64,000 nt of DNA from Paenibacillus sp. RUD330 (GTDB lineage Bacteria > Bacillota > Bacilli > Paenibacillales > Paenibacillaceae): positions 4,706,001-4,770,000 of the forward strand of contig NZ_CP022655.2 in NCBI RefSeq assembly GCF_002243345.2. The letters are read 5' to 3'. Shown one piece after another: positions 1-64,000 of the stretch; positions within the stretch are counted from its first letter, which is position 1, and every line of letters begins with the position of its first letter. The notes beneath the pieces are model-generated. The model saw only the letters and a program-made list of their open reading frames with translations. It ran no database searches and was not told the DNA's origin. A program made the translations under genes and the position numbers.

Positions 1-21
1 GTATTTAAAGCGCATGGTCAA
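1..21 (-). CDS. 5' end of an unidentified gene, cut by the window edge
   Basis: Only the first few codons are visible. Reading leftwards, an AGGAGGAG ribosome site (about 31-38) is followed about 10 nt later by TTG-ACC-ATG-CGC-TTT-AAA. The start is TTG at 21 or, with poorer spacing, ATG at 15. Seven residues are too few to identify a product. The ribosome site is the only reason to call it, so it could be chance. Confidence 0.35.
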
Positions 22-83
22 GTCGCCTGCTCCTCCTTCATGCCGATTATCCCCGCCCTGCGATTCCCGCATGGCGGCGGGAA

Positions 84-1166
84 TCAGGCTTCAGGCAGCT
101 CGTCGACTGTGACGAACACGTAGCCTTTGTTCTTCAAATCCTTTATGATCAGCGGCAGCAGCTCGGCCGTATGCAGCTTGCTGCCGAAAGAGTGCATGAG
201 AATGACGCTTCCGGGCTTCACGTTGCGATTCACGTTGGCCCGCATCGTGGCGACGGATGTGCCGGCCCAGTCCCGGGTATCGACGTTCCAGAGCTCCATG
301 CTCCGGCCGCTGTCCCGCAGCAGCTGCTTCAGCTGCGGCGATGTCGAGCCGTATGGCGGGCGGAACAGGCTCGGAATGATCCCGGTGGCCCTTTCGATAA
401 GTGTATCATTATACGCGATTTCTTGCAGGGTCTTTGTCCTGCCTGTTTTAGCCAGATCGGCATGATGATAGGTATGATTGCCTAGGGCATGGCCTTCCTT
501 GACGATGCGGGCGACGACATCCGGATACTGCTTGACCTGCGTGCCGACGACGAAAAAGGTCGCCTTGATGTCATTTTTCTTCAGCATATCGAGAATGGCC
601 GGCGTCGTGCGGCCGTCCGGCCCGTCGTCGAACGTCAGGGCAACCGCGCGCGTTCCCTTCGCAACCTTCGCCGTATGCTGCCTTCCGTCATTCGGCTTGG
701 CCAGGCCGGCAACCGACGGCTTTCCTTGGCCGTAGACGCTGTCGGCCACGTTGTTTCCAGGAGCCGGCGCAGGATTCACATGCGGCTTGGGACTCGGACT
801 CGCAGTTGGCCGCGGGCTCGGGCTCGGAGTAGCCGGAACGGCTGACGGATCCGGGCTTCCGGCCGGCATCGGCGATGTCACGGATGCATCCGTCCCCGGC
901 GAGACGGACGGAACTGGACTCGCGGGAAATCCTCCGGCCGATACGCGGTCAGCCAGCTCGCCAGCGGAACAGCCTCCCGCTGCCGCCAAAGCCGCGGCCA
1001 GCGGCAGCAGCAGCAGCCTCCGGCCGATCCAAGCCCCCTGCGATCTTCCTTTTCCTGTTGCGGTATGATGGCGAGGCTGCTCCCTGGACGCCGCTCCCGC
1101 GTTGTTTTCTTCCCAATGCCCGAACGTCTGTCGTGTCATGATGTCGTTTTTCCTTCGTTCTTTCAT
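84..1166 (-). CDS. membrane-anchored or lipoprotein polysaccharide deacetylase (NodB domain)
   Basis: This is a predicted carbohydrate esterase 4 enzyme that removes N-acetyl groups from an envelope polysaccharide, probably peptidoglycan. The C-terminal 190 residues carry the NodB motifs in order: TFDDG (metal Asp), GNHTYHH (metal His pair), RPPYG, DTRDW and ILMHS. Before them are a hydrophobic stretch ending in a lipobox-like LAAAGGC and a Pro/Ser/Thr-rich spacer (PSPSPRPTASPSPKP) that would span the wall. Start choice: ATG at 1166 follows GGGGAGAAG, and ATG at 1139 follows AAGGA. Both leave more than 50 residues before the lipobox Cys, unusually long for a lipoprotein, so it may instead be a type II membrane anchor. 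A hairpin at 62-87 overlaps the stop codon but lacks a T run. It is transcribed away from the PadR gene. Confidence 0.9.
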   Translation of the reverse strand: MKERRKNDIMTRQTFGHWEENNAGAASREQPRHHTATGKGRSQGAWIGRRLLLLPLAAALAAAGGCSAGELADRVSAGGFPASPVPSVSPGTDASVTSPMPAGSPDPSAVPATPSPSPRPTASPSPKPHVNPAPAPGNNVADSVYGQGKPSVAGLAKPNDGRQHTAKVAKGTRAVALTFDDGPDGRTTPAILDMLKKNDIKATFFVVGTQVKQYPDVVARIVKEGHALGNHTYHHADLAKTGRTKTLQEIAYNDTLIERATGIIPSLFRPPYGSTSPQLKQLLRDSGRSMELWNVDTRDWAGTSVATMRANVNRNVKPGSVILMHSFGSKLHTAELLPLIIKDLKNKGYVFVTVDELPEA

Positions 1167-1292
1167 TTCGCGCAACTTCTCCCCACATGATTGGATGACA
1201 CCATCGTAAGGGATCCGGCTCCAGGAGGAGTTACAATCCGGTAACACGGCCTGACAGCCGTCCCCGATATTCGACACGGTCTGTGGTACAAT

Positions 1293-1934
1293 ATGTCTAT
1301 ATCATTCGATGCAGACATTTCCGTAAAGGGGGTGGCGGTCCTGAACAAGTCATCCGCCCGTTCCAATCCGCTGCGGCTCATCATCCTCGGCATGCTCATG
1401 GAGAAAGACCGGCATCCTTACGAAATCTATACGACGATGCTCGAGCGCAGAATCGACCAGCATACGAAGGTCCAGATGGGCTCGCTCTACTATGCGGTCG
1501 ACCAGCTGGCGGCCAGCCATGACATCGAGCCGGCCCGCACCGTCCTGAATCCGCGCGGCCTGGAGAAGACGGTCTATCGCATCACCGAGCCGGGCAAAAT
1601 GCTGTTCCATGAACTGTTCATGGCCCGGATGAATGAGATCGGCCCGATCTACCACCCTATGCTCGGAGCGCTCGGATTCGCCCGCTTCATCGATCCGCAG
1701 GAGCTCGTCTCCAGTCTGGAGAACCGCATCCGGGAGCAGGAAGAGGTCGTACGGCACTGGGAGGCTGTGTACGAGGAGCACATATCCGATGTGCCGCGGG
1801 CTGCCCTGCACATGATGTCCGGCATGCACGAGCATGCTCTGACGGAGCTGCGCTGGCTGCGCAGGCTGCATGCGGATGCCGCCGCCGGACGGCTCGGGGA
1901 GATCGGCGCTCCGCTGGACCCGCTGGAGGATTGA
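1293..1934 (+). CDS. PadR-family transcriptional regulator
   Basis: A winged-helix PadR N-terminus (SNPLRLIILGMLMEKDRHPYE, then a GSLYYAVDQL recognition segment) precedes a C-terminal helical region with the EQEEVVRHWE pattern of Vir_act_alpha_C dimerisation domains. PadR proteins repress nearby stress or efflux genes by binding an inverted repeat. The target here is unknown; the divergent deacetylase gene is the closest candidate. The ATG at 1293 lies directly on a TACAAT sequence and has no ribosome site. AAAGGGGG at 1325-1332 points instead to a start at CTG 1341 (protein beginning LNKSSARSNP), 8 nt downstream, so the first 16 residues are probably not translated. The gene ends just before a strong terminator. 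Confidence 0.88.
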   Translation: MSISFDADISVKGVAVLNKSSARSNPLRLIILGMLMEKDRHPYEIYTTMLERRIDQHTKVQMGSLYYAVDQLAASHDIEPARTVLNPRGLEKTVYRITEPGKMLFHELFMARMNEIGPIYHPMLGALGFARFIDPQELVSSLENRIREQEEVVRHWEAVYEEHISDVPRAALHMMSGMHEHALTELRWLRRLHADAAAGRLGEIGAPLDPLED

Positions 1935-2008
1935 TGGCTGCGCAGGCTCCTGCCCGGGATGGCGGGGCGGGGCTGGAATGGTGTCCTTGCCCGCAGCCTG
2001 CCGGTATC

Positions 2009-2048
2009 AAAAAAAGAGCTTCGTTCCCGAATGGGACGAAGCTCTTTT
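2009..2048. terminator. bidirectional rho-independent terminator
   Basis: AAAAGAGCTTCGT pairs with ACGAAGCTCTTTT around a short loop, with A and T runs on both sides. It serves padR (+) and can also act on the opposite strand; it is 50 bp beyond the end of the convergent glycosyltransferase gene. Confidence 0.9.
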
Positions 2049-2099
2049 GAATGGAATGGAACCTTTTGCCGATGGAATCGAGGCTCTTTTAATGGTCCC

Positions 2100-3056
2100 T
2101 CACTGGGCCAGCAGCAGCACGATGGAGAACAGTCCGAAGCAGATGTTCACCAGATAAAGAAAGGACACGACTTGGACCGGCTTCATCCCGGTGGCAAGCA
2201 GCCGGTAATGCGCCTGGGAGGCGTCCGCCTTGTAGAACGGCACTCCGCTGCGGATGCGGGAAATGACGACGCGCAGGTTGTCGAGAATCGGCACGCCGAG
2301 CGACAGGATCGGAATGAACAGCGACAGCAGCGTCGCCTGCTTGAACGCGCCGTCAAGCGCGATGACGCCAAGCATGAAGCCCAGATAGGTCGCACCCGCA
2401 TCTCCCATGAACACCTTGGCCGGGGGGCGGTTGAAGACGAGATAGCCCGCCGAGATGCCGACGGTGATGACGGCCATCATCGCGGAGCCCTGCTGGCTCA
2501 TGACGAGCGCGACGACGAGCAGCGTGCCCGCCGAGATCGCGGACAGGCCGCCGGCGAGGCCGTCCATGCCGTCCGAGAAGTTGATGACCGTGGTCACGCC
2601 GAATATCCAGAGGACCGTGAAAAGGAACGAGAGCCACTCCGGCAGCGAGACGTAGGAGCCGGTGAACGGATTTTCGAAGCCCGCGAATACGATGCCCGAA
2701 GCATAGACGAGCACGGCTGCGGACAGCTGGACCGCCATCTTGGGCAGCGCCGGGAACTCCTTGCCATGCGTCTTGTACCAGTCGTCCACGAGGCCGATCA
2801 GCAGGATGAGCAGCCCTCCCCCGAGAATGGCAAGCGACTGCGTCCACGTGTCGCGGACAAAGATTAAGTAGACGGCGGTGAACCCGGCGAAGATCGCAAT
2901 TCCGGCTGTCAGCGGAATCGGCTCCCGGTGTATTTTGCGCTCGCTGTCCGCACGGGGCTTATCCACGAAGCCGATTCGCAGGGCGGCTCTGCGAAGCGGC
3001 GGAATCAAGGCGACGACAATAATGAACGATAGCAGAAAAGCGATTGCGTAACTCAT
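2100..3056 (-). CDS. tagO: TagO/WecA-like undecaprenyl-phosphate N-acetylglucosaminyl-1-phosphate transferase
   Basis: This polytopic membrane enzyme of the MraY/WecA family moves GlcNAc-1-phosphate from UDP-GlcNAc to undecaprenyl phosphate, the first step of wall teichoic acid or other wall glycopolymer synthesis. It has about ten hydrophobic segments. Diagnostic cytoplasmic motifs are LVDDWYK (Mg-binding Asp pair), NFSDGMDGLAGG and FMGDAGATYLG, followed by a basic substrate loop ending QAHYRLL. ATG at 3056 is chosen because AAGGGAG lies 6 nt upstream; the nine residues encoded upstream lack a site. Length (318 aa) fits the family. It is a single gene with its own promoter. The LCP protein and LtaS-like enzyme elsewhere in the window belong to the same envelope theme. 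Confidence 0.9.
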   Translation of the reverse strand: MSYAIAFLLSFIIVVALIPPLRRAALRIGFVDKPRADSERKIHREPIPLTAGIAIFAGFTAVYLIFVRDTWTQSLAILGGGLLILLIGLVDDWYKTHGKEFPALPKMAVQLSAAVLVYASGIVFAGFENPFTGSYVSLPEWLSFLFTVLWIFGVTTVINFSDGMDGLAGGLSAISAGTLLVVALVMSQQGSAMMAVITVGISAGYLVFNRPPAKVFMGDAGATYLGFMLGVIALDGAFKQATLLSLFIPILSLGVPILDNLRVVISRIRSGVPFYKADASQAHYRLLATGMKPVQVVSFLYLVNICFGLFSIVLLLAQ

Positions 3057-3086
3057 GCCCCACTCCCTTCCAGGTTTGTCCATTCG

Positions 3087-3116
3087 ATCTTATCTGGGCA
3101 AAAATGGCATTGTCAA
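3087..3116 (-). promoter_or_regulatory. sigma-A promoter of the TagO-like gene
   Basis: On the minus strand TTGACA (3111-3116) is followed after 16 nt by GATAAG or after 18 nt by TAAGAT (3087-3094). Transcription would start near 3080 and give a leader of about 25 nt. The remaining 250 bases up to the purD terminator (3117-3365) contain nothing I can support. Confidence 0.65.
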
Positions 3117-3365
3117 CGACAATATCTCCCGGCAGCTCCTGTTAATGGACCTGCTTCGACACCTTTCGAGACAGGCCCAGGAAACGCCGCTCCCGGTCGG
3201 AGCGGACAAGCAGAGCCTGCCAGGCTGCCGAGGCTGACGCCATGAAAGAGAATCCTTCCGCAAACAGGCTCATGCCCACTGTAACCGGCGACCGTGAACG
3301 CCAGATGAACGTCAGATGAACGCTTCATTAAACGGCGGACGGAGACTTCCGAAGCATGGCATGAC

Positions 3366-3408
3366 AAAAAAAGCCCCTTTCTCCCGGCGGTCCGGAGGAA
3401 AGGGGCTT
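3366..3408 (-). terminator. terminator of the pur operon
   Basis: AAGCCCCTTTCTCC pairs with GGAGGAAAGGGGCTT with one bulged base. Read leftwards it is followed by seven T residues. It lies 58 bp beyond the purD stop and closes the twelve-gene purine operon. Confidence 0.9.
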
Positions 3409-3465
3409 TCACGGTGCTGCATGACGCGGCATCCTTGTCCTCTGCTCGGCAGCCGCGGCTTCAGC

Positions 3466-4740
3466 CTATCTGTCGGCTTGCAGCGCCTTCATCGCGATGT
3501 CGGAGCGGAGCTGCATGCCCTCGAAGGAAACGGCTGCCGCCGCCTCGTAGGCTCGGGAGCGCGCTTCCGCGATATCGCGGCCGCGGCCGACGATGCCGAG
3601 CACGCGTCCGCCGTTCGTGACGATTCGGCCGTCCTGCAGCGCCGTACCGGCGTGGAAGACGAGCGCGCCGGCGGCTTTGGCTTCCTCAAGGCCGGAGATG
3701 GTGCGGCCCTTCGGATACGAGCCGGGATAACCCTCCGATGCGGCAATGACGCATACGGCCGCCTCGTCGCTCCATGAAATCTCGATCCGGTCCAGCGTGC
3801 CGTCCATGGCGGCGAGCACGATATCGAGCAGATCCGTCCGCAGCCTGGGCAGCACGACCTGGGTTTCGGGATCGCCCATGCGCGCGTTGAACTCGACCGT
3901 CTTGACTCCCTCGGGCGTCAGCATGAGGCCGGCGAACAGGACGCCGCGGAACCGGCGGCCTTCGCTGACCATCGCCCGTGCCGTCGGCTCGATGATGGTG
4001 CGGAGTGCCTCCTCGACGAGAGCCGGATCCACATGCGGCAGCGGTGAATAGGTGCCCATTCCGCCCGTATTGGGACCGAGATCGCCGTCAAAGATCGGCT
4101 TGTGGTCCTGAGCCGGAACCATCGCCCGCACGGTCTCGCCATCCACGAAGGCGAGGATGCTCATCTCCTGTCCGGTCATGAACTCCTCGATAACGACCTG
4201 GCTGCCGGAGGCGCCGAACATGCCGCCCAGCATCATGCCCCGGAGCGCTTCCTCCGCTTCCTCCAGCGTCGCGGCCACGGTCACGCCTTTGCCCGCGGCG
4301 AGGCCGTCCGCCTTCACGACAACCGGCAGCGGCTGCAGCCGCAAGTAGGCGAGAGCCTGCTCGAAGTCCGTGAACGCTTCATAACGGGCGGTGGGGATGT
4401 TGTATTTGCGCAGCAGGTTTTTCATGAAAATTTTGCTGCCTTCGATTTCAGCGGCTTTTTTGTCCGGGCCGAATGCCGGAATGCCGGCCGCCTCGAAGAC
4501 ATCGACGATGCCGGCTGCAAGCGGATCGTCGGGACCGACGAACACCAGGTCGATGGCCGCCTCCTTGGCGAAGGCGGCCAGCTCCGCGAACTTGTCGGCC
4601 GCGATCGGCACGCACTCCGCGACTTCCGCGATGCCCGCGTTGCCCGGCGCGCAGTACAGCTTCTCCACTCTGGCGCTCTTCGCGAGCGACCATGCGATGG
4701 CATGCTCGCGGCCGCCGCCGCCGATGATCAGAATACGCAT
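3466..4740 (-). CDS. purD: phosphoribosylamine-glycine ligase (GARS)
   Basis: PurD joins glycine to phosphoribosylamine using ATP, step 2 of de novo purine synthesis, in the cytosol. The N-terminal MRILIIGGGGREHAIAW is the PurD signature; the ATP-grasp domain shows KADGLAAGKGV and the C-terminal metal site GDPETQ. Length (424 aa) is normal. GGGGG lies one base from the first ATG (4746) but 7 nt from the second (4740), so 4740 is taken as the start. Last gene of the operon, about 195 bp after purH with a hairpin between them. Confidence 0.97.
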   Translation of the reverse strand: MRILIIGGGGREHAIAWSLAKSARVEKLYCAPGNAGIAEVAECVPIAADKFAELAAFAKEAAIDLVFVGPDDPLAAGIVDVFEAAGIPAFGPDKKAAEIEGSKIFMKNLLRKYNIPTARYEAFTDFEQALAYLRLQPLPVVVKADGLAAGKGVTVAATLEEAEEALRGMMLGGMFGASGSQVVIEEFMTGQEMSILAFVDGETVRAMVPAQDHKPIFDGDLGPNTGGMGTYSPLPHVDPALVEEALRTIIEPTARAMVSEGRRFRGVLFAGLMLTPEGVKTVEFNARMGDPETQVVLPRLRTDLLDIVLAAMDGTLDRIEISWSDEAAVCVIAASEGYPGSYPKGRTISGLEEAKAAGALVFHAGTALQDGRIVTNGGRVLGIVGRGRDIAEARSRAYEAAAAVSFEGMQLRSDIAMKALQADR

Positions 4741-4840
4741 ATTCATGCCCCCTGTAGATGATATAGGTCGATCCTTCCGCCCTCCCGATCGGGCGAGCCG
4801 GAACTAGAGAAGACGTCGTCATGACCGGCGAAGGACAAAA

Positions 4841-4866
4841 CGAGAGGCGCCTCTAAGCGCCTCTCG
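4841..4866 (-). terminator. intercistronic hairpin between purH and purD
   Basis: CGAGAGGCGC / GCGCCTCTCG form a perfect 10-bp stem with a six-base loop. Read leftwards it is followed by TTTTGTCC, a weak T tract. It could attenuate purD or stabilise the 3' end of the upstream message. Strand and role are inferred from operon direction. Confidence 0.55.
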
Positions 4867-4935
4867 ATGCGTTCCGCCTTTCCGCGCCGGACGCCTGCCG
4901 GCAGACGGCGGAAGGCCTTGTTGCCGAAGCTGTCC

Positions 4936-6483
4936 TCAGTGCTTGAAATGGCGGACGCCGGTAAACACCATCGCGATGCCATGCTCGTTGGCCGCCTTGA
5001 TGGACTCCTCGTCCTTGATGGAGCCGCCAGGCTGGATGATCGCCGTTATGCCGGCAGCAGCGGCGAGCTCGACGGTGTCGCCCATCGGGAAGAAAGCGTC
5101 GGATGCGAGCACCGCTCCCTTCGCCTGCCCGCCGGCTTGCTCCACCGCGATGCGGGCCGCGCCGACGCGGTTCATCTGGCCGGCGCCGACGCCGACCGTC
5201 ATGTCATCCTTGGCCAGCAGGATGGCGTTGGACTTCACATGCTTGACGACTTTCCAGCCGAAAAGAAGCTGCTTCAGCTCTTCCTCGGTCGGCTGGCGGT
5301 CGGTCACGACCTTGAGATCTCCTTCCGCGATGCTGTGCACGTCGCTCTCCTGCACGACCATGCCGCCGGCGACGCTCGTGATCACCCAATCGCTCTTGCG
5401 CTGTGAAGCAGCCGGAAGCTCGCCGGTTTTCAGCAGGCGGATGTTTTTCTTGCGGGAGAGAATTTCCAGCGCTTCCGGCGTGAAGTCCGGCGCCAGGACG
5501 ATCTCCAGGAAGATTTCCGACAGCAGCGCCGCCGTATCGGCGCCGATGATCCGGTTCGCTGCGACGATGCCGCCGAAGATCGAGGTCGGGTCGGCCGCAT
5601 AGGCTTTTTGATAGGCCTGGTGGATATCGGCTCCGACGCCGACCCCGCAAGGGTTCATATGCTTGATCGCTACGACCGCAGGCTCGTCGAATTCCTTGGC
5701 GATGGCGAGCGCCGCGTTCGCGTCGTTGATGTTGTTGTAGCTGAGCTCCTTGCCGTGGATCTGCTCGGCCGTCGTGACGTTGCCTTCCTCGGCCAGAGGC
5801 TTCCGGTAGAAGGCCGCGCGCTGATGCGGGTTTTCGCCGTAGCGGAGATCCTGCACCTTCTCGTAGGTGACCGTATAACGCTCCGGCAGCGGCTCGCCGC
5901 CGAGCTTGGAGAGATAGTCGCCGATCAGGGCGTCGTAAGCGCCGGTATGGCGGAACACCTTGGCCGCGAGGCGCTTGCGGGTGTCCAGCGCCGTGTCGCC
6001 GTCCGCCTTGATTTCCTCCAGCACGGAGGCGTAATCGGCGGCATCCACGACGACGGTGACGAAGGCATGGTTTTTGGCCGCGGAGCGGAGCATCGTCGGA
6101 CCGCCGATGTCGATGTTCTCGATCGCATCCTCATAGGTGACATCCGGCTTCGCGATCGTAGCGGCGAACGGATACAGGTTCACGACGACGAGATCGATGT
6201 AATCCAGCCCGAGCTCCTGGATCGCCTTGCGGTGCTCCTCGTTGTCGCGCACGGCAAGCAGGCCGCTGTGGACGGCGGGATGGAGCGTCTTGACGCGTCC
6301 GTCCATGATTTCCGGGAAGCCCGTCACGTCGGAGATGCCGATGACCGGGACGCCTTCCTTTTCGAGGAGGCTGTGGGTGCCCCCGGTGGAAATGATCTGT
6401 ACGCCCTGAGCCGCAAGCTCGCGGGCAAATTCGACGATGCCGGTCTTGTCCGATACGCTGATTAACGCCCTGCGGATAGCCAA
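4936..6483 (-). CDS. purH: bifunctional AICAR formyltransferase / IMP cyclohydrolase
   Basis: PurH performs the last two steps to IMP: formylation of AICAR by 10-formyl-THF and ring closure. The N-terminal MGS-like cyclohydrolase domain begins [17 protein letters not shown] and contains GGTHSLL. The C-terminal transformylase domain carries the [11 protein letters not shown] active-site segment and ends [13 protein letters not shown]...FTGVRHFKH. Length 515 aa is typical. The start codon is TTG at 6483, five nt after GGAGGGG; no ATG is near. It follows purN by 82 bp. Confidence 0.97.
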
Positions 6484-6565
6484 TTTGTCCCCTCCTGATC
6501 GGTTGTATTCAATGATTCATAATGGCGGATTGCATCACTAACAATGACGGAATAAATGCCGCTGG

Positions 6566-7213
6566 CTATTTGTCCTCCGAATCGTGCTCCGGCACGATGC
6601 GGTCCGGAAGCCGGACCCGGCGGCCCTCCAGCGCGATGAGGCCTGAGGCGAACTGCCTCACGACCCAAGGATAAAGGACGTTTTCCGCCGCATGCATGCG
6701 CTCCGCGAGGGAAGCCTCCGTCTCGTCCTCGCCGATCTCGATCGCGCGCTGGGCGATGATCGGACCGCTGTCGAGGCCTCCGTCGACGAAATGCACGGTG
6801 ACTCCCGTCACCTTGGAGCCATGCTCCAGCGCCTGGCGGATCGCATGCATGCCCGGAAATGCCGGCAGCAGCGACGGATGGATGTTGATGATTTTGCCTT
6901 CAAAGGCTTCGACAAGCAGCGGCGTCAAAATACGCATGTAACCCGCCAGCACGACGAGGCCGACGCCTCGCTGCCGCAGCTCGGCCAGAATTCCGCTCTC
7001 GTACTCTTCGCGGGAGGAATAGTCCTTGGGGGCAAAGGTCCAGGCATCGATGCCTGCCGCCTGCGCCTTGGCGACGACGGGGGCCGACGGCCTGTCGCAG
7101 ACAAGCAGCTCCACCGACGCGCCGGCCAGACGGCCGACGGATGCGGCCGCGGCCAGCGCCGCGAAGTTGCTGCCCTCGCCAGAGGCGAAAACCGCTACGC
7201 GCAATGGCGCCAT
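6566..7213 (-). CDS. purN: phosphoribosylglycinamide formyltransferase
   Basis: PurN formylates GAR with 10-formyl-THF (step 3). The catalytic triad is visible: Asn110 and His112 in NIHPSLLPAFPG, and Asp148 in GGLDSGPII. The phosphate-binding FASGEGSNF loop is at residues 9-17. The ATG overlaps the purM stop by one base (TAATG), so translation is coupled. At 215 aa it is slightly longer than the 195-212 aa usual range because of a charged C-terminal tail. Confidence 0.97.
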   Translation of the reverse strand: MAPLRVAVFASGEGSNFAALAAAASVGRLAGASVELLVCDRPSAPVVAKAQAAGIDAWTFAPKDYSSREEYESGILAELRQRGVGLVVLAGYMRILTPLLVEAFEGKIINIHPSLLPAFPGMHAIRQALEHGSKVTGVTVHFVDGGLDSGPIIAQRAIEIGEDETEASLAERMHAAENVLYPWVVRQFASGLIALEGRRVRLPDRIVPEHDSEDK

Positions 7214-8256
7214 TAGACGTCGGCTCCGCGGAACGTGACGATGCGGCTTCCCTCCGTGACCGTGCCGATGCGGAATGCCTGCTCGCCCAGCTCGTTCGCC
7301 GCGGCAACGGCCGCCTCCGCCTGATCGGCGGGGACGACGACGACGAGGCCGATGCCCATGTTGAACGTCGTGAACATGTCGCGATGCGTGATGGCGCCTT
7401 TTTCCTGCATGAGGGAGAAAATCGGCTGGATCGGCCAGCTGCCGTACTGGATCTCCACGTTCACGCCTTCCGGCAGCACGCGCGGGATGTTCTCGATGAA
7501 GCCGCCGCCGGTAATATGGGCCATGCCCTTCACCTCGACGCGCTTGATCAGCTCCAGAGCCGGCTTGACGTAGATTTTCGTCGGCTCGAGCAGGACGCCG
7601 CCCAGCTTCTTGCCGCCGAGCTCCTGGAGCTCATCCTGCAGGCCGTAGCCCGCCTGCTCCAGCAGCAGCCGGCGCACGAGCGAGTATCCGTTGCTGTGGA
7701 TGCCGCTCGAGGCCAGGCCGATGACGGCGTCTCCCGGCGCGATCGTCGTGCCGTCGATGATCTTCTTGCGGTCGACGACGCCGACCGTAAAGCCGCCGAT
7801 ATCGTACTCCTCCGGCGTGTACATGCCCGGCATCTCGGCAGTCTCGCCCCCGATCAGGGCGCAGCCGGCCTGCACGCAGCCTTCGGCGATGCCGGCGACG
7901 ATCGCCTCGATCTTGGACGGCTCCACCTTGCCCGTCGCCAGGTAGTCGAGGAAGAACAGCGGCTCGGCGCCCTGCACGATGATGTCGTTCACGCACATGG
8001 CGACGGCGTCGATGCCGATCGTATCATGCTTGTCCATGGCAAAAGCGAGCATCAGCTTCGTGCCGACGCCGTCGGTGCCGGAGACGAGCACCGGCTCCTC
8101 GTACTTGTCCTTGTCGAGGCCGAACATGCCTCCGAAGCCGCCCAGGCCGCCCAGCACCTCGGGGCGGAGCGTTCTTTTCACATGCTTCTTCATCCGTTCG
8201 ACCGCTTCGTTGCCCGCCGCGATGTCGACTCCGGCCTGCTTGTATGCCTCTGCCAC
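7213..8256 (-). CDS. purM: phosphoribosylformylglycinamidine cyclo-ligase (AIR synthetase)
   Basis: PurM closes the imidazole ring of FGAM with ATP (step 5). The GTG start at 8256 is preceded by AAAGGAGTG at 8-nt spacing and gives [18 protein letters not shown], the normal PurM beginning, and 347 aa, the normal length. The frame stays open upstream to 8460, but that part is translated intergenic repeat. Family motifs include [35 protein letters not shown] and [13 protein letters not shown]. It overlaps purN by one base. The gap to purF upstream (1.17 kb) is far larger than elsewhere in the operon. Confidence 0.97.
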
Positions 8257-8300
8257 TGAACGTTCACTCCTTTGGTATGAAAAACATCGACTGGCTGAAA

Positions 8301-8395
8301 TGGCTGCGCCTGAGGGAAGTTCCACAGCTGGCTTCGCCTGAGGGAAGTTCCACAGCTGGCTTCGCCTGAGGGAATTCAAAAGCTGGCTCCGCCCG
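8301..8395. repeat. 28-bp tandem repeat, 3.5 copies, upstream of purM
   Basis: Units start at 8301, 8329, 8357 and 8384 with the form TGGCTTCGCCTGAGGGAAGT plus TCCACAGC. The first three are nearly identical; the last is diverged. They sit just 45 bp upstream of the purM start and would be in the untranslated intercistronic message. No function is evident. Confidence 0.85.
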
Positions 8396-8402
8396 ACCGC
8401 CC

Positions 8403-8482
8403 GATCCTCCGATCGCTGTTGAAGCCGGATGGCCTGAATGTACGATGACAAGGAAGCCATCCGCCTTCAAATGCGAACGCTA
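8403..8482 (-). repeat. palindromic element, copy 1 of 3 (purM-purF gap)
   Basis: On the minus strand it begins AGCGTTCGCATTTGAA and ends ACAGCGATCGGAGGATC. Inner arms TTGAAGGCGGATGGC and GCCATCCGGCTTCAA pair with one mismatch around about 26 nt. The same outer sequences with different but still complementary inner arms recur at 9108-9189 and 14379-14464, so this is a family of about 80-bp stem-loop elements. Confidence 0.8.
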
Positions 8483-9107
8483 AAGCTTCTACGGATTCGA
8501 GCGGTCAGGCTGCGCCGATCTTGAATGCCAACGCTTCCCCGTTGGAAAGGGCCAAAAGCTCGCCAACGAGCGGGAATGCCGTCGTCAACACGCTTATTTG
8601 GGGATGATTCCGCCCTCGCGCAATCGCTCAAGGGCGGCAAGTCCGACCTGCAGGCCCCCGCGCCGGCGGGCCTGGATGGCCGGGCGGATGAATCCGCCGG
8701 CAAGAGCTTGCCCGGGCGGTCGAGCACCGCTCCGGGCTCATTCTCGGCCGCTCGCCGAATGCGCAGGCGAGCGTGCTCTTAGCTGCCGGGACAGCTGCGG
8801 CTGGGCCTTGGCACTGCTTGGCTTAGCCCTGTCGCCCACAGCGGCAGCGCGAAGCCTTTGGAGCGGCGCTGCCGTTGCCGCCAGTTCTGGAATTCGCGCG
8901 ATGCCGAGCGCGCGAAGCCCTTTGGGCCAGCCGTAGCTGCTATCCCGGCGAAGCTGCCGAGACGGAGGTTGAGCGGCTGCTTTTGACGGGGCCGGCGAGC
9001 TGCGATGCCGGGCTCCACCCTCCCTTTCCTCGGCTGGAGGGAAGGAATTGGGTGGAGCGGTTGGGAGGGGGAAGGCGGAGAAGGCAGATGGATTCCGGAG
9101 AAGCGCC
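8483..9107. other. 625 bp without a supportable gene inside the purM-purF gap
   Basis: Every reading frame here translates to Arg/Ala/Pro-rich sequence with no ribosome site, family motif or conserved start. The right part (about 9020-9080) is strongly purine-rich on the plus strand. I see no promoter, terminator or RNA. It may be degenerate repeat material like its neighbours. Confidence 0.5.
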
Positions 9108-9189
9108 AGCGCTCGCATTTGAAACCGGATTCCATCCCTGACTAAAACTTCAATCGAGGAATCCGGGTTCGACAGCGATCGGAGGAACC
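9108..9189 (+). repeat. palindromic element, copy 2 of 3 (purM-purF gap)
   Basis: Opposite orientation to copy 1. It starts AGCGCTCGCATTTGAA and ends ACAGCGATCGGAGGAACC. The inner arms are ACCGGATTCC and GGAATCCGGG: sequence differs from copy 1 but pairing is kept. Its right end is the first unit boundary of the 86-bp tandem repeat that follows. Confidence 0.78.
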
Positions 9190-9370
9190 ATCAGCTTTCG
9201 CAGCAGCTTTTCCTGACGTCCAGTCCGACATCAGCGATTTCTTCCCTCCGAGGTTCGACAGCGATCGGAGGAACCATCAGCTTTCGCAGCAGCTTTTCCT
9301 GACGTCCAGTCCGACATAAGCGATTTCTTCCCTCCGAGGTTCGACAGCGATCGGAGGAACCGTCCGCTTT
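9167..9370 (+). repeat. 86-bp tandem repeat, 2.4 copies, downstream of purF
   Basis: Units begin GTTCGACAGCGATCGGAGGA at 9167, 9253 and 9339, exactly 86 bp apart. Units 1 and 2 differ at a single base seen by eye (ACATCAGC against ACATAAGC); unit 3 diverges after its first 23 bp. The unit head is the same as the tail of the palindromic elements, so this looks like tandem expansion of that family. The array ends about 50 bp from the purF stop. Confidence 0.88.
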
Positions 9371-9422
9371 CGCGGCGGCAATCACCCACCCTTTGCTTCT
9401 AGCTCAGCCGTTCAAAACGCCT

Positions 9423-11111
9423 CTAACAGCTGCAGCTCTTGTCCGAGCTCTCGTCGATCGGAGTCGGATACTCATTCGTAAAGCAGGCGAGGCAAAGGCC
9501 GCCGCCCCTGGAGTCGCCCGGCACGGAAGCCGCCTCGATCAAGCCTTCGGCGCTGAGGAAATACAGCGAGTCGGCGTTGATCGCCTGGCGGATCTCCTCG
9601 ACCGTCTTCGACGAGGCGATCAGCTCGCGCCGGTCCGGCGTGTCGATGCCGTAATAGCAAGGGTTGGCGAACGGCGGAGAGCTGATCCTCACATGCACTT
9701 CCTTGGCGCCGGCCTCGCGGAGCATGTTGACGATCCGCAGGGACGTCGTGCCGCGAACGATGGAGTCGTCGATCATGACGACGCGCTTGCCCTCGACGAT
9801 TTTGCGGACGGCGGACAGCTTCATCTTGACGCCCTTCTCGCGCAGCTCCTGCGAAGGCTGGATGAACGTGCGGCCGGTGTATTTGTTTTTGATGAGGCCC
9901 ATCTCATACGGAATGCCCGTCTGCTCCGCGTAGCCGATGGCGGCGGAAATGCTGGAATCCGGCACGCCCGTGACGATGTCGGCGTCGATGAACGCCTCCA
10001 CCGCGAGGCGGCGGCCCATCTGCTTGCGGGCGGTATGGATGTTGACCTCGTTGATGTCGCTGTCGGGGCGCGCGAAGTAGATGTACTCCATCGCGCAGGA
10101 TGCCCGGCGCTGCTCCTGCTCGAAGCGGTCGGCGCGCAGGCCGTCCTTGTCGAGGATGAGCAGTTCGCCCGGCTGGACGTCGCGGACATAAGTCGCGCCG
10201 ATCGTCTCGAACGCGCAGGTCTCCGAGGCGAAGATATACCCATCGCCGAGGCGGCCCATGACAAGCGGACGCAGCCCGTTGGGATCCGAGGCGACGAGCA
10301 GCAGGTCGTTGGTCATGATCAGGAAGGCGAAACCGCCGATGATCCGCTGCAGCGCGTCCTTGGCGGCTTCGACGAAGTCCTTGGACGAGCGCGCGATGAG
10401 ATGCGCGATAACCTCGGTGTCGCTCGTCGTCTGGAAGATCGAGCCCTGCGCCTCCAGCTCGCGGCGGATCGACGGCGCATTGACGATGTTGCCGTTGGTC
10501 GCTACGGCGAGGTCGCCGCCGCGGTATTTGAAGACGAGCGGCTGGGCGTTGCCGAGCTGGCTGCCCCCGGAGGTGGAATATCGGACATGGCCGATCGCGC
10601 GGTCGCCCGGCAGCGAAGCCAGGATGTCCGTCGTGAACACTTCCTTGACCAGTCCCATGCCGCGGTGGTACGCGAAGCTGCCATCCGAGCTTTCCACGGT
10701 GCAGACGCCCGAGCTTTCCTCTCCGCGATGCTGCAGAGCATGCAGGCCGTAGTAGGCCAGCGACGAAGCATTCGGGGTGTTGAATACCCCGAACACGCCG
10801 CATTCTTCCTTCAGCTTGTCGAAAATGTCGTCGCGGCCGATGCCCGCATTGTAATGGGCATTTTCCCATGTGCGGGATACGGATTGAAGCTCCTTGGATT
10901 GGGGGCCGGAAAGTCGGCGGGCGGGTGCTGTGGCGTCGGCAGGCCGAACCTCGGGTACTGAACCCCCTCTAGGCATGCCCCCAGGAGCCGGCAGCTCCGG
11001 CGCCGAACCCGTCAGCGCGATGCCGTCGCCGTCCAGCTCGGGAACGGCGGACGGACCGCCCTCTCCCCAGCGGGAGCCGAGCTGGACCGCTATGCTTACT
11101 TCATCAGGCAT
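9423..11111 (-). CDS. purF: amidophosphoribosyltransferase, with unusual N-terminal extension
   Basis: PurF makes phosphoribosylamine from PRPP and glutamine, the committed step. Catalytic Cys is in EECGVFGVF; mature enzymes of this class begin at that Cys after propeptide removal. The PRPP loop [14 protein letters not shown] and Fe-S Cys residues (NPCYYGID and CLACF) mark it as the Bacillus-type [4Fe-4S] enzyme. The ATG at 11111 has AAGGATG upstream and overlaps the purL stop, which supports it. That leaves about 87 residues before the Cys, of which some 55 are Gly/Pro/Ala-rich and not typical of the family (usual propeptide 10-35). An internal start is possible. The extension would be cut off on maturation. 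Confidence 0.95.
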
Positions 11112-13339
11112 GGAATCGCATCCTTCCAGACTTTCCGGAGCCCGCCGACCGAAGCCTGGACGCCAGGCTTGCCGTTCACCTTGATGAGAAGCTCTTCTCC
11201 GCCGACTGTGCCGATCTCCGCATGGGGAACGCCGCGCTCCGCGAGCAGCGCCAGCAGCGCCGCCTTGTTGTCCTGCGATGCGCTCAGCAGGATGCGCGAC
11301 TGCGATTCGCTGAACAGCGCGTGGTCCGGACGAAGGTCCGTCGCCACGTTCACTTCGGCGCCGAGGCCGCGGCCAAAAGCGGATTCCGCCAGAGCGACAG
11401 CCAAGCCGCCCTCCGACAGGTCATGCGCCGAGGCGACGAGACCGCCGCGGATGGCGGACAGGACGGTTTCGAGCAGCCGCTTCTCCACCGAGAGATCGAG
11501 GCCCGGAGGGCGTCCTTCCGTCTTGCCTTCCAGCACTTGCTGCAGCTCGCTGCCGCCGAGCTCGGCCTTCGTTTCTCCGAGCAGGATGATGGCGTCGCCG
11601 GCATTCTTGAATTCCTGCGTCGTAATATGGCTGAGGTCCTCCACGAGACCGACCATGCCGATGACCGGCGTCGGATAGATGGCGCCCTTGGCGTTCTCGT
11701 TGTAAAGGCTGACGTTGCCGCCGATGACCGGCGTCTCCAGCACGCGGCAGGCTTCGCTCATGCCGTCCGCGGATTTCTCCAGTTGCCAGAACACTTCCGG
11801 CTTCTCCGGGTTGCCGAAGTTCAGGTTGTCCGTAATCGCCAGCGGCTCGGCGCCTGAGCAGACGATGTTGCGCGCCGCTTCGGCGACCGCGATCGCGCCG
11901 CCGACCTCGGGATCGAGATAGACGTAGCGGCCGTTGCAGTCGGTCGTCATCGCCAGCGCCTTGCGCGTGCCGGGAATCGTCACGACCGCCGCGTCGGAGC
12001 CCGGCGGAACCGCCGTGCTGGTGCGGACCATATGGTCGTACTGCTTGTATACCCATTCCTTGCTTGCAACCGTCGGGGAGGCCAGAACCTTTTCCAGAGC
12101 GGCGTTCAGGTCGGCGGCTTCGCCATAGGCAGCCGTGTCAACGCGCCCGTTCGCCGCATAATAGGCCGGCTCCTTGGATGGCTTGTCGTACACCGGGCAT
12201 TCGTCGACGAGCGCGGTGACCGGCATGTCGGCCACTTCCTCGCCTTGGTGGAACAGGCGCAGGCGGCCGTCGTCGGTCACCTTGCCGACCTTGGCGCAGA
12301 TGACGCCCCAGCGTTCGAAGATTTCGCGCGCCTGAGCTTCGTTCTCCGGCGTGACGACGAACAGCATGCGCTCCTGCGACTCGGACAGCATCATCTCGTA
12401 GGGCGTCATGCCTTCCTCGCGCTGCGGCACCTCGTCGAGGTATAGCTCGAGGCCGTTGCCGGCCTTGGACGCCATCTCGGCGCTGGAGCAGGTGAGGCCG
12501 GCCGCGCCCATGTCCTGGATGCCGAGCACGATGCCGGAATCGATCAGCTCAAGCGTCGCTTCCATGACGAGCTTCTCCATGAACGGATCGCCGACCTGGA
12601 CGGCGGTGCGCTTCTCTTCGGATTCTTCCGACAATTCGACGGAAGCGAAGGTCGCGCCGTGGATGCCGTCGCGGCCCGTTGCGGGTCCGACGTAGAACAC
12701 CGGGTTGCCGACACCCTTGGCGACGCCGCGCTGGATCTTGTCATGGTCGATGAGGCCGACGCACATCGCGTTGACGAGCGGATTGCCCTCGTAGCTCTCG
12801 TCGAACATCACCTCGCCCGCGACGGTCGGTATGCCGATGCAGTTGCCGTAGCCCGCGATGCCGCTGACGACATGCTCGAACAGGTATTTGACGCGGTCAT
12901 TTTCCAGCTTGCCGAAGCGAAGGCTGTTCAGCAGCGCCACCGGGCGGGCGCCCATGGAGAAGATGTCGCGGATGATGCCGCCGACGCCGGTCGCGGCGCC
13001 CTGGTAAGGCTCGACTGCGGACGGATGGTTATGGGATTCGATTTTGAACACGACCGCCTGATTGTCCCCGATATCCACGATGCCCGCGCCTTCGCCCGGA
13101 CCCATGAGCACCTTCGGCCCCGTCACCGGGAACTTCCTCAGAATCGGCTTGGAATTCTTGTAGGAGCAGTGCTCCGACCACATGACGCTGAATACGCCGA
13201 TCTCGGTGTAGTTCGGCAGGCGGCCCATGAAACCGCAGATAAGCCCATACTCATGATCGGTTACGCCGAACTGCTGGTAGATCTTCTGCTCGGCAATCTG
13301 CTCCGCCGTCGGTTCCTTAGCTGTTAACTGCTGCGTCAT
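11096..13339 (-). CDS. purL: phosphoribosylformylglycinamidine synthase subunit II (small PurL)
   Basis: PurL is the ATP-dependent synthase subunit of FGAM synthase (step 4). It works with PurQ (glutaminase) and PurS. Length of 747 aa is that of the Gram-positive small PurL. Signatures include [47 protein letters not shown] and [17 protein letters not shown] at 13339 follows GGAGGGAACAGC. It overlaps purQ by 23 bp and purF by 16 bp. Confidence 0.98.
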
Positions 13340-14012
13340 GCTGTTCCCTCCATGCGTTCAAAATCGATGCAAACATCCGCTTGCCGTCTTCGGAGCCGAG
13401 AATCTGATCTACCGCTCGCTCCGGATGGGGCATCATGCCGACGACGTTGCCGCGCTCGTTGGAGACTCCGGCGATGTCATAGACGGAGCCGTTCGGATTG
13501 CCGCCGTTCGCGTAGCGGAACACGATCTGGTTGTTCGCCCGGAGGCGCTGGAGCGTCTCGTCGTCGCAGTAGTAGTTGCCTTCGCCATGGGCGATCGGGA
13601 TCGAGATGACCTCGCCCTGCGCGTATTGGTTCGTGAAAGGAGTCGCCGCGTTGACGACCTCCAGAGGCGACTGGTGGCAAAGGAACTTCAGATCCCGGTT
13701 GCGCAGCAGCGCTCCCGGCAGCAGTCCCGCCTCGGTCAGGATCTGGAAGCCGTTGCAGATGCCGAGCACGTATTTGCCGGCTTCGGCCGCCTTGACAACC
13801 TCGTTCATGACCGGGGCAAAACGGGCGATCGCGCCGCAGCGCAGGTAATCCCCGTAAGAGAAGCCGCCCGGCACGAGAATCGCGTCGTACGCCGAGAGGT
13901 CGGTTGCCGTGTGCCAGACATAGTCGACGGACTGCCCGATCGTTTCTTCAACGGCCTTGTAGCAGTCGATGTCGCAGTTGGAGCCCGGGAAAACGATGAC
14001 CGCAAACTTCAT
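13317..14012 (-). CDS. purQ: phosphoribosylformylglycinamidine synthase subunit I (glutaminase)
   Basis: PurQ is a class I glutamine amidotransferase that feeds ammonia to PurL. The nucleophile Cys86 lies in [10 protein letters not shown] and the His/Glu pair in [10 protein letters not shown]. The N-terminus [17 protein letters not shown] is the PurQ signature. Length 231 aa is normal. The start is 4 bp after the purS stop. Confidence 0.97.
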
Positions 14013-14016
14013 CGGC

Positions 14017-14259
14017 TCAGCCCTCCAGCTCGAAGCGATAGTCTTCGACGACGGTGTTCGCCAGCAGCTTCTCGCACATGGCGCGCACCCGCTGCTCCGC
14101 TTCGGCGCGGTCTTCGGTGTCCAGTGTCAGCTCCAGGTATTTGCCGATGCGCACTTTGTCCACTTCCGCAAAGCCCATGCTGTGAAGCGCTCCCTGCACG
14201 GCCGTTCCCTGCGGGTCCAGCACGTTCTGCTTGATCGTCACGTATACCGTTGCTTTCAT
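14017..14259 (-). CDS. purS: phosphoribosylformylglycinamidine synthase subunit PurS
   Basis: PurS is the small bridging subunit needed by the three-part FGAM synthase of Gram-positives. At 80 aa ([18 protein letters not shown] ... [10 protein letters not shown]) it matches the family end to end. ATG 14259 follows AGAGGAG by 9 nt. The frame continues 52 codons upstream through intergenic sequence without family similarity, so the longer reading is rejected. The 0.7-kb gap upstream is filled by repeats. Confidence 0.95.
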
Positions 14260-14378
14260 TATGGCAACTCCTCTTATGGGGGAATGTGAGATGAATAAGT
14301 TGAAAAGTCCGGAATGCGTTTGGAATGCTCGACCGTCTGAAAAGCTTGTTGTCCGGAAACCGCTCCGCGCATGGCGCC

Positions 14379-14464
14379 GATCCTCCGATCGCTGCTGAAC
14401 CCGGGATGGCTTCACTCGGAACTACTCTCACAAGGAGGCCATCCCGTCTTCAAAGGCGAACGCT
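14379..14464 (-). repeat. palindromic element, copy 3 of 3 (purS-purC gap)
   Basis: On the minus strand it reads AGCGTTCGCCTTTGAAG ... TTCAGCAGCGATCGGAGGATC. Inner arms TGAAGACGGGATGGC and GCCATCCCGGGTTCA pair in 13 of 15 positions. Both ends match copies 1 and 2. All three copies and the related tandem lie inside the purine operon. Confidence 0.78.
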
Positions 14465-14564
14465 TGCACACCGCTTCCCTCGCTCTACGCGAGGGACTGT
14501 ACGACCAGACCAGCTTCTCCAGATTCGGCCTCCTCCGCTCCGCTTGCGGAAAAAGAACAGCCTT

Positions 14565-14908
14565 AGGCCATGCTCCGCATGGCGCGGCGGCTCTGCAAGG
14601 CTCGTTTCGAGCCTTAAACCACGCTCCGCATGGCGCCAGCGGCTCTGCAAGGCTCGTTTCGAGCCTTAAACCACGCTCCGCATGGCGCCAGCGGCTCTGC
14701 AAGGCTCGTTTCGAGCCTTAAACCACGCTCCGCATGGCGCCAGCGGCTCTGCAAGGCTCGTTTCGAGCCTTAAACCACGCTCCGCATGGCGCCAGCGGCT
14801 CTGCAAGGCTCGTTTCGAGCCTTAAACCACGCTTCGCATGGCGCCAGCGGCTCTGCAAGGCTCGTTTCGAGCCTTAAACCACGCTTCGCATGGCGTCGGC
14901 GGCTCTAT
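14565..14908 (+). repeat. 52-bp hairpin repeat array A (6 units) between purS and purC
   Basis: The core AAGGCTCGTTTCGAGCCTT starts at 14597, 14649, 14701, 14753, 14805 and 14857, exactly 52 bp apart. Each core is a perfect 8-bp stem with a TTT loop. The 33-bp spacer (AAACCACGCTCCGCATGGCG plus CCAGCGGCTCTGC) is also repeated and nearly invariant. The array is in the message of the pur operon, in the 714-bp purC-purS gap. Related arrays are at 45855-46460 and 58895-61190. Confidence 0.95.
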
Positions 14909-14973
14909 GCTCAGCTAAAGGCTGAGGCCAAGCGGCTTTAGGCATTCCTCATCAGTCGGAAACGGAGGTCGCC

Positions 14974-15873
14974 CTATACCAGCTCCGCGCCGGTCAGAAG
15001 GCGGTAGATCTCCCGGTAGCGCTCCGTCGTCTTCGAGACGACAGCCTCGGGCAGAGGAGCCGGCTTGCTGTCGCGGTCCCAGTCGGTTCCGAGCAGGTAG
15101 TCGCGGACGATCTGCTTGTCCATGCTGTCGATGTCGGCGTCGAGCACGTACTTGTCCTCCGCCCAGAAGCGGGAGGAGTCCGGCGTGAAGATCTCGTCGA
15201 TCAGGACGATCTCGCCATCAATGAGGCCGAACTCGAACTTGCAGTCGGCGAGGATGATGCCGCGCTCCGCACAGTACCCGCGGGCGAATTCATACAGCCG
15301 GATGCTGCGGTCCCGCAATTGGGCCGCGATATCGGCGCCGACGAGCTCTTCCATGCGGGCGAACGGAATGTCCTCGTCATGGCCGACATCGTTCTTGGCC
15401 GCGGGAGTGAAGATCGGCTCCGGGAACCGCTCGTTTTTGCGCAGCCCTTCCGGCAGCCGGATGCCGTTGATCTCGCCGTTCTGCCGGTATTGCTTCCAGC
15501 CTCCGCCCGTGATGTATCCCCGCACGACGCATTCGATATCGATTCGCTCAGCCTTGCGGGTCACCATGATGCGGTTGCGCAAGGCTTCCTTGTCGGTGAC
15601 GATGCCGCCAAGCCGCTCCACATCCGTGTGGACGACATGGCCCGCCTGGATGCCGGCCGTCTGCTGAAACCAGAAGGCGCTCAGCCGGTTCAGCACATTG
15701 CCCTTGTCCGGCACGGCCGGGTCAAGCATGTAATCGAACGCGCTGATGCGGTCCGTCACGACGATAAGATAGTGCTCGCCAAGATCGTACAGCTCCCGCA
15801 CCTTGCCCTTGTAGAGCAGCGGCGCCTGGATAAGATCCGCTGCCGTGGACAGCGCTTCGGACGTTGCGGCCAT
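14974..15873 (-). CDS. purC: SAICAR synthetase
   Basis: PurC couples CAIR and aspartate with ATP (step 7). Motifs: YKGKVRELYDLGEHYLIVVT at the N-terminus, DRISAFD, GYITGGGWKQY and CKFEFGLIDGEIVLIDE. Its length of 299 aa is that of the longer class, not the roughly 240-aa B. subtilis form. ATG at 15873 has GGGGAG upstream. It is 78 bp after purB. Confidence 0.96.
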   Translation of the reverse strand: MAATSEALSTAADLIQAPLLYKGKVRELYDLGEHYLIVVTDRISAFDYMLDPAVPDKGNVLNRLSAFWFQQTAGIQAGHVVHTDVERLGGIVTDKEALRNRIMVTRKAERIDIECVVRGYITGGGWKQYRQNGEINGIRLPEGLRKNERFPEPIFTPAAKNDVGHDEDIPFARMEELVGADIAAQLRDRSIRLYEFARGYCAERGIILADCKFEFGLIDGEIVLIDEIFTPDSSRFWAEDKYVLDADIDSMDKQIVRDYLLGTDWDRDSKPAPLPEAVVSKTTERYREIYRLLTGAELV

Positions 15874-15951
15874 GATTTCTCCCCTGCCTCAATTAGAAAT
15901 AAATGAATGGATCTTGCTTGCTCCCGATTGGAGGCTGCTGCGGATTGGAGC

Positions 15952-17247
15952 CTAGATAAGCTCCAGCCTGCGGAAAATCGTATCGACATGCTTCAGATGC
16001 CAGCTCGGGTTGAACGCATCGTCGAGCTCTTCCGCGCTCAGCACCGCCGTAATCTCCGGCGTTGAGCCGATGATGTCGCGGAACTGGCGCTGCTCCTCCC
16101 AGGCTTGCATCGCGCGAGGCTGCACGGTGTCGTACGCCTGCTCGCGGCTGAAGCCCTTGTCGATGAGCTTGGTCATGACGCGGCCGGAGAACGGAACGCC
16201 GAACGTGCGGCCCATGTTGCGCTTCATGTTTTCCGGGAATACCTGCAGGTTCTTCAAAATATTGCCCAAACGGTTCAGCATGTAGTTCAGCAGCATCGTC
16301 GCATCCGGCAGGATGACGCGCTCCACCGAGGAGTGGCTGATGTCGCGCTCATGCCAGAGCGGCACGTTCTCGTAGGCGCTGATCATATGGCCGCGGATGA
16401 CGCGGGCAAGGCCGGAGATGTTCTCGCAGCCGATCGGATTGCGCTTGTGCGGCATCGCGGACGATCCCTTCTGCCCTTTGGCGAAAGGCTCCTCCACCTC
16501 GCGGAACTCGCTCTTCTGAAGGGCGCGGATCTCGGTCGCGAACTTGTCGAGCGACGTCGCGATCAGGGCAAGCGTCGCCATGTACTCCGCGTGGCGGTCG
16601 CGCTGAAGCGTCTGCGTGCTGATCGGCGCCGGCTTCGTGCCGAGCTTGCGGCAGACGAACTCTTCCACGAAGGGGTCGATGTTCGCATAGGTGCCGACAG
16701 CGCCGGAGATCTTGCCGAACTGCACGCCGTCGGCCGCATGGCGGAAGCGGTCCAGGTTGCGCTTCATTTCCTCGTACCAGAGCGCCAGCTTCAGGCCGAA
16801 CGTCGTCGGCTCGGCGTGGACACCATGCGTGCGGCCCATCATGACGGTATCCTTGTAAGCGACGGCTTGTCCGCGCAAAATGTCGATGAATTGAACGATA
16901 TCCTTCTCCAGAATTTCATTGGCCTGACGAAGGATATACCCCATAGCCGTATCCACGACGTCGGTCGAGGTGAGGCCGTAATGAACCCACTTGCGTTCGG
17001 CTCCGAGCGTCTCCGAGACGGCGCGGGTGAAGGCGATGACGTCATGGCGCGTCTCCAGCTCGATCTCGTTGATCCGGTCGATGTCGAAGCCGGCTTTCTC
17101 GCGGATCGCGGCTACATCCTCGCGCGGGATGACTCCAAGCTCGGACCATGCCTCGCAGGCGCAGATCTCGACCTCCAGCCACGCCTTGAATTTGTTCTCT
17201 TCCGTCCAAATCGCCCTCATCTCGGGCCTGCTGTAACGCTCAAGCAT
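15952..17247 (-). CDS. purB: adenylosuccinate lyase
   Basis: PurB splits SAICAR (step 8) and adenylosuccinate on the AMP branch. The start at 17247 ([20 protein letters not shown]) has AAGGTGGATG upstream and gives 431 aa, the Bacillus length. The fumarase/aspartase superfamily signature [11 protein letters not shown] is present, as are [12 protein letters not shown] and TSTDVVDT. The frame is open upstream to 17463, but that part has no similarity. Confidence 0.97.
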
Positions 17248-17297
17248 GCATTCATCCACCTTTGTCTGTTTTATTCGAAGCCGCTTGCTTCGGCGGG

Positions 17298-17435
17298 CCG
17301 AAGCTCTCTCCGGCCATCGATTGTCTCGGCGCCGGGCTGCGGACGCTGTCGTTGCGTCGCCGGTCCCGGCCAGCCCAAGCTCTCTCCGGCATCCATCGCC
17401 TCGGCTCCGGTTCCGGACGATAATCGTTCCATCGC
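17298..17435. repeat. diverged 75-bp direct repeat in the purK-purB gap
   Basis: AAGCTCTCTCCGGC occurs twice about 75 bp apart, followed each time by similar sequence with a CTCGG(C)(G/T)CCGG element and a GGAC...GTTCC / GACGC...GCGTC hairpin. The copies are only moderately similar. The 266-bp gap holds nothing else I can support. Confidence 0.4.
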
Positions 17436-17513
17436 CTTGACCGCCCGGCAAGCAGCGCATCATTTCATTTTACTCCCAAATTCCGATCCGTGTCCTTATG
17501 TCGCCCCGCAGGC

Positions 17514-18716
17514 TCAGCTCCAGATTCCCGTTCCGCGGATCCACTCCAGCGCCGCGGCCGTGTCCGGAGCGAGCACGTTGACATGGCCCATCTTGCGGTC
17601 AGGCTTCGCCTCCGCCTTGCCGTACAGATGCAGCTTCGGGACGGCGCCAAGTCTGGCCGCCTCTCCATCGGGCCGCGTCAGATGCCGCACCAGCGGCTCC
17701 ACATGCTGGCCGAGGACGTTCACCATGACGACGGGGCTCATGAGGCCCGCATCCCCGAGCGGCAAGCCGCATACCGCGCGGACATGCTGCTCGAACTGCG
17801 AGGTGCGGCAGGCTTCCATCGTATAATGCCCGCTGTTGTGGGGGCGAGGGGCCAGCTCGTTGACGAACAGCTCCCCTTCCCCGGTCAGGAACAGCTCCAC
17901 CGCGATCAGGCCGACGACCTCAAGCCCTTCGGCGATCCGGACCGCCAGCCGCTCGGCTTCCTCCAGAACGGCGGCGGGGACGCGGGCGGGAACGACGGAT
18001 AGATGGAGAATGTTGTCGATGTGGATATTTTCCGCAGCCGGAAACGTCTTCACCTCGCCCAGAGAGCTCCGGGCGGCGATGACGCTCAGCTCCATCCGGA
18101 AGGAAACGAACTGCTCCAGCACCAGCTCCGCTCCGGATCGGCTCAGCTCCGCATAGGCTGCCGGAATCTCCGCCTCGCTGCGGATGACCCATTGCCCTTT
18201 GCCGTCGTAGCCGCCGGTCGCCGTCTTCAGCACCGCCGGCAAGCCGAGACGGCCGCAAGCCTCCCGCAGGCTTGCCTCGCTTGAAATCTCCTCGTACGGA
18301 GCGACGCGCGCTCCCGCCGCCTCGATCGCCCGCTTCTCCCGCAGCCGATGCTGCGTCGTATAGAGAAGCTCGCTGCCTTGCGGTACGTAAGATTGCTCCG
18401 CCAGCATGGCGGCGACACCCGCATCCACGTTCTCGAACTCATACGTGATGACATCCGCGCGCGATGCCAGCTCCCGCGCCGCCTCCCGATCGTCGTAGCC
18501 GGCCGCGATGCTCTCGGCGACCTGAGCGCAAGGCCCGTCCTCCGCAGGATCAAGCGCCACGAAGCGGTAGCCCATCGCGCTGCCGGCCAGCGCCATCATG
18601 CGGCCGAGCTGCCCGCCCCCAAGGATGCCTACAGTCGATCCCGGCGGTATGACGCGCGCTTGATCGGTCCGGACAGCTCCGCTGCCGCTTCCTGTAACCT
18701 TGCCGGAATTCCTCAC
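17514..18716 (-). CDS. purK: 5-(carboxyamino)imidazole ribonucleotide synthase
   Basis: PurK carboxylates AIR to N5-CAIR with ATP and bicarbonate (step 6a). ATP-grasp family; [16 protein letters not shown] is the N-terminal signature, with TYEFENVD and [14 protein letters not shown] further on. GTG start at 18716 overlaps the purE stop as GTGA, so translation is coupled. About 25 extra residues precede the first beta strand. Length 400 aa. Confidence 0.95.
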
Positions 18717-19198
18717 AGCTCTTCGCCGCTTTCGAGCACCTGCAGCTTGACGGCTTCGCGCCGCTCTTCGACTAGCCGCCTGATCTGCGGATCGAATGCG
18801 CCGACAATCTGCGCCGCCAGCAGGCCTGCGTTGCTTGCTCCCGCATGGCCGATCGCCACCGTGGCGACGGGGATGCCGGCCGGCATCTGCACGATGGAGA
18901 GAAGCGAATCGAGTCCGCTCAGGCTCGACGATTTGACGGGAACGCCAATAACCGGAAGCGCCGTTTTCGCGGCTACCATTCCGGGCAAGTGAGCCGCTCC
19001 GCCGGCTCCGGCGATGATGACCTTCAAGCCTCGCTCGACGGCGGTCTCGGCATAGTCGAACATCAGATCAGGGGTTCGGTGAGCGGATACGACCTTTTTC
19101 TCATAAGGAATGCCAAGCTCGTCCAGAATGCCGCAGGCAAGCTTCATCGTTTCCCAGTCGGATTTGCTGCCCATAATGACGCCCACGATAGCAGTCAT
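18713..19198 (-). CDS. purE: N5-carboxyaminoimidazole ribonucleotide mutase (class I PurE)
   Basis: PurE converts N5-CAIR to CAIR (step 6b). [18 protein letters not shown] and [12 protein letters not shown] form the CAIR-binding site, and [12 protein letters not shown] the catalytic His loop. Length 161 aa. First gene of the operon; its expression is set by the PurR operator, promoter and guanine riboswitch just upstream (19260-19656). Confidence 0.97.
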
Positions 19199-19259
19199 GA
19201 TTGTTCATCCCGCCTTTATCTATATTCCTTGTGTCAAAATCCGATCGGATGCCGGAAAC

Positions 19260-19289
19260 AAAAAAAACCGCATGCCGGCCAGCCGGCGG
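19260..19289 (-). terminator. riboswitch-controlled terminator before purE
   Basis: Read leftwards: CCGC/GCGG and CGGC/GCCG pair, followed by eight T residues (19260-19267). It lies 61 bp before the purE start and downstream of the guanine aptamer, as expected for a ligand-promoted terminator. A second hairpin, GGATTCTCC/GGAGATTCC, lies between them. Confidence 0.8.
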
Positions 19290-19414
19290 AATCTCCGGTA
19301 GGAGAATCCGGCACGGGCGACTCGAAAGCCTGCGGGATGTAGGTACGCTGAAAAGCGCAGCCGAAGCCAAACAGCTCGCTCTCCAGTCGTGGACAGCCAG
19401 CCTGCTTCCGGCAT

Positions 19415-19479
19415 CCCGTAGTCCGGCGATTAAGGTCGCCAGGTAGAAACTTTCGGGCCGATTCCCGAAGATATACGAG
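19415..19479 (-). ncRNA. guanine riboswitch aptamer (pur operon leader)
   Basis: Read on the minus strand, P1 arms CUCGUA/UACGGG enclose a P2 (CUUCGGGAAUCGGCCCGAAAG), the conserved junction UUUCUACC, and a P3 (GGCGACCUUAAUCGCC). The specificity base before UAC in the 3' junction is C (GGACUAC), which in this family selects guanine or hypoxanthine rather than adenine. Binding would stabilise P1 and favour the terminator at 19260-19289, shutting off purE-purD. Confidence 0.93.
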
Positions 19480-19577
19480 TTGCTTGAAATCATATGTGGA
19501 GCAAGGGAATGCGGCCTCCTACAAGATTCGACAATCTCAGGATGATTCAAACCGCTCCCTGCCCGCTTTGCCTCCCT

Positions 19578-19606
19578 AGTTTACCAACCCGAGCAGAGCC
19601 TGTCAA
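19578..19606 (-). promoter_or_regulatory. sigma-A promoter of the pur operon
   Basis: On the minus strand TTGACA (19601-19606), 17-nt spacer, TAAACT (19578-19583). Transcription starts near 19571, about 90 nt before the riboswitch aptamer. Confidence 0.85.
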
Positions 19607-19611
19607 CTCGA

Positions 19612-19656
19612 AAACACGAACATTAGATAAAAAATATATGATTAAAGTTCGCTTTT
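19612..19656. promoter_or_regulatory. PurR operator: two inverted PurBoxes
   Basis: AAACACGAACATTA (19612-19625) and, in opposite orientation, AAAAGCGAACTTTA (19643-19656) are separated by 17 bp. This matches the known Bacillus PurR arrangement: two inverted 14-bp boxes with central CGAAC, 16-17 bp apart, just upstream of the -35. PurR would repress at low PRPP. The repressor gene is not in the window. Confidence 0.8.
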
Positions 19657-20023
19657 GATAAAGCCGCCTTCCAAGGGAAATGCCATGGGCTCCGCAGCGC
19701 CATTTCCATGCATGGCCTCCATCTTCCTCCTGATCCTGCAAGCCGGATTGCTCCCGTCGAAGGTCATCCCCTTCATCGACGGCAGCGGAAATCGAGGTTC
19801 GACCCGGCTTTTCTCAAGGAAACGCTTCCTCGGACACCTGTCGCTATCTCGGCCCCAATTCCATGACAGCTATTATGCCATGTCTCTAATTCGGAGCAAC
19901 CCTTCTTCATCCAGCGTCAAGAATGCTGACATAAAAATTTCTATTTCCGTACCGAAAATTCTCTAAATCCGAACTTTATTCCACAATCTCGGCTATCCCT
20001 GCCGCATCGGTATTCATGGACAA
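19657..20023. other. about 370 bp without a supportable gene
   Basis: It lies between the divergent pur regulatory region and the nitroreductase terminator. It is more AT-rich than its neighbours. No ribosome site, hairpin or conserved motif was seen. Confidence 0.5.
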
Positions 20024-20053
20024 AAAAAGAAAAAACCCTCGACAAGAGGGTTT
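20024..20053 (-). terminator. terminator of the nitroreductase gene
   Basis: AACCCTC/GAGGGTT stem, then (leftwards) TTTTTTCTTTTTTT. It lies 50 bp beyond the nitroreductase stop. Confidence 0.88.
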
Positions 20054-20102
20054 GCATTTGCATGGATGGGCGGTCAGGCAAGCTCCATGCCGGGTCGAGG
20101 AA

Positions 20103-20672
20103 TCAGTTGACCCAGAACGTCTTGTCCTTGGCCGAAATGCGGCGGCCTTCCGGCGCGGTCATATCGGGGTAGCCGATATAGATAAGGCCGACCAGCTCTT
20201 CCTTGTCCTTGAGCCCGAAAGCCGACTTCATGGCCGGATGGTGCATGGGATCTCCGCTGCGCCATACCGCTCCAAGACCTTCTTCATAAGCGCTTAGCAG
20301 AAGGTTCTGCACGGCCGCATGCACGGCGGCGAGCTCTTCCGATCGAATGACGCGGGGGTTGTCGGAAGGCGAGCAGGCTGCGGCAATGACGACAGGGGCC
20401 CTCATCGCTTTGGCCTCTTCCTTCGACAGCTTCTGTTCCCTTTCCTCCGGATCCAGTCCGGCAAGCGCGTCGGAGGCGGCATTGGCATAAGCTCTTCCGA
20501 GCACCCGGCGTCCATCCCCCGTCATGACAAAAAATTTCCAAGGCTCGGTGTGGTGATGGTTAGGCGCCCAGACAGCCGCCTCCAGGATCCGTTCGATTTT
20601 CTCCTTCTCGACCGGCCTAGCCTCCACCTTTCCGATGCTGCGGCGCTGACGAATTGCTTGCTGTAGCTCCAT
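20103..20672 (-). CDS. nitroreductase-family flavoprotein (YdjA-like)
   Basis: This is an FMN-dependent NAD(P)H oxidoreductase of the small single-domain nitroreductase family. RQRRSIGKVEARPV is the N-terminal FMN-binding Arg segment, WAPNHHHTEPWKFFV the second FMN segment, and the C-terminal half has LGAVWRSGD and GLIYIGYPD. The natural substrate cannot be read from sequence. ATG 20672 follows AAGGAGG by 7 nt, giving 189 aa; upstream in-frame codons lack a site. It is monocistronic. A PerR-like palindrome overlaps its likely -10. Confidence 0.9.
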   Translation of the reverse strand: MELQQAIRQRRSIGKVEARPVEKEKIERILEAAVWAPNHHHTEPWKFFVMTGDGRRVLGRAYANAASDALAGLDPEEREQKLSKEEAKAMRAPVVIAAACSPSDNPRVIRSEELAAVHAAVQNLLLSAYEEGLGAVWRSGDPMHHPAMKSAFGLKDKEELVGLIYIGYPDMTAPEGRRISAKDKTFWVN

Positions 20673-20716
20673 TCCTGTCCCTCCTTGAGCGAATGAGTTG
20701 AATAGACAATGATTGC

Positions 20717-20731
20717 CTATGATTATTATAC
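20717..20731. promoter_or_regulatory. possible PerR-type box over a -10 sequence
   Basis: On the minus strand GTATAATAATCATAG matches the PerR consensus TTATAATNATTATAA at 11 of 14 specified positions and contains a TATAAT -10. It is 45-59 bp upstream of the nitroreductase start. No convincing -35 is visible. A Fur-type site is an alternative. Confidence 0.4.
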
Positions 20732-20957
20732 CTGTGAAATGCTCGCCCGGGAAAGGCCGGTCGCCGGAACCAGCCCGTCCATCCGCAGCGCGGGCACAAA
20801 AACGGCCTTTCATTCGGCGGTCGGCCGCGCCTTGTCAGCCTGGCCGGGCAGAACGGCGGCGCTACCGAGCTTGCGCCCGAGGAAGGCGTTTATCCGGCAG
20901 CCGACAAAATGGCGGCGCATCGAATCAGCTCCGGAGAGTATTCGCACTCGTTTCCTT

Positions 20958-22088
20958 CTATTTTTCTTTTGCCGAAGCGTCTTTAAGAAAGGCTTCGAAT
21001 GAAGCCATATGAGAAAAGCGGTTGATTTCGACTCCTTTGCTCCGAAGATAGCTTTCCAGAACAACGCTCAATCGCTCCGCGCCTGCCTGCAGCCGCGTCA
21101 GATCATGCGGATCGAGCAGCGGAACAAGCTCGGGCAGCCCCGCCTGCCGGTAGAGGTCGTGATGATCGGCGCTCAGCTTCAAGTCGCTTGGCCACTGTCC
21201 GGTCTCCGCATAACAGAGAAAGGCGGCGATATTATCCTGCGCCTTCACAGCATGAAAGTAAGCCGTATCATAATCGTTTCTTTCGCAGGCCGATTGGATT
21301 TTGTCCAGAATCCCCTTCTCCTCTTCATAGAATCCCTTCATGCGATCCCCGAAGGAAGGGGTTCCTTTCAAGCGCTCTTTCCGAGCCGATATCAGCGCAA
21401 CGGTGTCTTCCGCCAGCCGCTCGCAAGCATGGAGAATATCCGCCGCTTGGTCCCCATGCATAATGGCATGCATATAGGAATCCAGCAGCGCCGGTTTCAA
21501 CGGGAGCCGATGGATTTGATCCTTGTTTTGGCCAAAACCTCTCGTGAAGCAGGATTGGTTCAGCAAAGCAAGCCCCTGCAGGACTCCCTCCAGAATTCCA
21601 GCCGCTTCCGTCCGGCTATAGACGCCGCTGCCGAAATCCCCTGCGCGGATCAGCTTGTAGAGCCTGGCGTAGACCCGGCTCAGCTCCGCTTCCGCTTTTT
21701 CCACAAACTCGCGTTCATGCTCCGGACTCTGAAGGGCTACAATCCCTTCCTGCAGCCGCAAAAGTCGGCCGCGGTCCTCATCCGAACGCGCATAGAGCAG
21801 CTTGCAATCGGCGATGATCGAGGTTTTCGCCTCCTGAAACGCAGCCATCCTCTCCGCCCGTTCCCAGCTGATGGGCCAGAAGTCAAAGCTGATGTCATCC
21901 AGGATGAATTGCAGGCTCGCCTCATAACCTCTGGCGGTGGCCGGAATGAAAAAGAAATCCAGGTCCGAGCGCTCCGTCGCGGTCCCTTGTGCGTAAGAGC
22001 CGTAATAGGCTGCAAGCGCGACATCATCGGGATAATTGGCCTTGATGTGATCCACAAGCTTATCGGCAACCTCAAACACGTCCGGCAT
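20958..22088 (-). CDS. nucleotidyltransferase-domain protein of unknown substrate
   Basis: Residues about 27-48 carry the pol-beta superfamily motif GSYAQGTATERSDLDFFF (GS...D-x-D), so it probably transfers a nucleotidyl group or is a degenerate relative. The remaining 300 residues are helical, contain no second motif I recognise, and may form a substrate domain like those of aminoglycoside nucleotidyltransferases. ATG 22088 is preceded by AAGGAGGG. The gene stands alone, with no terminator recognised downstream. Function unknown. Confidence 0.8.
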   Translation of the reverse strand: MPDVFEVADKLVDHIKANYPDDVALAAYYGSYAQGTATERSDLDFFFIPATARGYEASLQFILDDISFDFWPISWERAERMAAFQEAKTSIIADCKLLYARSDEDRGRLLRLQEGIVALQSPEHEREFVEKAEAELSRVYARLYKLIRAGDFGSGVYSRTEAAGILEGVLQGLALLNQSCFTRGFGQNKDQIHRLPLKPALLDSYMHAIMHGDQAADILHACERLAEDTVALISARKERLKGTPSFGDRMKGFYEEEKGILDKIQSACERNDYDTAYFHAVKAQDNIAAFLCYAETGQWPSDLKLSADHHDLYRQAGLPELVPLLDPHDLTRLQAGAERLSVVLESYLRSKGVEINRFSHMASFEAFLKDASAKEK

Positions 22089-22235
22089 GGTGAGTCCCTC
22101 CTTGTCTCCTCATCCTAACCTTTATTTCCCACGTTTCAAGGTAATGGTTGGGTATAGCCGATATGTCCGCAGAGTCCAGAAAGAAGAGAGCGGCCGAACA
22201 AGCCTTTCCAGCCCATGCTTCGGACTTTGCCGGAC

Positions 22236-22270
22236 AAAAAAACCTCCGGAACCGGGGTTCCGAAGGTTTT
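22236..22270 (-). terminator. terminator of pbuG
   Basis: AACCTTCGGAACC pairs with TTCCGGAGGTT, then (leftwards) seven T residues. It is 17 bp beyond the pbuG stop. Confidence 0.9.
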
Positions 22271-22287
22271 GGAAAGCGCGAAGCCGT

Positions 22288-23694
22288 TCAGCCGGCCGCG
22301 CCGAGGTAAACGTAGCGGGCGATGATCAGGACCGCAAGAATCCACATAAGCGGATGAATCTTGTATTTCTCCTTGCCTTCGGGGAGGCGTCCCGTCGCAT
22401 TGGCGAAGAAGGCAAGCACGACGTAGAACACGATGCCGAACGAAACGCCGTTGGCGATGTTGTACGTGAACGGCATCAGGATGATGGTGAAGAAAGCCGG
22501 AACGGCATAAACCATGTCCTTGAAATCAATGTCGGTTACGGACTGCATCATGAGCAGGCCGACGAGAATGAGCGCCGCCGCCGTCGCGGAGCCTGGAATC
22601 AGGGCGATCAGCGGAGCCAGGAACAGCGAGAGCAGGAAGCAGATGCCGGTCGTGACCGCGGTCAGGCCGGTGCGGCCGCCCTGGGCGATGCCCGCGGAGC
22701 TCTCGATGAAGGTCGTTACGGTGCTCGTACCGAGGACGGCGCCGCCGCCGACGCCGATCGCGTCCACGAACATCGCTTTGCCGACGCGTTTTTTGCCTTC
22801 GGCCGGATTTTTCATGAAGCCGGCGCGGTTGGCCGTGCCGACGAGCGTACCGAACGTATCGAACAGCTCGACGAACGTGAACGTCAGGATGACCGTGACG
22901 ATGCCGACATGCATGATGCCCGCGAAGTCGAAGTGCCAGAAGTTCAGCTCCGAGAACTGCGGAGCCCAGCTTTTGCCGCTGAGCCCGGCTTGAAGGTCGA
23001 GGTTGCCTGTGATCCAGGCGACGACCGTCGTGCCGAGAATTCCCCACAGGAATGCGGCCGGTACGCGCAGCACGAGCAGCAGGCTGATCAGGATCAGGCC
23101 GATGATCGTCAGGTAGACCGACGGGTCCTTGATGTCGCCGAAATGGATGACGGATTCAAAGCTGAGCAGGTCCACGTACTGATGCTTCTGCACGTCGGTG
23201 ACAGCCGTTTCGGCGGCGATCGTCATGATGCCGCTGTTCTTCAGGCCGACGATGGCGATGAACAGGCCGATGCCGACGGTGATCGCATGCTTGAGGCTGT
23301 CCGGCACCGCGCTGATGAGCATTTGCCGAACCTGGGTGACGGTCAGGATGATGAAGATGATGCCGGAAATAAATACGGCGGTAAGGCCCATCGCAGGCGA
23401 GATCGGCTTGTCCGTCCCCTGGGAGGCGACGATCGTGGCCGCGAAGTAGGCGTTGAGGCCCATGCCCGGAGCGAGCGCGACCGGGAAGTTGACGAACAGC
23501 CCCATCGCGATCGTGAAGATGCCGCCGGCCAGCGCCGTCGCCAGAAACACCGAGTTCCAGCTGAGGCCGGAAGCCGACAGCACGCTTGGGTTGACGGCGA
23601 GAATGTAGGCCATCGTCATGAACGTCGTGATGCCCGCCATAATTTCCGTGCGGATGTTGGTTCCGTTCTCTTTGAGCTTGAAGAAGCGCTCCAT
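22288..23694 (-). CDS. pbuG: NCS2-family hypoxanthine/guanine permease
   Basis: A 468-aa polytopic transporter of the AzgA-like NCS2 branch that imports purine bases with protons. Signatures: TNIRTEIMAGITTFMTMAYI near the N-terminus, ALAPGMGLNAYF, ELFDTFGTLVGTANRAG and TSTVTTFIESSAGIAQGGRTG. Specificity is inferred from family and from the guanine riboswitch in its leader. In B. subtilis pbuG also follows guaA; here an MFS gene lies between. ATG 23694 follows GGGGGGAAC. Confidence 0.93.
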   Translation of the reverse strand: MERFFKLKENGTNIRTEIMAGITTFMTMAYILAVNPSVLSASGLSWNSVFLATALAGGIFTIAMGLFVNFPVALAPGMGLNAYFAATIVASQGTDKPISPAMGLTAVFISGIIFIILTVTQVRQMLISAVPDSLKHAITVGIGLFIAIVGLKNSGIMTIAAETAVTDVQKHQYVDLLSFESVIHFGDIKDPSVYLTIIGLILISLLLVLRVPAAFLWGILGTTVVAWITGNLDLQAGLSGKSWAPQFSELNFWHFDFAGIMHVGIVTVILTFTFVELFDTFGTLVGTANRAGFMKNPAEGKKRVGKAMFVDAIGVGGGAVLGTSTVTTFIESSAGIAQGGRTGLTAVTTGICFLLSLFLAPLIALIPGSATAAALILVGLLMMQSVTDIDFKDMVYAVPAFFTIILMPFTYNIANGVSFGIVFYVVLAFFANATGRLPEGKEKYKIHPLMWILAVLIIARYVYLGAAG

Positions 23695-23751
23695 GATGCA
23701 AGTTCCCCCCGAAATGCGTTATTTTCCTTGCGCGGAATCCGAAAAAGCAAA

Positions 23752-23815
23752 AAACCCGGCAGAGACGGAACCGAAGCCGGCATGCCGGCATTGCGATGGC
23801 GTCTCTCCCGGGTCC
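23752..23815 (-). terminator. riboswitch-controlled terminator before pbuG
   Basis: CCCGGGAGAGACG pairs with CGTCTCTGCCGGG over an inner GCCGGC/GCCGGC hairpin, then (leftwards) six T residues. It lies between the aptamer and the pbuG start. Confidence 0.85.
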
Positions 23816-23916
23816 AGGTCGGCTGTCCAGGCAATCGGAGGCAAAGGCCGGCCCGATGGAATGGAAGCTGCAGACGCCCGTCCGAAGCGATGCTTCGTCG
23901 TGGACGCCCCCTGAAT

Positions 23917-23983
23917 TTTCGTAGCCTGGTCATTACGGTGACCGAGTAGAGACTTCCGGGCCGATTCCCGGAATTATACGAAA
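23917..23983 (-). ncRNA. guanine riboswitch aptamer (pbuG leader)
   Basis: P1 UUUCGUA/UACGAAA (perfect 7 bp); P2 with loop GGGAAUCGGCCC; junction CUCUAC; P3 GGUCACCGUAAUGACC. The specificity base before UACG is C, giving guanine-class binding. P2 and loop sequences are nearly the same as in the purE leader aptamer. Confidence 0.93.
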
Positions 23984-24014
23984 GTTGGTTAGTTATCATT
24001 GCGGAACGTAACTA

Positions 24015-24042
24015 ATATTACTGAATTCACGACAAATGTCAA
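24015..24042 (-). promoter_or_regulatory. sigma-A promoter of pbuG
   Basis: TTGACA (24037-24042), 16-nt spacer, TAATAT (24015-24020) on the minus strand, 32 bp upstream of the aptamer. Confidence 0.7.
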
Positions 24043-24067
24043 CACTCAAACGACTGGAATTCCGGTT

Positions 24068-24081
24068 ATTCCCGAACATTA
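24068..24081. promoter_or_regulatory. candidate PurR box upstream of pbuG
   Basis: ATTCCCGAACATT matches the PurBox AWWWCCGAACWWT at 12 of 13 positions. A weaker inverted TTCG lies at 24099-24102, 22 bp away, not the usual spacing. B. subtilis pbuG is known to be PurR-controlled. It sits next to the end of the MFS gene. Confidence 0.5.
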
Positions 24082-24102
24082 ATGATAAAATAATTGTTTT
24101 CG

Positions 24103-25329
24103 TCAGGAATTAAGGGTTTTTCCGCTGTCGGCCTCGCGGGAGGTCCTTCCTCCTTTGGTTATCATGCCCGTAATCGCATAAATCAAAAAAGCGCCGCCGA
24201 GCAGATCGAACAGGCTGCTCTCCGACAGGTAGCGAAGGCCGTATCCGCTCAGGACGGGACCGGCGATGCTGCCGACGGAGAAGTGGATGGACGCGAGAAC
24301 ATTGGCGCCGGGAAGCAGGTTCCTCGGAAGCATGTCGGCCGCATAGGCGAGGCCGAGCGAGAAGAACGAGCCGACGAGCCCTCCGGCCGCGACCATCAGC
24401 GCCGCCATCGTCCAGACGGACGATCCGGCCAGCGGAACGGCGAGGAACAGCAGCCCGCCCCCGGCTCCGCAGAAGATCAGCACGGGCAGGCGGCCGATGC
24501 GGTCGCTCCACATGCCGAGCGGCAGCTGCAGCAGCAGGCCGCCGATGCCGATAGCCGGCAGCAGGCCGCTGATCGCCGCGCGGTCCAGGCCGATGCCGAG
24601 GCCGTACAGCGGGAAGCCGGTATTCATGGATGCTTCCATGATGCCGTAGAGCATGGCCGGAAGCAGCGCGTACCAGGCGACGCGGTAAATCGACTTGTAG
24701 CGGCTGAAGCCGGCAGCCTCGCCCTGCTCCCTCGGCTCCGGACGATCGGCGGGAAGCTTCAGCACGAGCAGCAGAACGAGGGCATAAAGCATGGCGCTGA
24801 TCAGGAAGGGAGCCTGGTCTCCGAAATGCAGCAGATTGATGCCGAGCGGACCGATGCTGAAGCCGACTCCGTACGACATTCCGTACAGGGAGATGAATTT
24901 CCCGCGCTGCCGTGCCGGCGCCCGGCTGACGATCCAGAGCTGGGTCGCGAAGTGAAGCCCGCTGTCTCCGATTCCGACCAGGATGCGAAGCGCGAACCAG
25001 ATGGCGAACGAACCCGCCGTCAGCGGAAACAGCAGCGTCGCGGCGATAATCATGACGATGCCGGCGAGGATGACGATCCGGAAGCCGTAGCGGCGCACCG
25101 GCCTTTCAATGAAGAACATGGTAGAGAACGTGCCGATGTATAGAGCCATGGAATTGAGGCCGTTGATATGTTCCGGTACGCCGCCGCGCTCCAGCAGAAT
25201 CGTAAGCAGCGGCAGCAGCAGGCCTTGGCTTGCTCCGGCGGTAACGACGACCAGCAGCAGGACGATGAGCCGGTAGCTGAAAATCGGCTCCTCGGCGTGC
25301 AGCAGGACGCCTTCTTGCTTCAGTGGCAT
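24103..25329 (-). CDS. MFS transporter, unknown substrate
   Basis: A 408-aa protein with 12 predicted membrane segments and MFS loop features (ERPVRRYGFR after segment 2, DRIGRLP after segment 8). The central loop is short and charged (ADRPEPREQGEAAGF). ATG 25329 follows AAAAGGAG by 11 nt. Located between guaA and pbuG, but nothing links it to purines; the substrate is unknown. Confidence 0.85.
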   Translation of the reverse strand: MPLKQEGVLLHAEEPIFSYRLIVLLLVVVTAGASQGLLLPLLTILLERGGVPEHINGLNSMALYIGTFSTMFFIERPVRRYGFRIVILAGIVMIIAATLLFPLTAGSFAIWFALRILVGIGDSGLHFATQLWIVSRAPARQRGKFISLYGMSYGVGFSIGPLGINLLHFGDQAPFLISAMLYALVLLLVLKLPADRPEPREQGEAAGFSRYKSIYRVAWYALLPAMLYGIMEASMNTGFPLYGLGIGLDRAAISGLLPAIGIGGLLLQLPLGMWSDRIGRLPVLIFCGAGGGLLFLAVPLAGSSVWTMAALMVAAGGLVGSFFSLGLAYAADMLPRNLLPGANVLASIHFSVGSIAGPVLSGYGLRYLSESSLFDLLGGAFLIYAITGMITKGGRTSREADSGKTLNS

Positions 25330-25414
25330 GACGGGTCGGGCTCCTTTTGGTCATTGTTCATGGATGCGGGGCTGAACGGGCCGCGTGATCCCCATCCCGC
25401 TGTTCGAATGAAGA

Positions 25415-25505
25415 CGAGACGATCACGGATGATACGGTCGCAGATGACGATGGATGACGATGGATGCGGACGACGATAGACGGATGATGACGGATGACGA
25501 CTGAA
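25415..25505. repeat. degenerate GATGACGGAT-type short repeat
   Basis: GATGAC / GGATGA / GGATGACGA motifs recur about ten times in 90 bp upstream of the MFS gene. Irregular; period about 7-14 bp. The surrounding 25330-25583 holds no gene I can support. Confidence 0.6.
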
Positions 25506-25583
25506 TAAGAGCCTCCGCGTCCGGCTCCGCCGCCGCATCGCCGCACGGCTTCGGCAGCGCATCGCCACAGCGCCGGAGCCGTG

Positions 25584-25626
25584 AAAAAAACAAACACCGG
25601 AACCCTGCAACAGCAGGGCTCCGGTG
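25584..25626 (-). terminator. terminator of guaA
   Basis: CACCGGAGCCCTGC pairs with GCAGGGTTCCGGTG (one mismatch), followed leftwards by TTTGTTTTTTT. It is 60 bp beyond the guaA stop. Confidence 0.9.
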
Positions 25627-25685
25627 AGAAAAGCAATGGGCTGCACGCCGCTGCGGCGGCAGCCGGAAGGTCAATTAGGATCCGC

Positions 25686-27227
25686 TTATTCCCACTCGAT
25701 GGTCGCCGGCGGCTTGGAGGTGATGTCGTACACGACGCGGTTGACGTTGTCGACCTCGTTGACGATGCGCACCGAGATTTTCTCCAGCACATCCCAAGGG
25801 ATGCGCGCCCAATCGGCCGTCATGCCGTCGATGGACGTGACGGCGCGGATGCCGACGGTGTAGGAATACGTGCGGGCGTCGCCCATGACGCCTACGCTCT
25901 TCATGCCCGGAAGGGCGGTGAAGTACTGCCAGATCTCGCGGTCGAGGCCGGCCTTCGCGATTTCGTCGCGCAGGATGGCGTCGGATTCGCGAACGATTTC
26001 CAGCTTGTCCTCCGTCACCTCGCCCAGTACGCGAATCGCGAGCCCCGGACCCGGGAACGGCTGGCGCCAGACGATGGCGTCCGGCAAGCCGCACTCGGAG
26101 CCGACCTTGCGGACCTCGTCCTTGAACAGCGCGCTCAGCGGCTCGACCAGCTTGAACTTGATGTCCTCCGGCAGCCCGCCTACGTTGTGGTGGGACTTGA
26201 TCGTCTGCGCCGTCGCCGTGCCGCTCTCCACGATGTCCGTATAGAGGGTTCCTTGCGCCAGGAACTCGTAGTTCGCCAGCTTTTCGGACTCCTCCTGGAA
26301 CAGGTAGATGAACTCGTTGCCGATGATCTTGCGCTTCTTCTCGGGATCGTCCACGCCCTTCAGCTTGCCGAGGAACCGCTCGCTGGCGTCGATCTTGATC
26401 ACTTCAATGCCGAACTTGCCGACAAAGGTCTCCATGACGCTGTCCGCCTCGCCCTTGCGCAGAAGGCCATGGTCGATGAACATGCAGGTCAGGCGGTCTC
26501 CGATCGCTTTGTGGACGAGCATGGCGACAACGGAGGAATCGACGCCTCCGGACAGGGCGCAGAGCACGCGTCCGGTCTCTCCCACCTTCTCCTGGATGTC
26601 GCGCACGGCGTCCTCGATGAAGGTTTCCATGCTCCATGTGCCTTCGCATTTGCAGATCGTGTACAGAAAGTTGCGGATCATATCGTTGCCGTACACGGAG
26701 TGGCGAACCTCGGGATGGAACTGGACGGCGTAGAAATTCTTCTCCGGATGGCTCATGGCCGCGATCGGCGCATGCTCCGTACCCGCATCCAAGCGGAAGC
26801 CTTCCGGCATTTCGACAACCAGATCCGTATGGCTCATCCATACCGTCTGCGTGTTCTCCAGGCCGAGCGCGAGCGCGGCTCCGTTCTCGAAGGTCACGTC
26901 TGCGCGGCCGTATTCCCGCTTGCCCGCACGTTGAACCTTGCCCTTGAGCTGATGGCTCATCAGCTGCATGCCGTAGCAAATACCGAAAATCGGCAGCCCC
27001 AGCTCGTAGATCTCCGGATCGACCATCGGGGAATTTTCCTCATATACGCTCGCCGGCCCGCCGGAGAACACGATGCCCTTGGGCGCGAGTTCCCGGATCC
27101 GCTCTGCCGACGTGTTGTATGGCAGCAGCTCGCTGTAGACGCCCAAATCCCGGATGCGACGCGCGATCAGCTGGTTGTATTGTCCCCCGAAGTCGAGAAC
27201 TACGATCATTTCATTTGGCTTGTTCAC
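25686..27227 (-). CDS. guaA: GMP synthase (glutamine-hydrolysing)
   Basis: GuaA aminates XMP to GMP. N-terminal class I amidotransferase domain: GICYGMQLM (nucleophile Cys) and FHPEVRHS (His/Glu). The ATP-pyrophosphatase P-loop is [10 protein letters not shown], and the C-terminal dimerisation domain ends [16 protein letters not shown] at 27227, 7 nt after GGGAGG, gives 513 aa, the B. subtilis length; the open frame upstream is not used. It has its own promoter and a leader too short for a riboswitch. Confidence 0.97.
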
Positions 27228-27256
27228 TGCCGAACCTCCCTCAATCAATTGGACTC

Positions 27257-27286
27257 ATTATATCCAAGCCCTCTCCGGGCAGTCAA
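27257..27286 (-). promoter_or_regulatory. sigma-A promoter of guaA
   Basis: TTGACT (27281-27286), 18-nt spacer, perfect TATAAT (27257-27262) on the minus strand. The leader is about 20 nt. Confidence 0.85.
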
Positions 27287-27499
27287 GGCGCACGGCAAGC
27301 CGTCTCCACAGGTAAAATCCCCCCGGAAATCCAGCGGCGCGCGGGCTGCGGCTTCCCTGGCAGAAGGGAAGCCCGGCTTGCCGAGGGCAGCCCGGCGGCG
27401 GGATCAGGCGCCGCGCCGGCGGTCCAAATACGGGAAGGCCGGGGGAGCCTGCTCCGCTTGCAGATGCCGGATGGCCCTTGATGCAGCCGGGATTCAGGA

Positions 27500-27645
27500 G
27501 GCTGCATGCACAGAGCATCAGGCGCCGGACGAGCCCTGCGCCAGGCTTCGCAGACTGCAGGAGCAAGGCGCCTGGCGAGCCCAGATCCGGGCTTCGGCAA
27601 ACTGCGAGAGAGCTGCGCATCAAGCGCCTGGCGGGCCGGCGCCGG
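27500..27645. repeat. degenerate direct repeats of about 48 bp downstream of yebA
   Basis: Segments around AGGCGCC(T/G)G(G/A)CGAGCCC ... GGCTTCG(G)CA(A/G)ACTGC occur three times with decreasing similarity. They lie in the 390 bp between the transglutaminase gene and the guaA promoter (27287-27619), where I see no gene, riboswitch or clear terminator. Confidence 0.45.
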
Positions 27646-30623
27646 AGGCTGGCCGAGCCAGCAGCAGCGCAGCCGCAGCCGCAAGCTCGCCCGGCGCGGG
27701 GCCGCTCCAGGCCGCCGCCGGCGGGCCGAAGCGGGCGGCCTCTTCCCAGGCCGCAAGCCGCCGCAGCGCGGCCGCGGCTTGCGGCTCGAGCGCCGGCGCC
27801 AGCGCGGCGGCCCGCTCGCGGGCGCTGCCTGCGGCCAGGTGCGCCGCCGCATGCCTGCGCTCGAGCAGGGCGCCGAGCGCAGCCGCAGCCGCGAGCAGCG
27901 CGGCTTGCGGCGCGGCGCGCCGGCCGCGCGGACGGCGGCGCAGCCCGCCGGCGAGCTCCGGCGGCGGGCCGCCGCGGCGCCCGGGCGCGGCGGCTGCGGC
28001 GCAGGCGCGCGCGTAGCGGCGCAGCGCAAGCGCGAGGCGCAGCCGCCCGCGCAGCGCGGGCGAAGCCAGCGCGCCGGCCGCGGCGGCGAGCGCCGCGAGC
28101 GCAGCCGCGGGGCCGGGCTGCAGCCGCCTGCGCCAGGCGCGCGGCCGCCGAGCCGGCGGCTTGCGCGGCCGCGGCCGCGCTTGCGGCGAGGCGGGCCGCG
28201 GCGGAGCCGGCCGCATCGCGCAGCCGCTGCGCGGGCGAGCCGTCCTGCGCGGCGCCAGGCTGCTCAAGCCCGTTCGGCGCTTGCGGACTCGCGCCTTGCG
28301 GAGCGGCCGCCGCTCCGGCCGGGCCGGCAAAGCCCGGCGTCGGATCGAACGCGACCCAGCCCGCGCCGTCCAGATAGACCTCTACCCAGGCATGCGCGTC
28401 GGCGGCGGTGACCTCGTAAACCCGGCTTCCCGCTTCCGCCTCGCTTTGATCCTTGGCCGGACTTCCGGCGGTGTAGCCTTTGACCCAGCGTGCCGGGATG
28501 CCTTGCGAGCGGAGCATGACCGCCATCGCCGTCGAGAAATGCACGCAGTAGCCCGTCTTCTGCACGAAGAGGAACTGGTCGGCCAGATCCTGGCCTTCCT
28601 TCGGAATGGAAGTGTCCGTCAGCGAGTAGACGTAATGCTGCTTCAAATATTGACTGACGGCCGCCGCCTGGTCGTACCGGTTCGGACCAGCCGCGCGGAC
28701 GATGGACGAGGCCAGATCCTTCACCCGCTTCGGCAGGTTGGAGGGAAGCTGCAGATTCGCCTGGATCTGCTCCTGCAGCCACCCCGCATCGGCGCCCTCC
28801 GCCGCCTCCTTGACCTCCGCCTGCACGCGGAGAACCGAGGCGGATGTCTCCGGTTTGACCGAGCGCGCCTCGTACTGCAGCTCTCCCGAGCCTCCTTGGG
28901 GCAAATAGATCGCTTCGGTAATTTTGTCCTTCAGGTAAGCGGTGGCCCCCTTTTCGGCGCCTTCCCCTTGCGCCGCCATCAGCTCGGCGTTCCTGCCCGA
29001 TACCGGAAGCGGCTGTCCTTCGGCATGCCTTGCGAGCCGCACCGTCTGGGTGATCTCATCGCCCCCGCCCGACTCCGAGCCCTCGACCGAACCGATCGGA
29101 ACCGATTGGAGCTGCCCGTAATCCTCCCTCCAGCCGCGTCCTTCATAGACGGACTTGGACTCTCCTCTCCAATAGAGCGGAGCGGGAGAAAGCGCCGTGA
29201 AGACTGGCGTCCTGGCCAGCGCGAGAGGCGCCCCCAAGACGGAATCGTCCTGGCTGTAGCCGGAAAAGGCCCCTTGCAGCGTGCCGCTTCCCACGACAAG
29301 CCGGGATACGTTCCCTGCGCCCGAAGCCGCTGCGGAGGCGCTTTCCCGGATGCTGTGCTGGACCTCGAGCGCCCAAGACGCCGGGCCGTACAGGCGCGGC
29401 TTGCCGCTGGACAGAAGGAGGGCGGCGCCGAGCACGAGCAGGGCGGCGCCCGCCGCCGCAGCCCACCCGCCCAGCCGGACAGGATGCCCTCCGGACGGGA
29501 AGCCCCAAGCCCCGGCCGGAACCGGCGGAGGCGCTTCGCCCGCCCGCCGCCGCAGCCGATGTCCGGTCAGCAGCGCGGAGAGCAGCAGGCCCTCCGCCGC
29601 CGCACGGGCCATGCCCGGCAGCAAGTCGAGGCCCATCCATTGATAGAGCAGGCCGAGATACAAGCCCGTCAGCACGGTCAGTCCCAATCCCCATTGGCGG
29701 ATCCAGACCAGTGTCTGGAGCGCGGACAGCAGCGCCGCAAGTCCGGCAAGCAGCAGAAGCGCCTGCGTCGGAGCGGATAGGCCGGAGATGCCCTGGGCGC
29801 CCACGCTGCGGATATCATCCGCAAGTATGCCAGGCAAGCCGCCGATCCAGTTCAGCAAGAGCCGCATGCCCCCGGCCATCCATCCCGCCCCGCCGATCAG
29901 CACGGCCGTCCTCAGCAGCGAAGCGGCCCAGCCCGGCAGCAAAAGAGCGCCTGCAGCCAAAAAAGCCCCTCCGATAAGCAGCAGGCGCGCCAGCGGAAAG
30001 GAACTGTTCCAGCCCGGCAGCTGAGCGAGCGGAAGCAGCCACTCCGCCAGCAGTCCAAGCAGCAGCAGGCTGGTGGCAAGACGCAGCGGCAGGCTCAGCG
30101 AATGTCCCGACAGATCGCTTCCCGAAGCGGGAGCGGCGATCTTCCCGCTTCCTCCTGCAGGACGGCCGGAATGTGAGCGCGCGCTCGTGCTCTTCAGCGG
30201 CTTATTCGCCGGAGCGGCTGTTCCTGCCGCCGGCAAGCCGGTTCCCGTTGGCGCCAAAAAGCCTCCTGCTGCCGGTTGTCCCGGCTGGCTTCCGGACGGA
30301 ATGCCGCTTCCTGCCCCATGTGCGGCCAGCAAAGGCAAACCCGCATGACCGGCCTTGCCGGTCAGCGGGGCGGCAGGCGCTGCCGCCTTCAAAGTCGGCC
30401 CGGGGAGCGTTCCGCCCCTTGCGCTTTTTCCCTGCCTATCATCAGCTTGCGGAGGATATCCGGCCCCGTGGGCTCTCGATTCTATCCTCGCGCCGGCTCC
30501 TTGCCGCTTTCCCGTTCCCTGCTGCATTCCGGTTCCTTGCTGCATTCCGGTTCCTTGCTGCTTGCCGGTTCCTTGCTGTATTCCGATTCCTTGCCGCTTG
30601 CCGGCACCCTTACCTCCCGTCAT
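27620..30623 (-). CDS. yebA: transglutaminase-like membrane protein (YebA/TgpA type), apparently frameshifted
   Basis: Membrane protein with N-terminal helices, an extracytoplasmic transglutaminase core (GYCVHFSTAMAVMLRSQGIPARWVKGY, then DAHAWVEVYLDGAGWVAFDPTPG, giving Cys-His-Asp) and normally a last helix plus a DUF4129 tail. ATG 30623 follows AAAGGAGG and overlaps the yeaD end. The core is read in one frame down to about 28150. The last helix (AAALAALAAAAGALA), LRRYARA and the DUF4129-like tail ending at 27620 are in the next frame, so one indel near 28140-28230 (about 85% GC) is likely. Without correction the frame runs to 27258 as Arg/Cys-rich sequence. About 175 Gly/Gln/Ala-rich residues with QQGTG repeats precede the first helix. 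Order with yeaC, yeaD and guaA is as in B. subtilis. Confidence 0.78.
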
Positions 30624-32238
30624 GGCGGCCGCCCTCCTTTCCCTGATGAAGAACCGGCTTGGCGGCCGGCGAGGAAAGAGACATCCAGGAGACGCGGTAT
30701 CCTCTGGCCTGCGCCCAGCGCATCCGCTCCCGCATGGCGGCGGAAGGCACCGTCTGCAGTATCGGAACCCTGAATTCAAAGCGGCAGCCGGCCGCTTGGG
30801 CCGCCTCCGCCGCATGGCTCCATGCTTCTCCGTCCTGCCAGTCCGGCGTCACCATGACCAGGCTGCACCCGTGGGGCAGCAGCCTGTCCGAGCGCAGCCG
30901 GTCGAGCTGCTCTGCCAGCGTGCCCATCGATGCCGGGCTGAGCCTCGCGAGCAGACGCGCCGCCGCCTCGACGGCTCCTTTGCCTTGGCCGCCGGCGCGG
31001 ACAAGCACCGTGCCTGCTCCGGCTTGCAGCCGGACGGAGCGTCCGCTTCGCCGCTCTTCCAGCATCGCAGCCAGCGCGAGTCCCGCGCTGCGGTCTAGCA
31101 GCGCGTCGCCTAAGCCGGCTCCCGAGCCCAGAAGCACGACGGCCACGGCGCCGGGACCGGCCTCGTCCGTCTTGATCCGGAGCTCGCGTCCCTTGGCCGC
31201 CGCCCGCCAATCGATATGCCGGACGGAGTCTCCCTCCCGGTAAGGCCGCGTGCCCGGGCCGGCGCCGCCGGAACGCCGCTCCCGCCGCCCTTCTCCAGGC
31301 TCCCCGCCGCCGATTCCGCCTTGCGGCCTGTCCGCTCCGGCCGGAGGAAGGCTTTCCCGGTCTCCCTCAGGCTGGGGAAGGACGGTGAACTCACCGCCGC
31401 ATTCCAGCTTCCGCCGGGAAGCGGCAAGTCCGAAAGGCTCGACGGCTGTCACCGTCAAGGCCCGGAACCGGTAGCAGCCCCGTCCCAGGTTCGCCGCTTC
31501 ATACTTCAGCGTCCACTCCTTTTTCAGCCAAGGAAGAGACCATCCTGCCATCGTCAAAGGCTGCTTGAGGCCCGCCGATTCATTGACCAGCTCCTCCCGG
31601 ACCTGCAGCATGAGCAGCGGCAGCACCCGGCGCCCCCGAATCACAAGGGTGACCTCCAGCGAGCCGTCCTGGCTTCCCGGCGCCAGCCGCCGCTCCGCCT
31701 GAAGCCCGCTGCCCGCCATCCATAATCCCGGCAAGGCGGCAAGCGCAAGCACGCCACCCAGGACAGAAGCGGCGAGCCATTCCGCCGCTCCGCCTCGGAC
31801 AGCTGCCGCGGCCATAGCGGCGGCAGCCAGCATGGCAAGCGCGGCAAGCGCCAGACGGCGCGGCCTGATGGCCGCGGGCAAGCTCGAAGCGTCCCGGACT
31901 GCGAAGCTTCCGGCTCCAGGCTGCGCTTTGGCGGTGCTGCCCTGCATATGGCTTCCCGCCCCAGGCTGCGCTTTATCGGTGCTGCCCTGCATATGGCTTC
32001 CCGAGCCAAATGCCGCCACGCCTCCGCCTCCCTGCCGGATGCTCCCGGAGCCGGATGCGGCCATTCCCCCTCCGCCAGCAGCTAAATGCCCTCGAGACGC
32101 CATGCTTCCCGCTCCGGGCACCGCCATTCCGCCTGGCGCCGCAATTCCTTGCGCAGCCGCATAACCGGCTCCGTTCGACGCCGGCCCTCCGGCCGCATGC
32201 GGCCCCGGCCCTCCCGCACCGCTTCCGGACGCGCTCAC
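30610..32238 (-). CDS. yeaD: DUF58-domain membrane protein with low-complexity N-terminus
   Basis: Partner of MoxR ATPases; role unknown, suspected in envelope assembly or stress. The DUF58 hallmark GTRPYREGDSVRHIDWRAAAK is present. GTG 32238 overlaps the yeaC stop (GTGA) with GGGGGG upstream, giving 542 aa. Two membrane helices usually open this family. Here they start only near residue 125, after a Gly/Ala/Ser-rich stretch containing GSHMQGST-KAQPGA repeated twice. It overlaps yebA by 14 bp. Confidence 0.85.
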   Translation of the reverse strand: MSASGSGAGGPGPHAAGGPASNGAGYAAAQGIAAPGGMAVPGAGSMASRGHLAAGGGGMAASGSGSIRQGGGGVAAFGSGSHMQGSTDKAQPGAGSHMQGSTAKAQPGAGSFAVRDASSLPAAIRPRRLALAALAMLAAAAMAAAAVRGGAAEWLAASVLGGVLALAALPGLWMAGSGLQAERRLAPGSQDGSLEVTLVIRGRRVLPLLMLQVREELVNESAGLKQPLTMAGWSLPWLKKEWTLKYEAANLGRGCYRFRALTVTAVEPFGLAASRRKLECGGEFTVLPQPEGDRESLPPAGADRPQGGIGGGEPGEGRRERRSGGAGPGTRPYREGDSVRHIDWRAAAKGRELRIKTDEAGPGAVAVVLLGSGAGLGDALLDRSAGLALAAMLEERRSGRSVRLQAGAGTVLVRAGGQGKGAVEAAARLLARLSPASMGTLAEQLDRLRSDRLLPHGCSLVMVTPDWQDGEAWSHAAEAAQAAGCRFEFRVPILQTVPSAAMRERMRWAQARGYRVSWMSLSSPAAKPVLHQGKEGGRHDGR

Positions 32239-33257
32239 AGCTTCGCCCCCCGGGAACCGGGAACCGGCACAGAGCCCAGGATGCGGATCAGCGCGCCTGC
32301 CGCGGCTGCCGGGTCCGGCTGGCCGTATCCGTCCCGGGCGCACAGCCTGTGGGACAGCACCGCAGCCGCGACGGCCTTCAAATCATCCGGCAGCACGTAA
32401 TCCCGGCCTGCCGCGTAAGCCATCGCCTGGCCCGCCCGCAGCCAATCCCGCGACGCCCTCGGGCTTGCTCCGAGCGCAAGCTCCGGGGCCACCCGCGTCG
32501 CCTGGACGACCCGTACGATATAAGTCAGCAGCTCCGGGCTGCAATGCACGGTCCGGCTCTCCTCTATCATGGCCTGCCACTGCCGCGCGGAGACGACCGG
32601 CCGCAGCAGCTCCGGCTGGCGCTGCTCGCCGGCCGCCATCATTTCCAGCATCCGCACCTCGTCCCGGCTATCCGGATAGCCGATCGACAGCCTCATCATG
32701 AAACGGTCCATCTGAGCTTCCGGCAGCGGATGCGTTCCTTCGTCGTCAAGCGGATTCTGGGTCGCGATCAGCAGCCAAGGCTCCGGGAGCCGGCGGGTCG
32801 TCCCGTCCACGGTGACGCATCTCTCCTCCATAGCCTCCAGCAGCGCCGACTGCGTTCGAGGCGACGTGCGGTTGATCTCGTCGGCCAGGACGATGTTGGC
32901 CATGATCGGACCTTCGCGATAAATGAACTCGCCTGCCCTGCCGTCCCATACCGAGCCTCCCGTCACATCCGCCGGCAGCAGGTCCGAAGTGAACTGGATG
33001 CGCTGGAAGCGGCCTCCCGTCAGCCGCGCGAGCGCTCGGGCCAGCAGCGTCTTGCCGACCCCCGGCACATCCTCCAGCAAAATATGACCGCCCGCCAGCA
33101 TCGCCGCGGCAGCCAGTCCGATCGTCTCCCTCTTCCCGAGCAGCACGCTCTCAGCGCGAGCCTCCAGGCGCGCGACGAGCGCCTGCTTCGGCTCCGGCCA
33201 CTCCTCAGCCCCACGATGGCCGGGCGTCTCCTGCGGCTGCGGTTCCCTGTTCAGCAT
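32235..33257 (-). CDS. yeaC: MoxR-family AAA+ ATPase
   Basis: Chaperone-like ATPase that pairs with DUF58/von Willebrand A proteins. Walker A EDVPGVGKTLLARAL, Walker B ADEINRTSPRTQSALLEAMEE, sensor ATQNPLDDEGTHPLPEAQMDRF. Full length at 340 aa. ATG 33257 follows GGGAGG. First gene of the yeaC-yeaD-yebA set; overlapping stops and starts show one operon. Confidence 0.93.
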   Translation of the reverse strand: MLNREPQPQETPGHRGAEEWPEPKQALVARLEARAESVLLGKRETIGLAAAAMLAGGHILLEDVPGVGKTLLARALARLTGGRFQRIQFTSDLLPADVTGGSVWDGRAGEFIYREGPIMANIVLADEINRTSPRTQSALLEAMEERCVTVDGTTRRLPEPWLLIATQNPLDDEGTHPLPEAQMDRFMMRLSIGYPDSRDEVRMLEMMAAGEQRQPELLRPVVSARQWQAMIEESRTVHCSPELLTYIVRVVQATRVAPELALGASPRASRDWLRAGQAMAYAAGRDYVLPDDLKAVAAAVLSHRLCARDGYGQPDPAAAAGALIRILGSVPVPGSRGAKL

Positions 33258-33506
33258 TTCGATTCCTCCCGCATGTTCCGGATTCTATGAATCTTCCATG
33301 CTATCAGTCTCTCCACCGCAAGGAAGAAATAGACCCCGAACCCCCAGGGATCGCGGAATATAACGGATTCTCCCTCTTTCTTCCCGCCAGCCTAAGCTTG
33401 CATGACCGGGCAGACCGATGAAAGCCGAGCACGCTCTTGGGTTTAGGGAGTCCCATTTTCATTCGGTGATCGCTGTGGAAGCGGTATCGTTCGGAATCGG
33501 CCAGAT

Positions 33507-33541
33507 GCAAAAAAAGGCCGGGACCGCCGCCGGTCTTGGCC
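33507..33541 (-). terminator. terminator of the repeat-protein gene
   Basis: GGCC-ACCG / CGGT-GGCC stem with internal mismatches, then (leftwards) seven T residues. It starts directly after the stop codon at 33545. Confidence 0.85.
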
Positions 33542-33544
33542 CTT

Positions 33545-35716
33545 TTATCGAAACAATACGAGGATCTGATTGTCGCCCGTCCGCCTCATGACCCGGTACC
33601 CCGTCTCCGAGCTCGTCGCGATGCCCTGATTGTTCGGAAGGCAATAACCGTTGACCGAGCAGGAGCCGTCGTCTCTCACGAGCAGCCTGCCGAGCAGGCC
33701 GACGGACACCCATTCCGCCCTCAGCCTTCTGGGGACGTAGCTCCGGGAAGGATCCCAGGCTGGATTGAGGACCGGGTCCGTCAGCGCATAGGCGGGACGG
33801 ATGAGAGCGCCGTCCGCGTCCCTCTCCTCGGGAACGGCCGCTTCCCGGACCTGCACCCTGCCCCACTCGTCCTTCACATACTTTTCCTCCCACCGGAGCT
33901 CCGCTGCATTTCCGACCATCGTCGGAACCGCGCTGGAGATGCCGAGGATGTCGTCGCCGGCGGCAGCCGTCCGGATCCGGTCGCCGTCCAGAGCGATGAA
34001 ATAACCCGGCTCGATGGCGCTGCCGCCGATCGTCTCGTACATCTCGGCATAGTCGGCGCCGCCGGAAAAATAGCTGCCGTCGATGGACATGTTCCCGGAA
34101 GAGCCCTGCAGCACGGCGGCCAGCCCCGGCGCGGCGGCGGAGGTCCCATTCGCCACATGCCAGGAAAAGGGGTACAGCGTCGTCCCATACCGGCCCATGA
34201 TATGAGATCCATTGAGGCTGGCGGTCGTCTGCAGCCCTTCCGCATGGGAGAAGTCCCCGCTCGCGACCGTAAGCACCCCTTCCGCATGGGCCCGGCTGCC
34301 AAGCGCCGACGTATCCGAGCCCTCGGCGTGGGAGCCGAAGCCGCCTGCTGTCGTGCCGACTCCTTCGGCATGAGAGTTGTTGCCCGAGGCGGCCGTCGTG
34401 TTGCCCTCCGCATGGGAGGCATAACCGGAAGCCGTGGATGTATACCCTTCCGCATGGGAGTTGAAGGCATTGGCGATCGTATTCGAGCCTTCCGCATGGG
34501 CGTAATTGTTGGACGCCTCGGTCATGTAACCTTCCGCATGGGAAAAGTTCCCGGATGCCGTCGTATTGGATCCCTCCGCATGGGCCGAAGTCCCCGATGC
34601 CGTCGTGCTGACTCCTTCCGCATGAGTGCCGTTGTTGGAGGAAAGCGTCGATATCCCTTCCGCATGGGAGCCAAGCCCCTCGGCGGCGGATCCGAAGCCT
34701 CCCGCATGGGAATACGTTCCGGAAGCCGTCGTCCCGGAGCCTTCCGAGTGGGAGTTCCCGCCGATGGCTGCCGTGCTGCTGCCCTCGGCATGGGAGGCGA
34801 AGCCTTCGGCGGCCGTACCGATCCCTTCCGCATGCGAATTGTTTCCGGAGGCGATCGTCGTATTCCCTTCGGCATGGGAGGCATAGCCCTCCGCGGTCGC
34901 CGCGTAGCCTTCCGCATGGGTATTGGAGGCGCTGGCGACCGTAAGCGATCCCTCCGCATGGGCATAGTTCGCGCTGGCCGCCGTATTGTAGCCTTCCGTA
35001 TGGGAATAGTTGCCGGACGCCTCGGTGCCGGAGCCCTCCGCATGGGCGTAATCCCCGCTCGCATCCGTGCCCGAGCCTTCCGCATGGGCGGCCAATCCCG
35101 ACGCCGTCGCGAATCTCCCCTCGGCGTGGGAGGATTCCCCGCTTGACGCCGTGCGGTAGCCCTCGGCATGCGACGCCGTTCCGCTCGCGTTCGTTTGAGA
35201 GCCTTCCGCATGGGCCGCATCCATGCCGGCCGTCGTCGAGAAGCCTTCCGCATGGGAGGCCGAGCCGCTCGCCACCGTCCCCGATCCTTCCGCATGCGCG
35301 CTGTCTGCGAGCGATTGCGAATTGTAGCCTTCCGCATGGGAGCCAGTGCCCGTCGCGCGCGTTTCGTCGCCCTCCGCATGGGAGGCTTCTCCGCTTGCCA
35401 TCGTCTGCGCGCCTTCCGCATGAGCGGCGTTGCCGCTGGCGACCGTTTCCGATCCTTCCGCGTGGGACGCATCGGCATTCGCCGCCGTCCTGAAGCCTTC
35501 GGCATGGGACGCCGATCCGCTCGCCGCCGTTTCCGCCCCTTCCGCGTGAGCGCTGTCCGCAATCGACTGGGTGTCGTAGCCCTCGGAATGGGCTGCATTG
35601 CCGGATGCGGTCGTGCCGCTCCCTTCCGCATGGGATGCGACTCCGCTTGCCGTCGTATTGATGCCTTCCGCCTCCGAGCAAAGCCCGGAAGGGTCCCGGT
35701 TGCAATCTTCGGGCAT
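33545..35716 (-). CDS. YadA-head-like repeat protein with Peptidase_G2-type C-terminal domain
   Basis: Residues about 13-510 are an opening SEAEG unit plus 34 consecutive units of exactly 14 residues with the pattern (S/A/T)HAEGxxTxASGxx, the left-handed parallel beta-roll repeat of trimeric adhesin heads (YadA/Hep_Hag). The C-terminal 200 residues (GGADYAEMYET, IEPGYFIALDGDRIR, ILGISSAVP) resemble the autoproteolytic Peptidase_G2 domain of phage appendages and Bacillales surface proteins. No signal peptide, membrane helix or wall anchor is visible: the N-terminus is MPEDCNRDPSGL. ATG 35716 follows GGAGGAGG by 9 nt. Synonymous codons vary between units, so the array is old. A spore-surface or phage-derived fibre is possible; neighbours do not decide it. 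Confidence 0.85.
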   Translation of the reverse strand: MPEDCNRDPSGLCSEAEGINTTASGVASHAEGSGTTASGNAAHSEGYDTQSIADSAHAEGAETAASGSASHAEGFRTAANADASHAEGSETVASGNAAHAEGAQTMASGEASHAEGDETRATGTGSHAEGYNSQSLADSAHAEGSGTVASGSASHAEGFSTTAGMDAAHAEGSQTNASGTASHAEGYRTASSGESSHAEGRFATASGLAAHAEGSGTDASGDYAHAEGSGTEASGNYSHTEGYNTAASANYAHAEGSLTVASASNTHAEGYAATAEGYASHAEGNTTIASGNNSHAEGIGTAAEGFASHAEGSSTAAIGGNSHSEGSGTTASGTYSHAGGFGSAAEGLGSHAEGISTLSSNNGTHAEGVSTTASGTSAHAEGSNTTASGNFSHAEGYMTEASNNYAHAEGSNTIANAFNSHAEGYTSTASGYASHAEGNTTAASGNNSHAEGVGTTAGGFGSHAEGSDTSALGSRAHAEGVLTVASGDFSHAEGLQTTASLNGSHIMGRYGTTLYPFSWHVANGTSAAAPGLAAVLQGSSGNMSIDGSYFSGGADYAEMYETIGGSAIEPGYFIALDGDRIRTAAAGDDILGISSAVPTMVGNAAELRWEEKYVKDEWGRVQVREAAVPEERDADGALIRPAYALTDPVLNPAWDPSRSYVPRRLRAEWVSVGLLGRLLVRDDGSCSVNGYCLPNNQGIATSSETGYRVMRRTGDNQILVLFR

Positions 35717-35795
35717 GGAACGAGCCTCCTCCATCAATCCGTTTTCAAGCATCCTTCCATCCCTATGCATAACCGAAGGAGAAAAGAAGAAAATG

Positions 35796-35832
35796 CGGCA
35801 AAAAGGCCGACCGGAAAGCCGGTCAGCCTTTG
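35796..35832. terminator. terminator between the deacetylase and repeat-protein genes
   Basis: GGCCGACCGG/CCGGTCAGCC stem with A runs on the left and T-rich sequence on the right. On the minus strand it follows the deacetylase gene and ends in TTTTT. Confidence 0.8.
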
Positions 35833-35846
35833 CTTTTGATTTTTAC

Positions 35847-35966
35847 GATGGCTTTTGCGATCGTTTTAGAGATGGCTTTTGCGATCGTTTTTGAGATGGC
35901 TTCTGCGATCGTTATTGCGATGGCTTCCTGCGAAATTTATGCGACGGCCTCTGCGATCGCCTTTAG
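35847..35966. repeat. 24-bp tandem repeat, 5 copies, at the 3' end of the deacetylase gene
   Basis: Units GATGGCTTTTGCGATCGTTT plus TAGA start at 35847, 35871, 35895, 35919 and 35943, exactly 24 bp apart; later units are diverged. Each holds a CGATCG palindrome or a remnant. They end at the deacetylase stop codon (35963), so they lie in its 3' untranslated region. The period is 8 codons, so they might once have been coding. Confidence 0.85.
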
Positions 35967-37639
35967 GCGGCCGCCTTGCCGGAATCAAGACCCTCGTCCG
36001 TCCATACCTCGACAAGCCCGGCGGAGCTGCTCATCTGCACGGCGCGCTGGCCAAGCAGCTCCAGCAGATCGGTCAGCGGCGCCCGCAGGGTGCCGGCCGG
36101 CTGCTGGAACACGAGCTCCTTCTGCAGGCTGCCGCTTGCTCCGCTGGCGGCGATGATGGCGGCTGTGCCTGACGCGGCGTCCCATTGCACCGAGCCTCCG
36201 AGCGCCTCAACGACGCGGCGGACCGGTACGGACAGCTTGTCTCCATGCAGCGAATAACCGCCGTACGCAAGCTTCAGATCTCCCAGCGGGGTATGAAGGA
36301 GAAGATCCGCGTCGAGAGTGCCGTACGCCTTTCCATGTGCCGCTGTTCCGCTGCCTGCCGCATTTGCGGGAAGGCTGTGCGGCTGCACCTGGCCGACAGG
36401 AGCCATCGCCGGCACGGAGATCTTGTCCCCGTCGTCCGCAGCCAGCCAGGACTGGCTCGCCCTCAGCCTGCCGCTCTCCGCCGCGAAGGCGGCCGCTTCG
36501 CCCGGAAGCGGCGCGGGCCGCTGCCACTTGAGCTGCTTCGCCAGCGGGAACAAGGGAACTTCGGCGGAAGGGGTGACGGCAGCGAAGCTGTAGCCCTTGT
36601 CTTTGTAGTAAGCGATAATGGCCGGAAGAGCCTTGACCGACTCCGCATGGCCGGTGCCGTCATGCAGCAGGATCGTCATCTCATGCTTCAGCGGCGCCGA
36701 AGTCGCGCCGGCGATGATTTCCTTGGCCGGCACTCCGGCCCGCTTGGAGTCGCCGCTGTCCACATTCCAGTCCACCATCTTGTAGCCCGCATTTTTCATC
36801 GCCTCGAAATAACCCGAGTCGAAGTTGCTGTACGTCCCCCCTGGAGCCCGCACCAGATCCGTCGCCACTCCCGCTTCCAGCAGCGCTTTCTCCGTCCGCA
36901 CCGTCTGCTCCGCATAAACGGAGAAGCTGCCGTAGATCTCGGAGTAGACATGATCATAGGAGTGGTTGCCGATGGAATGGCCGGCCGCCTTGACCTTGCG
37001 CACCAGGTCCGGACGCTCCTCGACATGGCGGCCGACCATGAAGAAGGTCGCCTTGATTCCATTTTTCTTCAATATATCCAGCACCTGAGGCGTGTAGATG
37101 CTCGGCCCGTCGTCGAAGGTCAGGTAGACGGTCGGCTTGGCGGGACGCTCCGCAGCCGCGCTCTTGCCCGTGCCCGCAGCAGAAGCTGCGGCGCTGGTTC
37201 CGGCCGTTCCGCCAGCCTCCGCCGCCGCTCCCTGCTTGTCCGCTTCAGGCGCCGCGCCGGAATCGCCCCGGCCTGCCTGAGCCGCGTCCGCCGTCCCTCC
37301 GTCCTGTCCCGCGCCGGAAGCCTGCTCCAATGCCGCGATCAGCTGCTTCTCCGTCATTCCGGACAAGGCGATGCTGTTCCATCCTGCGGCCGCTCCGCCT
37401 GATTTTCCGGATCCGGCTTGTCCCGCAGCGGCGACGGCAGCTCCTGAAGGAAGCGGCCTGCCCGCTTGAGCGGCGGCTCCATCCGAAGCGAACGGTGCAG
37501 AAGCTGCGGCCATCGCCGCAGGCGGCCCCGCTGTCAGCGCCCGGCCTGGAGCGAGAGAAGCCCAATCGTTGCCGAATCCCGTCAATCCTGTCAGCAGCGC
37601 CGCGGCGGCCGCCATCAATCGAAGCGTACTTTTTCCCAT
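35963..37639 (-). CDS. secreted polysaccharide deacetylase with copper-amine-oxidase-like domain
   Basis: Signal peptide MGKSTLRLMAAAAALLTGLTG, then an Ala/Gly-rich linker of about 140 residues. The NodB domain follows (LTFDDG, GNHSYDH, RAPGG, DWNVDSGDS, ILLHDGTGH; all metal and catalytic motifs present), then a C-terminal copper-amine-oxidase N-terminal-like stalk domain (KLSVPVRRVVEALGGSVQWD), a wall-associated module common in Paenibacillus secreted enzymes. It probably deacetylates peptidoglycan or another wall glycan. ATG 37639 follows AAAGGGTG. The long in-frame upstream region (to 37969) overlaps the next gene and lacks a site. 558 aa. Confidence 0.9.
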   Translation of the reverse strand: MGKSTLRLMAAAAALLTGLTGFGNDWASLAPGRALTAGPPAAMAAASAPFASDGAAAQAGRPLPSGAAVAAAGQAGSGKSGGAAAGWNSIALSGMTEKQLIAALEQASGAGQDGGTADAAQAGRGDSGAAPEADKQGAAAEAGGTAGTSAAASAAGTGKSAAAERPAKPTVYLTFDDGPSIYTPQVLDILKKNGIKATFFMVGRHVEERPDLVRKVKAAGHSIGNHSYDHVYSEIYGSFSVYAEQTVRTEKALLEAGVATDLVRAPGGTYSNFDSGYFEAMKNAGYKMVDWNVDSGDSKRAGVPAKEIIAGATSAPLKHEMTILLHDGTGHAESVKALPAIIAYYKDKGYSFAAVTPSAEVPLFPLAKQLKWQRPAPLPGEAAAFAAESGRLRASQSWLAADDGDKISVPAMAPVGQVQPHSLPANAAGSGTAAHGKAYGTLDADLLLHTPLGDLKLAYGGYSLHGDKLSVPVRRVVEALGGSVQWDAASGTAAIIAASGASGSLQKELVFQQPAGTLRAPLTDLLELLGQRAVQMSSSAGLVEVWTDEGLDSGKAAA

Positions 37640-37749
37640 GAATGGATGCACCCTTTCTATGAAAAACGAATCCTCTTTGCTAGATTCTATGAGAGAGGGT
37701 CCGGCTCTATGACAAGCTTGCCTCATCCATTCCCCGCCCGGCGCTGGCG

Positions 37750-38700
37750 TTACTTCTTCAAGCCCGGCTTCGGCCTTCTCTGCGACCAGAACGATCCCAG
37801 AGCCTCCGGGTCGTCCGTGAGGATGCCGTCCGCCCCCGCCGCCGCGGCCTTGAGCGCCTGCCGCTTGCTGTCGACCGTCCAGATGAACGTATGCAGGCCG
37901 CTGTCGTGGATCATCTTCACCTTGAGCGGCTTGGCCAGCTGCTTGCGGATATTGGCGTAATCGGCCCATTCCGCCATGGCGTGCAGCGCCGCCGGATTCA
38001 GCGCCTTGTCTTCCGAGATCAGCACGCCCAGCGGAATCGACGGCAACAAGGCGTGGAACTGCTTGAGCGCGGGAATGTGGAACGACTGGACCATGACGGG
38101 CTCCTTCTTCCAGGGCGGGCCGTTCACCGCGTCCTGCAGGCGGATTTCGCCGTTGATGCCGCAGCGTCTCATCGCTTCCGCCACCGCCTGCACGAGGCCC
38201 GGCTGCCGCTCGGCGTCCTTCAGCTCGATGAGCAGGCCGATGCGGTTGTAATAGCGCAGCAGGACGTCCTCGAGCAGCGGAATCCGCTGTCCGGCGAAGC
38301 GAGGAGAGAACCAGGCTCCGGCGTCCAGCCGCTTCAGCTCTTCCGCCGTGCGGAGCGAGGCCCTTCCTTTGCCGCCGGTCGTCCGTTCAAGGTTTTCGTC
38401 ATGCAGCACGAACGGGATGCCGTCGGCGGACAGCTGGACATCCAGCTCGATGTAATCGGCTCCCTGGCGGACGGCCAGATCGAAAGCCGCCAGCGTGTTC
38501 TCCGGCGCATAGGCCGAAGCTCCCCTGTGCGCGAGAATGAGCGGGCGGGCCGGCGCTTGGGCTGAAGCTGTCCGGACCGGAGCCTTCGCTTTGAGGGCGT
38601 CTGCGCGCGCAGGCAGCGCTTGCAGAAGAAGCAGCGCCGCGCAAAGGCCGATCCCCATTTTTGCCGCGGCCGGCCCGATTTTCTTCCATCCGCTCCTCAT
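37750..38700 (-). CDS. secreted glycerophosphodiester phosphodiesterase
   Basis: GlpQ/UgpQ-type enzyme hydrolysing glycerophosphodiesters to glycerol-3-phosphate, outside the membrane here. Signal peptide MGIGLCAALLLLQALPARADA. Catalytic signatures LAHRGASAYAPENTLAAFDLA (His and Glu), ELDVQLSADGIPFVLHDENLERTT (metal Glu/Asp and second His) and ELKD. Possible substrates are phospholipid head groups or teichoic acid fragments, inferred. ATG 38700 follows GGGGGATAAGG. 316 aa. Confidence 0.93.
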   Translation of the reverse strand: MRSGWKKIGPAAAKMGIGLCAALLLLQALPARADALKAKAPVRTASAQAPARPLILAHRGASAYAPENTLAAFDLAVRQGADYIELDVQLSADGIPFVLHDENLERTTGGKGRASLRTAEELKRLDAGAWFSPRFAGQRIPLLEDVLLRYYNRIGLLIELKDAERQPGLVQAVAEAMRRCGINGEIRLQDAVNGPPWKKEPVMVQSFHIPALKQFHALLPSIPLGVLISEDKALNPAALHAMAEWADYANIRKQLAKPLKVKMIHDSGLHTFIWTVDSKRQALKAAAAGADGILTDDPEALGSFWSQRRPKPGLKK

Positions 38701-38771
38701 GCCTTATCCCCCCTGGAGTTCCCTTTATGTCTACTATGTCCCAAAAAGGAGTTATTTACCACTGCAAAACA

Positions 38772-38817
38772 AAGGCCGCTTTTGCGGCAGACGAGATCTG
38801 CCCGCAAAAGCGGCCTT
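38772..38817 (-). terminator. terminator of bcp
   Basis: AAGGCCGCTTTTGCGG pairs with CCGCAAAAGCGGCCTT (one bulge), followed leftwards by TTTGTTTT. The stem is near-symmetrical, so it may also act rightwards. Confidence 0.85.
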
Positions 38818-38857
38818 ACAGACGTTCGAGAGCCGAGACTCCGGCAGTTCGTTCCCT

Positions 38858-39340
38858 TCAGCCGGGATCCGGAGCAAGGCTTGCAAGCACGTCGGCTGCG
38901 TGGCCCTTCACCTTGACGCCACGCCATTCCTTGACGAGACGCCCTTCCTCGTCGATGAGAAAGGTCGACCGGACCACGCCCATATATTCGCGGCCGTACA
39001 GCTTCTTGAGCTGCCAGACGCCATAGGCTTCGCAGGCGGCATGCTCCGGATCGGACAGCAGCGGGAACGGAAGCCCGTGCTTGTCCCGGAACCGATGATG
39101 GGACTTGACCGGATCCGGGCTGATGCCGAGGACAACCGCCCCTTGGCCGTCGAAATCCGGCCAAGCATCGCGGAAATCGCAAGCCTCCTGCGTGCAGCTC
39201 GAGGTCAGATCCTTGGGATAGAAATACAGAATGACCTTTCGGCCGCGATATTGGCTCAGGGTGACGGCCTCCCGTTCCGCTCCTGCAGCGGGCAGCGTGA
39301 AATCGGGCGCCGGCTGTCCCGGCGCTGGCGTGGCTGACAT
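38858..39340 (-). CDS. bcp: PrxQ/Bcp-type peroxiredoxin
   Basis: Thioredoxin-fold peroxidase reducing hydroperoxides. DLTSSCTQEACDFRD holds the peroxidatic Cys and, four residues on, the resolving Cys (C-x4-C). YFYPKD and the downstream Arg in GVVRSTFLID complete the site. The usual PGCT is SSCT, so the conserved Pro before the first Cys is replaced. ATG 39340 follows GAGGAGGAG. 160 aa. Confidence 0.92.
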   Translation of the reverse strand: MSATPAPGQPAPDFTLPAAGAEREAVTLSQYRGRKVILYFYPKDLTSSCTQEACDFRDAWPDFDGQGAVVLGISPDPVKSHHRFRDKHGLPFPLLSDPEHAACEAYGVWQLKKLYGREYMGVVRSTFLIDEEGRLVKEWRGVKVKGHAADVLASLAPDPG

Positions 39341-39436
39341 GATGTCTCCTCCTCGTTGGGCTCTGGCCCTTTGCGTATGGCAACCGTTCTTTCTGCGGCA
39401 AGCCTGCCGCCTCATGGAGGCAGGGAGCTCTCTGCG

Positions 39437-40237
39437 CTACGAGCCTGCGCCCCGGTATCTCTTGACCCCGTGGTTCCATACGGCCATGCCGACCGTCATG
39501 AAGACGATGCCGACAACCGGCGTCAGCAGCGCGAGCTGCGACAATCCGTCCCCATGGTCTCCGAGGAAATACGAGGCCGGGATGACGCCCACGAAGGCGA
39601 AAGGGATGAGCCAGGTGAGCAGGAAGCGGATGACTTTATTGTAGATATTGACAGGATAGCGTCCGTAGTTCTGGATATTGAACATCAGCGGCAGAATGCC
39701 GGTCGGCGCATCCGAGTAGAACGAGATGGCCGTCAGCGCCGTATAGATGCCTCCGTACACGAGCACCGCCCCCAGCACCAGCACGATCATGACCGGGATG
39801 TCCCACCACTCCAGCGGCAAGCCCAGCTTCAGCCAGCAGGAGATCATGATGGCGATGCCCGCCAGAGAGCCGATGAGCGAAGGCGGATCCATATTCTCCA
39901 GCGTCACCTGGAACCAGTTGTGGGCGGGACGGGTCAGTACCCGGTCCATCTCGCCTTTGGTAATGTAGCGGTCGCTGAAATTCCACAGATTGAAGAACGT
40001 GCCGAAGATTCCGAACGGGACCATGAAAAACCCGTAGACGAAAATGACTTCCGCCTCGCTCCAGCCGCCGAGCGTCGGCGTATGCTGGAAGACGACCAGG
40101 ATGAAGATGAGGTTGGCCGCCTGGAAGCTGAGATCCGACAGCACCTCGATCCAGAAGTCGGCCCGGTAGGTCAGCTTCGTTTTGGCGTAATTCTTGAAGT
40201 AGTCCATCAGCAGCGACAGATAGAAACGCAGCTTCAT
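39437..40237 (-). CDS. ABC-2-type permease (DUF990/COG3694 family)
   Basis: Six predicted membrane helices; resembles the second of the paired DUF990 permeases that sit beside a COG4586 ATPase. Starts MKLRFYLSLLMDYFKNYAKTKLTYRADFWIE, shows GEMDRVLTRP in the cytoplasmic loop. 266 aa. It follows its partner by 3 bp. Substrate unknown; likely export. Confidence 0.88.
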   Translation of the reverse strand: MKLRFYLSLLMDYFKNYAKTKLTYRADFWIEVLSDLSFQAANLIFILVVFQHTPTLGGWSEAEVIFVYGFFMVPFGIFGTFFNLWNFSDRYITKGEMDRVLTRPAHNWFQVTLENMDPPSLIGSLAGIAIMISCWLKLGLPLEWWDIPVMIVLVLGAVLVYGGIYTALTAISFYSDAPTGILPLMFNIQNYGRYPVNIYNKVIRFLLTWLIPFAFVGVIPASYFLGDHGDGLSQLALLTPVVGIVFMTVGMAVWNHGVKRYRGAGS

Positions 40238-40240
40238 GTC

Positions 40241-41035
40241 TCAGCCCCCCTGTACGAACAGCCGGGTTCGCGCGGAACGCCATACGAGCGCGATCGGCAG
40301 CAGCAGAATGAGGAACCAGAGCAGCTGCAGGCCCAAGACGCCGCCGATCTCGCTGGCGGGAGTCCTTCCCGTGAACACCGAGCTCGGCAGATAGGTGATC
40401 GCCTGGAACGGCAGCCATTTCATGGCGCCCTCCAGCCAGCCGGGAAAAAAGCTGATCGGAACGATGACCCCCGAGAACAGATCGACCGCTACCCTCTTCA
40501 GCCGCATCATGCCTTCGCTGCTTTCGACGAAGAACGCCGCCAGGCCGGTCAGGATGTTGATCTGCGAGTTGATCAGGAAGCTGAAGAACAGCATGACGAG
40601 ATACACCGCCCAGATGCCGGGGTCGGACGGAAGCTTCACCGGGAACAGCAGGCAGGCCAGAGCCATGCCGGGAATCATGAACAGCAGGAAGCGGAAGATG
40701 CCTTCCCCGAAGCCCTGCATCATCTTGACGACCAGATAGTTGTAAGGCCGGATCATCTGGATCGCCACGCTCCCGTCGCGGATCTCGTTGCCGATCTCCC
40801 GGTCCAGATTATTGAAATAGAACGCTCGGGCCATCCAGGATACGGCGACGTAAGTGGTCATTTGGCTGACCGTGAATCCGCCGAGCGTATCCTGCTGCCC
40901 GTAGATGGCCCCCCACAGGAAGTAGTAAGCCCCGATGTTAATCGCATAAATAATGATGCCGCTGTAATAGTTAACGCGGTAAGCAAGCATCATCAGGAAG
41001 CGGATCCGGATCAGGTCCAGATAGGCGCTAGCCAC
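40241..41035 (-). CDS. ABC-2-type permease (DUF990/COG4587 family)
   Basis: Six helices, with IRDGSVAIQMIRPYNYLV in the loop, equivalent to the partner's GEMDRVLTRP. Start is GTG at 41035 inside the ATPase gene's last codons (8-bp overlap), with AAGGGG upstream. 264 aa. It pairs with the gene at 39437 as a heterodimer. Confidence 0.88.
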   Translation of the reverse strand: MASAYLDLIRIRFLMMLAYRVNYYSGIIIYAINIGAYYFLWGAIYGQQDTLGGFTVSQMTTYVAVSWMARAFYFNNLDREIGNEIRDGSVAIQMIRPYNYLVVKMMQGFGEGIFRFLLFMIPGMALACLLFPVKLPSDPGIWAVYLVMLFFSFLINSQINILTGLAAFFVESSEGMMRLKRVAVDLFSGVIVPISFFPGWLEGAMKWLPFQAITYLPSSVFTGRTPASEIGGVLGLQLLWFLILLLPIALVWRSARTRLFVQGG

Positions 41036-42350
41036 GTTTCACCGGCCCCTTCCCTTCCGCCCCTGCGAGGACAGGCGTTCCCGCATCGGGCTCGGACAAG
41101 GCGTCCCCGCCGTCACGGTCGCCGGGATCGAGGGCGTCCCGTCCCGCCGGCTGCTGCGGTCCGGCCGCGGCTGCGGATGCCTCCGCCAGCGGCATGGACG
41201 GCGATTCGCCGCCCGGAGCCTTCGCTTCTCCGCTGTCTGCCGAAGCTCCGGGCGGCGAGCCTGCCTCGCCGCCTGCGCCGGAGCCGTCCGGGGCATCTAC
41301 GGCAAGCTCCGCCGCTCTCGCCTTGCCCGGTGACTGGGCATCCCCAGACTGGTAGATTTCGCGCACGATCTCGTCGGTGTTCGTCTCGATGATCTTCATG
41401 TCGCGGATTTCCAGGCCGGCGTCGCCGACGACGCGGGCGAGCGCTTCCGACACGTTCACCTCATGCGGCAGCCACATCGAGGCCGTCACTTCGTTGTCCA
41501 GCCTCCATTCCACGCCCTCCAGCCCGGAGGTCAGCGCCCGCAGGCGTTCCGCCTGCACCCGGCCTGCGAACTGGAACACGATCTCGCGCCCGCGGCTCCA
41601 GCGGCTCTTCAGCTCTTCCAGGCCGCCGTCATAAATAATGCGCCCGTCATCCAGCATGATGACTCTGGAGCAGAGCGCTTCAATATCCTGAAGATCATGG
41701 GTCGTAAGCAGGATGGTCGTGCCGTGTTCGCGGTTCATTGTTTTCAGGAAATCCCGGATCTCCGTCTTCACGACGATATCGAGCCCGATCGTAGGCTCGT
41801 CCAGGAACAGGATCGACGGATTATGCAGCAGGCTCGCCACGATCTCGCAGCGCATCCGCTGGCCGAGGCTCAGCTTGCGAACGGGACGGTTCAGCAGCTC
41901 GCCCAGCTGCAGACGCTCCACCAGCTCATCCAGACGCTTGCGGTAGTCCGCCTCCGGCACCCGGTACACCTTGCGCAGCAGCTGGAACGACTCGACGACG
42001 CCGATGTCCCACCACAGCTGGGACCTTTGGCCGAACACGACGCCGATCCCTCCGACAAACTTCTCCCTATCCTTATGCGGCACGTAGCCGTTGACCCTCA
42101 AATGGCCGGATGTCGGCACGAGGATGCCGGTCAGCATCTTGATCGTGGTCGATTTTCCAGCCCCGTTCTCTCCGATATATCCACAGATTTCCCCTTGGGG
42201 AATCTCGAAGGAGATGTCCTTCACGGCGGCTACCTCGCGGTATTCGCGCTTGAATAGATCCTTGAGGGCCCCGGACAGCCCTTCGCGGTTTTTCTGCACG
42301 CGGAACTCCTTGCGCAGATCCCGCACCTCTATAGCCGGCTTCTTGCTCAT
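41028..42350 (-). CDS. ABC transporter ATPase (COG4586 type) with long disordered tail
   Basis: Energises the two permeases that follow. Walker A GENGAGKST, Q-loop GQRSQLWWD, signature LSLGQRMRCE (the COG4586 variant of LSGGQ), Walker B LFLDEPTIGLD, H-loop TTHD. The ATPase domain plus family-specific C-terminal region ends near residue 345. The last roughly 95 residues are Ala/Gly/Asp/Glu/Pro-rich with no fold evident, which is unusual. ATG 42350 follows AGAGGAG. Confidence 0.92.
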   Translation of the reverse strand: MSKKPAIEVRDLRKEFRVQKNREGLSGALKDLFKREYREVAAVKDISFEIPQGEICGYIGENGAGKSTTIKMLTGILVPTSGHLRVNGYVPHKDREKFVGGIGVVFGQRSQLWWDIGVVESFQLLRKVYRVPEADYRKRLDELVERLQLGELLNRPVRKLSLGQRMRCEIVASLLHNPSILFLDEPTIGLDIVVKTEIRDFLKTMNREHGTTILLTTHDLQDIEALCSRVIMLDDGRIIYDGGLEELKSRWSRGREIVFQFAGRVQAERLRALTSGLEGVEWRLDNEVTASMWLPHEVNVSEALARVVGDAGLEIRDMKIIETNTDEIVREIYQSGDAQSPGKARAAELAVDAPDGSGAGGEAGSPPGASADSGEAKAPGGESPSMPLAEASAAAAGPQQPAGRDALDPGDRDGGDALSEPDAGTPVLAGAEGKGPVKRG

Positions 42351-42424
42351 GCGTAGCTCCTCTCGTAAGGCGACTCGACATTTCCCGGGAAATTGGGAGT
42401 GATTTCCTCTCCCGCGGTTAAAAC

Positions 42425-42453
42425 TTGCGTCCAACCGACCCCGGATTTATAAT
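42425..42453 (+). promoter_or_regulatory. sigma-A promoter of the LCP gene
   Basis: TTGCGT (42425-42430), 17-nt spacer, perfect TATAAT (42448-42453). The leader is about 215 nt, and 42351-42675 holds no gene or terminator-like hairpin I can support. Confidence 0.7.
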
Positions 42454-42675
42454 TTTATGATATGTTACGACAGCCGGGGGAAGCAAGCCGGACAGCATTC
42501 CCCAGGATCGGCCAGCAGAGCCCATAACCCGGCGGCCGGCTGCATTGGCGCCTTGCTCCAGCGCGTCGGACAGGCTCCAATTGCCGCCCGGGGGTTCAAT
42601 ATCCCGACTTTTCTGCCGATTTGTTCCGTTAGAATCCATTTCAGCCTCAACATGCGAAGGGAGTTACACCGCCGA

Positions 42676-43749
42676 ATGGAAAGCAGAAAAAGTCGGCAGC
42701 AGGGCTCATCCAAGCCGAAGCCGCCAAAACGAAAGCGACGGACTTGGTTATGGGTGCTCTTCAGCGTCCTGCTTATTATGGCCGCTGCCATAGCCTATTA
42801 TATTGTCGACAATGTCAGGGCGCTTGACGAGCTCCAGAAGCCGCCGGACAAGTCCAAATTCACCCAGTTCGAGAACGACGCCTCGCTGGAGCAGCCTCCC
42901 GAGTGGGAAGGCAAGGAGCGAGTGAACATCCTGTTCATGGGAGGGGACGGACGCGAGAACAAGAGCCCGAACGAACCGGCCCGCTCCGATTCCATGATGG
43001 TGCTGTCGATCGATCCCGTCACGAAGAAAGCCCATCTCTTCTCCCTGCTCCGCGACACGTACGTGAGCATTCCCGGCCACGGCAAGGGCCGCGCCAACGA
43101 AGCGATCGTGCAGGGCGGCTACAAGCTGTCGATGCAGATGATCAGCGAACTGACGGGACTTGAGATCCAGTATTATATATACACCGAATTCGAAGGCTTC
43201 AAATCGCTTGTCGACGCCATCGGCGGCATCGACATCGATGTCGAGAAGAGGATGAAGTACACCGACAACGCCGACGGCAACCGATACGACATCGACCTGC
43301 AGAAGGGCTACCAGCACTTGAACGGCGACCAGGCGCTCCAATACGTCCGGTTCCGCCACGATGCGACGAGCGACTTCACCCGCACCGAGCGCCAGCGCAA
43401 GTTCCTCAGCGCCGTCGCCGTCAAGATGCAGGATCTCGGCAACATCACCAAGCTGAGCTCGATCATCCGCAGCGTCAGCCCGTATGTCGAAACGAATCTG
43501 TCGTCCGACGACATGTTCAAGCTCGGCCAGCTCGGCTTCGGCCTCCGCAACGCGGGTACCGCCCAGCTGCCGCCTAGCGATCTGCTCGCCGACGAGAAGA
43601 TCGGCGGCGCATCCGTGCTCACCGTCCGCAACGAAGCCAAGCTTCGCGACTATGTGCAGGAGGTCCTGACGGAGGATGATTCCCAGCCGGAGCCGGCCGC
43701 GAATTCCGGCGCGGAAAATGCTTCGAATGCTGGGGCAGGCAGCCCTTAG
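42676..43749 (+). CDS. LytR-CpsA-Psr (LCP) family wall-polymer ligase
   Basis: LCP enzymes move undecaprenyl-linked glycopolymers such as wall teichoic acid onto peptidoglycan, on the outer face of the membrane. A short basic cytoplasmic N-terminus and one helix (WLWVLFSVLLIMAAAIAYYI) are followed by the LCP domain: FMGGDGR, ARSDSMMVLSIDP, LLRDTYV and QYVRFRHD with the pyrophosphate-binding Arg residues. The tail is Glu/Ala-rich. ATG 42676 has AAGGGAG at 12 nt, somewhat long. TagO (2100) would make the lipid-linked substrate. Confidence 0.93.
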   Translation: MESRKSRQQGSSKPKPPKRKRRTWLWVLFSVLLIMAAAIAYYIVDNVRALDELQKPPDKSKFTQFENDASLEQPPEWEGKERVNILFMGGDGRENKSPNEPARSDSMMVLSIDPVTKKAHLFSLLRDTYVSIPGHGKGRANEAIVQGGYKLSMQMISELTGLEIQYYIYTEFEGFKSLVDAIGGIDIDVEKRMKYTDNADGNRYDIDLQKGYQHLNGDQALQYVRFRHDATSDFTRTERQRKFLSAVAVKMQDLGNITKLSSIIRSVSPYVETNLSSDDMFKLGQLGFGLRNAGTAQLPPSDLLADEKIGGASVLTVRNEAKLRDYVQEVLTEDDSQPEPAANSGAENASNAGAGSP

Positions 43750-43758
43750 CAGGTTCAG

Positions 43759-44009
43759 GCAGTCCGCAGCAAGGAAAAGCAGTCCGGAGCATGGACTAGA
43801 AGTCCGCAGCAAGGACAGCAGTCCGGAGCAGGTACAGCAGTCCGGAGCCGGGACAAAGAAGTCCGGAGCAGGTACAGCAGTCCGGAGCCGGGACAACAGT
43901 CTGGAGCCGGGACAAAGAAGTCCGCAGCAAGGACAGCAGTCCGCAGCAAGGACAGCAGTCCGCAGCAGGGACAGCAGTCCGGAGCAGGTACAGCTGTCCG
44001 GAGCCGGGA
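43759..44009 (+). repeat. 18-bp tandem repeat, about 13 copies
   Basis: Unit CAGTCCGGAGCAGGTACA with variants (CGCAGCAAGGACA, GGAGCCGGGACA); some units are 21 bp through an extra AAG. It begins 10 bp after the LCP stop. Further right (44049-44160) a looser repeat of GCCGGAGCAACCTT occurs 2-3 times. 43750-44409 holds no convincing gene: frames through it are Ser/Gln/Gly repeats without a ribosome site. Confidence 0.88.
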
Positions 44010-44409
44010 GGCTTGCTCTTGCCAACTTCGCCAGCCCGGATAACCTTTTGCCTCCATAGCCGGAGCAACCTTGCCCTGACAGGCTCTCATCCTTGGCCTC
44101 CAAGGCCGGAGCAACCTTAGCCCACAAGGCAGCAACCCTGGTCTGCAACGCCGGAAGAGAATATCGGCCCGACCGTCTTAACTGAAGCCTTGACCCGATA
44201 GGGCAGGACCATCCCCCGAGGATGCGTCTTGCCCTCCTTTCTTGACGGCTGCGCGGCGGTCAGCTCTCCTGCTCGGCCCGCGTGTTTCCAGCCGGCCCAT
44301 GCTTGCAGCCCGCTTTCCGCCATACTTCCGTTGCAGCCGGCCGATATTTCCGAATTGTCGATCCGCCCCTACCCCCTTATCCCAACCCTTATCTTCCAGG
44401 AGGCCTATC

Positions 44410-45756
44410 ATGTCCCTTTCAACCGATCCCTTCGCCGTCCCCGGCTCTTCCCGAGCCCGCTCCGAGGAGCTGTACGGCGAAGCTCTCCAGCATATCGTCG
44501 GCGGCGTCAACAGTCCGAGCCGCTCCTTCAAGGCGGTCGGCGGCGGCGCTCCCGTGTTCATGAAGCGTGCCGAAGGCCCTTATTTCTGGGATGTCGACGG
44601 CAATAAATATGTCGATTACCTGTGTGCTTACGGTCCGATCATTACGGGCCACGCCCATCCGCATATTACGGAAGCGATCAGCCGGGCAGCGGCCAACGGC
44701 ACGCTCTACGGCACGCCGACGGAGCTCGAAATCAAGCTGGCGCGCATGCTGAAGGAAGCCATCCCGTCCATGGACAAGGTCCGCTTCGTCAATTCCGGCA
44801 CAGAGGCCGTCATGACGACGATCCGCGTCGCCCGGGCCTACACGGGGCGCAACAAGATCATCAAGTTCGCCGGCTGTTACCACGGCCACTCCGATCTCGT
44901 ACTCGTCGCCGCCGGATCAGGCCCTTCCACGCTTGGCATTCCGGACAGCGCGGGCATTCCGCAGAGCATCGCCAGCGAAGTCGTCACGGTGCCGTTCAAT
45001 GATATTCCGGCGCTGAAGGCGGCTTTGGAGCGTTGGGGCAGCGAGACGGCCGCCGTCATGGTAGAGCCGATCGTCGGCAACTTCGGCATGGTCATGCCGG
45101 AGCCCGGCTTCCTCGAGGAGCTGTGCCGCTTGACGCGCGAAGCCGGAGCTCTCGTCATCTACGACGAGGTCATTACGGCGTTCCGCTTCCACTACGGCAG
45201 CGCCCAGACCTTCGCCGCATTCCCGGATTACGCCGCCATCGAGCCGGATCTGACCGCGCTGGGCAAAATCATCGGCGGCGGGCTGCCGATCGGCGCCTAT
45301 GGCGGCCGCAAAATCATCATGGAGCAGGTCGCTCCGCTCGGCCCCGCCTATCAGGCGGGCACGATGGCCGGCAATCCGGCCTCCATCGCCTCCGGCATCG
45401 CCTGCCTGGAGGTTCTGCAGGAGCCCGGCGTCTATGAGCGCATGGACCGTCTAGCCGCAGGGCTGGCAGACGGCCTGGCCGATCTTGCGGCTCGCCACGG
45501 CATTCCGCTGACGGTCAACCGGATCCGCGGCGCTTTCTCCACCCACTTCTGCGACCATCCGGTCACGAATTACGACCAGGCGCAGGATACGGACGGCGAG
45601 CAGTTCGCCCGCTTCTTCCGCCTCATGCTGGAGCGCGGCATCTGCCTCGCGCCATCCAAGTACGAGGCCTGGTTCCTGACGACGGCGCATGCGGAAGCCG
45701 ACATCGCCCGGACTCTGGAGGCGGCGGCGGAATCGTTCGCGGCCATGTCGAGCTAG
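44410..45756 (+). CDS. hemL: glutamate-1-semialdehyde 2,1-aminomutase
   Basis: PLP enzyme that forms 5-aminolevulinate for haem, and cobalamin where made. PLP Lys lies in [53 protein letters not shown] and [10 protein letters not shown] are family signatures. 448 aa, slightly longer than the usual 430. ATG 44410 follows AGGAGG by 7 nt. It stands alone rather than in a hem operon, so it may be the second paralogue (GsaB type) common in Bacillales. Confidence 0.95.
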
Positions 45757-45775
45757 AAGCCCAAGCATGCTGCCC

Positions 45776-45828
45776 AAAAAAGAGCGGTCTCCGAAAGTCA
45801 TTTCCGACTTCCGGAACCGCTCTTTTTT
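45776..45828 (+). terminator. terminator of hemL
   Basis: AAAAAAGAGCGGT / ACCGCTCTTTTTT plus inner AAGTC/GACTT arms form a long stem with T6 on the right. It is 20 bp after the stop and just before repeat array B. Confidence 0.92.
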
Positions 45829-45854
45829 AGGTTTATTTGCTCCAAGGGGCTGCA

Positions 45855-46460
45855 TGAGCAGGCTTTAAGGCTCGAAACAAGCCTTATCGGCACTCCTCGG
45901 GCTGCATGAGCAGGCTTTAAGGCTCGAAACAAGCCTTATCGGCACTCCTCGGGCTGCATGAGCAGGCTTTAAGGCTCGAAACAGGCCTTATTGCCCTCCT
46001 CGGGCTGCATGAGCAGGCTGTAAGGCTCGAAACAGGCCTTATCGGCACTCCTCGGCCTGCATGAGCAGGCTTTAAGGCTCGAAACAAGCCTTATCGACCC
46101 TCCTCGGGCTGCATGAGCAGGCTTTAAGGCTCGAAACAAGCCTTATCGGCACTCCTCGGGCTGCATGAGCAGGCTTTAAGGCTCGAAACAAGCCTTATCG
46201 GCACTCCTCGGGCTGCATGAGCAGGCTTTAAGGCTCGAAACAAGCCTTATCGGCCCTCCTCGGGCTGCATGAGCAGGCTTTAAGACTCGAAACAGGCCTT
46301 ATTGGCCCTCCTCCGGCTGCATGAGCAGGCTTTAAGACTCGAAACAGGCCTTATCGGCACTCCTCGGGCTGCATGAGCAGGATTTAAGGCTCGAAACAAG
46401 CCTTATCGGCACTCCTCGGGCTGCATGAGCAGGCTTTAAGACTCGAAACAAGCCTTATTG
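45855..46460 (-). repeat. 52-bp hairpin repeat array B (12 units) between hemL and the kinase gene
   Basis: Cores (AAGGCTTGTTTCGAGCCTT on the minus strand) begin on the plus strand at 45867, 45919, 45971, 46022, 46074, 46126, 46178, 46230, 46282, 46334, 46386 and 46438. Ten of the eleven intervals are 52 bp and one is 51. The spacer (GCCTGCTCATGCAGCCCGAG on the minus strand) differs from arrays A and C except near the core. The array lies between convergent genes, past the hemL terminator. Confidence 0.95.
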
Positions 46461-46572
46461 CTCTTAGGGTCAGCCGGATCCGTCCGTATTAAGCATGCTT
46501 TCAATACATGAATCAGGAGAGCCCTCGGATTGCGGTGGGTCGGTTCGGAAGAGCACGCATTCATTTTCACGC

Positions 46573-47139
46573 TCAAATGCTGCGCGGCATCGGCTGAGCT
46601 GCCTTGAACCGGATCCATTCCAGAAGCATTTCCCCGCCTTTAGCGGTTGGAAGCGAGCCATTGAGCACGAGATCCGCTTGCCAGCGGGTCGGCTCCACCC
46701 AACTATCATGCCGCGGCCGCACCAGCTCCAAATACTCCCTGACCGTCTCCTCCTGCGTATATTTGCCGCTCTTGAACTTCCCGAGCCGGCGGGCCAGCCG
46801 CTCGTCGGAAGGGCAATCGACGAAAATCTTATAATCCAGCCTATCCACCAATTCCTTGACGGCAAACAGCAGAAAGCCCTCGATCAGCACAATGTCCTCT
46901 TCCTCCAGCGCCTCCCGGAGTTCCCGGCCGACCGCCTCAAGATCCAAAGCGTCCGGATGATTGAAATCCTCATACTCTTGGCCGCTGAGCGGGGCGATCG
47001 TCCGGGGACGCAGCTCTCTGTAGAACTTGTCCATATGGATCACTCGGACGCGAAACTCTTCCAGATTCCCTGCCAAATAGCGGCTCAAGGTTGTTTTCCC
47101 GCTGCCCGTACCTCCCGCGATGCCGACGCATAACGCCAT
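46573..47139 (-). CDS. uridine-kinase-like P-loop kinase
   Basis: Starts CVGIAGGTGSGKTTLSRYLA with a full Walker A. MDKFYRELRPR matches the uridine kinase substrate Asp region, EGFLLF the Walker B-like strand, and RLARRLGKF the lid. At 188 aa it is shorter than Udk (about 210), so it is probably a paralogue; phosphoryl acceptor uncertain. ATG 47139 follows GGAGGGGATAAC. Confidence 0.85.
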   Translation of the reverse strand: MALCVGIAGGTGSGKTTLSRYLAGNLEEFRVRVIHMDKFYRELRPRTIAPLSGQEYEDFNHPDALDLEAVGRELREALEEEDIVLIEGFLLFAVKELVDRLDYKIFVDCPSDERLARRLGKFKSGKYTQEETVREYLELVRPRHDSWVEPTRWQADLVLNGSLPTAKGGEMLLEWIRFKAAQPMPRSI

Positions 47140-47263
47140 GTTATCCCCTCCTGCCGATCTGCACCATGACTACCTTCCTTCTTGTCTTTGCTCAACCTAT
47201 CGCTGCACATCCTGTCGCTGCTCTTCCTCGGAAAATTCATTCTTTCTGCTCCTCATCCTGCTG

Positions 47264-47410
47264 TCCTATCCTGCTGTCCTATCCTCTTGTCCTATCCTGC
47301 TTTCCTATCCTGCTTTCCTAACCTGCTGTCCTGACCTGCTGTCCTATCTCGCTGTCCTATCCTGCTATCCTATCTGCTATCCTATCTGCTATCCTATCCT
47401 GCGTCCCTAT
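47264..47410. repeat. 13-bp tandem repeat, about 11 copies
   Basis: Unit TCCTATCCTGCTG with single-base variants; two units are 12 bp. Strand asymmetry is extreme (almost no G on the plus strand except one per unit). The rest of 47140-47700 holds no gene I can support. Confidence 0.85.
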
Positions 47411-47700
47411 TCTATAACCCGCCCCTGCTATCCTATCCGGCTAATCCTGTTGTCCTGTTCTATGCTCCGGCCCAGCCATCTCGTCCTTCTGCCGCCTTCC
47501 TCATGCTCTTCTGACCTCAGGACCTCCGCCTCGTCTTTCTCTATCCTAAGCCAGAATATCCGCTAAGAATAGAGCTTCTGCAGGCAGCGCAAAAGCCCGT
47601 CTGCGCTCGTTCCCCGCAACGTCATGGAGCAGCCGGGATATCAAGGGAGAGGCATATCTGCCGGGCTTGCACATAGGCTACCTAGTAAGGAGGAGGAGAC

Positions 47701-48078
47701 ATGATCATACCGCTGAGCATAGCGGCAAGCGCCGCCGCTTTCGTTGTTCTGGTGTTCTTCGTCATCCGCATTCTCAATAAAGGCATGAGCACTCTCACCG
47801 AGACCAACCGCACCCTCTCGGAAGTCCGCAACGCCATTCACGGGCTGACCGACGAGTCCAAGAAGCTGATCCATACGGCCAATCTGATTACTGCCGACGT
47901 CAAAGGCAAAATCCGTACGGTAGAACCGATCTTCGAATCCGCGCATGATGTCGGAGAAGCGCTTCACAGCGTAACGAAAACCGTCAAGCAGGCAGCCGCC
48001 GCGATCGGGGACGTGCTCCACCCTGCGGCGGAGACGGAAGCGCCGAAGAGAAAAGCGATCCAGATCAACTTGAAGTAA
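47701..48078 (+). CDS. DUF948-domain membrane-anchored protein
   Basis: One N-terminal helix (PLSIAASAAAFVVLVFFVIRIL), then a heptad-rich helical region (TETNRTLSEVRNAIHGLTDE, TANLITADVKGKI) typical of DUF948/YtxG-like proteins, ending in a basic tail. 125 aa. Strong AAGGAGGAGGAG site. Function unknown; relatives are linked to general stress or envelope roles. Followed at 14 bp by a small membrane protein. Confidence 0.85.
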   Translation: MIIPLSIAASAAAFVVLVFFVIRILNKGMSTLTETNRTLSEVRNAIHGLTDESKKLIHTANLITADVKGKIRTVEPIFESAHDVGEALHSVTKTVKQAAAAIGDVLHPAAETEAPKRKAIQINLK

Positions 48079-48092
48079 AGGGGGAATACGCG

Positions 48093-48266
48093 ATGCCCAC
48101 GCTTCTTATTCAGCTTTCCTATCTGGTCATATTCATTTGGGCCGTCATCAGCCTCGTCCAGGATCTGCAGCTTCCGCGCAAAGCCTGGCTGCCCATCCTG
48201 CTCCATCTGGCGGTAGCCGTCGTCACCTTGAACTGGTTCCTTCACTCCATCAACTATTCGCTTTAG
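48093..48266 (+). CDS. 57-residue two-helix membrane protein
   Basis: Translates MPTLLIQLSYLVIFIWAVIS, a short polar turn (LVQDLQLPRKA), then WLPILLHLAVAVVTLNWFLH and ends INYSL. Two membrane helices with a loop. AAAGGGGG lies 8 nt upstream of the ATG. It is 14 bp after the DUF948 gene and shares its terminator, so they are likely co-transcribed. No family recognised; resembles short uncharacterised Bacillales membrane proteins. Confidence 0.72.
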   Translation: MPTLLIQLSYLVIFIWAVISLVQDLQLPRKAWLPILLHLAVAVVTLNWFLHSINYSL

Positions 48267-48308
48267 CAGGCAGAACTTCTATGCCCTCAACCATTCACGG
48301 CACAAACG

Positions 48309-48350
48309 AAGGGGCCGGCCCAAAAGCATCCGGCTTTTGGGACAGCCCCT
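48309..48350. terminator. terminator between convergent genes
   Basis: GGGGC-CCCAAAAGC / GCTTTTGGG-GCCCC long stem, followed rightwards by TCTTCTCTT. It serves the DUF948 pair and possibly the sigma/anti-sigma operon from the other side. Confidence 0.75.
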
Positions 48351-48491
48351 CTTCTCTTAGTGTTCTATTTTTTTCAGCATGATCCAGCCGGGGATGTCCG
48401 GGACTTGGCCGAAGGCCTCCTTAGAGTCCGTCATCGGACATCATGATCTTTCCATGAAAGTCCATTCCATCTCCTTCAACTTCCGCCAGCT

Positions 48492-49544
48492 CTAATACCG
48501 GTCCGCAATCGTTCCGAATACGGCGGCTTTCAAGTAAGGCTTCCCGCTCAGCTCCTTGAGATGCTCCGCCGTGCCCGTCACGACGACACCCCATATGCGC
48601 ACATCGCTCGTCTGGGGAGCCGGCTTGTCCTTGCGCAAATAATCGTAAATCCGCTTGTACTCGCCCTCATACTTTCCCTTCTGGCTGAGACCTGCCTGAA
48701 TCAGCTCCAGGAAATCCTCTTCCGTCGCCGTATCCGTCTCGGCATCGGGGTGCCGCCCAAAGCCATACACGCCGGCTTCACTGTCCGGAAACGGGCTGAC
48801 AGAGCTTCCATCCGGCATTTTTTTCGCTTCATACGGGAAGCGGTTGGAGTAGGTGTCCACCCAATACCATACGGGATGGGCATCGGGAGGCAGCATGGCC
48901 CCGATTTCCTTGACCGTGTAGGCTTTGTCGAATGAAACGGCAAGCTCGACAAGCTTGTCCGAATCCATGGCCTCCAGCTGAGGAAGCTCGTTCAACGTCC
49001 GCGGATAGGAAATGTCAGGGAGATAGAAGAGCATCTCGCGCTCACCCGTCTTGGGATTGTAAGGGCGCATGTAGTCCAGCTTCTCTGCCTTCGTGACCGC
49101 ATCCGCCAGTCCCAGATTGTACCCTCCCGCCGGCTTGGAGAAATGACCGAGCACATTGTATTCGTAGGGCTCGGCGCCTTGGACGACCGGCACCCCCTCG
49201 ATCAGCTTGTAGGTCTGGATGTCCAGCTTTCCTGTCAGCAGGCCGAAATCCGCCCGGTAGCCTCCTTCGTACGAGTTGGGTCCGCTGATCTGCTTGAACA
49301 GGGAAATATCGCGAAGAGCGTTATCCGAGCTCCTGTACAGCAGCTGAAGATTGGCAACCAGCGCTCCTCCCAAGACGATGACGGCGGCAGACACGGAGAT
49401 GGCCGCGCTGCGGAGCAGCGATCTCCTTTTCGCCTTGCGCACCAGTCCCGAGAGATCGCCATCCTCCCTCCATCCGCCGTTTTCCTGCCCCGTCCCGCTG
49501 CCATCAGGCTCCATTTCGGGATCGTTCTTCTTTTCCTCCGTCAT
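48492..49544 (-). CDS. anti-sigma factor (sigma factor regulator N/C family)
   Basis: Cytoplasmic N-terminus (about 40 residues) that would hold the sigma factor, one helix (SAAISVSAAVIVLGGALVANL), then an extracytoplasmic domain of about 280 residues of the sigma-factor-regulator C-terminal type seen beside SigM-like factors in Bacillales. It overlaps the sigma gene by 41 bp, the usual sign of a stoichiometric pair. 350 aa. The signal it senses is unknown. Confidence 0.85.
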   Translation of the reverse strand: MTEEKKNDPEMEPDGSGTGQENGGWREDGDLSGLVRKAKRRSLLRSAAISVSAAVIVLGGALVANLQLLYRSSDNALRDISLFKQISGPNSYEGGYRADFGLLTGKLDIQTYKLIEGVPVVQGAEPYEYNVLGHFSKPAGGYNLGLADAVTKAEKLDYMRPYNPKTGEREMLFYLPDISYPRTLNELPQLEAMDSDKLVELAVSFDKAYTVKEIGAMLPPDAHPVWYWVDTYSNRFPYEAKKMPDGSSVSPFPDSEAGVYGFGRHPDAETDTATEEDFLELIQAGLSQKGKYEGEYKRIYDYLRKDKPAPQTSDVRIWGVVVTGTAEHLKELSGKPYLKAAVFGTIADRY

Positions 49545-50034
49545 CGTCCATCCCTCCGTACATCTTTTGGAATTGCTTTCGCGCCCGGAACAGATAGGTT
49601 TTCACCTTCTCCGAGCGAATGCCGAGCAGACCCGCAATTTCCTGATAGCTGAGGTCCAGCTCGTACTTCATGATCAGCAGCTGCTTATAAACCGGATTCA
49701 GCCGGTCCAGCACGCGGTCGATCTCTTCCCGCTTTTCTTTGCGCAGCATGCTCAGCTCCGGGTCTCCTCCGGCATCATCCGCAGGGCTATCCTCATAAGG
49801 AACCATGATGCGCTTCTGCCTGCGGCATATATCGTAATAATGATTCAAAGCAACCTTGTACAGCCAGGCTGAAAACTTGTCCGGATGGATGGCGTCCATA
49901 TGGACAAGCCCCTTGTAGACGGTTTCCTGAACGATATCCTCCGCGAGCGTCCGTTCGGCGCCAAGACGGATCAGATACCCTTGGATTTGCCTTGCTTTCC
50001 TGCTGAGCGCTTCGCGCATCCTCTGCTCCACCAT
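49504..50034 (-). CDS. ECF-type RNA polymerase sigma factor
   Basis: Region 2: LAEDIVQETVYKGLVHMD and FSAWLYKVALNHYYDICRR (-10 recognition). Region 4: LNPVYKQLLIMKYELDLSYQEIAGLLGI plus KTYLFRARKQF (helix-turn-helix for the -35). 176 aa, normal for ECF factors. ATG 50034 follows AAGGGAGG. Probably autoregulated and held inactive by the anti-sigma factor; a perfect TTGTATACAA palindrome lies at 50076-50085 upstream. Confidence 0.93.
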   Translation of the reverse strand: MVEQRMREALSRKARQIQGYLIRLGAERTLAEDIVQETVYKGLVHMDAIHPDKFSAWLYKVALNHYYDICRRQKRIMVPYEDSPADDAGGDPELSMLRKEKREEIDRVLDRLNPVYKQLLIMKYELDLSYQEIAGLLGIRSEKVKTYLFRARKQFQKMYGGMDDDGGKEERSRNGA

Positions 50035-50140
50035 GCGCCTCCCTTCCTTGCCCTATAACGGATCGCCATGCCCGCTTGTATACAACGCCGCCTTCGATTC
50101 CGACCTTTTTTCTCCCTTGGCCGGCGGCAAAGGCAAAGAC

Positions 50141-50176
50141 AAAAGGCGCAGAGCAGCTTGGCTGCCTTGCGCCTCG
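50141..50176 (-). terminator. terminator of the ECF transporter operon
   Basis: GAGGCGCAAGGCAGC pairs with GCTGCTCTGCGCCTT (mismatch in the middle), followed leftwards by TTGTCTTT. It is 50 bp beyond the S-component stop. Confidence 0.75.
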
Positions 50177-50227
50177 GTTTTCTTGACGGAGGACCTATCA
50201 GGGATTCATCTATCCGACTCCGGCATG

Positions 50228-50929
50228 CTATCCGGCCCGCCCGTTGTCCAGCAAGCCGTATTTTTGCTTGACCCGGCCCAATATGTTCAGCCAGATGCCG
50301 GAAAACAGCGTCAGGAAGAATACGTTGGAAAGCGCATGCGCGAGATCGAAATAAAAGCTGGCCGCATAGACCGATGCGAAAGCCTGCCAGCTCAGCCGGT
50401 CGTAAAAGCCGAGCAGGGACCACAGATTCATGATCCAGCCGAACAGCATGCCCCAGCCGAAGCCGAACGCCGCGCGGCCCCAGCGGCTTGCCATGAAGCG
50501 GGTATGCCTCAGCAGGCCTGCTGTGAAGCCGATCATGCCCCAGCCGAACATCTGCCACGGCGTCCACGGGCCCTGGCCGAGCATCAGATTGGAGGCGGCC
50601 GCGGCGATGCTTCCGACCAGGAAGCCCGTCTCCGCTCCAAAGACGAGCGCCGCCATGATGACGACGAAAGAGACAGGCTGCACGCTCGGCAGCGCCGCGA
50701 ACGGCACGCGGCTCACCGCAGCGATGGCTCCGAGCATGGCGATCAGCAGCAGCTCCTCGGCACGCAGCCGCCGGCGCTCGAAGCGGATGAAGAACGGCAG
50801 CATGGCCAGCCCGATCATGAGGAGGCTGAGCGGGAGATAGAGCTCCCTCCTCCACAGAACGAGCACGAGCAGCGCGGCGATTCCGCCGAAGCTGAGGACG
50901 TACGCTCCTTTGCGCAGAGATCCGCTCAT
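50228..50929 (-). CDS. ECF transporter substrate-binding S component (probably cobalamin or precursor)
   Basis: Six to seven helices in 233 aa, with the ECF S-type AMLGAIAAVSRVPFAALPSVQPVSF and GAETGFLVGSIAAAASNLMLGQGPWTPWQM, where small residues contact the T component. Specificity is inferred only from the cobalamin riboswitch heading the operon; the CbrT group is the best guess. It overlaps the ATPase gene by 4 bp (ATGA). Last gene of the operon. Confidence 0.82.
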   Translation of the reverse strand: MSGSLRKGAYVLSFGGIAALLVLVLWRRELYLPLSLLMIGLAMLPFFIRFERRRLRAEELLLIAMLGAIAAVSRVPFAALPSVQPVSFVVIMAALVFGAETGFLVGSIAAAASNLMLGQGPWTPWQMFGWGMIGFTAGLLRHTRFMASRWGRAAFGFGWGMLFGWIMNLWSLLGFYDRLSWQAFASVYAASFYFDLAHALSNVFFLTLFSGIWLNILGRVKQKYGLLDNGRAG

Positions 50930-52599
50930 AACGGCACGTCCTCCAGGACGACGGCTTCCGGATAGAGGCTGCCGGCCGCCCGCTGCACGGCAGTCGTATA
51001 GAAGTAATTCTCCCGCATGAAAGAGCGGGTCTCCTCGGCCGCCGCCATGCGGCCGTCGAACAGCAGCCCGCAGCGGTCCGCATGGGAAGCGGCGAATTCG
51101 ACATCATGGCTGACCATCAGGATGGTCGTCCCCCGTCTCCGAAGATCGCCAAGCAGCCCGGCCAGCTTTCCCTTGAAGAGCGGATCAAGCCCCTTGGTCG
51201 GCTCGTCGAGCAGCAGCAGCCGGGGCTTGCCGAGCAGCACGAGCAGCAAGGCCAGCTTCTGCTGCTGGCCGCCGCTGAGGTCGAACGGATGGCGGGACTC
51301 CAGCCCCTCCAGCCCGAACAGCTCCAGCAGCTCCTGGAGACGGCTCTCCCGCTTGTCCAGGCCGAGCCGCTCCAGCCTGTCGTCCAGCTGCGCTCCGACC
51401 GTATCGCGCGTGAAATACAGCAGCGGATTTTGGGCGACATACCCGACCGAGCCCGAGCGGCGTTTCCTGAGCAGGCTCTCGCCTTCCAGCGACAAGCTGC
51501 CCCGCAGCGGCTTGATGACCCCCGCGATGACCTGCAGCAGCGTCGACTTGCCGCTGCCGTTGCTGCCGAACAGGGCGAACAGCTCGCCTTCGCGGATGTC
51601 CAGATCAAGCCCTCCGAGCACCATGGGCGCATCCTTCTCATAGGCGAAATAAAGTCCTTTGCCCGTAAGCAGCGATTTGCCGGGAGGCGCAGCGGCCGAT
51701 GCCGGCTTTGCTTCCGCCATGAACGTTTCGCCACGCTGACCGTCCGCCCCGTCAAGCTTGCCTGTCCGCGCCTGCAGCCATCGCTTGCCGTCCCTGACCG
51801 TCAGCGGCACAGCTCCGTCTTCCTCGTCTCCTCCGCCCTGCAGATAGAGCCGGGTCGCCGAAGGCAGAAACGCCGCGTAGTCTCCGTCGCCGGAGCGGCC
51901 CATCCGGCGGGCGACCTCTCCGGGAGAGCCCGCGTAGGCGACGCGGCCTTCCCTCAGGACGAGAGCCTTCGTCACGAGCGGGAACAGATCCTCGAGCCGA
52001 TGCTCGCTGATGATGACCGTGATCGACATTTCTTCGTTTATCCGGGCCAGCAGGCCGATGAATTCCCTCGCCGCGATAGGATCCAGCTGCGCCGTCGGCT
52101 CGTCGAGCAGCAGCGCCTTCGGACGCAGCGACATGACCGATGCCAGGCTGAGCAGCTGCTTCTGGCCGCCGGACAGCTCATGCACTTGCCGATGCAGCCA
52201 CTCCTCCATGCCGAAGAACGGCACGAGCTCGCCGATCCGGCGCTGGATCTGCTCCGCCGGGTACCCGAGGTTCTCCATGGCGAAGACAAGCTCCTGCCAG
52301 ACCGTGTTCATGACAATCTGGCTGTCGGGATGCTGGAACACCATGCCGATCTCTTCCACGGACCGCCGGGCAGGCAGCTCCTCGATCGACGCTCCGCCAT
52401 AACGGATGCTGCCTTCCATCTTGCCCGCCGGCCGCACCTCGTTCTTCAGCTGGCGCAGCAGCGTCGTCTTGCCGCAGCCGGACGGGCCGCATAGAAGGAC
52501 GAAATCTCCTTCCTCGATATCGACTGAAACACCCTCCAATATCTGGGCGTCGGCGCCCGCATACCGGAAGCTTACATTCTCGATCTGATAATGCGCCAA
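50926..52599 (-). CDS. ECF transporter energising protein, two ABC ATPase domains fused
   Basis: Both EcfA-type domains are in one chain (557 aa). Domain 1 (about 1-230): GPSGCGKTT, ELSGGQKQL, LLLDEPTAQLD. Domain 2 (about 335-530): GSNGSGKST, DLSGGQQQK, LLLDEPTKGLD, VSHD. A Pro/Ala-rich linker joins them. TTG 52599 is the start: AAAGGAG lies 8 nt upstream and the reading then begins AHYQIENVSFRYAG, the normal first strand. The open frame to 52791 lies within the T gene and is rejected. It overlaps the T gene by 28 bp. Confidence 0.92.
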   Translation of the reverse strand: MAHYQIENVSFRYAGADAQILEGVSVDIEEGDFVLLCGPSGCGKTTLLRQLKNEVRPAGKMEGSIRYGGASIEELPARRSVEEIGMVFQHPDSQIVMNTVWQELVFAMENLGYPAEQIQRRIGELVPFFGMEEWLHRQVHELSGGQKQLLSLASVMSLRPKALLLDEPTAQLDPIAAREFIGLLARINEEMSITVIISEHRLEDLFPLVTKALVLREGRVAYAGSPGEVARRMGRSGDGDYAAFLPSATRLYLQGGGDEEDGAVPLTVRDGKRWLQARTGKLDGADGQRGETFMAEAKPASAAAPPGKSLLTGKGLYFAYEKDAPMVLGGLDLDIREGELFALFGSNGSGKSTLLQVIAGVIKPLRGSLSLEGESLLRKRRSGSVGYVAQNPLLYFTRDTVGAQLDDRLERLGLDKRESRLQELLELFGLEGLESRHPFDLSGGQQQKLALLLVLLGKPRLLLLDEPTKGLDPLFKGKLAGLLGDLRRRGTTILMVSHDVEFAASHADRCGLLFDGRMAAAEETRSFMRENYFYTTAVQRAAGSLYPEAVVLEDVPL

Positions 52600-53465
52600 T
52601 GCAGACGCTCCTTTCCGTTCATGACCAGCGGAATCGCCAGAAAGACCGCATAACAGCCCAAATGGACCCATGCCGGGAGCGATCCGTCCAGCGGCTGAAG
52701 CCTGGGAAACACTTCGTAGTCGTGGACGCCGTACAGCCGTCCGATGACGACATTGCTCCCGGCAAGCACGATCAGCCAGAGGAAGGCCCAATCCCGCGTT
52801 TCCATCCGGTACCGGACGGCGCTGCTGCGCTTGCCGCTCCCGTACCCGCGCGAGCGCATCGAAGCGGCGGATTGCATCGCCTCCTCGAGCGACCAGGCGA
52901 CAAGGGTGTGCATCGTCTCCATCCCTTCCCGCATCAGCAGCTTCTTGCGCATGCCGGGGTAGATGTAGCCGAATGCCCGCTGAACGGCCCCGATCTGCTT
53001 CAGCCTGCGCGTCAGCAGCGGGATGAAGCGGAGCGTCACGGTGACGGCGAACGCCGCCTGGGGCGCTATTGGAGCGGCCAGCAGCAGGAATTTATCCGAG
53101 GTGATGACCAGGCTGTACGCAGCGAAAGCGAGCAGGACATTGACCAGGGAAAGGGCGAACAAGGCCCCGTAAACGACGGATTCCTGCGTGACCGGCCGGT
53201 CGCGGAAGTAGAACAGGATCGTGACGCCTCTGCTGGAGAACAAGGGATTGGTGACGAGGATGAATAAAGCGAGGATGGCATACACCTTCAAGCCCCGCTT
53301 CATGGCCTTTCCGCCGTCGAGAGACAGATGCAGCGTCATGAGCGCCAGCAGCGTCATGAGCGACATGACGGGATCGGTGAACATCATGCAGGAGACGAGC
53401 AGCACCAGGAAATAAAGCATCGCCACGGCGGGGTGGAGACCGGCAAACCCGAGCCCCCTAATCAT
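52572..53465 (-). CDS. ECF transporter T component (EcfT)
   Basis: Membrane scaffold linking ATPases and S component. Five to seven helices. The coupling motif near residue 200 is AASMRSRGYG (the A-R-G signature), preceded by the amphipathic helix with VTLRFIPLLTRRLKQI. ATG 53465 has AAGGG at 6 nt and overlaps the DUF4430 gene by 8 bp. 297 aa. Confidence 0.92.
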   Translation of the reverse strand: MIRGLGFAGLHPAVAMLYFLVLLVSCMMFTDPVMSLMTLLALMTLHLSLDGGKAMKRGLKVYAILALFILVTNPLFSSRGVTILFYFRDRPVTQESVVYGALFALSLVNVLLAFAAYSLVITSDKFLLLAAPIAPQAAFAVTVTLRFIPLLTRRLKQIGAVQRAFGYIYPGMRKKLLMREGMETMHTLVAWSLEEAMQSAASMRSRGYGSGKRSSAVRYRMETRDWAFLWLIVLAGSNVVIGRLYGVHDYEVFPRLQPLDGSLPAWVHLGCYAVFLAIPLVMNGKERLHWRIIRSRM

Positions 53466-54405
53466 CGGAACCCTTGCCGCTTCCAGCTCCGTCCGAGGCG
53501 CCGACATCCTTGCCGTAATCGGTCGTGTATACCCAGCGGACCTCATCGCCCGGCTTGATTTTCGACGTTCCGGCGCTGCGGCTCGAGAAGATGCCGTTCA
53601 CGCTGAACAGCCAGCCGCTGCCCGCTCCCTCGTCGAATTCATACAGGCTGCCGATCCCGCTCACATAGGCGGCCGCTCCCTTGCCGCTGTAATCGACGAC
53701 CACTTTCTGGCTTCGCGCGGCTTTTTTCAGCACATCCAGCACCGTATCGCCTTCCTCGGCCTCGACCCGGGTCGACTTGAGAATGACGCCGGTCTTGGCC
53801 GAGCCGGCAACCGATATCGTGACGGCTTGATCCTGCGGCGGCTTGGCGGCCGGCGCGGAAGGCTTCGGCTTGGCCGAGGGAGATGCCGCCGGGGCCGCCG
53901 GCTTGGGTGAAGGCGATGCCGCGCCGCTTGTCGGCTTCGGCTTCGATGTGCCCGATGCCGCATCTGCCGTCGCCGTCGGCTCGGCCGTAGTTGTCGCCGA
54001 TTCTGTCGGCGCCGGTTTGGCCGTGCCTGCTTCAGATCCCGGCGGTTGCGGCGGGGGGGCCGCTCCTTCCGCTCCTTCTGCGCCGGACCCGTTCCCGCCC
54101 GGCTCAGGCGCAGCCGGCGCGGCCAAGCCCCCCTGTGCCGCCGCTTCCGGTCCGACCGACGGCTGCGCCGCCGCTCCCGGAGACGGCAAGGGACTTCCCG
54201 CAGCCTGCCCTTCCGGGGCTTTCGGCGGAACCAACCCCTCTGCCCCCGAAGTCAGCGCCGCATCGGACAGGCCCGCCAGCGAGGCTTCCTGCCGCTCCGC
54301 CGGCTTCGCCAGCGGTCCGGCGCCGTACAGCCATGCGGTGCCTGCCAAAATCATTATCGCGGCGATCATGCCGACAGCTTTATTCAAGCCGTTTTTTCCG
54401 TTCAT
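53458..54405 (-). CDS. DUF4430-domain surface protein with long Pro/Ala spacer
   Basis: N-terminal membrane anchor (AVGMIAAIMILAGTAWLYGAG; no lipobox Cys), then about 165 residues of Ala/Pro/Ser/Lys-rich spacer with PSPKPAAP-type repeats. The C-terminal DUF4430 domain (TVLDVLKKAARSQKVVVDYS ... GSGWLFSVNG ... KPGDEVRWVYT) is of the type that resembles the beta domain of human transcobalamin. First gene of the B12-riboswitch operon. A surface cobalamin-capture role handing over to the ECF complex is inferred from domain and context, not shown. Confidence 0.85.
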   Translation of the reverse strand: MNGKNGLNKAVGMIAAIMILAGTAWLYGAGPLAKPAERQEASLAGLSDAALTSGAEGLVPPKAPEGQAAGSPLPSPGAAAQPSVGPEAAAQGGLAAPAAPEPGGNGSGAEGAEGAAPPPQPPGSEAGTAKPAPTESATTTAEPTATADAASGTSKPKPTSGAASPSPKPAAPAASPSAKPKPSAPAAKPPQDQAVTISVAGSAKTGVILKSTRVEAEEGDTVLDVLKKAARSQKVVVDYSGKGAAAYVSGIGSLYEFDEGAGSGWLFSVNGIFSSRSAGTSKIKPGDEVRWVYTTDYGKDVGASDGAGSGKGSDD

Positions 54406-54453
54406 GCCCTGAAGCCTCCTCTATGCCCGCGATCTCCCCGGAGCGGACAAGCC

Positions 54454-54483
54454 AAAAAAGACATCTTTCACGTGAAAGATGTC
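54454..54483 (-). terminator. riboswitch-controlled terminator
   Basis: GACATCTTTCAC/GTGAAAGATGTC is a perfect 12-bp palindrome followed leftwards by six T residues. It lies between the cobalamin aptamer and the DUF4430 start, as expected for transcriptional control. Confidence 0.9.
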
Positions 54484-54590
54484 CGAAAGGGATGCGTTGC
54501 CGCAGGCAGGCATGCAGGCAAACAGCCGCTGCCCGCAGCTCTCCCTCCCATCCTCGCGGGAAGCTATGATTCAAGCTTTGCATGGCAGGT

Positions 54591-54752
54591 CTCCTGGCTT
54601 CGCTTCATCGCGCCGCCCTTCCTTCCCATCCCGGCAGGGACAGTGGATGCCTCGGGCAGCCGCTCGGCTTCACAGTGGCGGGACCGCGTCGAATTTCCAT
54701 CGAACTTCCCTATTAAGCCCGCAGGCGGAAATACCCGCGCAGGCACCATAAA
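54591..54752 (-). ncRNA. cobalamin (B12) riboswitch
   Basis: On the minus strand the conserved parts appear in order: GGTGCC (P1/P2 region), AATAGGGAAG, GCGGTCCCGCCACTGTGA (B12 box core GCCACTG) and AAGCCAGGAGACCTGCC. With adenosyl- or related cobalamin bound it should promote the terminator at 54454-54483. A TACAAT -10 candidate lies upstream (54785-54790) without a good -35. Confidence 0.95.
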
Positions 54753-54994
54753 AGCAGCTATGAAATTGTTGAAAGTCATCCCTCATTGTAGCAGACTCCG
54801 CCCCAAAACACAGTACCCAGTTTGCGGCTCCCAGCACCGCGGCGGATCGGCAGCGGCTTCCCGGATCATTTCCGCTTGCTTCCTTCAGTACTTGGCGTGC
54901 AGCATGATCTCCCGCAACCCCAACGTTCCGGTGTTGCGGTTCTACAACTCCAAGGGCGCCGCGTCCGATCGCTTGGAGAGCCCGGCCCGCCGCG

Positions 54995-55035
54995 AAAAAA
55001 GAAAGACAGCCATGCTCCCGAGCATGACTGTCTTC
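54995..55035 (-). terminator. terminator of the LtaS-like gene
   Basis: AAGACAGTCATGCT pairs with AGCATGGCTGTCTT (one G-T), followed leftwards by TCTTTTTT. It is 17 bp beyond the stop. 54753-54994 holds only the putative riboswitch promoter. Confidence 0.9.
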
Positions 55036-55051
55036 AACATTTCCGGATGAA

Positions 55052-56914
55052 TCAAGGCTCATCCCGCAGCGTCTGGCTGTAGCTGTCGGACAGCTTCAGC
55101 AGCTCAAGGGTGCGGTTGAATTCTTCCTCGGTCGTCTTGCGTCCGCCGGTGTCCTTGCCCACGAGAGGGTAGTTTTTGCCGTCCTCGAACGAATTGCCGG
55201 GAACGAACACATCGGAATCCGTAATGACCGAGCCGGTAGGAAGGAAATGCCGCATCGGCAGCATGTTCGGACGTCCCTTGAGATTCAGCAGGTCGGTTCC
55301 GAAATGGATCTGGTCCGCCAGCGAAACGCCCGCCAGATTGGCCACGGTCGGCATGATGTCGATCTGTCCGCCCGTCTCGGTAATGACGGAAGGTCCCGTA
55401 ACGCCTGGAGCGTGAAGGATGAACGGAATGTTGAACATATCGGCATAGCTGTATTCGTGGCCGATCATCGCGTCGATGGACGTCTTTTCATTCTTGTCTA
55501 GCGTATAGACGGGCAGGCCTTGATGGTCGCCGTAAAACATGACCATGCTGTTGTCCCACATTCCGCTGCTCTTCATCTCGTCGATGAACTGGCCAAGCGC
55601 CTGGTCCGCAAAGTGCTGCGCCTGCAAATAACGGCCAAGCAGCGTGCCGTCCAAGTTGTCCGGCAGGTCCAGCGTCATCTTGGATTCCGGGATATTGTAC
55701 GGATGGTGGGCGCTCATCGTAATGATCTGAGCATAGAACGGCTTGCCGGATGCGCTCATCTCCTCCAGCTTCGGCATCGTTTTGGCGAAGAGGACGCTGT
55801 CCGAGGCGCCGAACGCCACATGGTCGCCGTCTCCGAAATAGCTTTTGTCGTAATAATGCTGCCAACCGAGAGCCGGGTACAGCTCGGAGCGGTTCCAGAA
55901 CTGGACGTCGTTCGTATGGAAGGTCGCCGTCTCGTAGCCGCTCTTCTGGAGCAGCTTGGGCAGGCTCGGAAGGCCGTTCTTCGGAAGCGCCTGCACCGCA
56001 GGCTCATGCGCGGGAACATACAGCGACGTGTTGACCACATACTCGGCGTCGGAGGTCGTGCCGGAGCCCGCAGAGCTGTAGAAGTTCTTGAAGTAGTAAT
56101 TCTCATCGGCGAGCTTGTTGATGTTCGGCGTAATTTCCTGGCCGTCCACCTTGAGCCCGATCAGGAAGTTCTGGAACGATTCCATCTGGATGATGATGAC
56201 GTTCTTGCCTTTCGCCGCGCCGAAGGCATCCGGACTCGGGTTGGCGGGGACGCCCTTGAGATCGTCGATCGCCGCCTGGGTGACCGGAACCGTCTCGGTC
56301 GCCTGCTTGTCGATGCCGTCCGACAGAAGCGTGTAGAACTCGTAGTTGAGGATGCCCATTTCCTCCGCCTGCTTGCTCTCGTTCATGCTGGCCCGGTTCG
56401 GCCAGATATCGAAGACGCAGAGCGCCACGGAAAGGACGAGAATGCCCAGCACCGCGGGCTTCCGGTACGGCAGCAGCCTGCTGGCGACATATCCGGATTT
56501 CTTTTTCATCCGCAGGCGCACATGCAGGAACAGCAGGATGACGATGTCGGCGAAGACGAGCAGATAATAAGGATCCATCAAGGAATACGTGCTTTCCCCG
56601 ACCTCGGTCACTTTGCCCGCCTGGTTGAGCTGATGGTAGGTGACGATGACGCCGTAATACTTGAAGTACATCAGGACCGCGAAATACAGGAAAGTGAACG
56701 CCAGATCCGCCAGGGTGTAATACAGCAGCTTGCGCTTGGAAGCCAGCCACTCGATCAGGCAGAATACGGCCCACATGAACGGAATTTCGGTCAGAAGCAT
56801 GGTCCAGCTTGGGCCGTCTTCAAAGACGATGTACCAGGCCAGAGCGCTCTTGGCGAGCAGAATAAGGGTAAACAGCAAAAAACGGAGGTTGCCCAGCCGT
56901 AGAATGATCTTCAT
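55052..56914 (-). CDS. LtaS-family phosphoglycerol transferase / membrane sulfatase-like enzyme
   Basis: Five N-terminal helices, then an extracytoplasmic alkaline-phosphatase-like domain. Metal and catalytic residues match LtaS: Glu in IIQMESFQN, the Thr nucleophile in SAGSGTTSDAEY, Asp-His in FYGDHQG, and WNR / HTNDVQFWNRSELYPALG in the substrate groove. It transfers glycerophosphate from phosphatidylglycerol onto lipoteichoic acid or its primer (LtaS and YfnI/YvgJ cannot be separated by eye). 620 aa, normal. Monocistronic. Confidence 0.92.
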   Translation of the reverse strand: MKIILRLGNLRFLLFTLILLAKSALAWYIVFEDGPSWTMLLTEIPFMWAVFCLIEWLASKRKLLYYTLADLAFTFLYFAVLMYFKYYGVIVTYHQLNQAGKVTEVGESTYSLMDPYYLLVFADIVILLFLHVRLRMKKKSGYVASRLLPYRKPAVLGILVLSVALCVFDIWPNRASMNESKQAEEMGILNYEFYTLLSDGIDKQATETVPVTQAAIDDLKGVPANPSPDAFGAAKGKNVIIIQMESFQNFLIGLKVDGQEITPNINKLADENYYFKNFYSSAGSGTTSDAEYVVNTSLYVPAHEPAVQALPKNGLPSLPKLLQKSGYETATFHTNDVQFWNRSELYPALGWQHYYDKSYFGDGDHVAFGASDSVLFAKTMPKLEEMSASGKPFYAQIITMSAHHPYNIPESKMTLDLPDNLDGTLLGRYLQAQHFADQALGQFIDEMKSSGMWDNSMVMFYGDHQGLPVYTLDKNEKTSIDAMIGHEYSYADMFNIPFILHAPGVTGPSVITETGGQIDIMPTVANLAGVSLADQIHFGTDLLNLKGRPNMLPMRHFLPTGSVITDSDVFVPGNSFEDGKNYPLVGKDTGGRKTTEEEFNRTLELLKLSDSYSQTLRDEP

Positions 56915-57213
56915 TTCGACATGACTTCCTTACCTGTAGAATGATGGAATGAGAACGTGAAATCGGACGGATTCGCATCGGACGCCGCCAACGCCATATA
57001 TCATACATCCGGTTATTTAAGTAGTCAATTAAATCATGGCTCCTTGCGAGGAATCATTTGGAAATGGTTATAGACCCATAAACTAGGAGGACCGGTCCTG
57101 AAACAGGGGGACGGCGGACGGCATGATCCAAGGCGCGAGAGCTGGACCTGCAAGCAGGTGCGGCCGCCTCCCGGCTCGACAGGCCTGCCCCTCCCACCGG
57201 CAAACCGGAACGC

Positions 57214-57253
57214 AAAAAATCCCCGCTCCTCATCGTGAGGCTGCGGGGATTTT
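57214..57253 (-). terminator. terminator of the cytochrome gene
   Basis: AATCCCCGCAGCCTCA pairs with TGAGGAGCGGGGATT (one mismatch), followed leftwards by TTTT. 56915-57213 holds no gene I can support. Confidence 0.88.
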
Positions 57254-57262
57254 CGCGGCTGT

Positions 57263-57631
57263 TTACTTCTTGGAGGCAAGCCAGTCGGTCAGCGCGGTGA
57301 TATCCGCGTCGCTGAGCGTTCCTTTGTAGGCCGGCATGCCTCCGCCTCCGTTCTCGATCTGATGGCGGATATTCTCCGCCGACTCGCTGGCGCCGATCTT
57401 CTGCAGGTTCGGGCCGACGCCTCCCCCCAGATCAGCCGCATGGCAGCTGATGCAGTTGGACTTGTACACTTCCTCCGCCTGAGCGGTCGTCGTTCCGCCG
57501 TTGCCGGCCGGCGTCGATTCGCCGGCGTTCCCTGTCCCGCCGTTGTTCTTGCTGCCTCCGCCGCAGGCGGCAGCCGCAAGCACGAACAGAGCCAGCACGG
57601 CCGCGAGAAGCCATTTTTTCTTAGGATCCAT
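57263..57631 (-). CDS. lipoprotein c-type cytochrome (cytochrome c-551 type)
   Basis: Signal peptide with lipobox (LAAAAC), a flexible Gly/Asn/Thr linker, and a single-haem cytochrome domain: CISCH haem site at about residue 60 and axial Met in GGGGMPAYKG. It resembles Bacillus CccB/cytochrome c551, a membrane-tethered electron carrier. 122 aa. ATG 57631 follows AAGGAGG. Divergent from tatC; may carry electrons from the nearby dehydrogenase. Confidence 0.93.
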   Translation of the reverse strand: MDPKKKWLLAAVLALFVLAAAACGGGSKNNGGTGNAGESTPAGNGGTTTAQAEEVYKSNCISCHAADLGGGVGPNLQKIGASESAENIRHQIENGGGGMPAYKGTLSDADITALTDWLASKK

Positions 57632-57836
57632 CGGTACATGCCTCCTTCAATTATCCTTTCGGATACATGTAGAATCCCCGAATTTTCCTTCCTCATGCTT
57701 GTTTTTCGCATGCTGCGATTTCCTTTTGTGCATAAGGCTGCTTCCATTCGGAGAATCTATTCCTGTACCTGGAAACCGCCGAGGCGGAAGCTGCCGTCCT
57801 GCCGGCGGCCCGAACCGGTAAAGGAGGTGCTGCCCA

Positions 57837-58565
57837 ATGTCCGCGCAGGAGGAATGGATCCGCCATCTGGAGGAGCTGCGGCGGCGATTGATCGTGGTCG
57901 GAGCTTGCTTTGTCACCGCATTTTGCGGCGGCATGTACGCCTCCCCCCATTTGCTGAAGCTGATCCGCTCGCATGCCGGCACAGACGTTCAATGGAATGT
58001 GTTCGCCTACACGGATGGACTGTTCGTCTACTTGCGCTGCGCGACGCTGTTCGCCCTCGTGCTCGTGCTGCCGGTCGTTCTGTTCCAGCTGTGGGCTTTC
58101 GTGAAGCCCGGGCTCACCGACAGGGAAGCCAAGGGAACGCTGATGTACGTTCCGGCCTCCTTCCTGCTCTTCCTGACGGGACTGGCCTTCAGCTATTGGG
58201 TCGTGTTCCCGATGATGCTGGAGTTCATGCAAAAGATGAACCGGACGGTAGGCGCCGTGGAAACGTACGGCATCGACCGCTACTTCTCTTTCCTGTTCAG
58301 CGTCGTGTTCCCGCTCGCGCTTGCTTTCGAGATGCCGCTCGTCATTCTGTTCCTCACCCGGATCGGCATGCTGACTCCGGCCAGGCTCAAGCAGACGCGC
58401 AAATACGCCTATCTCGGCCTGGCCGTCGTCGGCTCCTGCATCTCGCCGCCGGATTTCGTCTCCCATCTGTCGGTGACGATTCCGCTCGTCGTCCTGTACG
58501 AGATCAGCGCGTTCCTGTCCGTCAGGCTCTATAACCGCCGAGCGCAGCCCGTCGCTTCCCCGTGA
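57837..58565 (+). CDS. tatC: Sec-independent protein translocase TatC
   Basis: Receptor of the twin-arginine pathway for folded proteins. Six helices, N-terminal signature HLEELRRR, first loop with FAYTDGLFVYLR (the family's F-x-x-x-E position reads TDGL), and ISPPDFVSH in the last loop. 242 aa. Near-perfect AAGGAGGTG site. Followed by tatA at 50 bp. Confidence 0.95.
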   Translation: MSAQEEWIRHLEELRRRLIVVGACFVTAFCGGMYASPHLLKLIRSHAGTDVQWNVFAYTDGLFVYLRCATLFALVLVLPVVLFQLWAFVKPGLTDREAKGTLMYVPASFLLFLTGLAFSYWVVFPMMLEFMQKMNRTVGAVETYGIDRYFSFLFSVVFPLALAFEMPLVILFLTRIGMLTPARLKQTRKYAYLGLAVVGSCISPPDFVSHLSVTIPLVVLYEISAFLSVRLYNRRAQPVASP

Positions 58566-58615
58566 GGCGCCGAAGGCGCTGCCGGCTGATCTGATCTGAA
58601 AAGGAGACCAACATC

Positions 58616-58810
58616 ATGTTCAACAATATCGGCATTTCCGGGCTGGTCATCATTTTCGCCATTGCCCTGATCGTGTTCGGCCCGGCCAAGCTTCCTCAGC
58701 TCGGGCGCGCCTTCGGCGATACGCTGCGCGAGTTCCGCAACTCGACCAAAGGAATCGTCGACGACGATGTCATCGAGCCGTCGAAGGAAGAGCGCAAGCA
58801 GCTGAACTAG
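58616..58810 (+). CDS. tatA: Sec-independent protein translocase TatA
   Basis: Pore-forming Tat subunit: one helix ([14 protein letters not shown]), hinge [20 protein letters not shown], acidic/basic tail. 64 aa, typical for Bacillales TatA. AAAAGGAG site. A minimal TatA-TatC system with order C-A, the reverse of B. subtilis tatAy-tatCy. Confidence 0.95.
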
Positions 58811-58835
58811 CTTCTTGCTCTGGAGCATTCGAATG

Positions 58836-58876
58836 GGGCTGTCTCAAGCGCCGCTTCGGCGGGAGACAGCCTCTTT
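58836..58876 (+). terminator. terminator of tatCA
   Basis: GGCTGTCTC/GACAGCC outer stem and CGCC/GGCG inner stem, then TCTTTGCTGTGTTT. It is 26 bp after tatA and just before array C. Confidence 0.75.
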
Positions 58877-58894
58877 GCTGTGTTTAGGCTGGCC

Positions 58895-59431
58895 CAGGCT
58901 AAGGCTCGTTTCGGTCCTTAATCGGCCTCTGCTGACCGCTGGTAGCACCATTAAGGCCCGTTATGGTCCTTAATCGGCCTCTGCTGACCCCTGGAAGCTC
59001 CATTAAGGCTCGTTTCGATCCTTAATCCGCCTCTGCTGACCCCTGGAAGCACCATTAAGGCCCGTTTCGGTCCTTAATCCGCCTCTGCTGACCCCTGGAA
59101 GCACTATTAAGGCCCGTTTCGGTCCTTAATCCATCTCTTCAGACCCCTGGAAGCACCATTAAGGCCCGTTTTGGCCCTTAATCCACCTCTTTTGACCCCT
59201 GGAAGTACCATTAAGGCTCGTTTCGGTCCTTAATTCGCTTCTGCTGACCGCTGGAAGCACCATTAAGGCTCGTTTCGATCCTTAATCCGCCTCTGCATAC
59301 CCCCGGAAGCACCATTAAGGCCCGTTTCGGTCCTTAATTCGCTTCTGCTGACCGCTGGAAGCACCATTAAGGCCCGTTTCGGTCCTTAATCCGCCTCTGC
59401 TGACCCCCGGAAGCACCATTAAGGCTCGTTT
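58895..59431 (+). repeat. 52-bp hairpin repeat array C, left part (11 units)
   Basis: Cores start at 58901, 58953, 59005, 59057, 59109, 59161, 59213, 59265, 59317, 59369 and 59421, always 52 bp apart. Pattern ATTAAGG-c-(C/T)CG-TTT-CG(G/A)-t-CCTTAAT: outer arms pair perfectly and the inner triplet varies but keeps pairing. The spacer is CCGCCTCTGCTGACCCCTGG plus AAGCACC with variants. The last core is cut in its loop by the insertion sequence. Confidence 0.95.
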
Positions 59432-59500
59432 TGCAGCTAGAATAAAAAGTGGACACCAAATAACGGACAGCCAATAATAACCGTAAATGGAGGTGTTCAC

Positions 59501-59797
59501 ATGAGTGAGCAACGGCAGCGGTACAATGAAGAATTCAAGAAACAAACCGTGAAGTTCATACAAGAACAGACCAAGTCAGTCCGAGAGATCGCAGAGGAGC
59601 TCGACATCCCCAAGAGCACGTTGAATCAATGGCTTTCTCAGTATCGACAATTCGAAACGGAGCCGGTTAACAGCGCGGAACGCATACGCCAGCTTGAACA
59701 GCAGCTGAAAGAAAAAGAACGTCGGATCGCCGATGTGGAAGAGGAACTGGCCATTGTAAAAAAAGCCGTGCACATCTTCAGCAAACCACGGAACTGA
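59501..59797 (+). CDS. IS3-family transposase OrfA
   Basis: 98 aa: helix-turn-helix (SVREIAEELDIPKSTLNQWL) that binds the IS ends, then a leucine-zipper-like coiled coil (RIRQLEQQLKEKERRIADVE) for multimerisation. GGAGG lies about 6 nt upstream of ATG 59501. Normal translation stops at 59797; a fraction of ribosomes should shift to -1 at 59758-59764 to make OrfAB. Confidence 0.95.
   Translation: MSEQRQRYNEEFKKQTVKFIQEQTKSVREIAEELDIPKSTLNQWLSQYRQFETEPVNSAERIRQLEQQLKEKERRIADVEEELAIVKKAVHIFSKPRN
59758..59764 (+). promoter_or_regulatory. programmed -1 frameshift site of the IS3 transposase
   Basis: Slippery A_AAA_AAA with orfA codons AAA-AAA. After slipping, frame -1 is open through NFQFIEDHRSEFRLEKM into orfB. 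A perfect hairpin GAACTGAA-TT-TTCAGTTC (59791-59808) over the orfA stop may stimulate slipping. Confidence 0.85.
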
Positions 59798-59844
59798 ATT
59801 TTCAGTTCATTGAAGACCATCGCTCCGAGTTCCGTCTGGAGAAG

Positions 59845-60663
59845 ATGTGCAGTGTTCTTGAGGTGTCCCGGAGCGGGTATTACAAGTGGCACTGTACAAA
59901 GCCTAGTGCTCAAACGCTCCGCAAAGCCCAGCTGCAGGAGCGAATTCGGTTCTTCTTTCACGATGCCCAACAGCGCTACGGTGCACCGAAGATTACGCAC
60001 ATGCTTCACCAGGAAGGGCACCGCATCACCGAACGAACCGTAGGCCTATATATGGCCGAACTTGGTCTCCGCTCTTGTGTCTCCCGCACGTTTAAAGTCA
60101 CAACAACCGACTCCAGTCATGACCTTGCCATTGCCCCCAACACTCTCAACCAGCAATTTACGGTTGAGAAACCGAACCAGGTTTGGGTCGCTGACATTAC
60201 CTATATTCCCTGTCGGGAGGGACGACTGTTTCTGGCTAGCGTCATGGATCTCTGTACGCGTGAAATTGTAGGCTGGAAGCTGGCTCCCCATATGAAAACG
60301 GATCTTGTGCTCGACGCGCTGAAGATGGCTCACGACGCCAAACGACCTTTGCAGGGACTCTTGCACCACTCGGATCGAGGAAGCCAGTACGCTTCCCACG
60401 AATACCGTAGCCAACTAACTCAGTACAACATGAAGGCGAGTATGAGCCGTAGAGGCAACTGTTATGACAACGCCAGCATGGAGTCTTTTCACAGTATTCT
60501 GAAGAAAGAATTCATTTACTGTACCCGTTTTAAGACTCGGGAGCAGGCTTACCATGATCTCTACCACTACATTGAGTTTTTCTATAACCGGAAGCGAATC
60601 CACGGTTCGCTTGGGTATCTTTCACCTGCTCGTTTTGCAGCTACGTTTAAGCAGATTTCCTAA
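59845..60663 (+). CDS. IS3-family transposase OrfB (catalytic DDE part)
   Basis: RNase H-fold integrase. HTH_21 segment (QRYGAPKITHMLHQEGHRIT), then DDE residues: Asp in VWVADITYIP, Asp in LLHHSDRGSQYAS, Glu in NCYDNASMESFHSILKKE, followed by FYNRKRIHGSLGYLSP. All residues are present and the frame is intact, so the element could be active. Frame is -1 to orfA; ATG 59845 is the first internal start, but the working product is the OrfAB fusion from 59501. Confidence 0.96.
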   Translation: MCSVLEVSRSGYYKWHCTKPSAQTLRKAQLQERIRFFFHDAQQRYGAPKITHMLHQEGHRITERTVGLYMAELGLRSCVSRTFKVTTTDSSHDLAIAPNTLNQQFTVEKPNQVWVADITYIPCREGRLFLASVMDLCTREIVGWKLAPHMKTDLVLDALKMAHDAKRPLQGLLHHSDRGSQYASHEYRSQLTQYNMKASMSRRGNCYDNASMESFHSILKKEFIYCTRFKTREQAYHDLYHYIEFFYNRKRIHGSLGYLSPARFAATFKQIS

Positions 60664-60705
60664 AGGTGTCCGTTATCGACTATCTACTTTCTTGACGTAG
60701 GTCCA

Positions 60706-61190
60706 TTTCGGTCCTTAATCCGCCTCTGCTGACTGCTGGTAGCACCATTAAGACTCGTTTCGGTCCTTAATCCACCTCTGCATACCCCCGGAAGCACCAT
60801 TAAGGCCCGTTTCGGTCCTTAATCCTCCTCTGCTGACCCCTGGAAGCCCCATTAAGGCTCGTTTCGATCCTTAATCCACCTCTGCATACCCCCGGAAGCA
60901 CCATTAAGGCTCGTTTCGATCCTTAATCCTCCTCTGCTGACCCCTGGAAGCTCCATTAAGGCTCGTTTCGGTCCTTAATCCGCCTCTGCAGAACGCTGGA
61001 ATCACCATAAAGGCTCGTTTCGGTCCTTAATCGGCCTCTGCATACCCCCGGAAGCACCATTAAGGCCCGTTTCGGTCCTTAATCGGCCTCTACTGACCGC
61101 TGGAAGCACCATTAAGGCCCGTTTTGGCCCTTAATCCACCTCTTTTGACCGCTGGAAGCACCATTAAGGCCCGTTTCCCGCCTTATCCTG
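60706..61190 (+). repeat. 52-bp hairpin repeat array C, right part (half unit plus 9 units)
   Basis: Begins with the right half of the interrupted hairpin (TTTCGGTCCTTAAT), then cores at 60750, 60802, 60854, 60906, 60958, 61010, 61062, 61114 and 61166. Units match the left part. The last one is degenerate (CCCGTTTCCCGCCTTA). The array lies between convergent tatA and the dehydrogenase gene. Confidence 0.95.
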
Positions 61191-61216
61191 CTTTTGCGCG
61201 CCGCCACATGCGCAAG

Positions 61217-61247
61217 AAAAAGGGCCAACCGGATCAGGTTGGCCCTT
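61217..61247 (-). terminator. terminator of the dehydrogenase operon
   Basis: AAGGGCCAACC/GGTTGGCCCTT perfect 11-bp stem, followed leftwards by TTTCTTG. It is 7 bp beyond the GMC stop. Confidence 0.88.
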
Positions 61248-61253
61248 GAAGCT

Positions 61254-62972
61254 TTATTTCGCCAGGCTGCCGCCTTTCTTGCGGTATTCCAATATTCCCT
61301 CCGCGGCCCGGTAAGCGAGCGCCCCGACCGTGCCGGTCGGATTGTAGCCCGAGTTCATCGGGAACGAGCTTGCGCCCACGACGAACAGATTGTCGACATC
61401 CCAGCTTTGGGAGTAGCTGTTCACCGCCGAGGTTTCCGGGGAATCGCCCATCACGACGCCGCCCGTATTATGCGTGGACTGGTAGGTCACGATGTCGTAC
61501 GGCCCCAGCTCCTTGAGCTGGTCGACATGGCTGGCGCCCATCTCCTTGACGATCTCGGCCGATTTGTTGGCCAGGAACACCGCCAGCTCGCGGTCCTGCT
61601 CCTCGAAGTCGAACGTGATGCGCACGAGCGGGTCGCCGAACGTGTCCTTGTAGGTCGGATCGAGATCGAGGAAGTGATGGCGGAACGGCATCGACGACCC
61701 TTGGCCTCCGACAGACAGCACCCGGTTCGCGTATTTCAAGGAATTCTTCTTGAATTCGGCACCCCATGCCGGCGTTCCCGAAGGAACCGGGTTGTTCAGG
61801 ATCGGGCGCTGGCCGGTCTGGCCGATGCTGATGGAGCCGCCATGGATGAACTTCAGGTCGCTGTGGTCGAAGTTGTCCCCGTTGTAGTTGTCGAGATTGA
61901 CGCCGAGAGCGCCTGCCCCCGCGAAGTTGTTGAATTCCTCGTTCTCGAAAAATCCCGCCGCATTGCCCTTGATGACCTGATAGGCATAGTTGCGGCCGAT
62001 GACGCCCTTGCCGGTGGCGGAATCGTACGGCTTGCCGATGCCGGACATCAGCATCAGACGCACATTGTTGAACACATAGCTCGTGACGACGACGATGTCC
62101 GCCGGCTGCTCGATCTCCTCGCCGGTCGTGACGTCCGTATAGAGCACTCCTGTCGCCTTGCCCCCGGTATGTAGGATTCGGCGGACGTTGGAATGGGTCC
62201 GGATTTCGAATTTCCCCGTCTTTTTGGCGACCGGAATGACGGTCACGACAGGATCAGCCTTGGCTCCGTACTCGCAGCCGAACCGCTCGCAATACCCGCA
62301 ATACTGGCAAGCCGCGCGCGACACTCCGTCCGGATTCGTATAGTTTTCCGACAGATTGGCGGAAGGCTGCATATAGGGATTCAGGTTCAGCTTCTTGGCC
62401 GCTTCGATGAATTTCTGCATGGCGGGAGTCTTCTTCATCGGTGGCGTCGGATAAGGATTCGACCGCTTGCCTCCAAGCGGATTCTCCTCGCCGGACAGCC
62501 CGATCAGTTTCTCGAACTTGTCGTAGTAAGGCTCCAGTTCGTCGTACGTGATGCCCCAATCCTGCAGCGTCATGCCGTCCGGAATTTTCGCCTTGCCGTA
62601 GCGCTCGATCGTCTTCGTCCGGATCTGGAAGTCATAGGGCAGAAAGCGGAACGTCTGTCCGTTCCAGTGCACGCCGGAGCCGCCCAGCCCGTCCCCGAGC
62701 AGGAACGAGCCGTACTGCCGCATCGGCAGCGCCCTTACCTGCTCCTTGCTGCGGAAGGTGATCGTTTCCTTGGACAGATCCTGCATCAAATCGTACCGCA
62801 CGCCGTAGCGAAGCTCGTCATGCACCATGAAGTAGTCTTCGGTTTTGCGCTCTCTTCCGCGCTCCAGCCCGACGACGCCCAGACCCTGCTTGGTCAGCTC
62901 GGAGGCGATGATGCCGCCTGCCCAGCCGACTCCGACGATGACGACATCGGTTTTCGGTAATTTCCTTGCCAT
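61254..62972 (-). CDS. GMC-family FAD dehydrogenase large subunit (gluconate 2-dehydrogenase / sugar dehydrogenase type)
   Basis: Flavin enzyme oxidising a sugar, sugar acid or alcohol and passing electrons to a cytochrome. Dinucleotide site VIVGVGWAGGIIASEL at the N-terminus; a Cys-rich CQYCGYCERFGC typical of subfamily members with an Fe-S cluster; C-terminal catalytic region STHNTGG and NPTGTVGALAYRAAE. No signal peptide, so it is probably carried out with its Tat-signal partner encoded 18 bp upstream. 572 aa. ATG 62972 follows AAGGAG. Substrate not decidable. Confidence 0.92.
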   Translation of the reverse strand: MARKLPKTDVVIVGVGWAGGIIASELTKQGLGVVGLERGRERKTEDYFMVHDELRYGVRYDLMQDLSKETITFRSKEQVRALPMRQYGSFLLGDGLGGSGVHWNGQTFRFLPYDFQIRTKTIERYGKAKIPDGMTLQDWGITYDELEPYYDKFEKLIGLSGEENPLGGKRSNPYPTPPMKKTPAMQKFIEAAKKLNLNPYMQPSANLSENYTNPDGVSRAACQYCGYCERFGCEYGAKADPVVTVIPVAKKTGKFEIRTHSNVRRILHTGGKATGVLYTDVTTGEEIEQPADIVVVTSYVFNNVRLMLMSGIGKPYDSATGKGVIGRNYAYQVIKGNAAGFFENEEFNNFAGAGALGVNLDNYNGDNFDHSDLKFIHGGSISIGQTGQRPILNNPVPSGTPAWGAEFKKNSLKYANRVLSVGGQGSSMPFRHHFLDLDPTYKDTFGDPLVRITFDFEEQDRELAVFLANKSAEIVKEMGASHVDQLKELGPYDIVTYQSTHNTGGVVMGDSPETSAVNSYSQSWDVDNLFVVGASSFPMNSGYNPTGTVGALAYRAAEGILEYRKKGGSLAK

Positions 62973-62990
62973 ACTGACAGCTCCTTCCGG

Positions 62991-63776
62991 CTAATGGGTC
63001 GCCATATGCTCCTGCAGGCTTTGCGGAGCGATCTTCGTGAAATCCTTCTCGATGATGCTGGTGTAGCTCATCTGGTTGCCCGGGTAGTTCCTCATCTTCC
63101 AGCCGGCCATGTCGGCGTTGCCGCCGTACAGCGGATCGCTGTAGGCGCCCTCGATCGTGTTCGCGCGCAGCATATTGAAGAAGCCGCTGGCCGAGATCGT
63201 GGTCAGCTTCACCTCGTCGGCCTGGAACGCGGCCAGCACCTCGTCCTGCTGCGCAGGATCGAGCGAGGCGAAGCCCTTCTGGTATTTCGTCTGGCTGTAA
63301 TTGTCCATCTCCTGCAGCCCGATGAGATACATGTCCCGCCGGAACAGCCTGCCCTGGTAGCCCTGGACCTTTTCGCCCGCATAGAATGGCGGGGACATGT
63401 AGTCGCGGGAGTTGAAGCCGTAATCCCCTGCGAGCTGGTGATCGATGAAGAAGGCGGAGCCCAGCGAAGCGGCCCCGGGCCCATGGTCGTCCTCGGGATA
63501 GATCCGCTCCATGGCGGCCTGCACGATCGCGAACTGGGACTGGGTGAAGAACATGAGCGCGCGGTTGAAGTTGCCGGGAACCTTGGCGGCGGTTCCTTCC
63601 CCTTCCTTGCCCGTGTTCGCCTCTGCCTTCGGCTTGCGGTTAATGAGGGCGCCTACGGCTCCCCCGACGACAAGTCCTCCAAGCGCATACCCGGAACGAA
63701 TGAGAAACCGCCTTCTTGACGGCTCCTGTACGGGATCCTTCCGGTCCGCGCCGGAGCCTTGCTGGTCTGTGTCCAT
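62991..63776 (-). CDS. gluconate 2-dehydrogenase subunit 3 family protein with Tat signal
   Basis: Small subunit of the membrane dehydrogenase, thought to aid export and assembly of the large subunit. Twin-arginine signal PSRRRFLIRSGYALGGLVVGG (S-R-R-x-F-L) at about residues 20-40. The rest shows GAASLGSAFFIDHQLAGDYG and a GGNADMAGWKMRNYPG end, as in the family. 261 aa, longer than many (about 180-240). Located 5 kb from tatCA. ATG 63776 follows AGGGAGG. Confidence 0.92.
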   Translation of the reverse strand: MDTDQQGSGADRKDPVQEPSRRRFLIRSGYALGGLVVGGAVGALINRKPKAEANTGKEGEGTAAKVPGNFNRALMFFTQSQFAIVQAAMERIYPEDDHGPGAASLGSAFFIDHQLAGDYGFNSRDYMSPPFYAGEKVQGYQGRLFRRDMYLIGLQEMDNYSQTKYQKGFASLDPAQQDEVLAAFQADEVKLTTISASGFFNMLRANTIEGAYSDPLYGGNADMAGWKMRNYPGNQMSYTSIIEKDFTKIAPQSLQEHMATH

Positions 63777-63906
63777 GCGGATAGATTCCTCCCTGATTGC
63801 AAGATGGTAATGCCCGTATTATTTTCCAAGAAGAAAGCATTATACATTTGGATTCGAAAGGATAACCTATGTGCGCTTGTCAATATGCGGATGGAGGTTG
63901 CACCTG

Positions 63907-64000
63907 ATGAAAAAAGCGATACGGTTTGCGGCCGCCGGCGTGCTCGTCGGCAGCATGGCGGCGCTTGGCGCATGCGCGGGCCCGGCCAAAGAAAATGGGA
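63907..64000 (+). CDS. lipoprotein, 5' part only (window edge)
   Basis: MKKAIRFAAAGVLVGSMAAL then GAC: lipobox LGAC with Cys at residue 23, then GPAKENG. GGAGG 9 nt upstream of the ATG. Divergent from the dehydrogenase genes. In related loci a cytochrome c lipoprotein sits here, but only 31 residues are visible and the product cannot be named. Confidence 0.8.
   Translation, partial: MKKAIRFAAAGVLVGSMAALGACAGPAKENG

Follow-up and report, generated by a model that had tools for sequence, protein, structure and literature searches.

IS1397 and ISKpn1 insert into the loop of their palindromic targets, and REPINs, which occur together with RAYT transposases, are palindromic, dispersed and lineage-specific. 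REP and BIME sequences of Proteobacteria are presented as short extragenic palindromes that are grouped, vary among strains and are targeted by insertion sequences (ISs) (PMC1525189, PMC2817692), and IS1397 and ISKpn1, both of the IS3 family, are described as targeting REP palindromic units (PMC1525189).

The window studied here, 64,000 nucleotides of Paenibacillus sp. RUD330, contains three arrays of palindromic units, named A, B and C (Table 1). Like REP and BIME sequences, the Paenibacillus arrays are composed of extragenic palindromic units and are targeted by an IS, but all units of the RUD330 arrays point the same way, head to tail, instead of alternating, and the period is 50-52 bp. The GT(A/G)G head typical of REP is absent from the consensus sequences of RUD330 arrays A-F and of one array of the related genome G001, in which the three bases preceding AAGG are TGC, GAT, ATT, TGT, ATT, TCT and TCC. 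The arrays also differ from REPINs in not being built as two inverted REPs. Matches to the Y1/RAYT transposase (PF01797) are absent from RUD330 (G000), G001, G004, G005 and G007, and a RAYT/REPIN origin was rejected for RUD330 on this ground. Such matches are present in three of the eight genus genomes (G002, G003 and G006); G006 does carry arrays, and there a link between the two may exist. With bacterial minisatellites (VNTR) the arrays share tandem units whose number varies among relatives, and differ in that one period and one palindrome design are common to arrays of unlike sequence. CRISPR was rejected because the spacers of any one array are nearly identical to one another. No description of these arrays was found in the open papers of one library, and two passages of the P. 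pasadenensis R16 genome paper mention repeats in connection with CRISPRs only.

Array C and its relatives in Paenibacillaceae

The unit of array C is 52 bp long and carries a 25-bp palindrome, ATTAAGG-C-YCG-TTT-CGR-T-CCTTAAT. Tandem palindromes of this kind exceed chance, as a reversed control pattern gave no matches. The array is interrupted by a 1274-bp IS3-family element lying within the loop of one palindrome, and the unit split in this way was left out of the 19 scorable units. Their inner triplets are CCG..CGG in six units, TCG..CGG in five, TCG..CGA in four, CCG..TGG in three and CCG..CCC in one. The first-pass annotation of this DNA had counted the triplet classes correctly but passed over three units with CCG..TGG, the last, degenerate unit and the inserted element. 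Its description of the outer arms as almost invariant holds, both arms being exact in 15 of the 19 units. It overlooked, on the other hand, that columns 8 and 18, the pair just outside the triplet, read C.T or C.C in 18 of the 19 units, and are thus a standing mismatch within the proposed stem. Units with CGA begin at 59002, 59262, 60851 and 60903; the core positions given earlier (59005 etc.) were counted from AAGG, three bases further on.

Table 1. Positions of arrays, neighbouring genes and the inserted element in the window.
Feature	Position	Strand	Description
Array A	14559..14906	+	52-bp units, AAGGCTCG-TTT-CGAGCCTT; flanking genes on minus strand
Array B	45847..46458	-	12 units, commonest AAGGCTTG-TTT-CGAGCCTT in minus-strand reading; convergent gap
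tatA (PF02416)	58616..58810	+	gene left of array C
Array C, left block	58898..59431	+	10 scored 52-bp units and left half of split unit; TTT loop on + strand
Palindrome with TCG..CGA	59002..59026	+	array C
TTT target duplication	59429..59431 (left copy), 60706-60708 (right copy)	+
IS3-family insertion sequence	59432..60705	+	1274 bp, in TTT loop of one array C unit
IS orfA	59501..59797	+	HTH_Tnp_1 (PF01527, 1.2e-11)
IS orfB	59845..60663	+	integrase core rve (PF00665, 3.4e-26)
Array C, right block	60706..61187	+	right half of split unit, 8 regular units, degenerate last unit
Intrinsic-terminator-like hairpin with T tail	61220..61247	-	between GMC gene and array C
GMC oxidoreductase (PF00732, PF05199)	61254..62972	-	gene right of array C, points at array

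At least seven arrays are present in the RUD330 genome, the four outside the window being D (locus L001), E (L002), F (L034) and H (L097). A strict tandem pattern, run on 394 genomes of the family, matched RUD330 alone, because inner stems differ in other lineages. A covariance model of the unit was therefore needed, and it matched six of eight genus genomes at E ≤ 1, G003 among them at 0.31 only. A scan for tandem AAGGC-N8-GCCTT, with one genome per species, gave 112 stretches, of which 95 are in Paenibacillaceae and 17 in unrelated taxa. Stretches number 40 in P. cymbidii R196, 21 each in P. pasadenensis DSM 19293 and in the MAG C_No_T20_A_bin.4, seven in Paenibacillus sp. NEAU-GSW1, five in P. 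pasadenensis MER37 and one in P. lupini. The family was seen in seven Paenibacillaceae lineages, RUD330 and six further ones. For counts of context, changes, spacing and consensuses, the loci of G005 and G006 were replaced by their presumed copies in P. pasadenensis DSM 19293 and MER37.

Centre-to-centre distances between neighbouring palindromes were counted with P. lupini excluded: 392 fall at 50-52 bp (168 at 50, 126 at 51 and 98 at 52), three at 49, two at 53, 14 at 61-63 and 26 at 70-134 bp (mostly near two periods), and the range 54-60 bp is empty. The first gap had been fixed at 48-54 bp by the array scan, which left the 61-63 class free. The period is 50 bp in P. cymbidii and 51 or 52 bp elsewhere, and 13 of the 14 spacings at 61-63 bp belong to NEAU-GSW1, where a two-unit repeat alternates between 51 and 61-63 bp. 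Steps of 10-11 bp between spacing classes suggest a helix-face constraint.

Palindromic design goes along with this period. Of the 116 distinct tandem consensuses with a period of 50-52 bp, 89 count as palindromic by surpassing 95% of 60 shuffles, compared with none of the 17 at other periods from 45 to 60 bp; this count by period takes in unrelated taxa. Ten of the 89 lack the AAGGC stem, for example AGCGCATG-AAA-CATGCGCT, TAAGCCGG.. and TAACGGCA... One of these AAGGC-less arrays (L114) was matched by the covariance model and the rest lie beside other arrays of the set; some have only about two copies.

Base pairing within arrays and between lineages

The first-pass annotation interpreted the changes in the triplets of array C as compensatory in appearance, and as suggesting an RNA form in which wobble pairs are tolerated. 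Its starting observation is real, although incomplete: all four CGA units have TCG on the left, and CCG..CGA does not occur among the 19 units. Statistically this link is borderline, with a Fisher p of 0.041 one-sided and 0.082 two-sided. The palindromic column pair ranks only 12 among 105 variable column pairs (18 units) and is thus not distinguished from ordinary linkage. When the 3' arms were redealt among array C units, the observed number of Watson-Crick pairs was reached in 83 of 2000 trials. The pattern is most simply explained by a C-to-T change followed by G-to-A on the T background, then multiplied by copying. That selection on an RNA fold produced these pairs is highly improbable, and largely refuted: in its favour are the four of four CGA units with TCG and the result of arm redealing, while two mutations are enough to account for the pairs, their rank is unexceptional and 84 other arrays show no parallel. 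Within array C the pattern is no evidence for an RNA.

Arms were also redealt in the six RUD330 arrays A-F pooled, giving 466 observed against 459.8 permuted Watson-Crick pairs (64 of 2000 as high), a weak association. In both the column-pair and the redealing tests, one mis-registered D unit and the degenerate last C unit were excluded. In other lineages (84 arrays, 488 units) the arms are not associated, with 3888 Watson-Crick cells against 3889.3 permuted (348/500). A covariation score on a 23-unit alignment, combining arrays A-F and one G001 array, was 0.236 compared with 0.210 ± 0.019 in shuffles, of which 45 of 500 were as high.

At paired sites, departures of units from the consensus of their own array were counted in 88 arrays (530 units), leaving out the 17 unrelated-taxa loci of the 112, and arrays with fewer than 2.5 copies or a palindrome score below 6. 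Single changes produced 77 G.T, 79 A.C and 70 other mismatches. Double changes comprise six compensated, one G.T and one other, where 7.9 doubles are expected. Unpaired singles (79 A.C and 70 other) thus outnumber both wobble and compensated changes, the very outcome that the first-pass annotation had named as contradicting its reading. On the T-loop strand G.T is no commoner than A.C (p 0.94). The suggestion that the changes inside array C are compensatory or point to an RNA form is not supported. Stems vary less than their 4-base flanks in the same 88 arrays (0.028 vs 0.109).

Since only four RUD330 array blocks passed the palindrome score, arrays A-F were analysed by hand-placed units, with H excluded. 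Their eight stem pairs comprise 466 Watson-Crick, 54 G.T, 37 A.C and 35 other combinations. On the T-loop strand, G.T prevails over A.C in arrays C (8 vs 1), D (11 vs 0) and B (15 vs 4), array F is even (15 vs 13), and array E leans in the opposite direction (5 vs 19). When the 33 arrays in tandem gene context are read on the mRNA strand, G.T exceeds A.C by 48 to 27 (p 0.02; 32 vs 20 distinct events). This excess hints weakly at RNA; it could also come from a C-to-T bias in transcribed DNA.

Between arrays and lineages, matched base changes constitute real covariation (Watson-Crick counts follow for 89 array consensuses from seven lineages). At pair 6, 79 of the 89 consensuses have a Watson-Crick combination, compared with a shuffled mean of 31.7 and maximum of 47 (0/2000). 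Pairs -1 (76 vs 51.7; 0/2000), 7 (66 vs 42.1; 0/2000), 8 (54 vs 43.2; 1/2000) and -2 (31 vs 22.4; 47/2000) deviate likewise, while pair -3 goes in the opposite direction, with 28 against 41.5 in shuffles. Pair 6 is T-A in P. cymbidii (32/36), A-T in P. pasadenensis DSM 19293 together with G001 (19/19), C-G in P. pasadenensis MER37 (5/5) and in the MAG C_No_T20_A_bin.4 (13/14), and mixed in RUD330 and NEAU-GSW1. Because lineages are few, the shuffle numbers exaggerate how many events are independent; pair 6 requires a minimum of two double changes. The unit finder chose among overlapping candidates by using pairs 6 and 7, a mild bias. The AAGGC/GCCTT stem pairs are nearly fixed in the 89 consensuses because they were part of most searches. 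In this set array C was entered twice, as two blocks, and P. lupini was excluded. The claim that paired positions change together is therefore supported between arrays and lineages over long times; compensation within array C is not supported.

Genomic surroundings and the IS3-family element

Placement relative to genes, with genes called by a simple home-made codon-usage script, was obtained for 77 arrays, 33 of 110 being too close to a locus end. Forty-one lie in tandem, 30 in convergent and six in divergent context, compared with 188, 76 and 72 background gaps of at least 60 bp in the same loci. The preference for convergent over divergent gaps has a p of 7.8e-6 when array gaps are removed from the background. 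Placed arrays lie between genes, four of them (L148, L219, L131 and L221) overlapping a predicted non-IS ORF. Array A sits between same-strand pur genes, which we take from their translations to be purC-like and purS-like, and the neighbours of array B are presumably a hemL-like gene (+) and a uridine-kinase-like gene (-).

On 25 of 78 sides, compared with 11.7 in shuffles, the array is separated from its gene by a terminator-like hairpin, according to a scan that missed a plain hairpin beside array B. Intrinsic terminators were rejected as a general reading of the arrays, since the array palindromes examined have no T run following them. Compared with Rfam at gathering cut-offs, the window has no match at any of the arrays A, B or C. 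The pur-gene context and the presence of terminators on only 25 of 78 sides indicate that some arrays are probably transcribed. The arrays are thus not uniformly outside transcripts, and some transcribed ones may have an RNA role.

In its general form, such a role would have arrays transcribed as 3' tails or inter-cistronic spacers, where stacked hairpins slow exonucleases or end transcription and pairing is selected at the RNA level. The shortage of arrays in divergent gaps, the mRNA-strand excess of G.T in the 33 tandem arrays, the position of array A and the absence of a terminator on 53 of 78 gene-to-array sides all agree with it. We nevertheless hold it to be unlikely. On the T-loop strand there is no excess of G.T, compensated doubles are not in surplus, and no arm association exists in the 84 arrays. 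Stems tolerate a standing C.T mismatch in array C and A.C in array E, and a terminator-like hairpin precedes array C on the GMC side. Furthermore, folding of single units as RNA on both strands gave z from -0.2 to -2.3 relative to shuffles, a modest gain at best.

The element inside array C has ends TGCAGC..GGTCCA, i.e. TG..CA. Three near-identical copies were found in the RUD330 genome, and all three lie in loops of array palindromes (C, D and F). The target duplication is TTT at C and AAA at D, and no clean 3-bp duplication is seen at F. By flank complementarity alone the F copy is unremarkable (4.5, with the 95% level of the null at 6.0), and it was placed by the surrounding array. The chance of landing in a loop is about 5e-5 per copy by our own arithmetic, taking 3-bp loops, 5.57 Mb and at most 89 unit matches in the genome, which include a few opposite-strand doubles. 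The element resembles IS1397 and ISKpn1 as an IS3-family element with an orfA HTH and an orfB integrase residing in palindromes, and differs from them in its host among Paenibacillus relatives, in having a phased tandem array as target, and in that most of its relatives examined lie outside palindromes.

In G001, a relative of 72% identity occupies the loop of a CCAAGGCACAAACGTGCCTTGG array, while its sister copy is elsewhere (one of two in a loop). A 76% copy in G003 is not in a palindrome. When a duplication of 2-5 bp was demanded, palindromes were found at four of 28 sites, three in RUD330 and one in G001. A recheck without this demand took in the second G001 copy and dropped a site lacking its right flank, which made 28 sites with two flanks. 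It disclosed a fifth palindrome, ATACCTGTAT-TTC-ATACAGGTAT at L056, of unlike sequence and with an 11-bp duplication. L064 is borderline, its score of 7.5 falling between the 95% (6.0) and 99% (8.0) levels of the null, and 22 of the 28 sites are like the null. Because the null is built by pairing flanks taken from unlike sites, RUD330 arms are among its members, which makes it strict. The sites are a subset of loci, five of 33 (L041, L050, L052, L060 and L062) having no located ends or lacking a flank, and IS matches occur in 173 of 394 genomes. That the entire IS group targets palindromes was rejected, since most of the relatives examined lie outside them.

Array turnover and proposed role

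Arrays differ between close relatives. At the sites of RUD330 arrays B, C and F, genome G004 has one or two divergent units each, and at the site of array E about four or five decayed units, where the RUD330 counterparts have 11 to 20; some array collapse is possible in G004, a draft of 110 contigs. Identity between the two genomes is 93-95% to the left of array C and 99.4% to its right. The difference in unit number indicates that arrays are gained and lost.

In P. cymbidii, consensus units from 36 loci are all of a single 50-bp kind. Out of 40 loci, 25 have GAAATC as loop core and 10 have the reverse complement, GATTTC, while spacers align in one orientation (identity 0.66, vs 0.28 reversed). 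This is suggestive of loop inversion. Reversal needs two A-to-T changes only, however, and GATATC intermediates are present. Within arrays, exact loop inversion was seen in one of 530 units, compared with 18 other multi-base loop changes.

These observations bear on the possibility that the arrays are functionless minisatellites, in which hairpin-prone seeds grow and contract by slippage, template switching at replication restores the arms so that palindromes only look conserved, and the IS simply has a preference for hairpins. The few, divergent or decayed units of G004 fit such an origin, as do reversed P. cymbidii loops amid one-orientation spacers, which loop inversion would give. According to PMC8794818, template switching can both produce and repair hairpins, giving compensatory-looking changes; in this way compensation between lineages is explicable without RNA. 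The possibility is a substantial one, even if we lean against it. It leaves unexplained why a 50-52 bp period is common to unlike palindromes, why spacings of 54-60 bp are missing and why arrays are scarce in divergent gaps; the loop change of P. cymbidii may be two simple steps with existing intermediates, and the G004 draft may have collapsed arrays.

We favour, with some reserve, the reading of array C as a DNA-level, REP-like phased palindrome array, its function being proposed by analogy. Counted in its favour are the spread of arrays, their spacing, the restriction of palindromes to certain periods, covariation, the lack of bias on the T-loop strand, gene context and IS copies in loops. 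Against it are the weak arm association in A-F, the mRNA-strand excess of G.T, the probable transcription of some arrays, a period that varies among 50, 51 and 52 bp by lineage, the near-confinement of the 61-63 class to one lineage, and the location of most IS relatives outside palindromes.

A unit of about 51 bp corresponds to five turns of B-DNA and presents one short palindrome with an A/T loop, and the head-to-tail order brings successive palindromes to about the same side of the helix. On the DNA-level reading, the element would act as DNA, either two-fold symmetric or as an extruded hairpin, which the IS transposase may read. A putative host DNA-binding protein probably reads the palindromes as well, by analogy with REP and BIME in Proteobacteria, of which binding of gyrase, IHF or Pol I is characteristic. 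Palindromes could be kept over long times by array turnover combined with hairpin-templated correction, selection for symmetry, or both; stepwise RNA compensation inside an array would not be what keeps them. A more specific and tentative proposal, which we consider doubtful as it stands, is a Firmicutes counterpart of BIME, in which arrays phased at five or six turns would serve, close to the ends of genes, as scaffolds on one helix face where gyrase or a nucleoid protein of the host docks, would keep symmetric through repair on hairpin templates and not through selection on RNA, and would be parasitised by an IS3 element that recognises the loop of the hairpin.

Compensation in a tandem array that looks like a textbook case can vanish under within-array controls, despite real covariation between lineages. 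In addition, a defined set of phased palindromes, with a spacing step of 10-11 bp and an IS that picks their loops, is suited for tests of DNA hairpins, array expansion and target choice.

Riboswitches and additional tandem repeats

Besides the palindrome arrays, the window carries riboswitch matches at Rfam gathering scores and further tandem repeats. In the tandem repeats at 34533-35560, both periods have CTTCCGCATGGG in common, and the 42-bp period corresponds to about four helix turns.

Riboswitch matches and additional tandem repeats in the window
Feature	Window position	Strand	Basis or period
Purine riboswitch	19399-19498	minus	Rfam scan
Purine riboswitch	23902-24001	minus	Rfam scan
Cobalamin riboswitch	54566-54765	minus	Rfam scan
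Tandem repeats	34533-35560		42 bp and 126 bp
Short-period tandem repeats	43748-44009		19/59/78 bp
Short-period tandem repeats	47250-47406		13 bp

Arrays and insertions in other genomes

Spacing of palindrome centres switches between 51 and 61-62 bp in Paenibacillus sp. NEAU-GSW1 (locus L121), forming a two-unit repeat with a period of ~113 bp. A second array type, of 52 bp and with AGCGCATG-AAA/TTT-CATGCGCT, was found close to the first type in P. cymbidii (loci L119, L149, L161, and L203). A relative of the IS3-family element (69%) resides inside the loop of ATACCTGTAT-TTC-ATACAGGTAT (locus L056, genome G218), with a duplication of 11 bp.

Sequence identity on either side of array C

Identity to the related genome G004 rises from 93-95% on the left of array C to 99.4% on its right (61199-64000). 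Judging from this step, there is apparently a recombination or replacement edge at the array.
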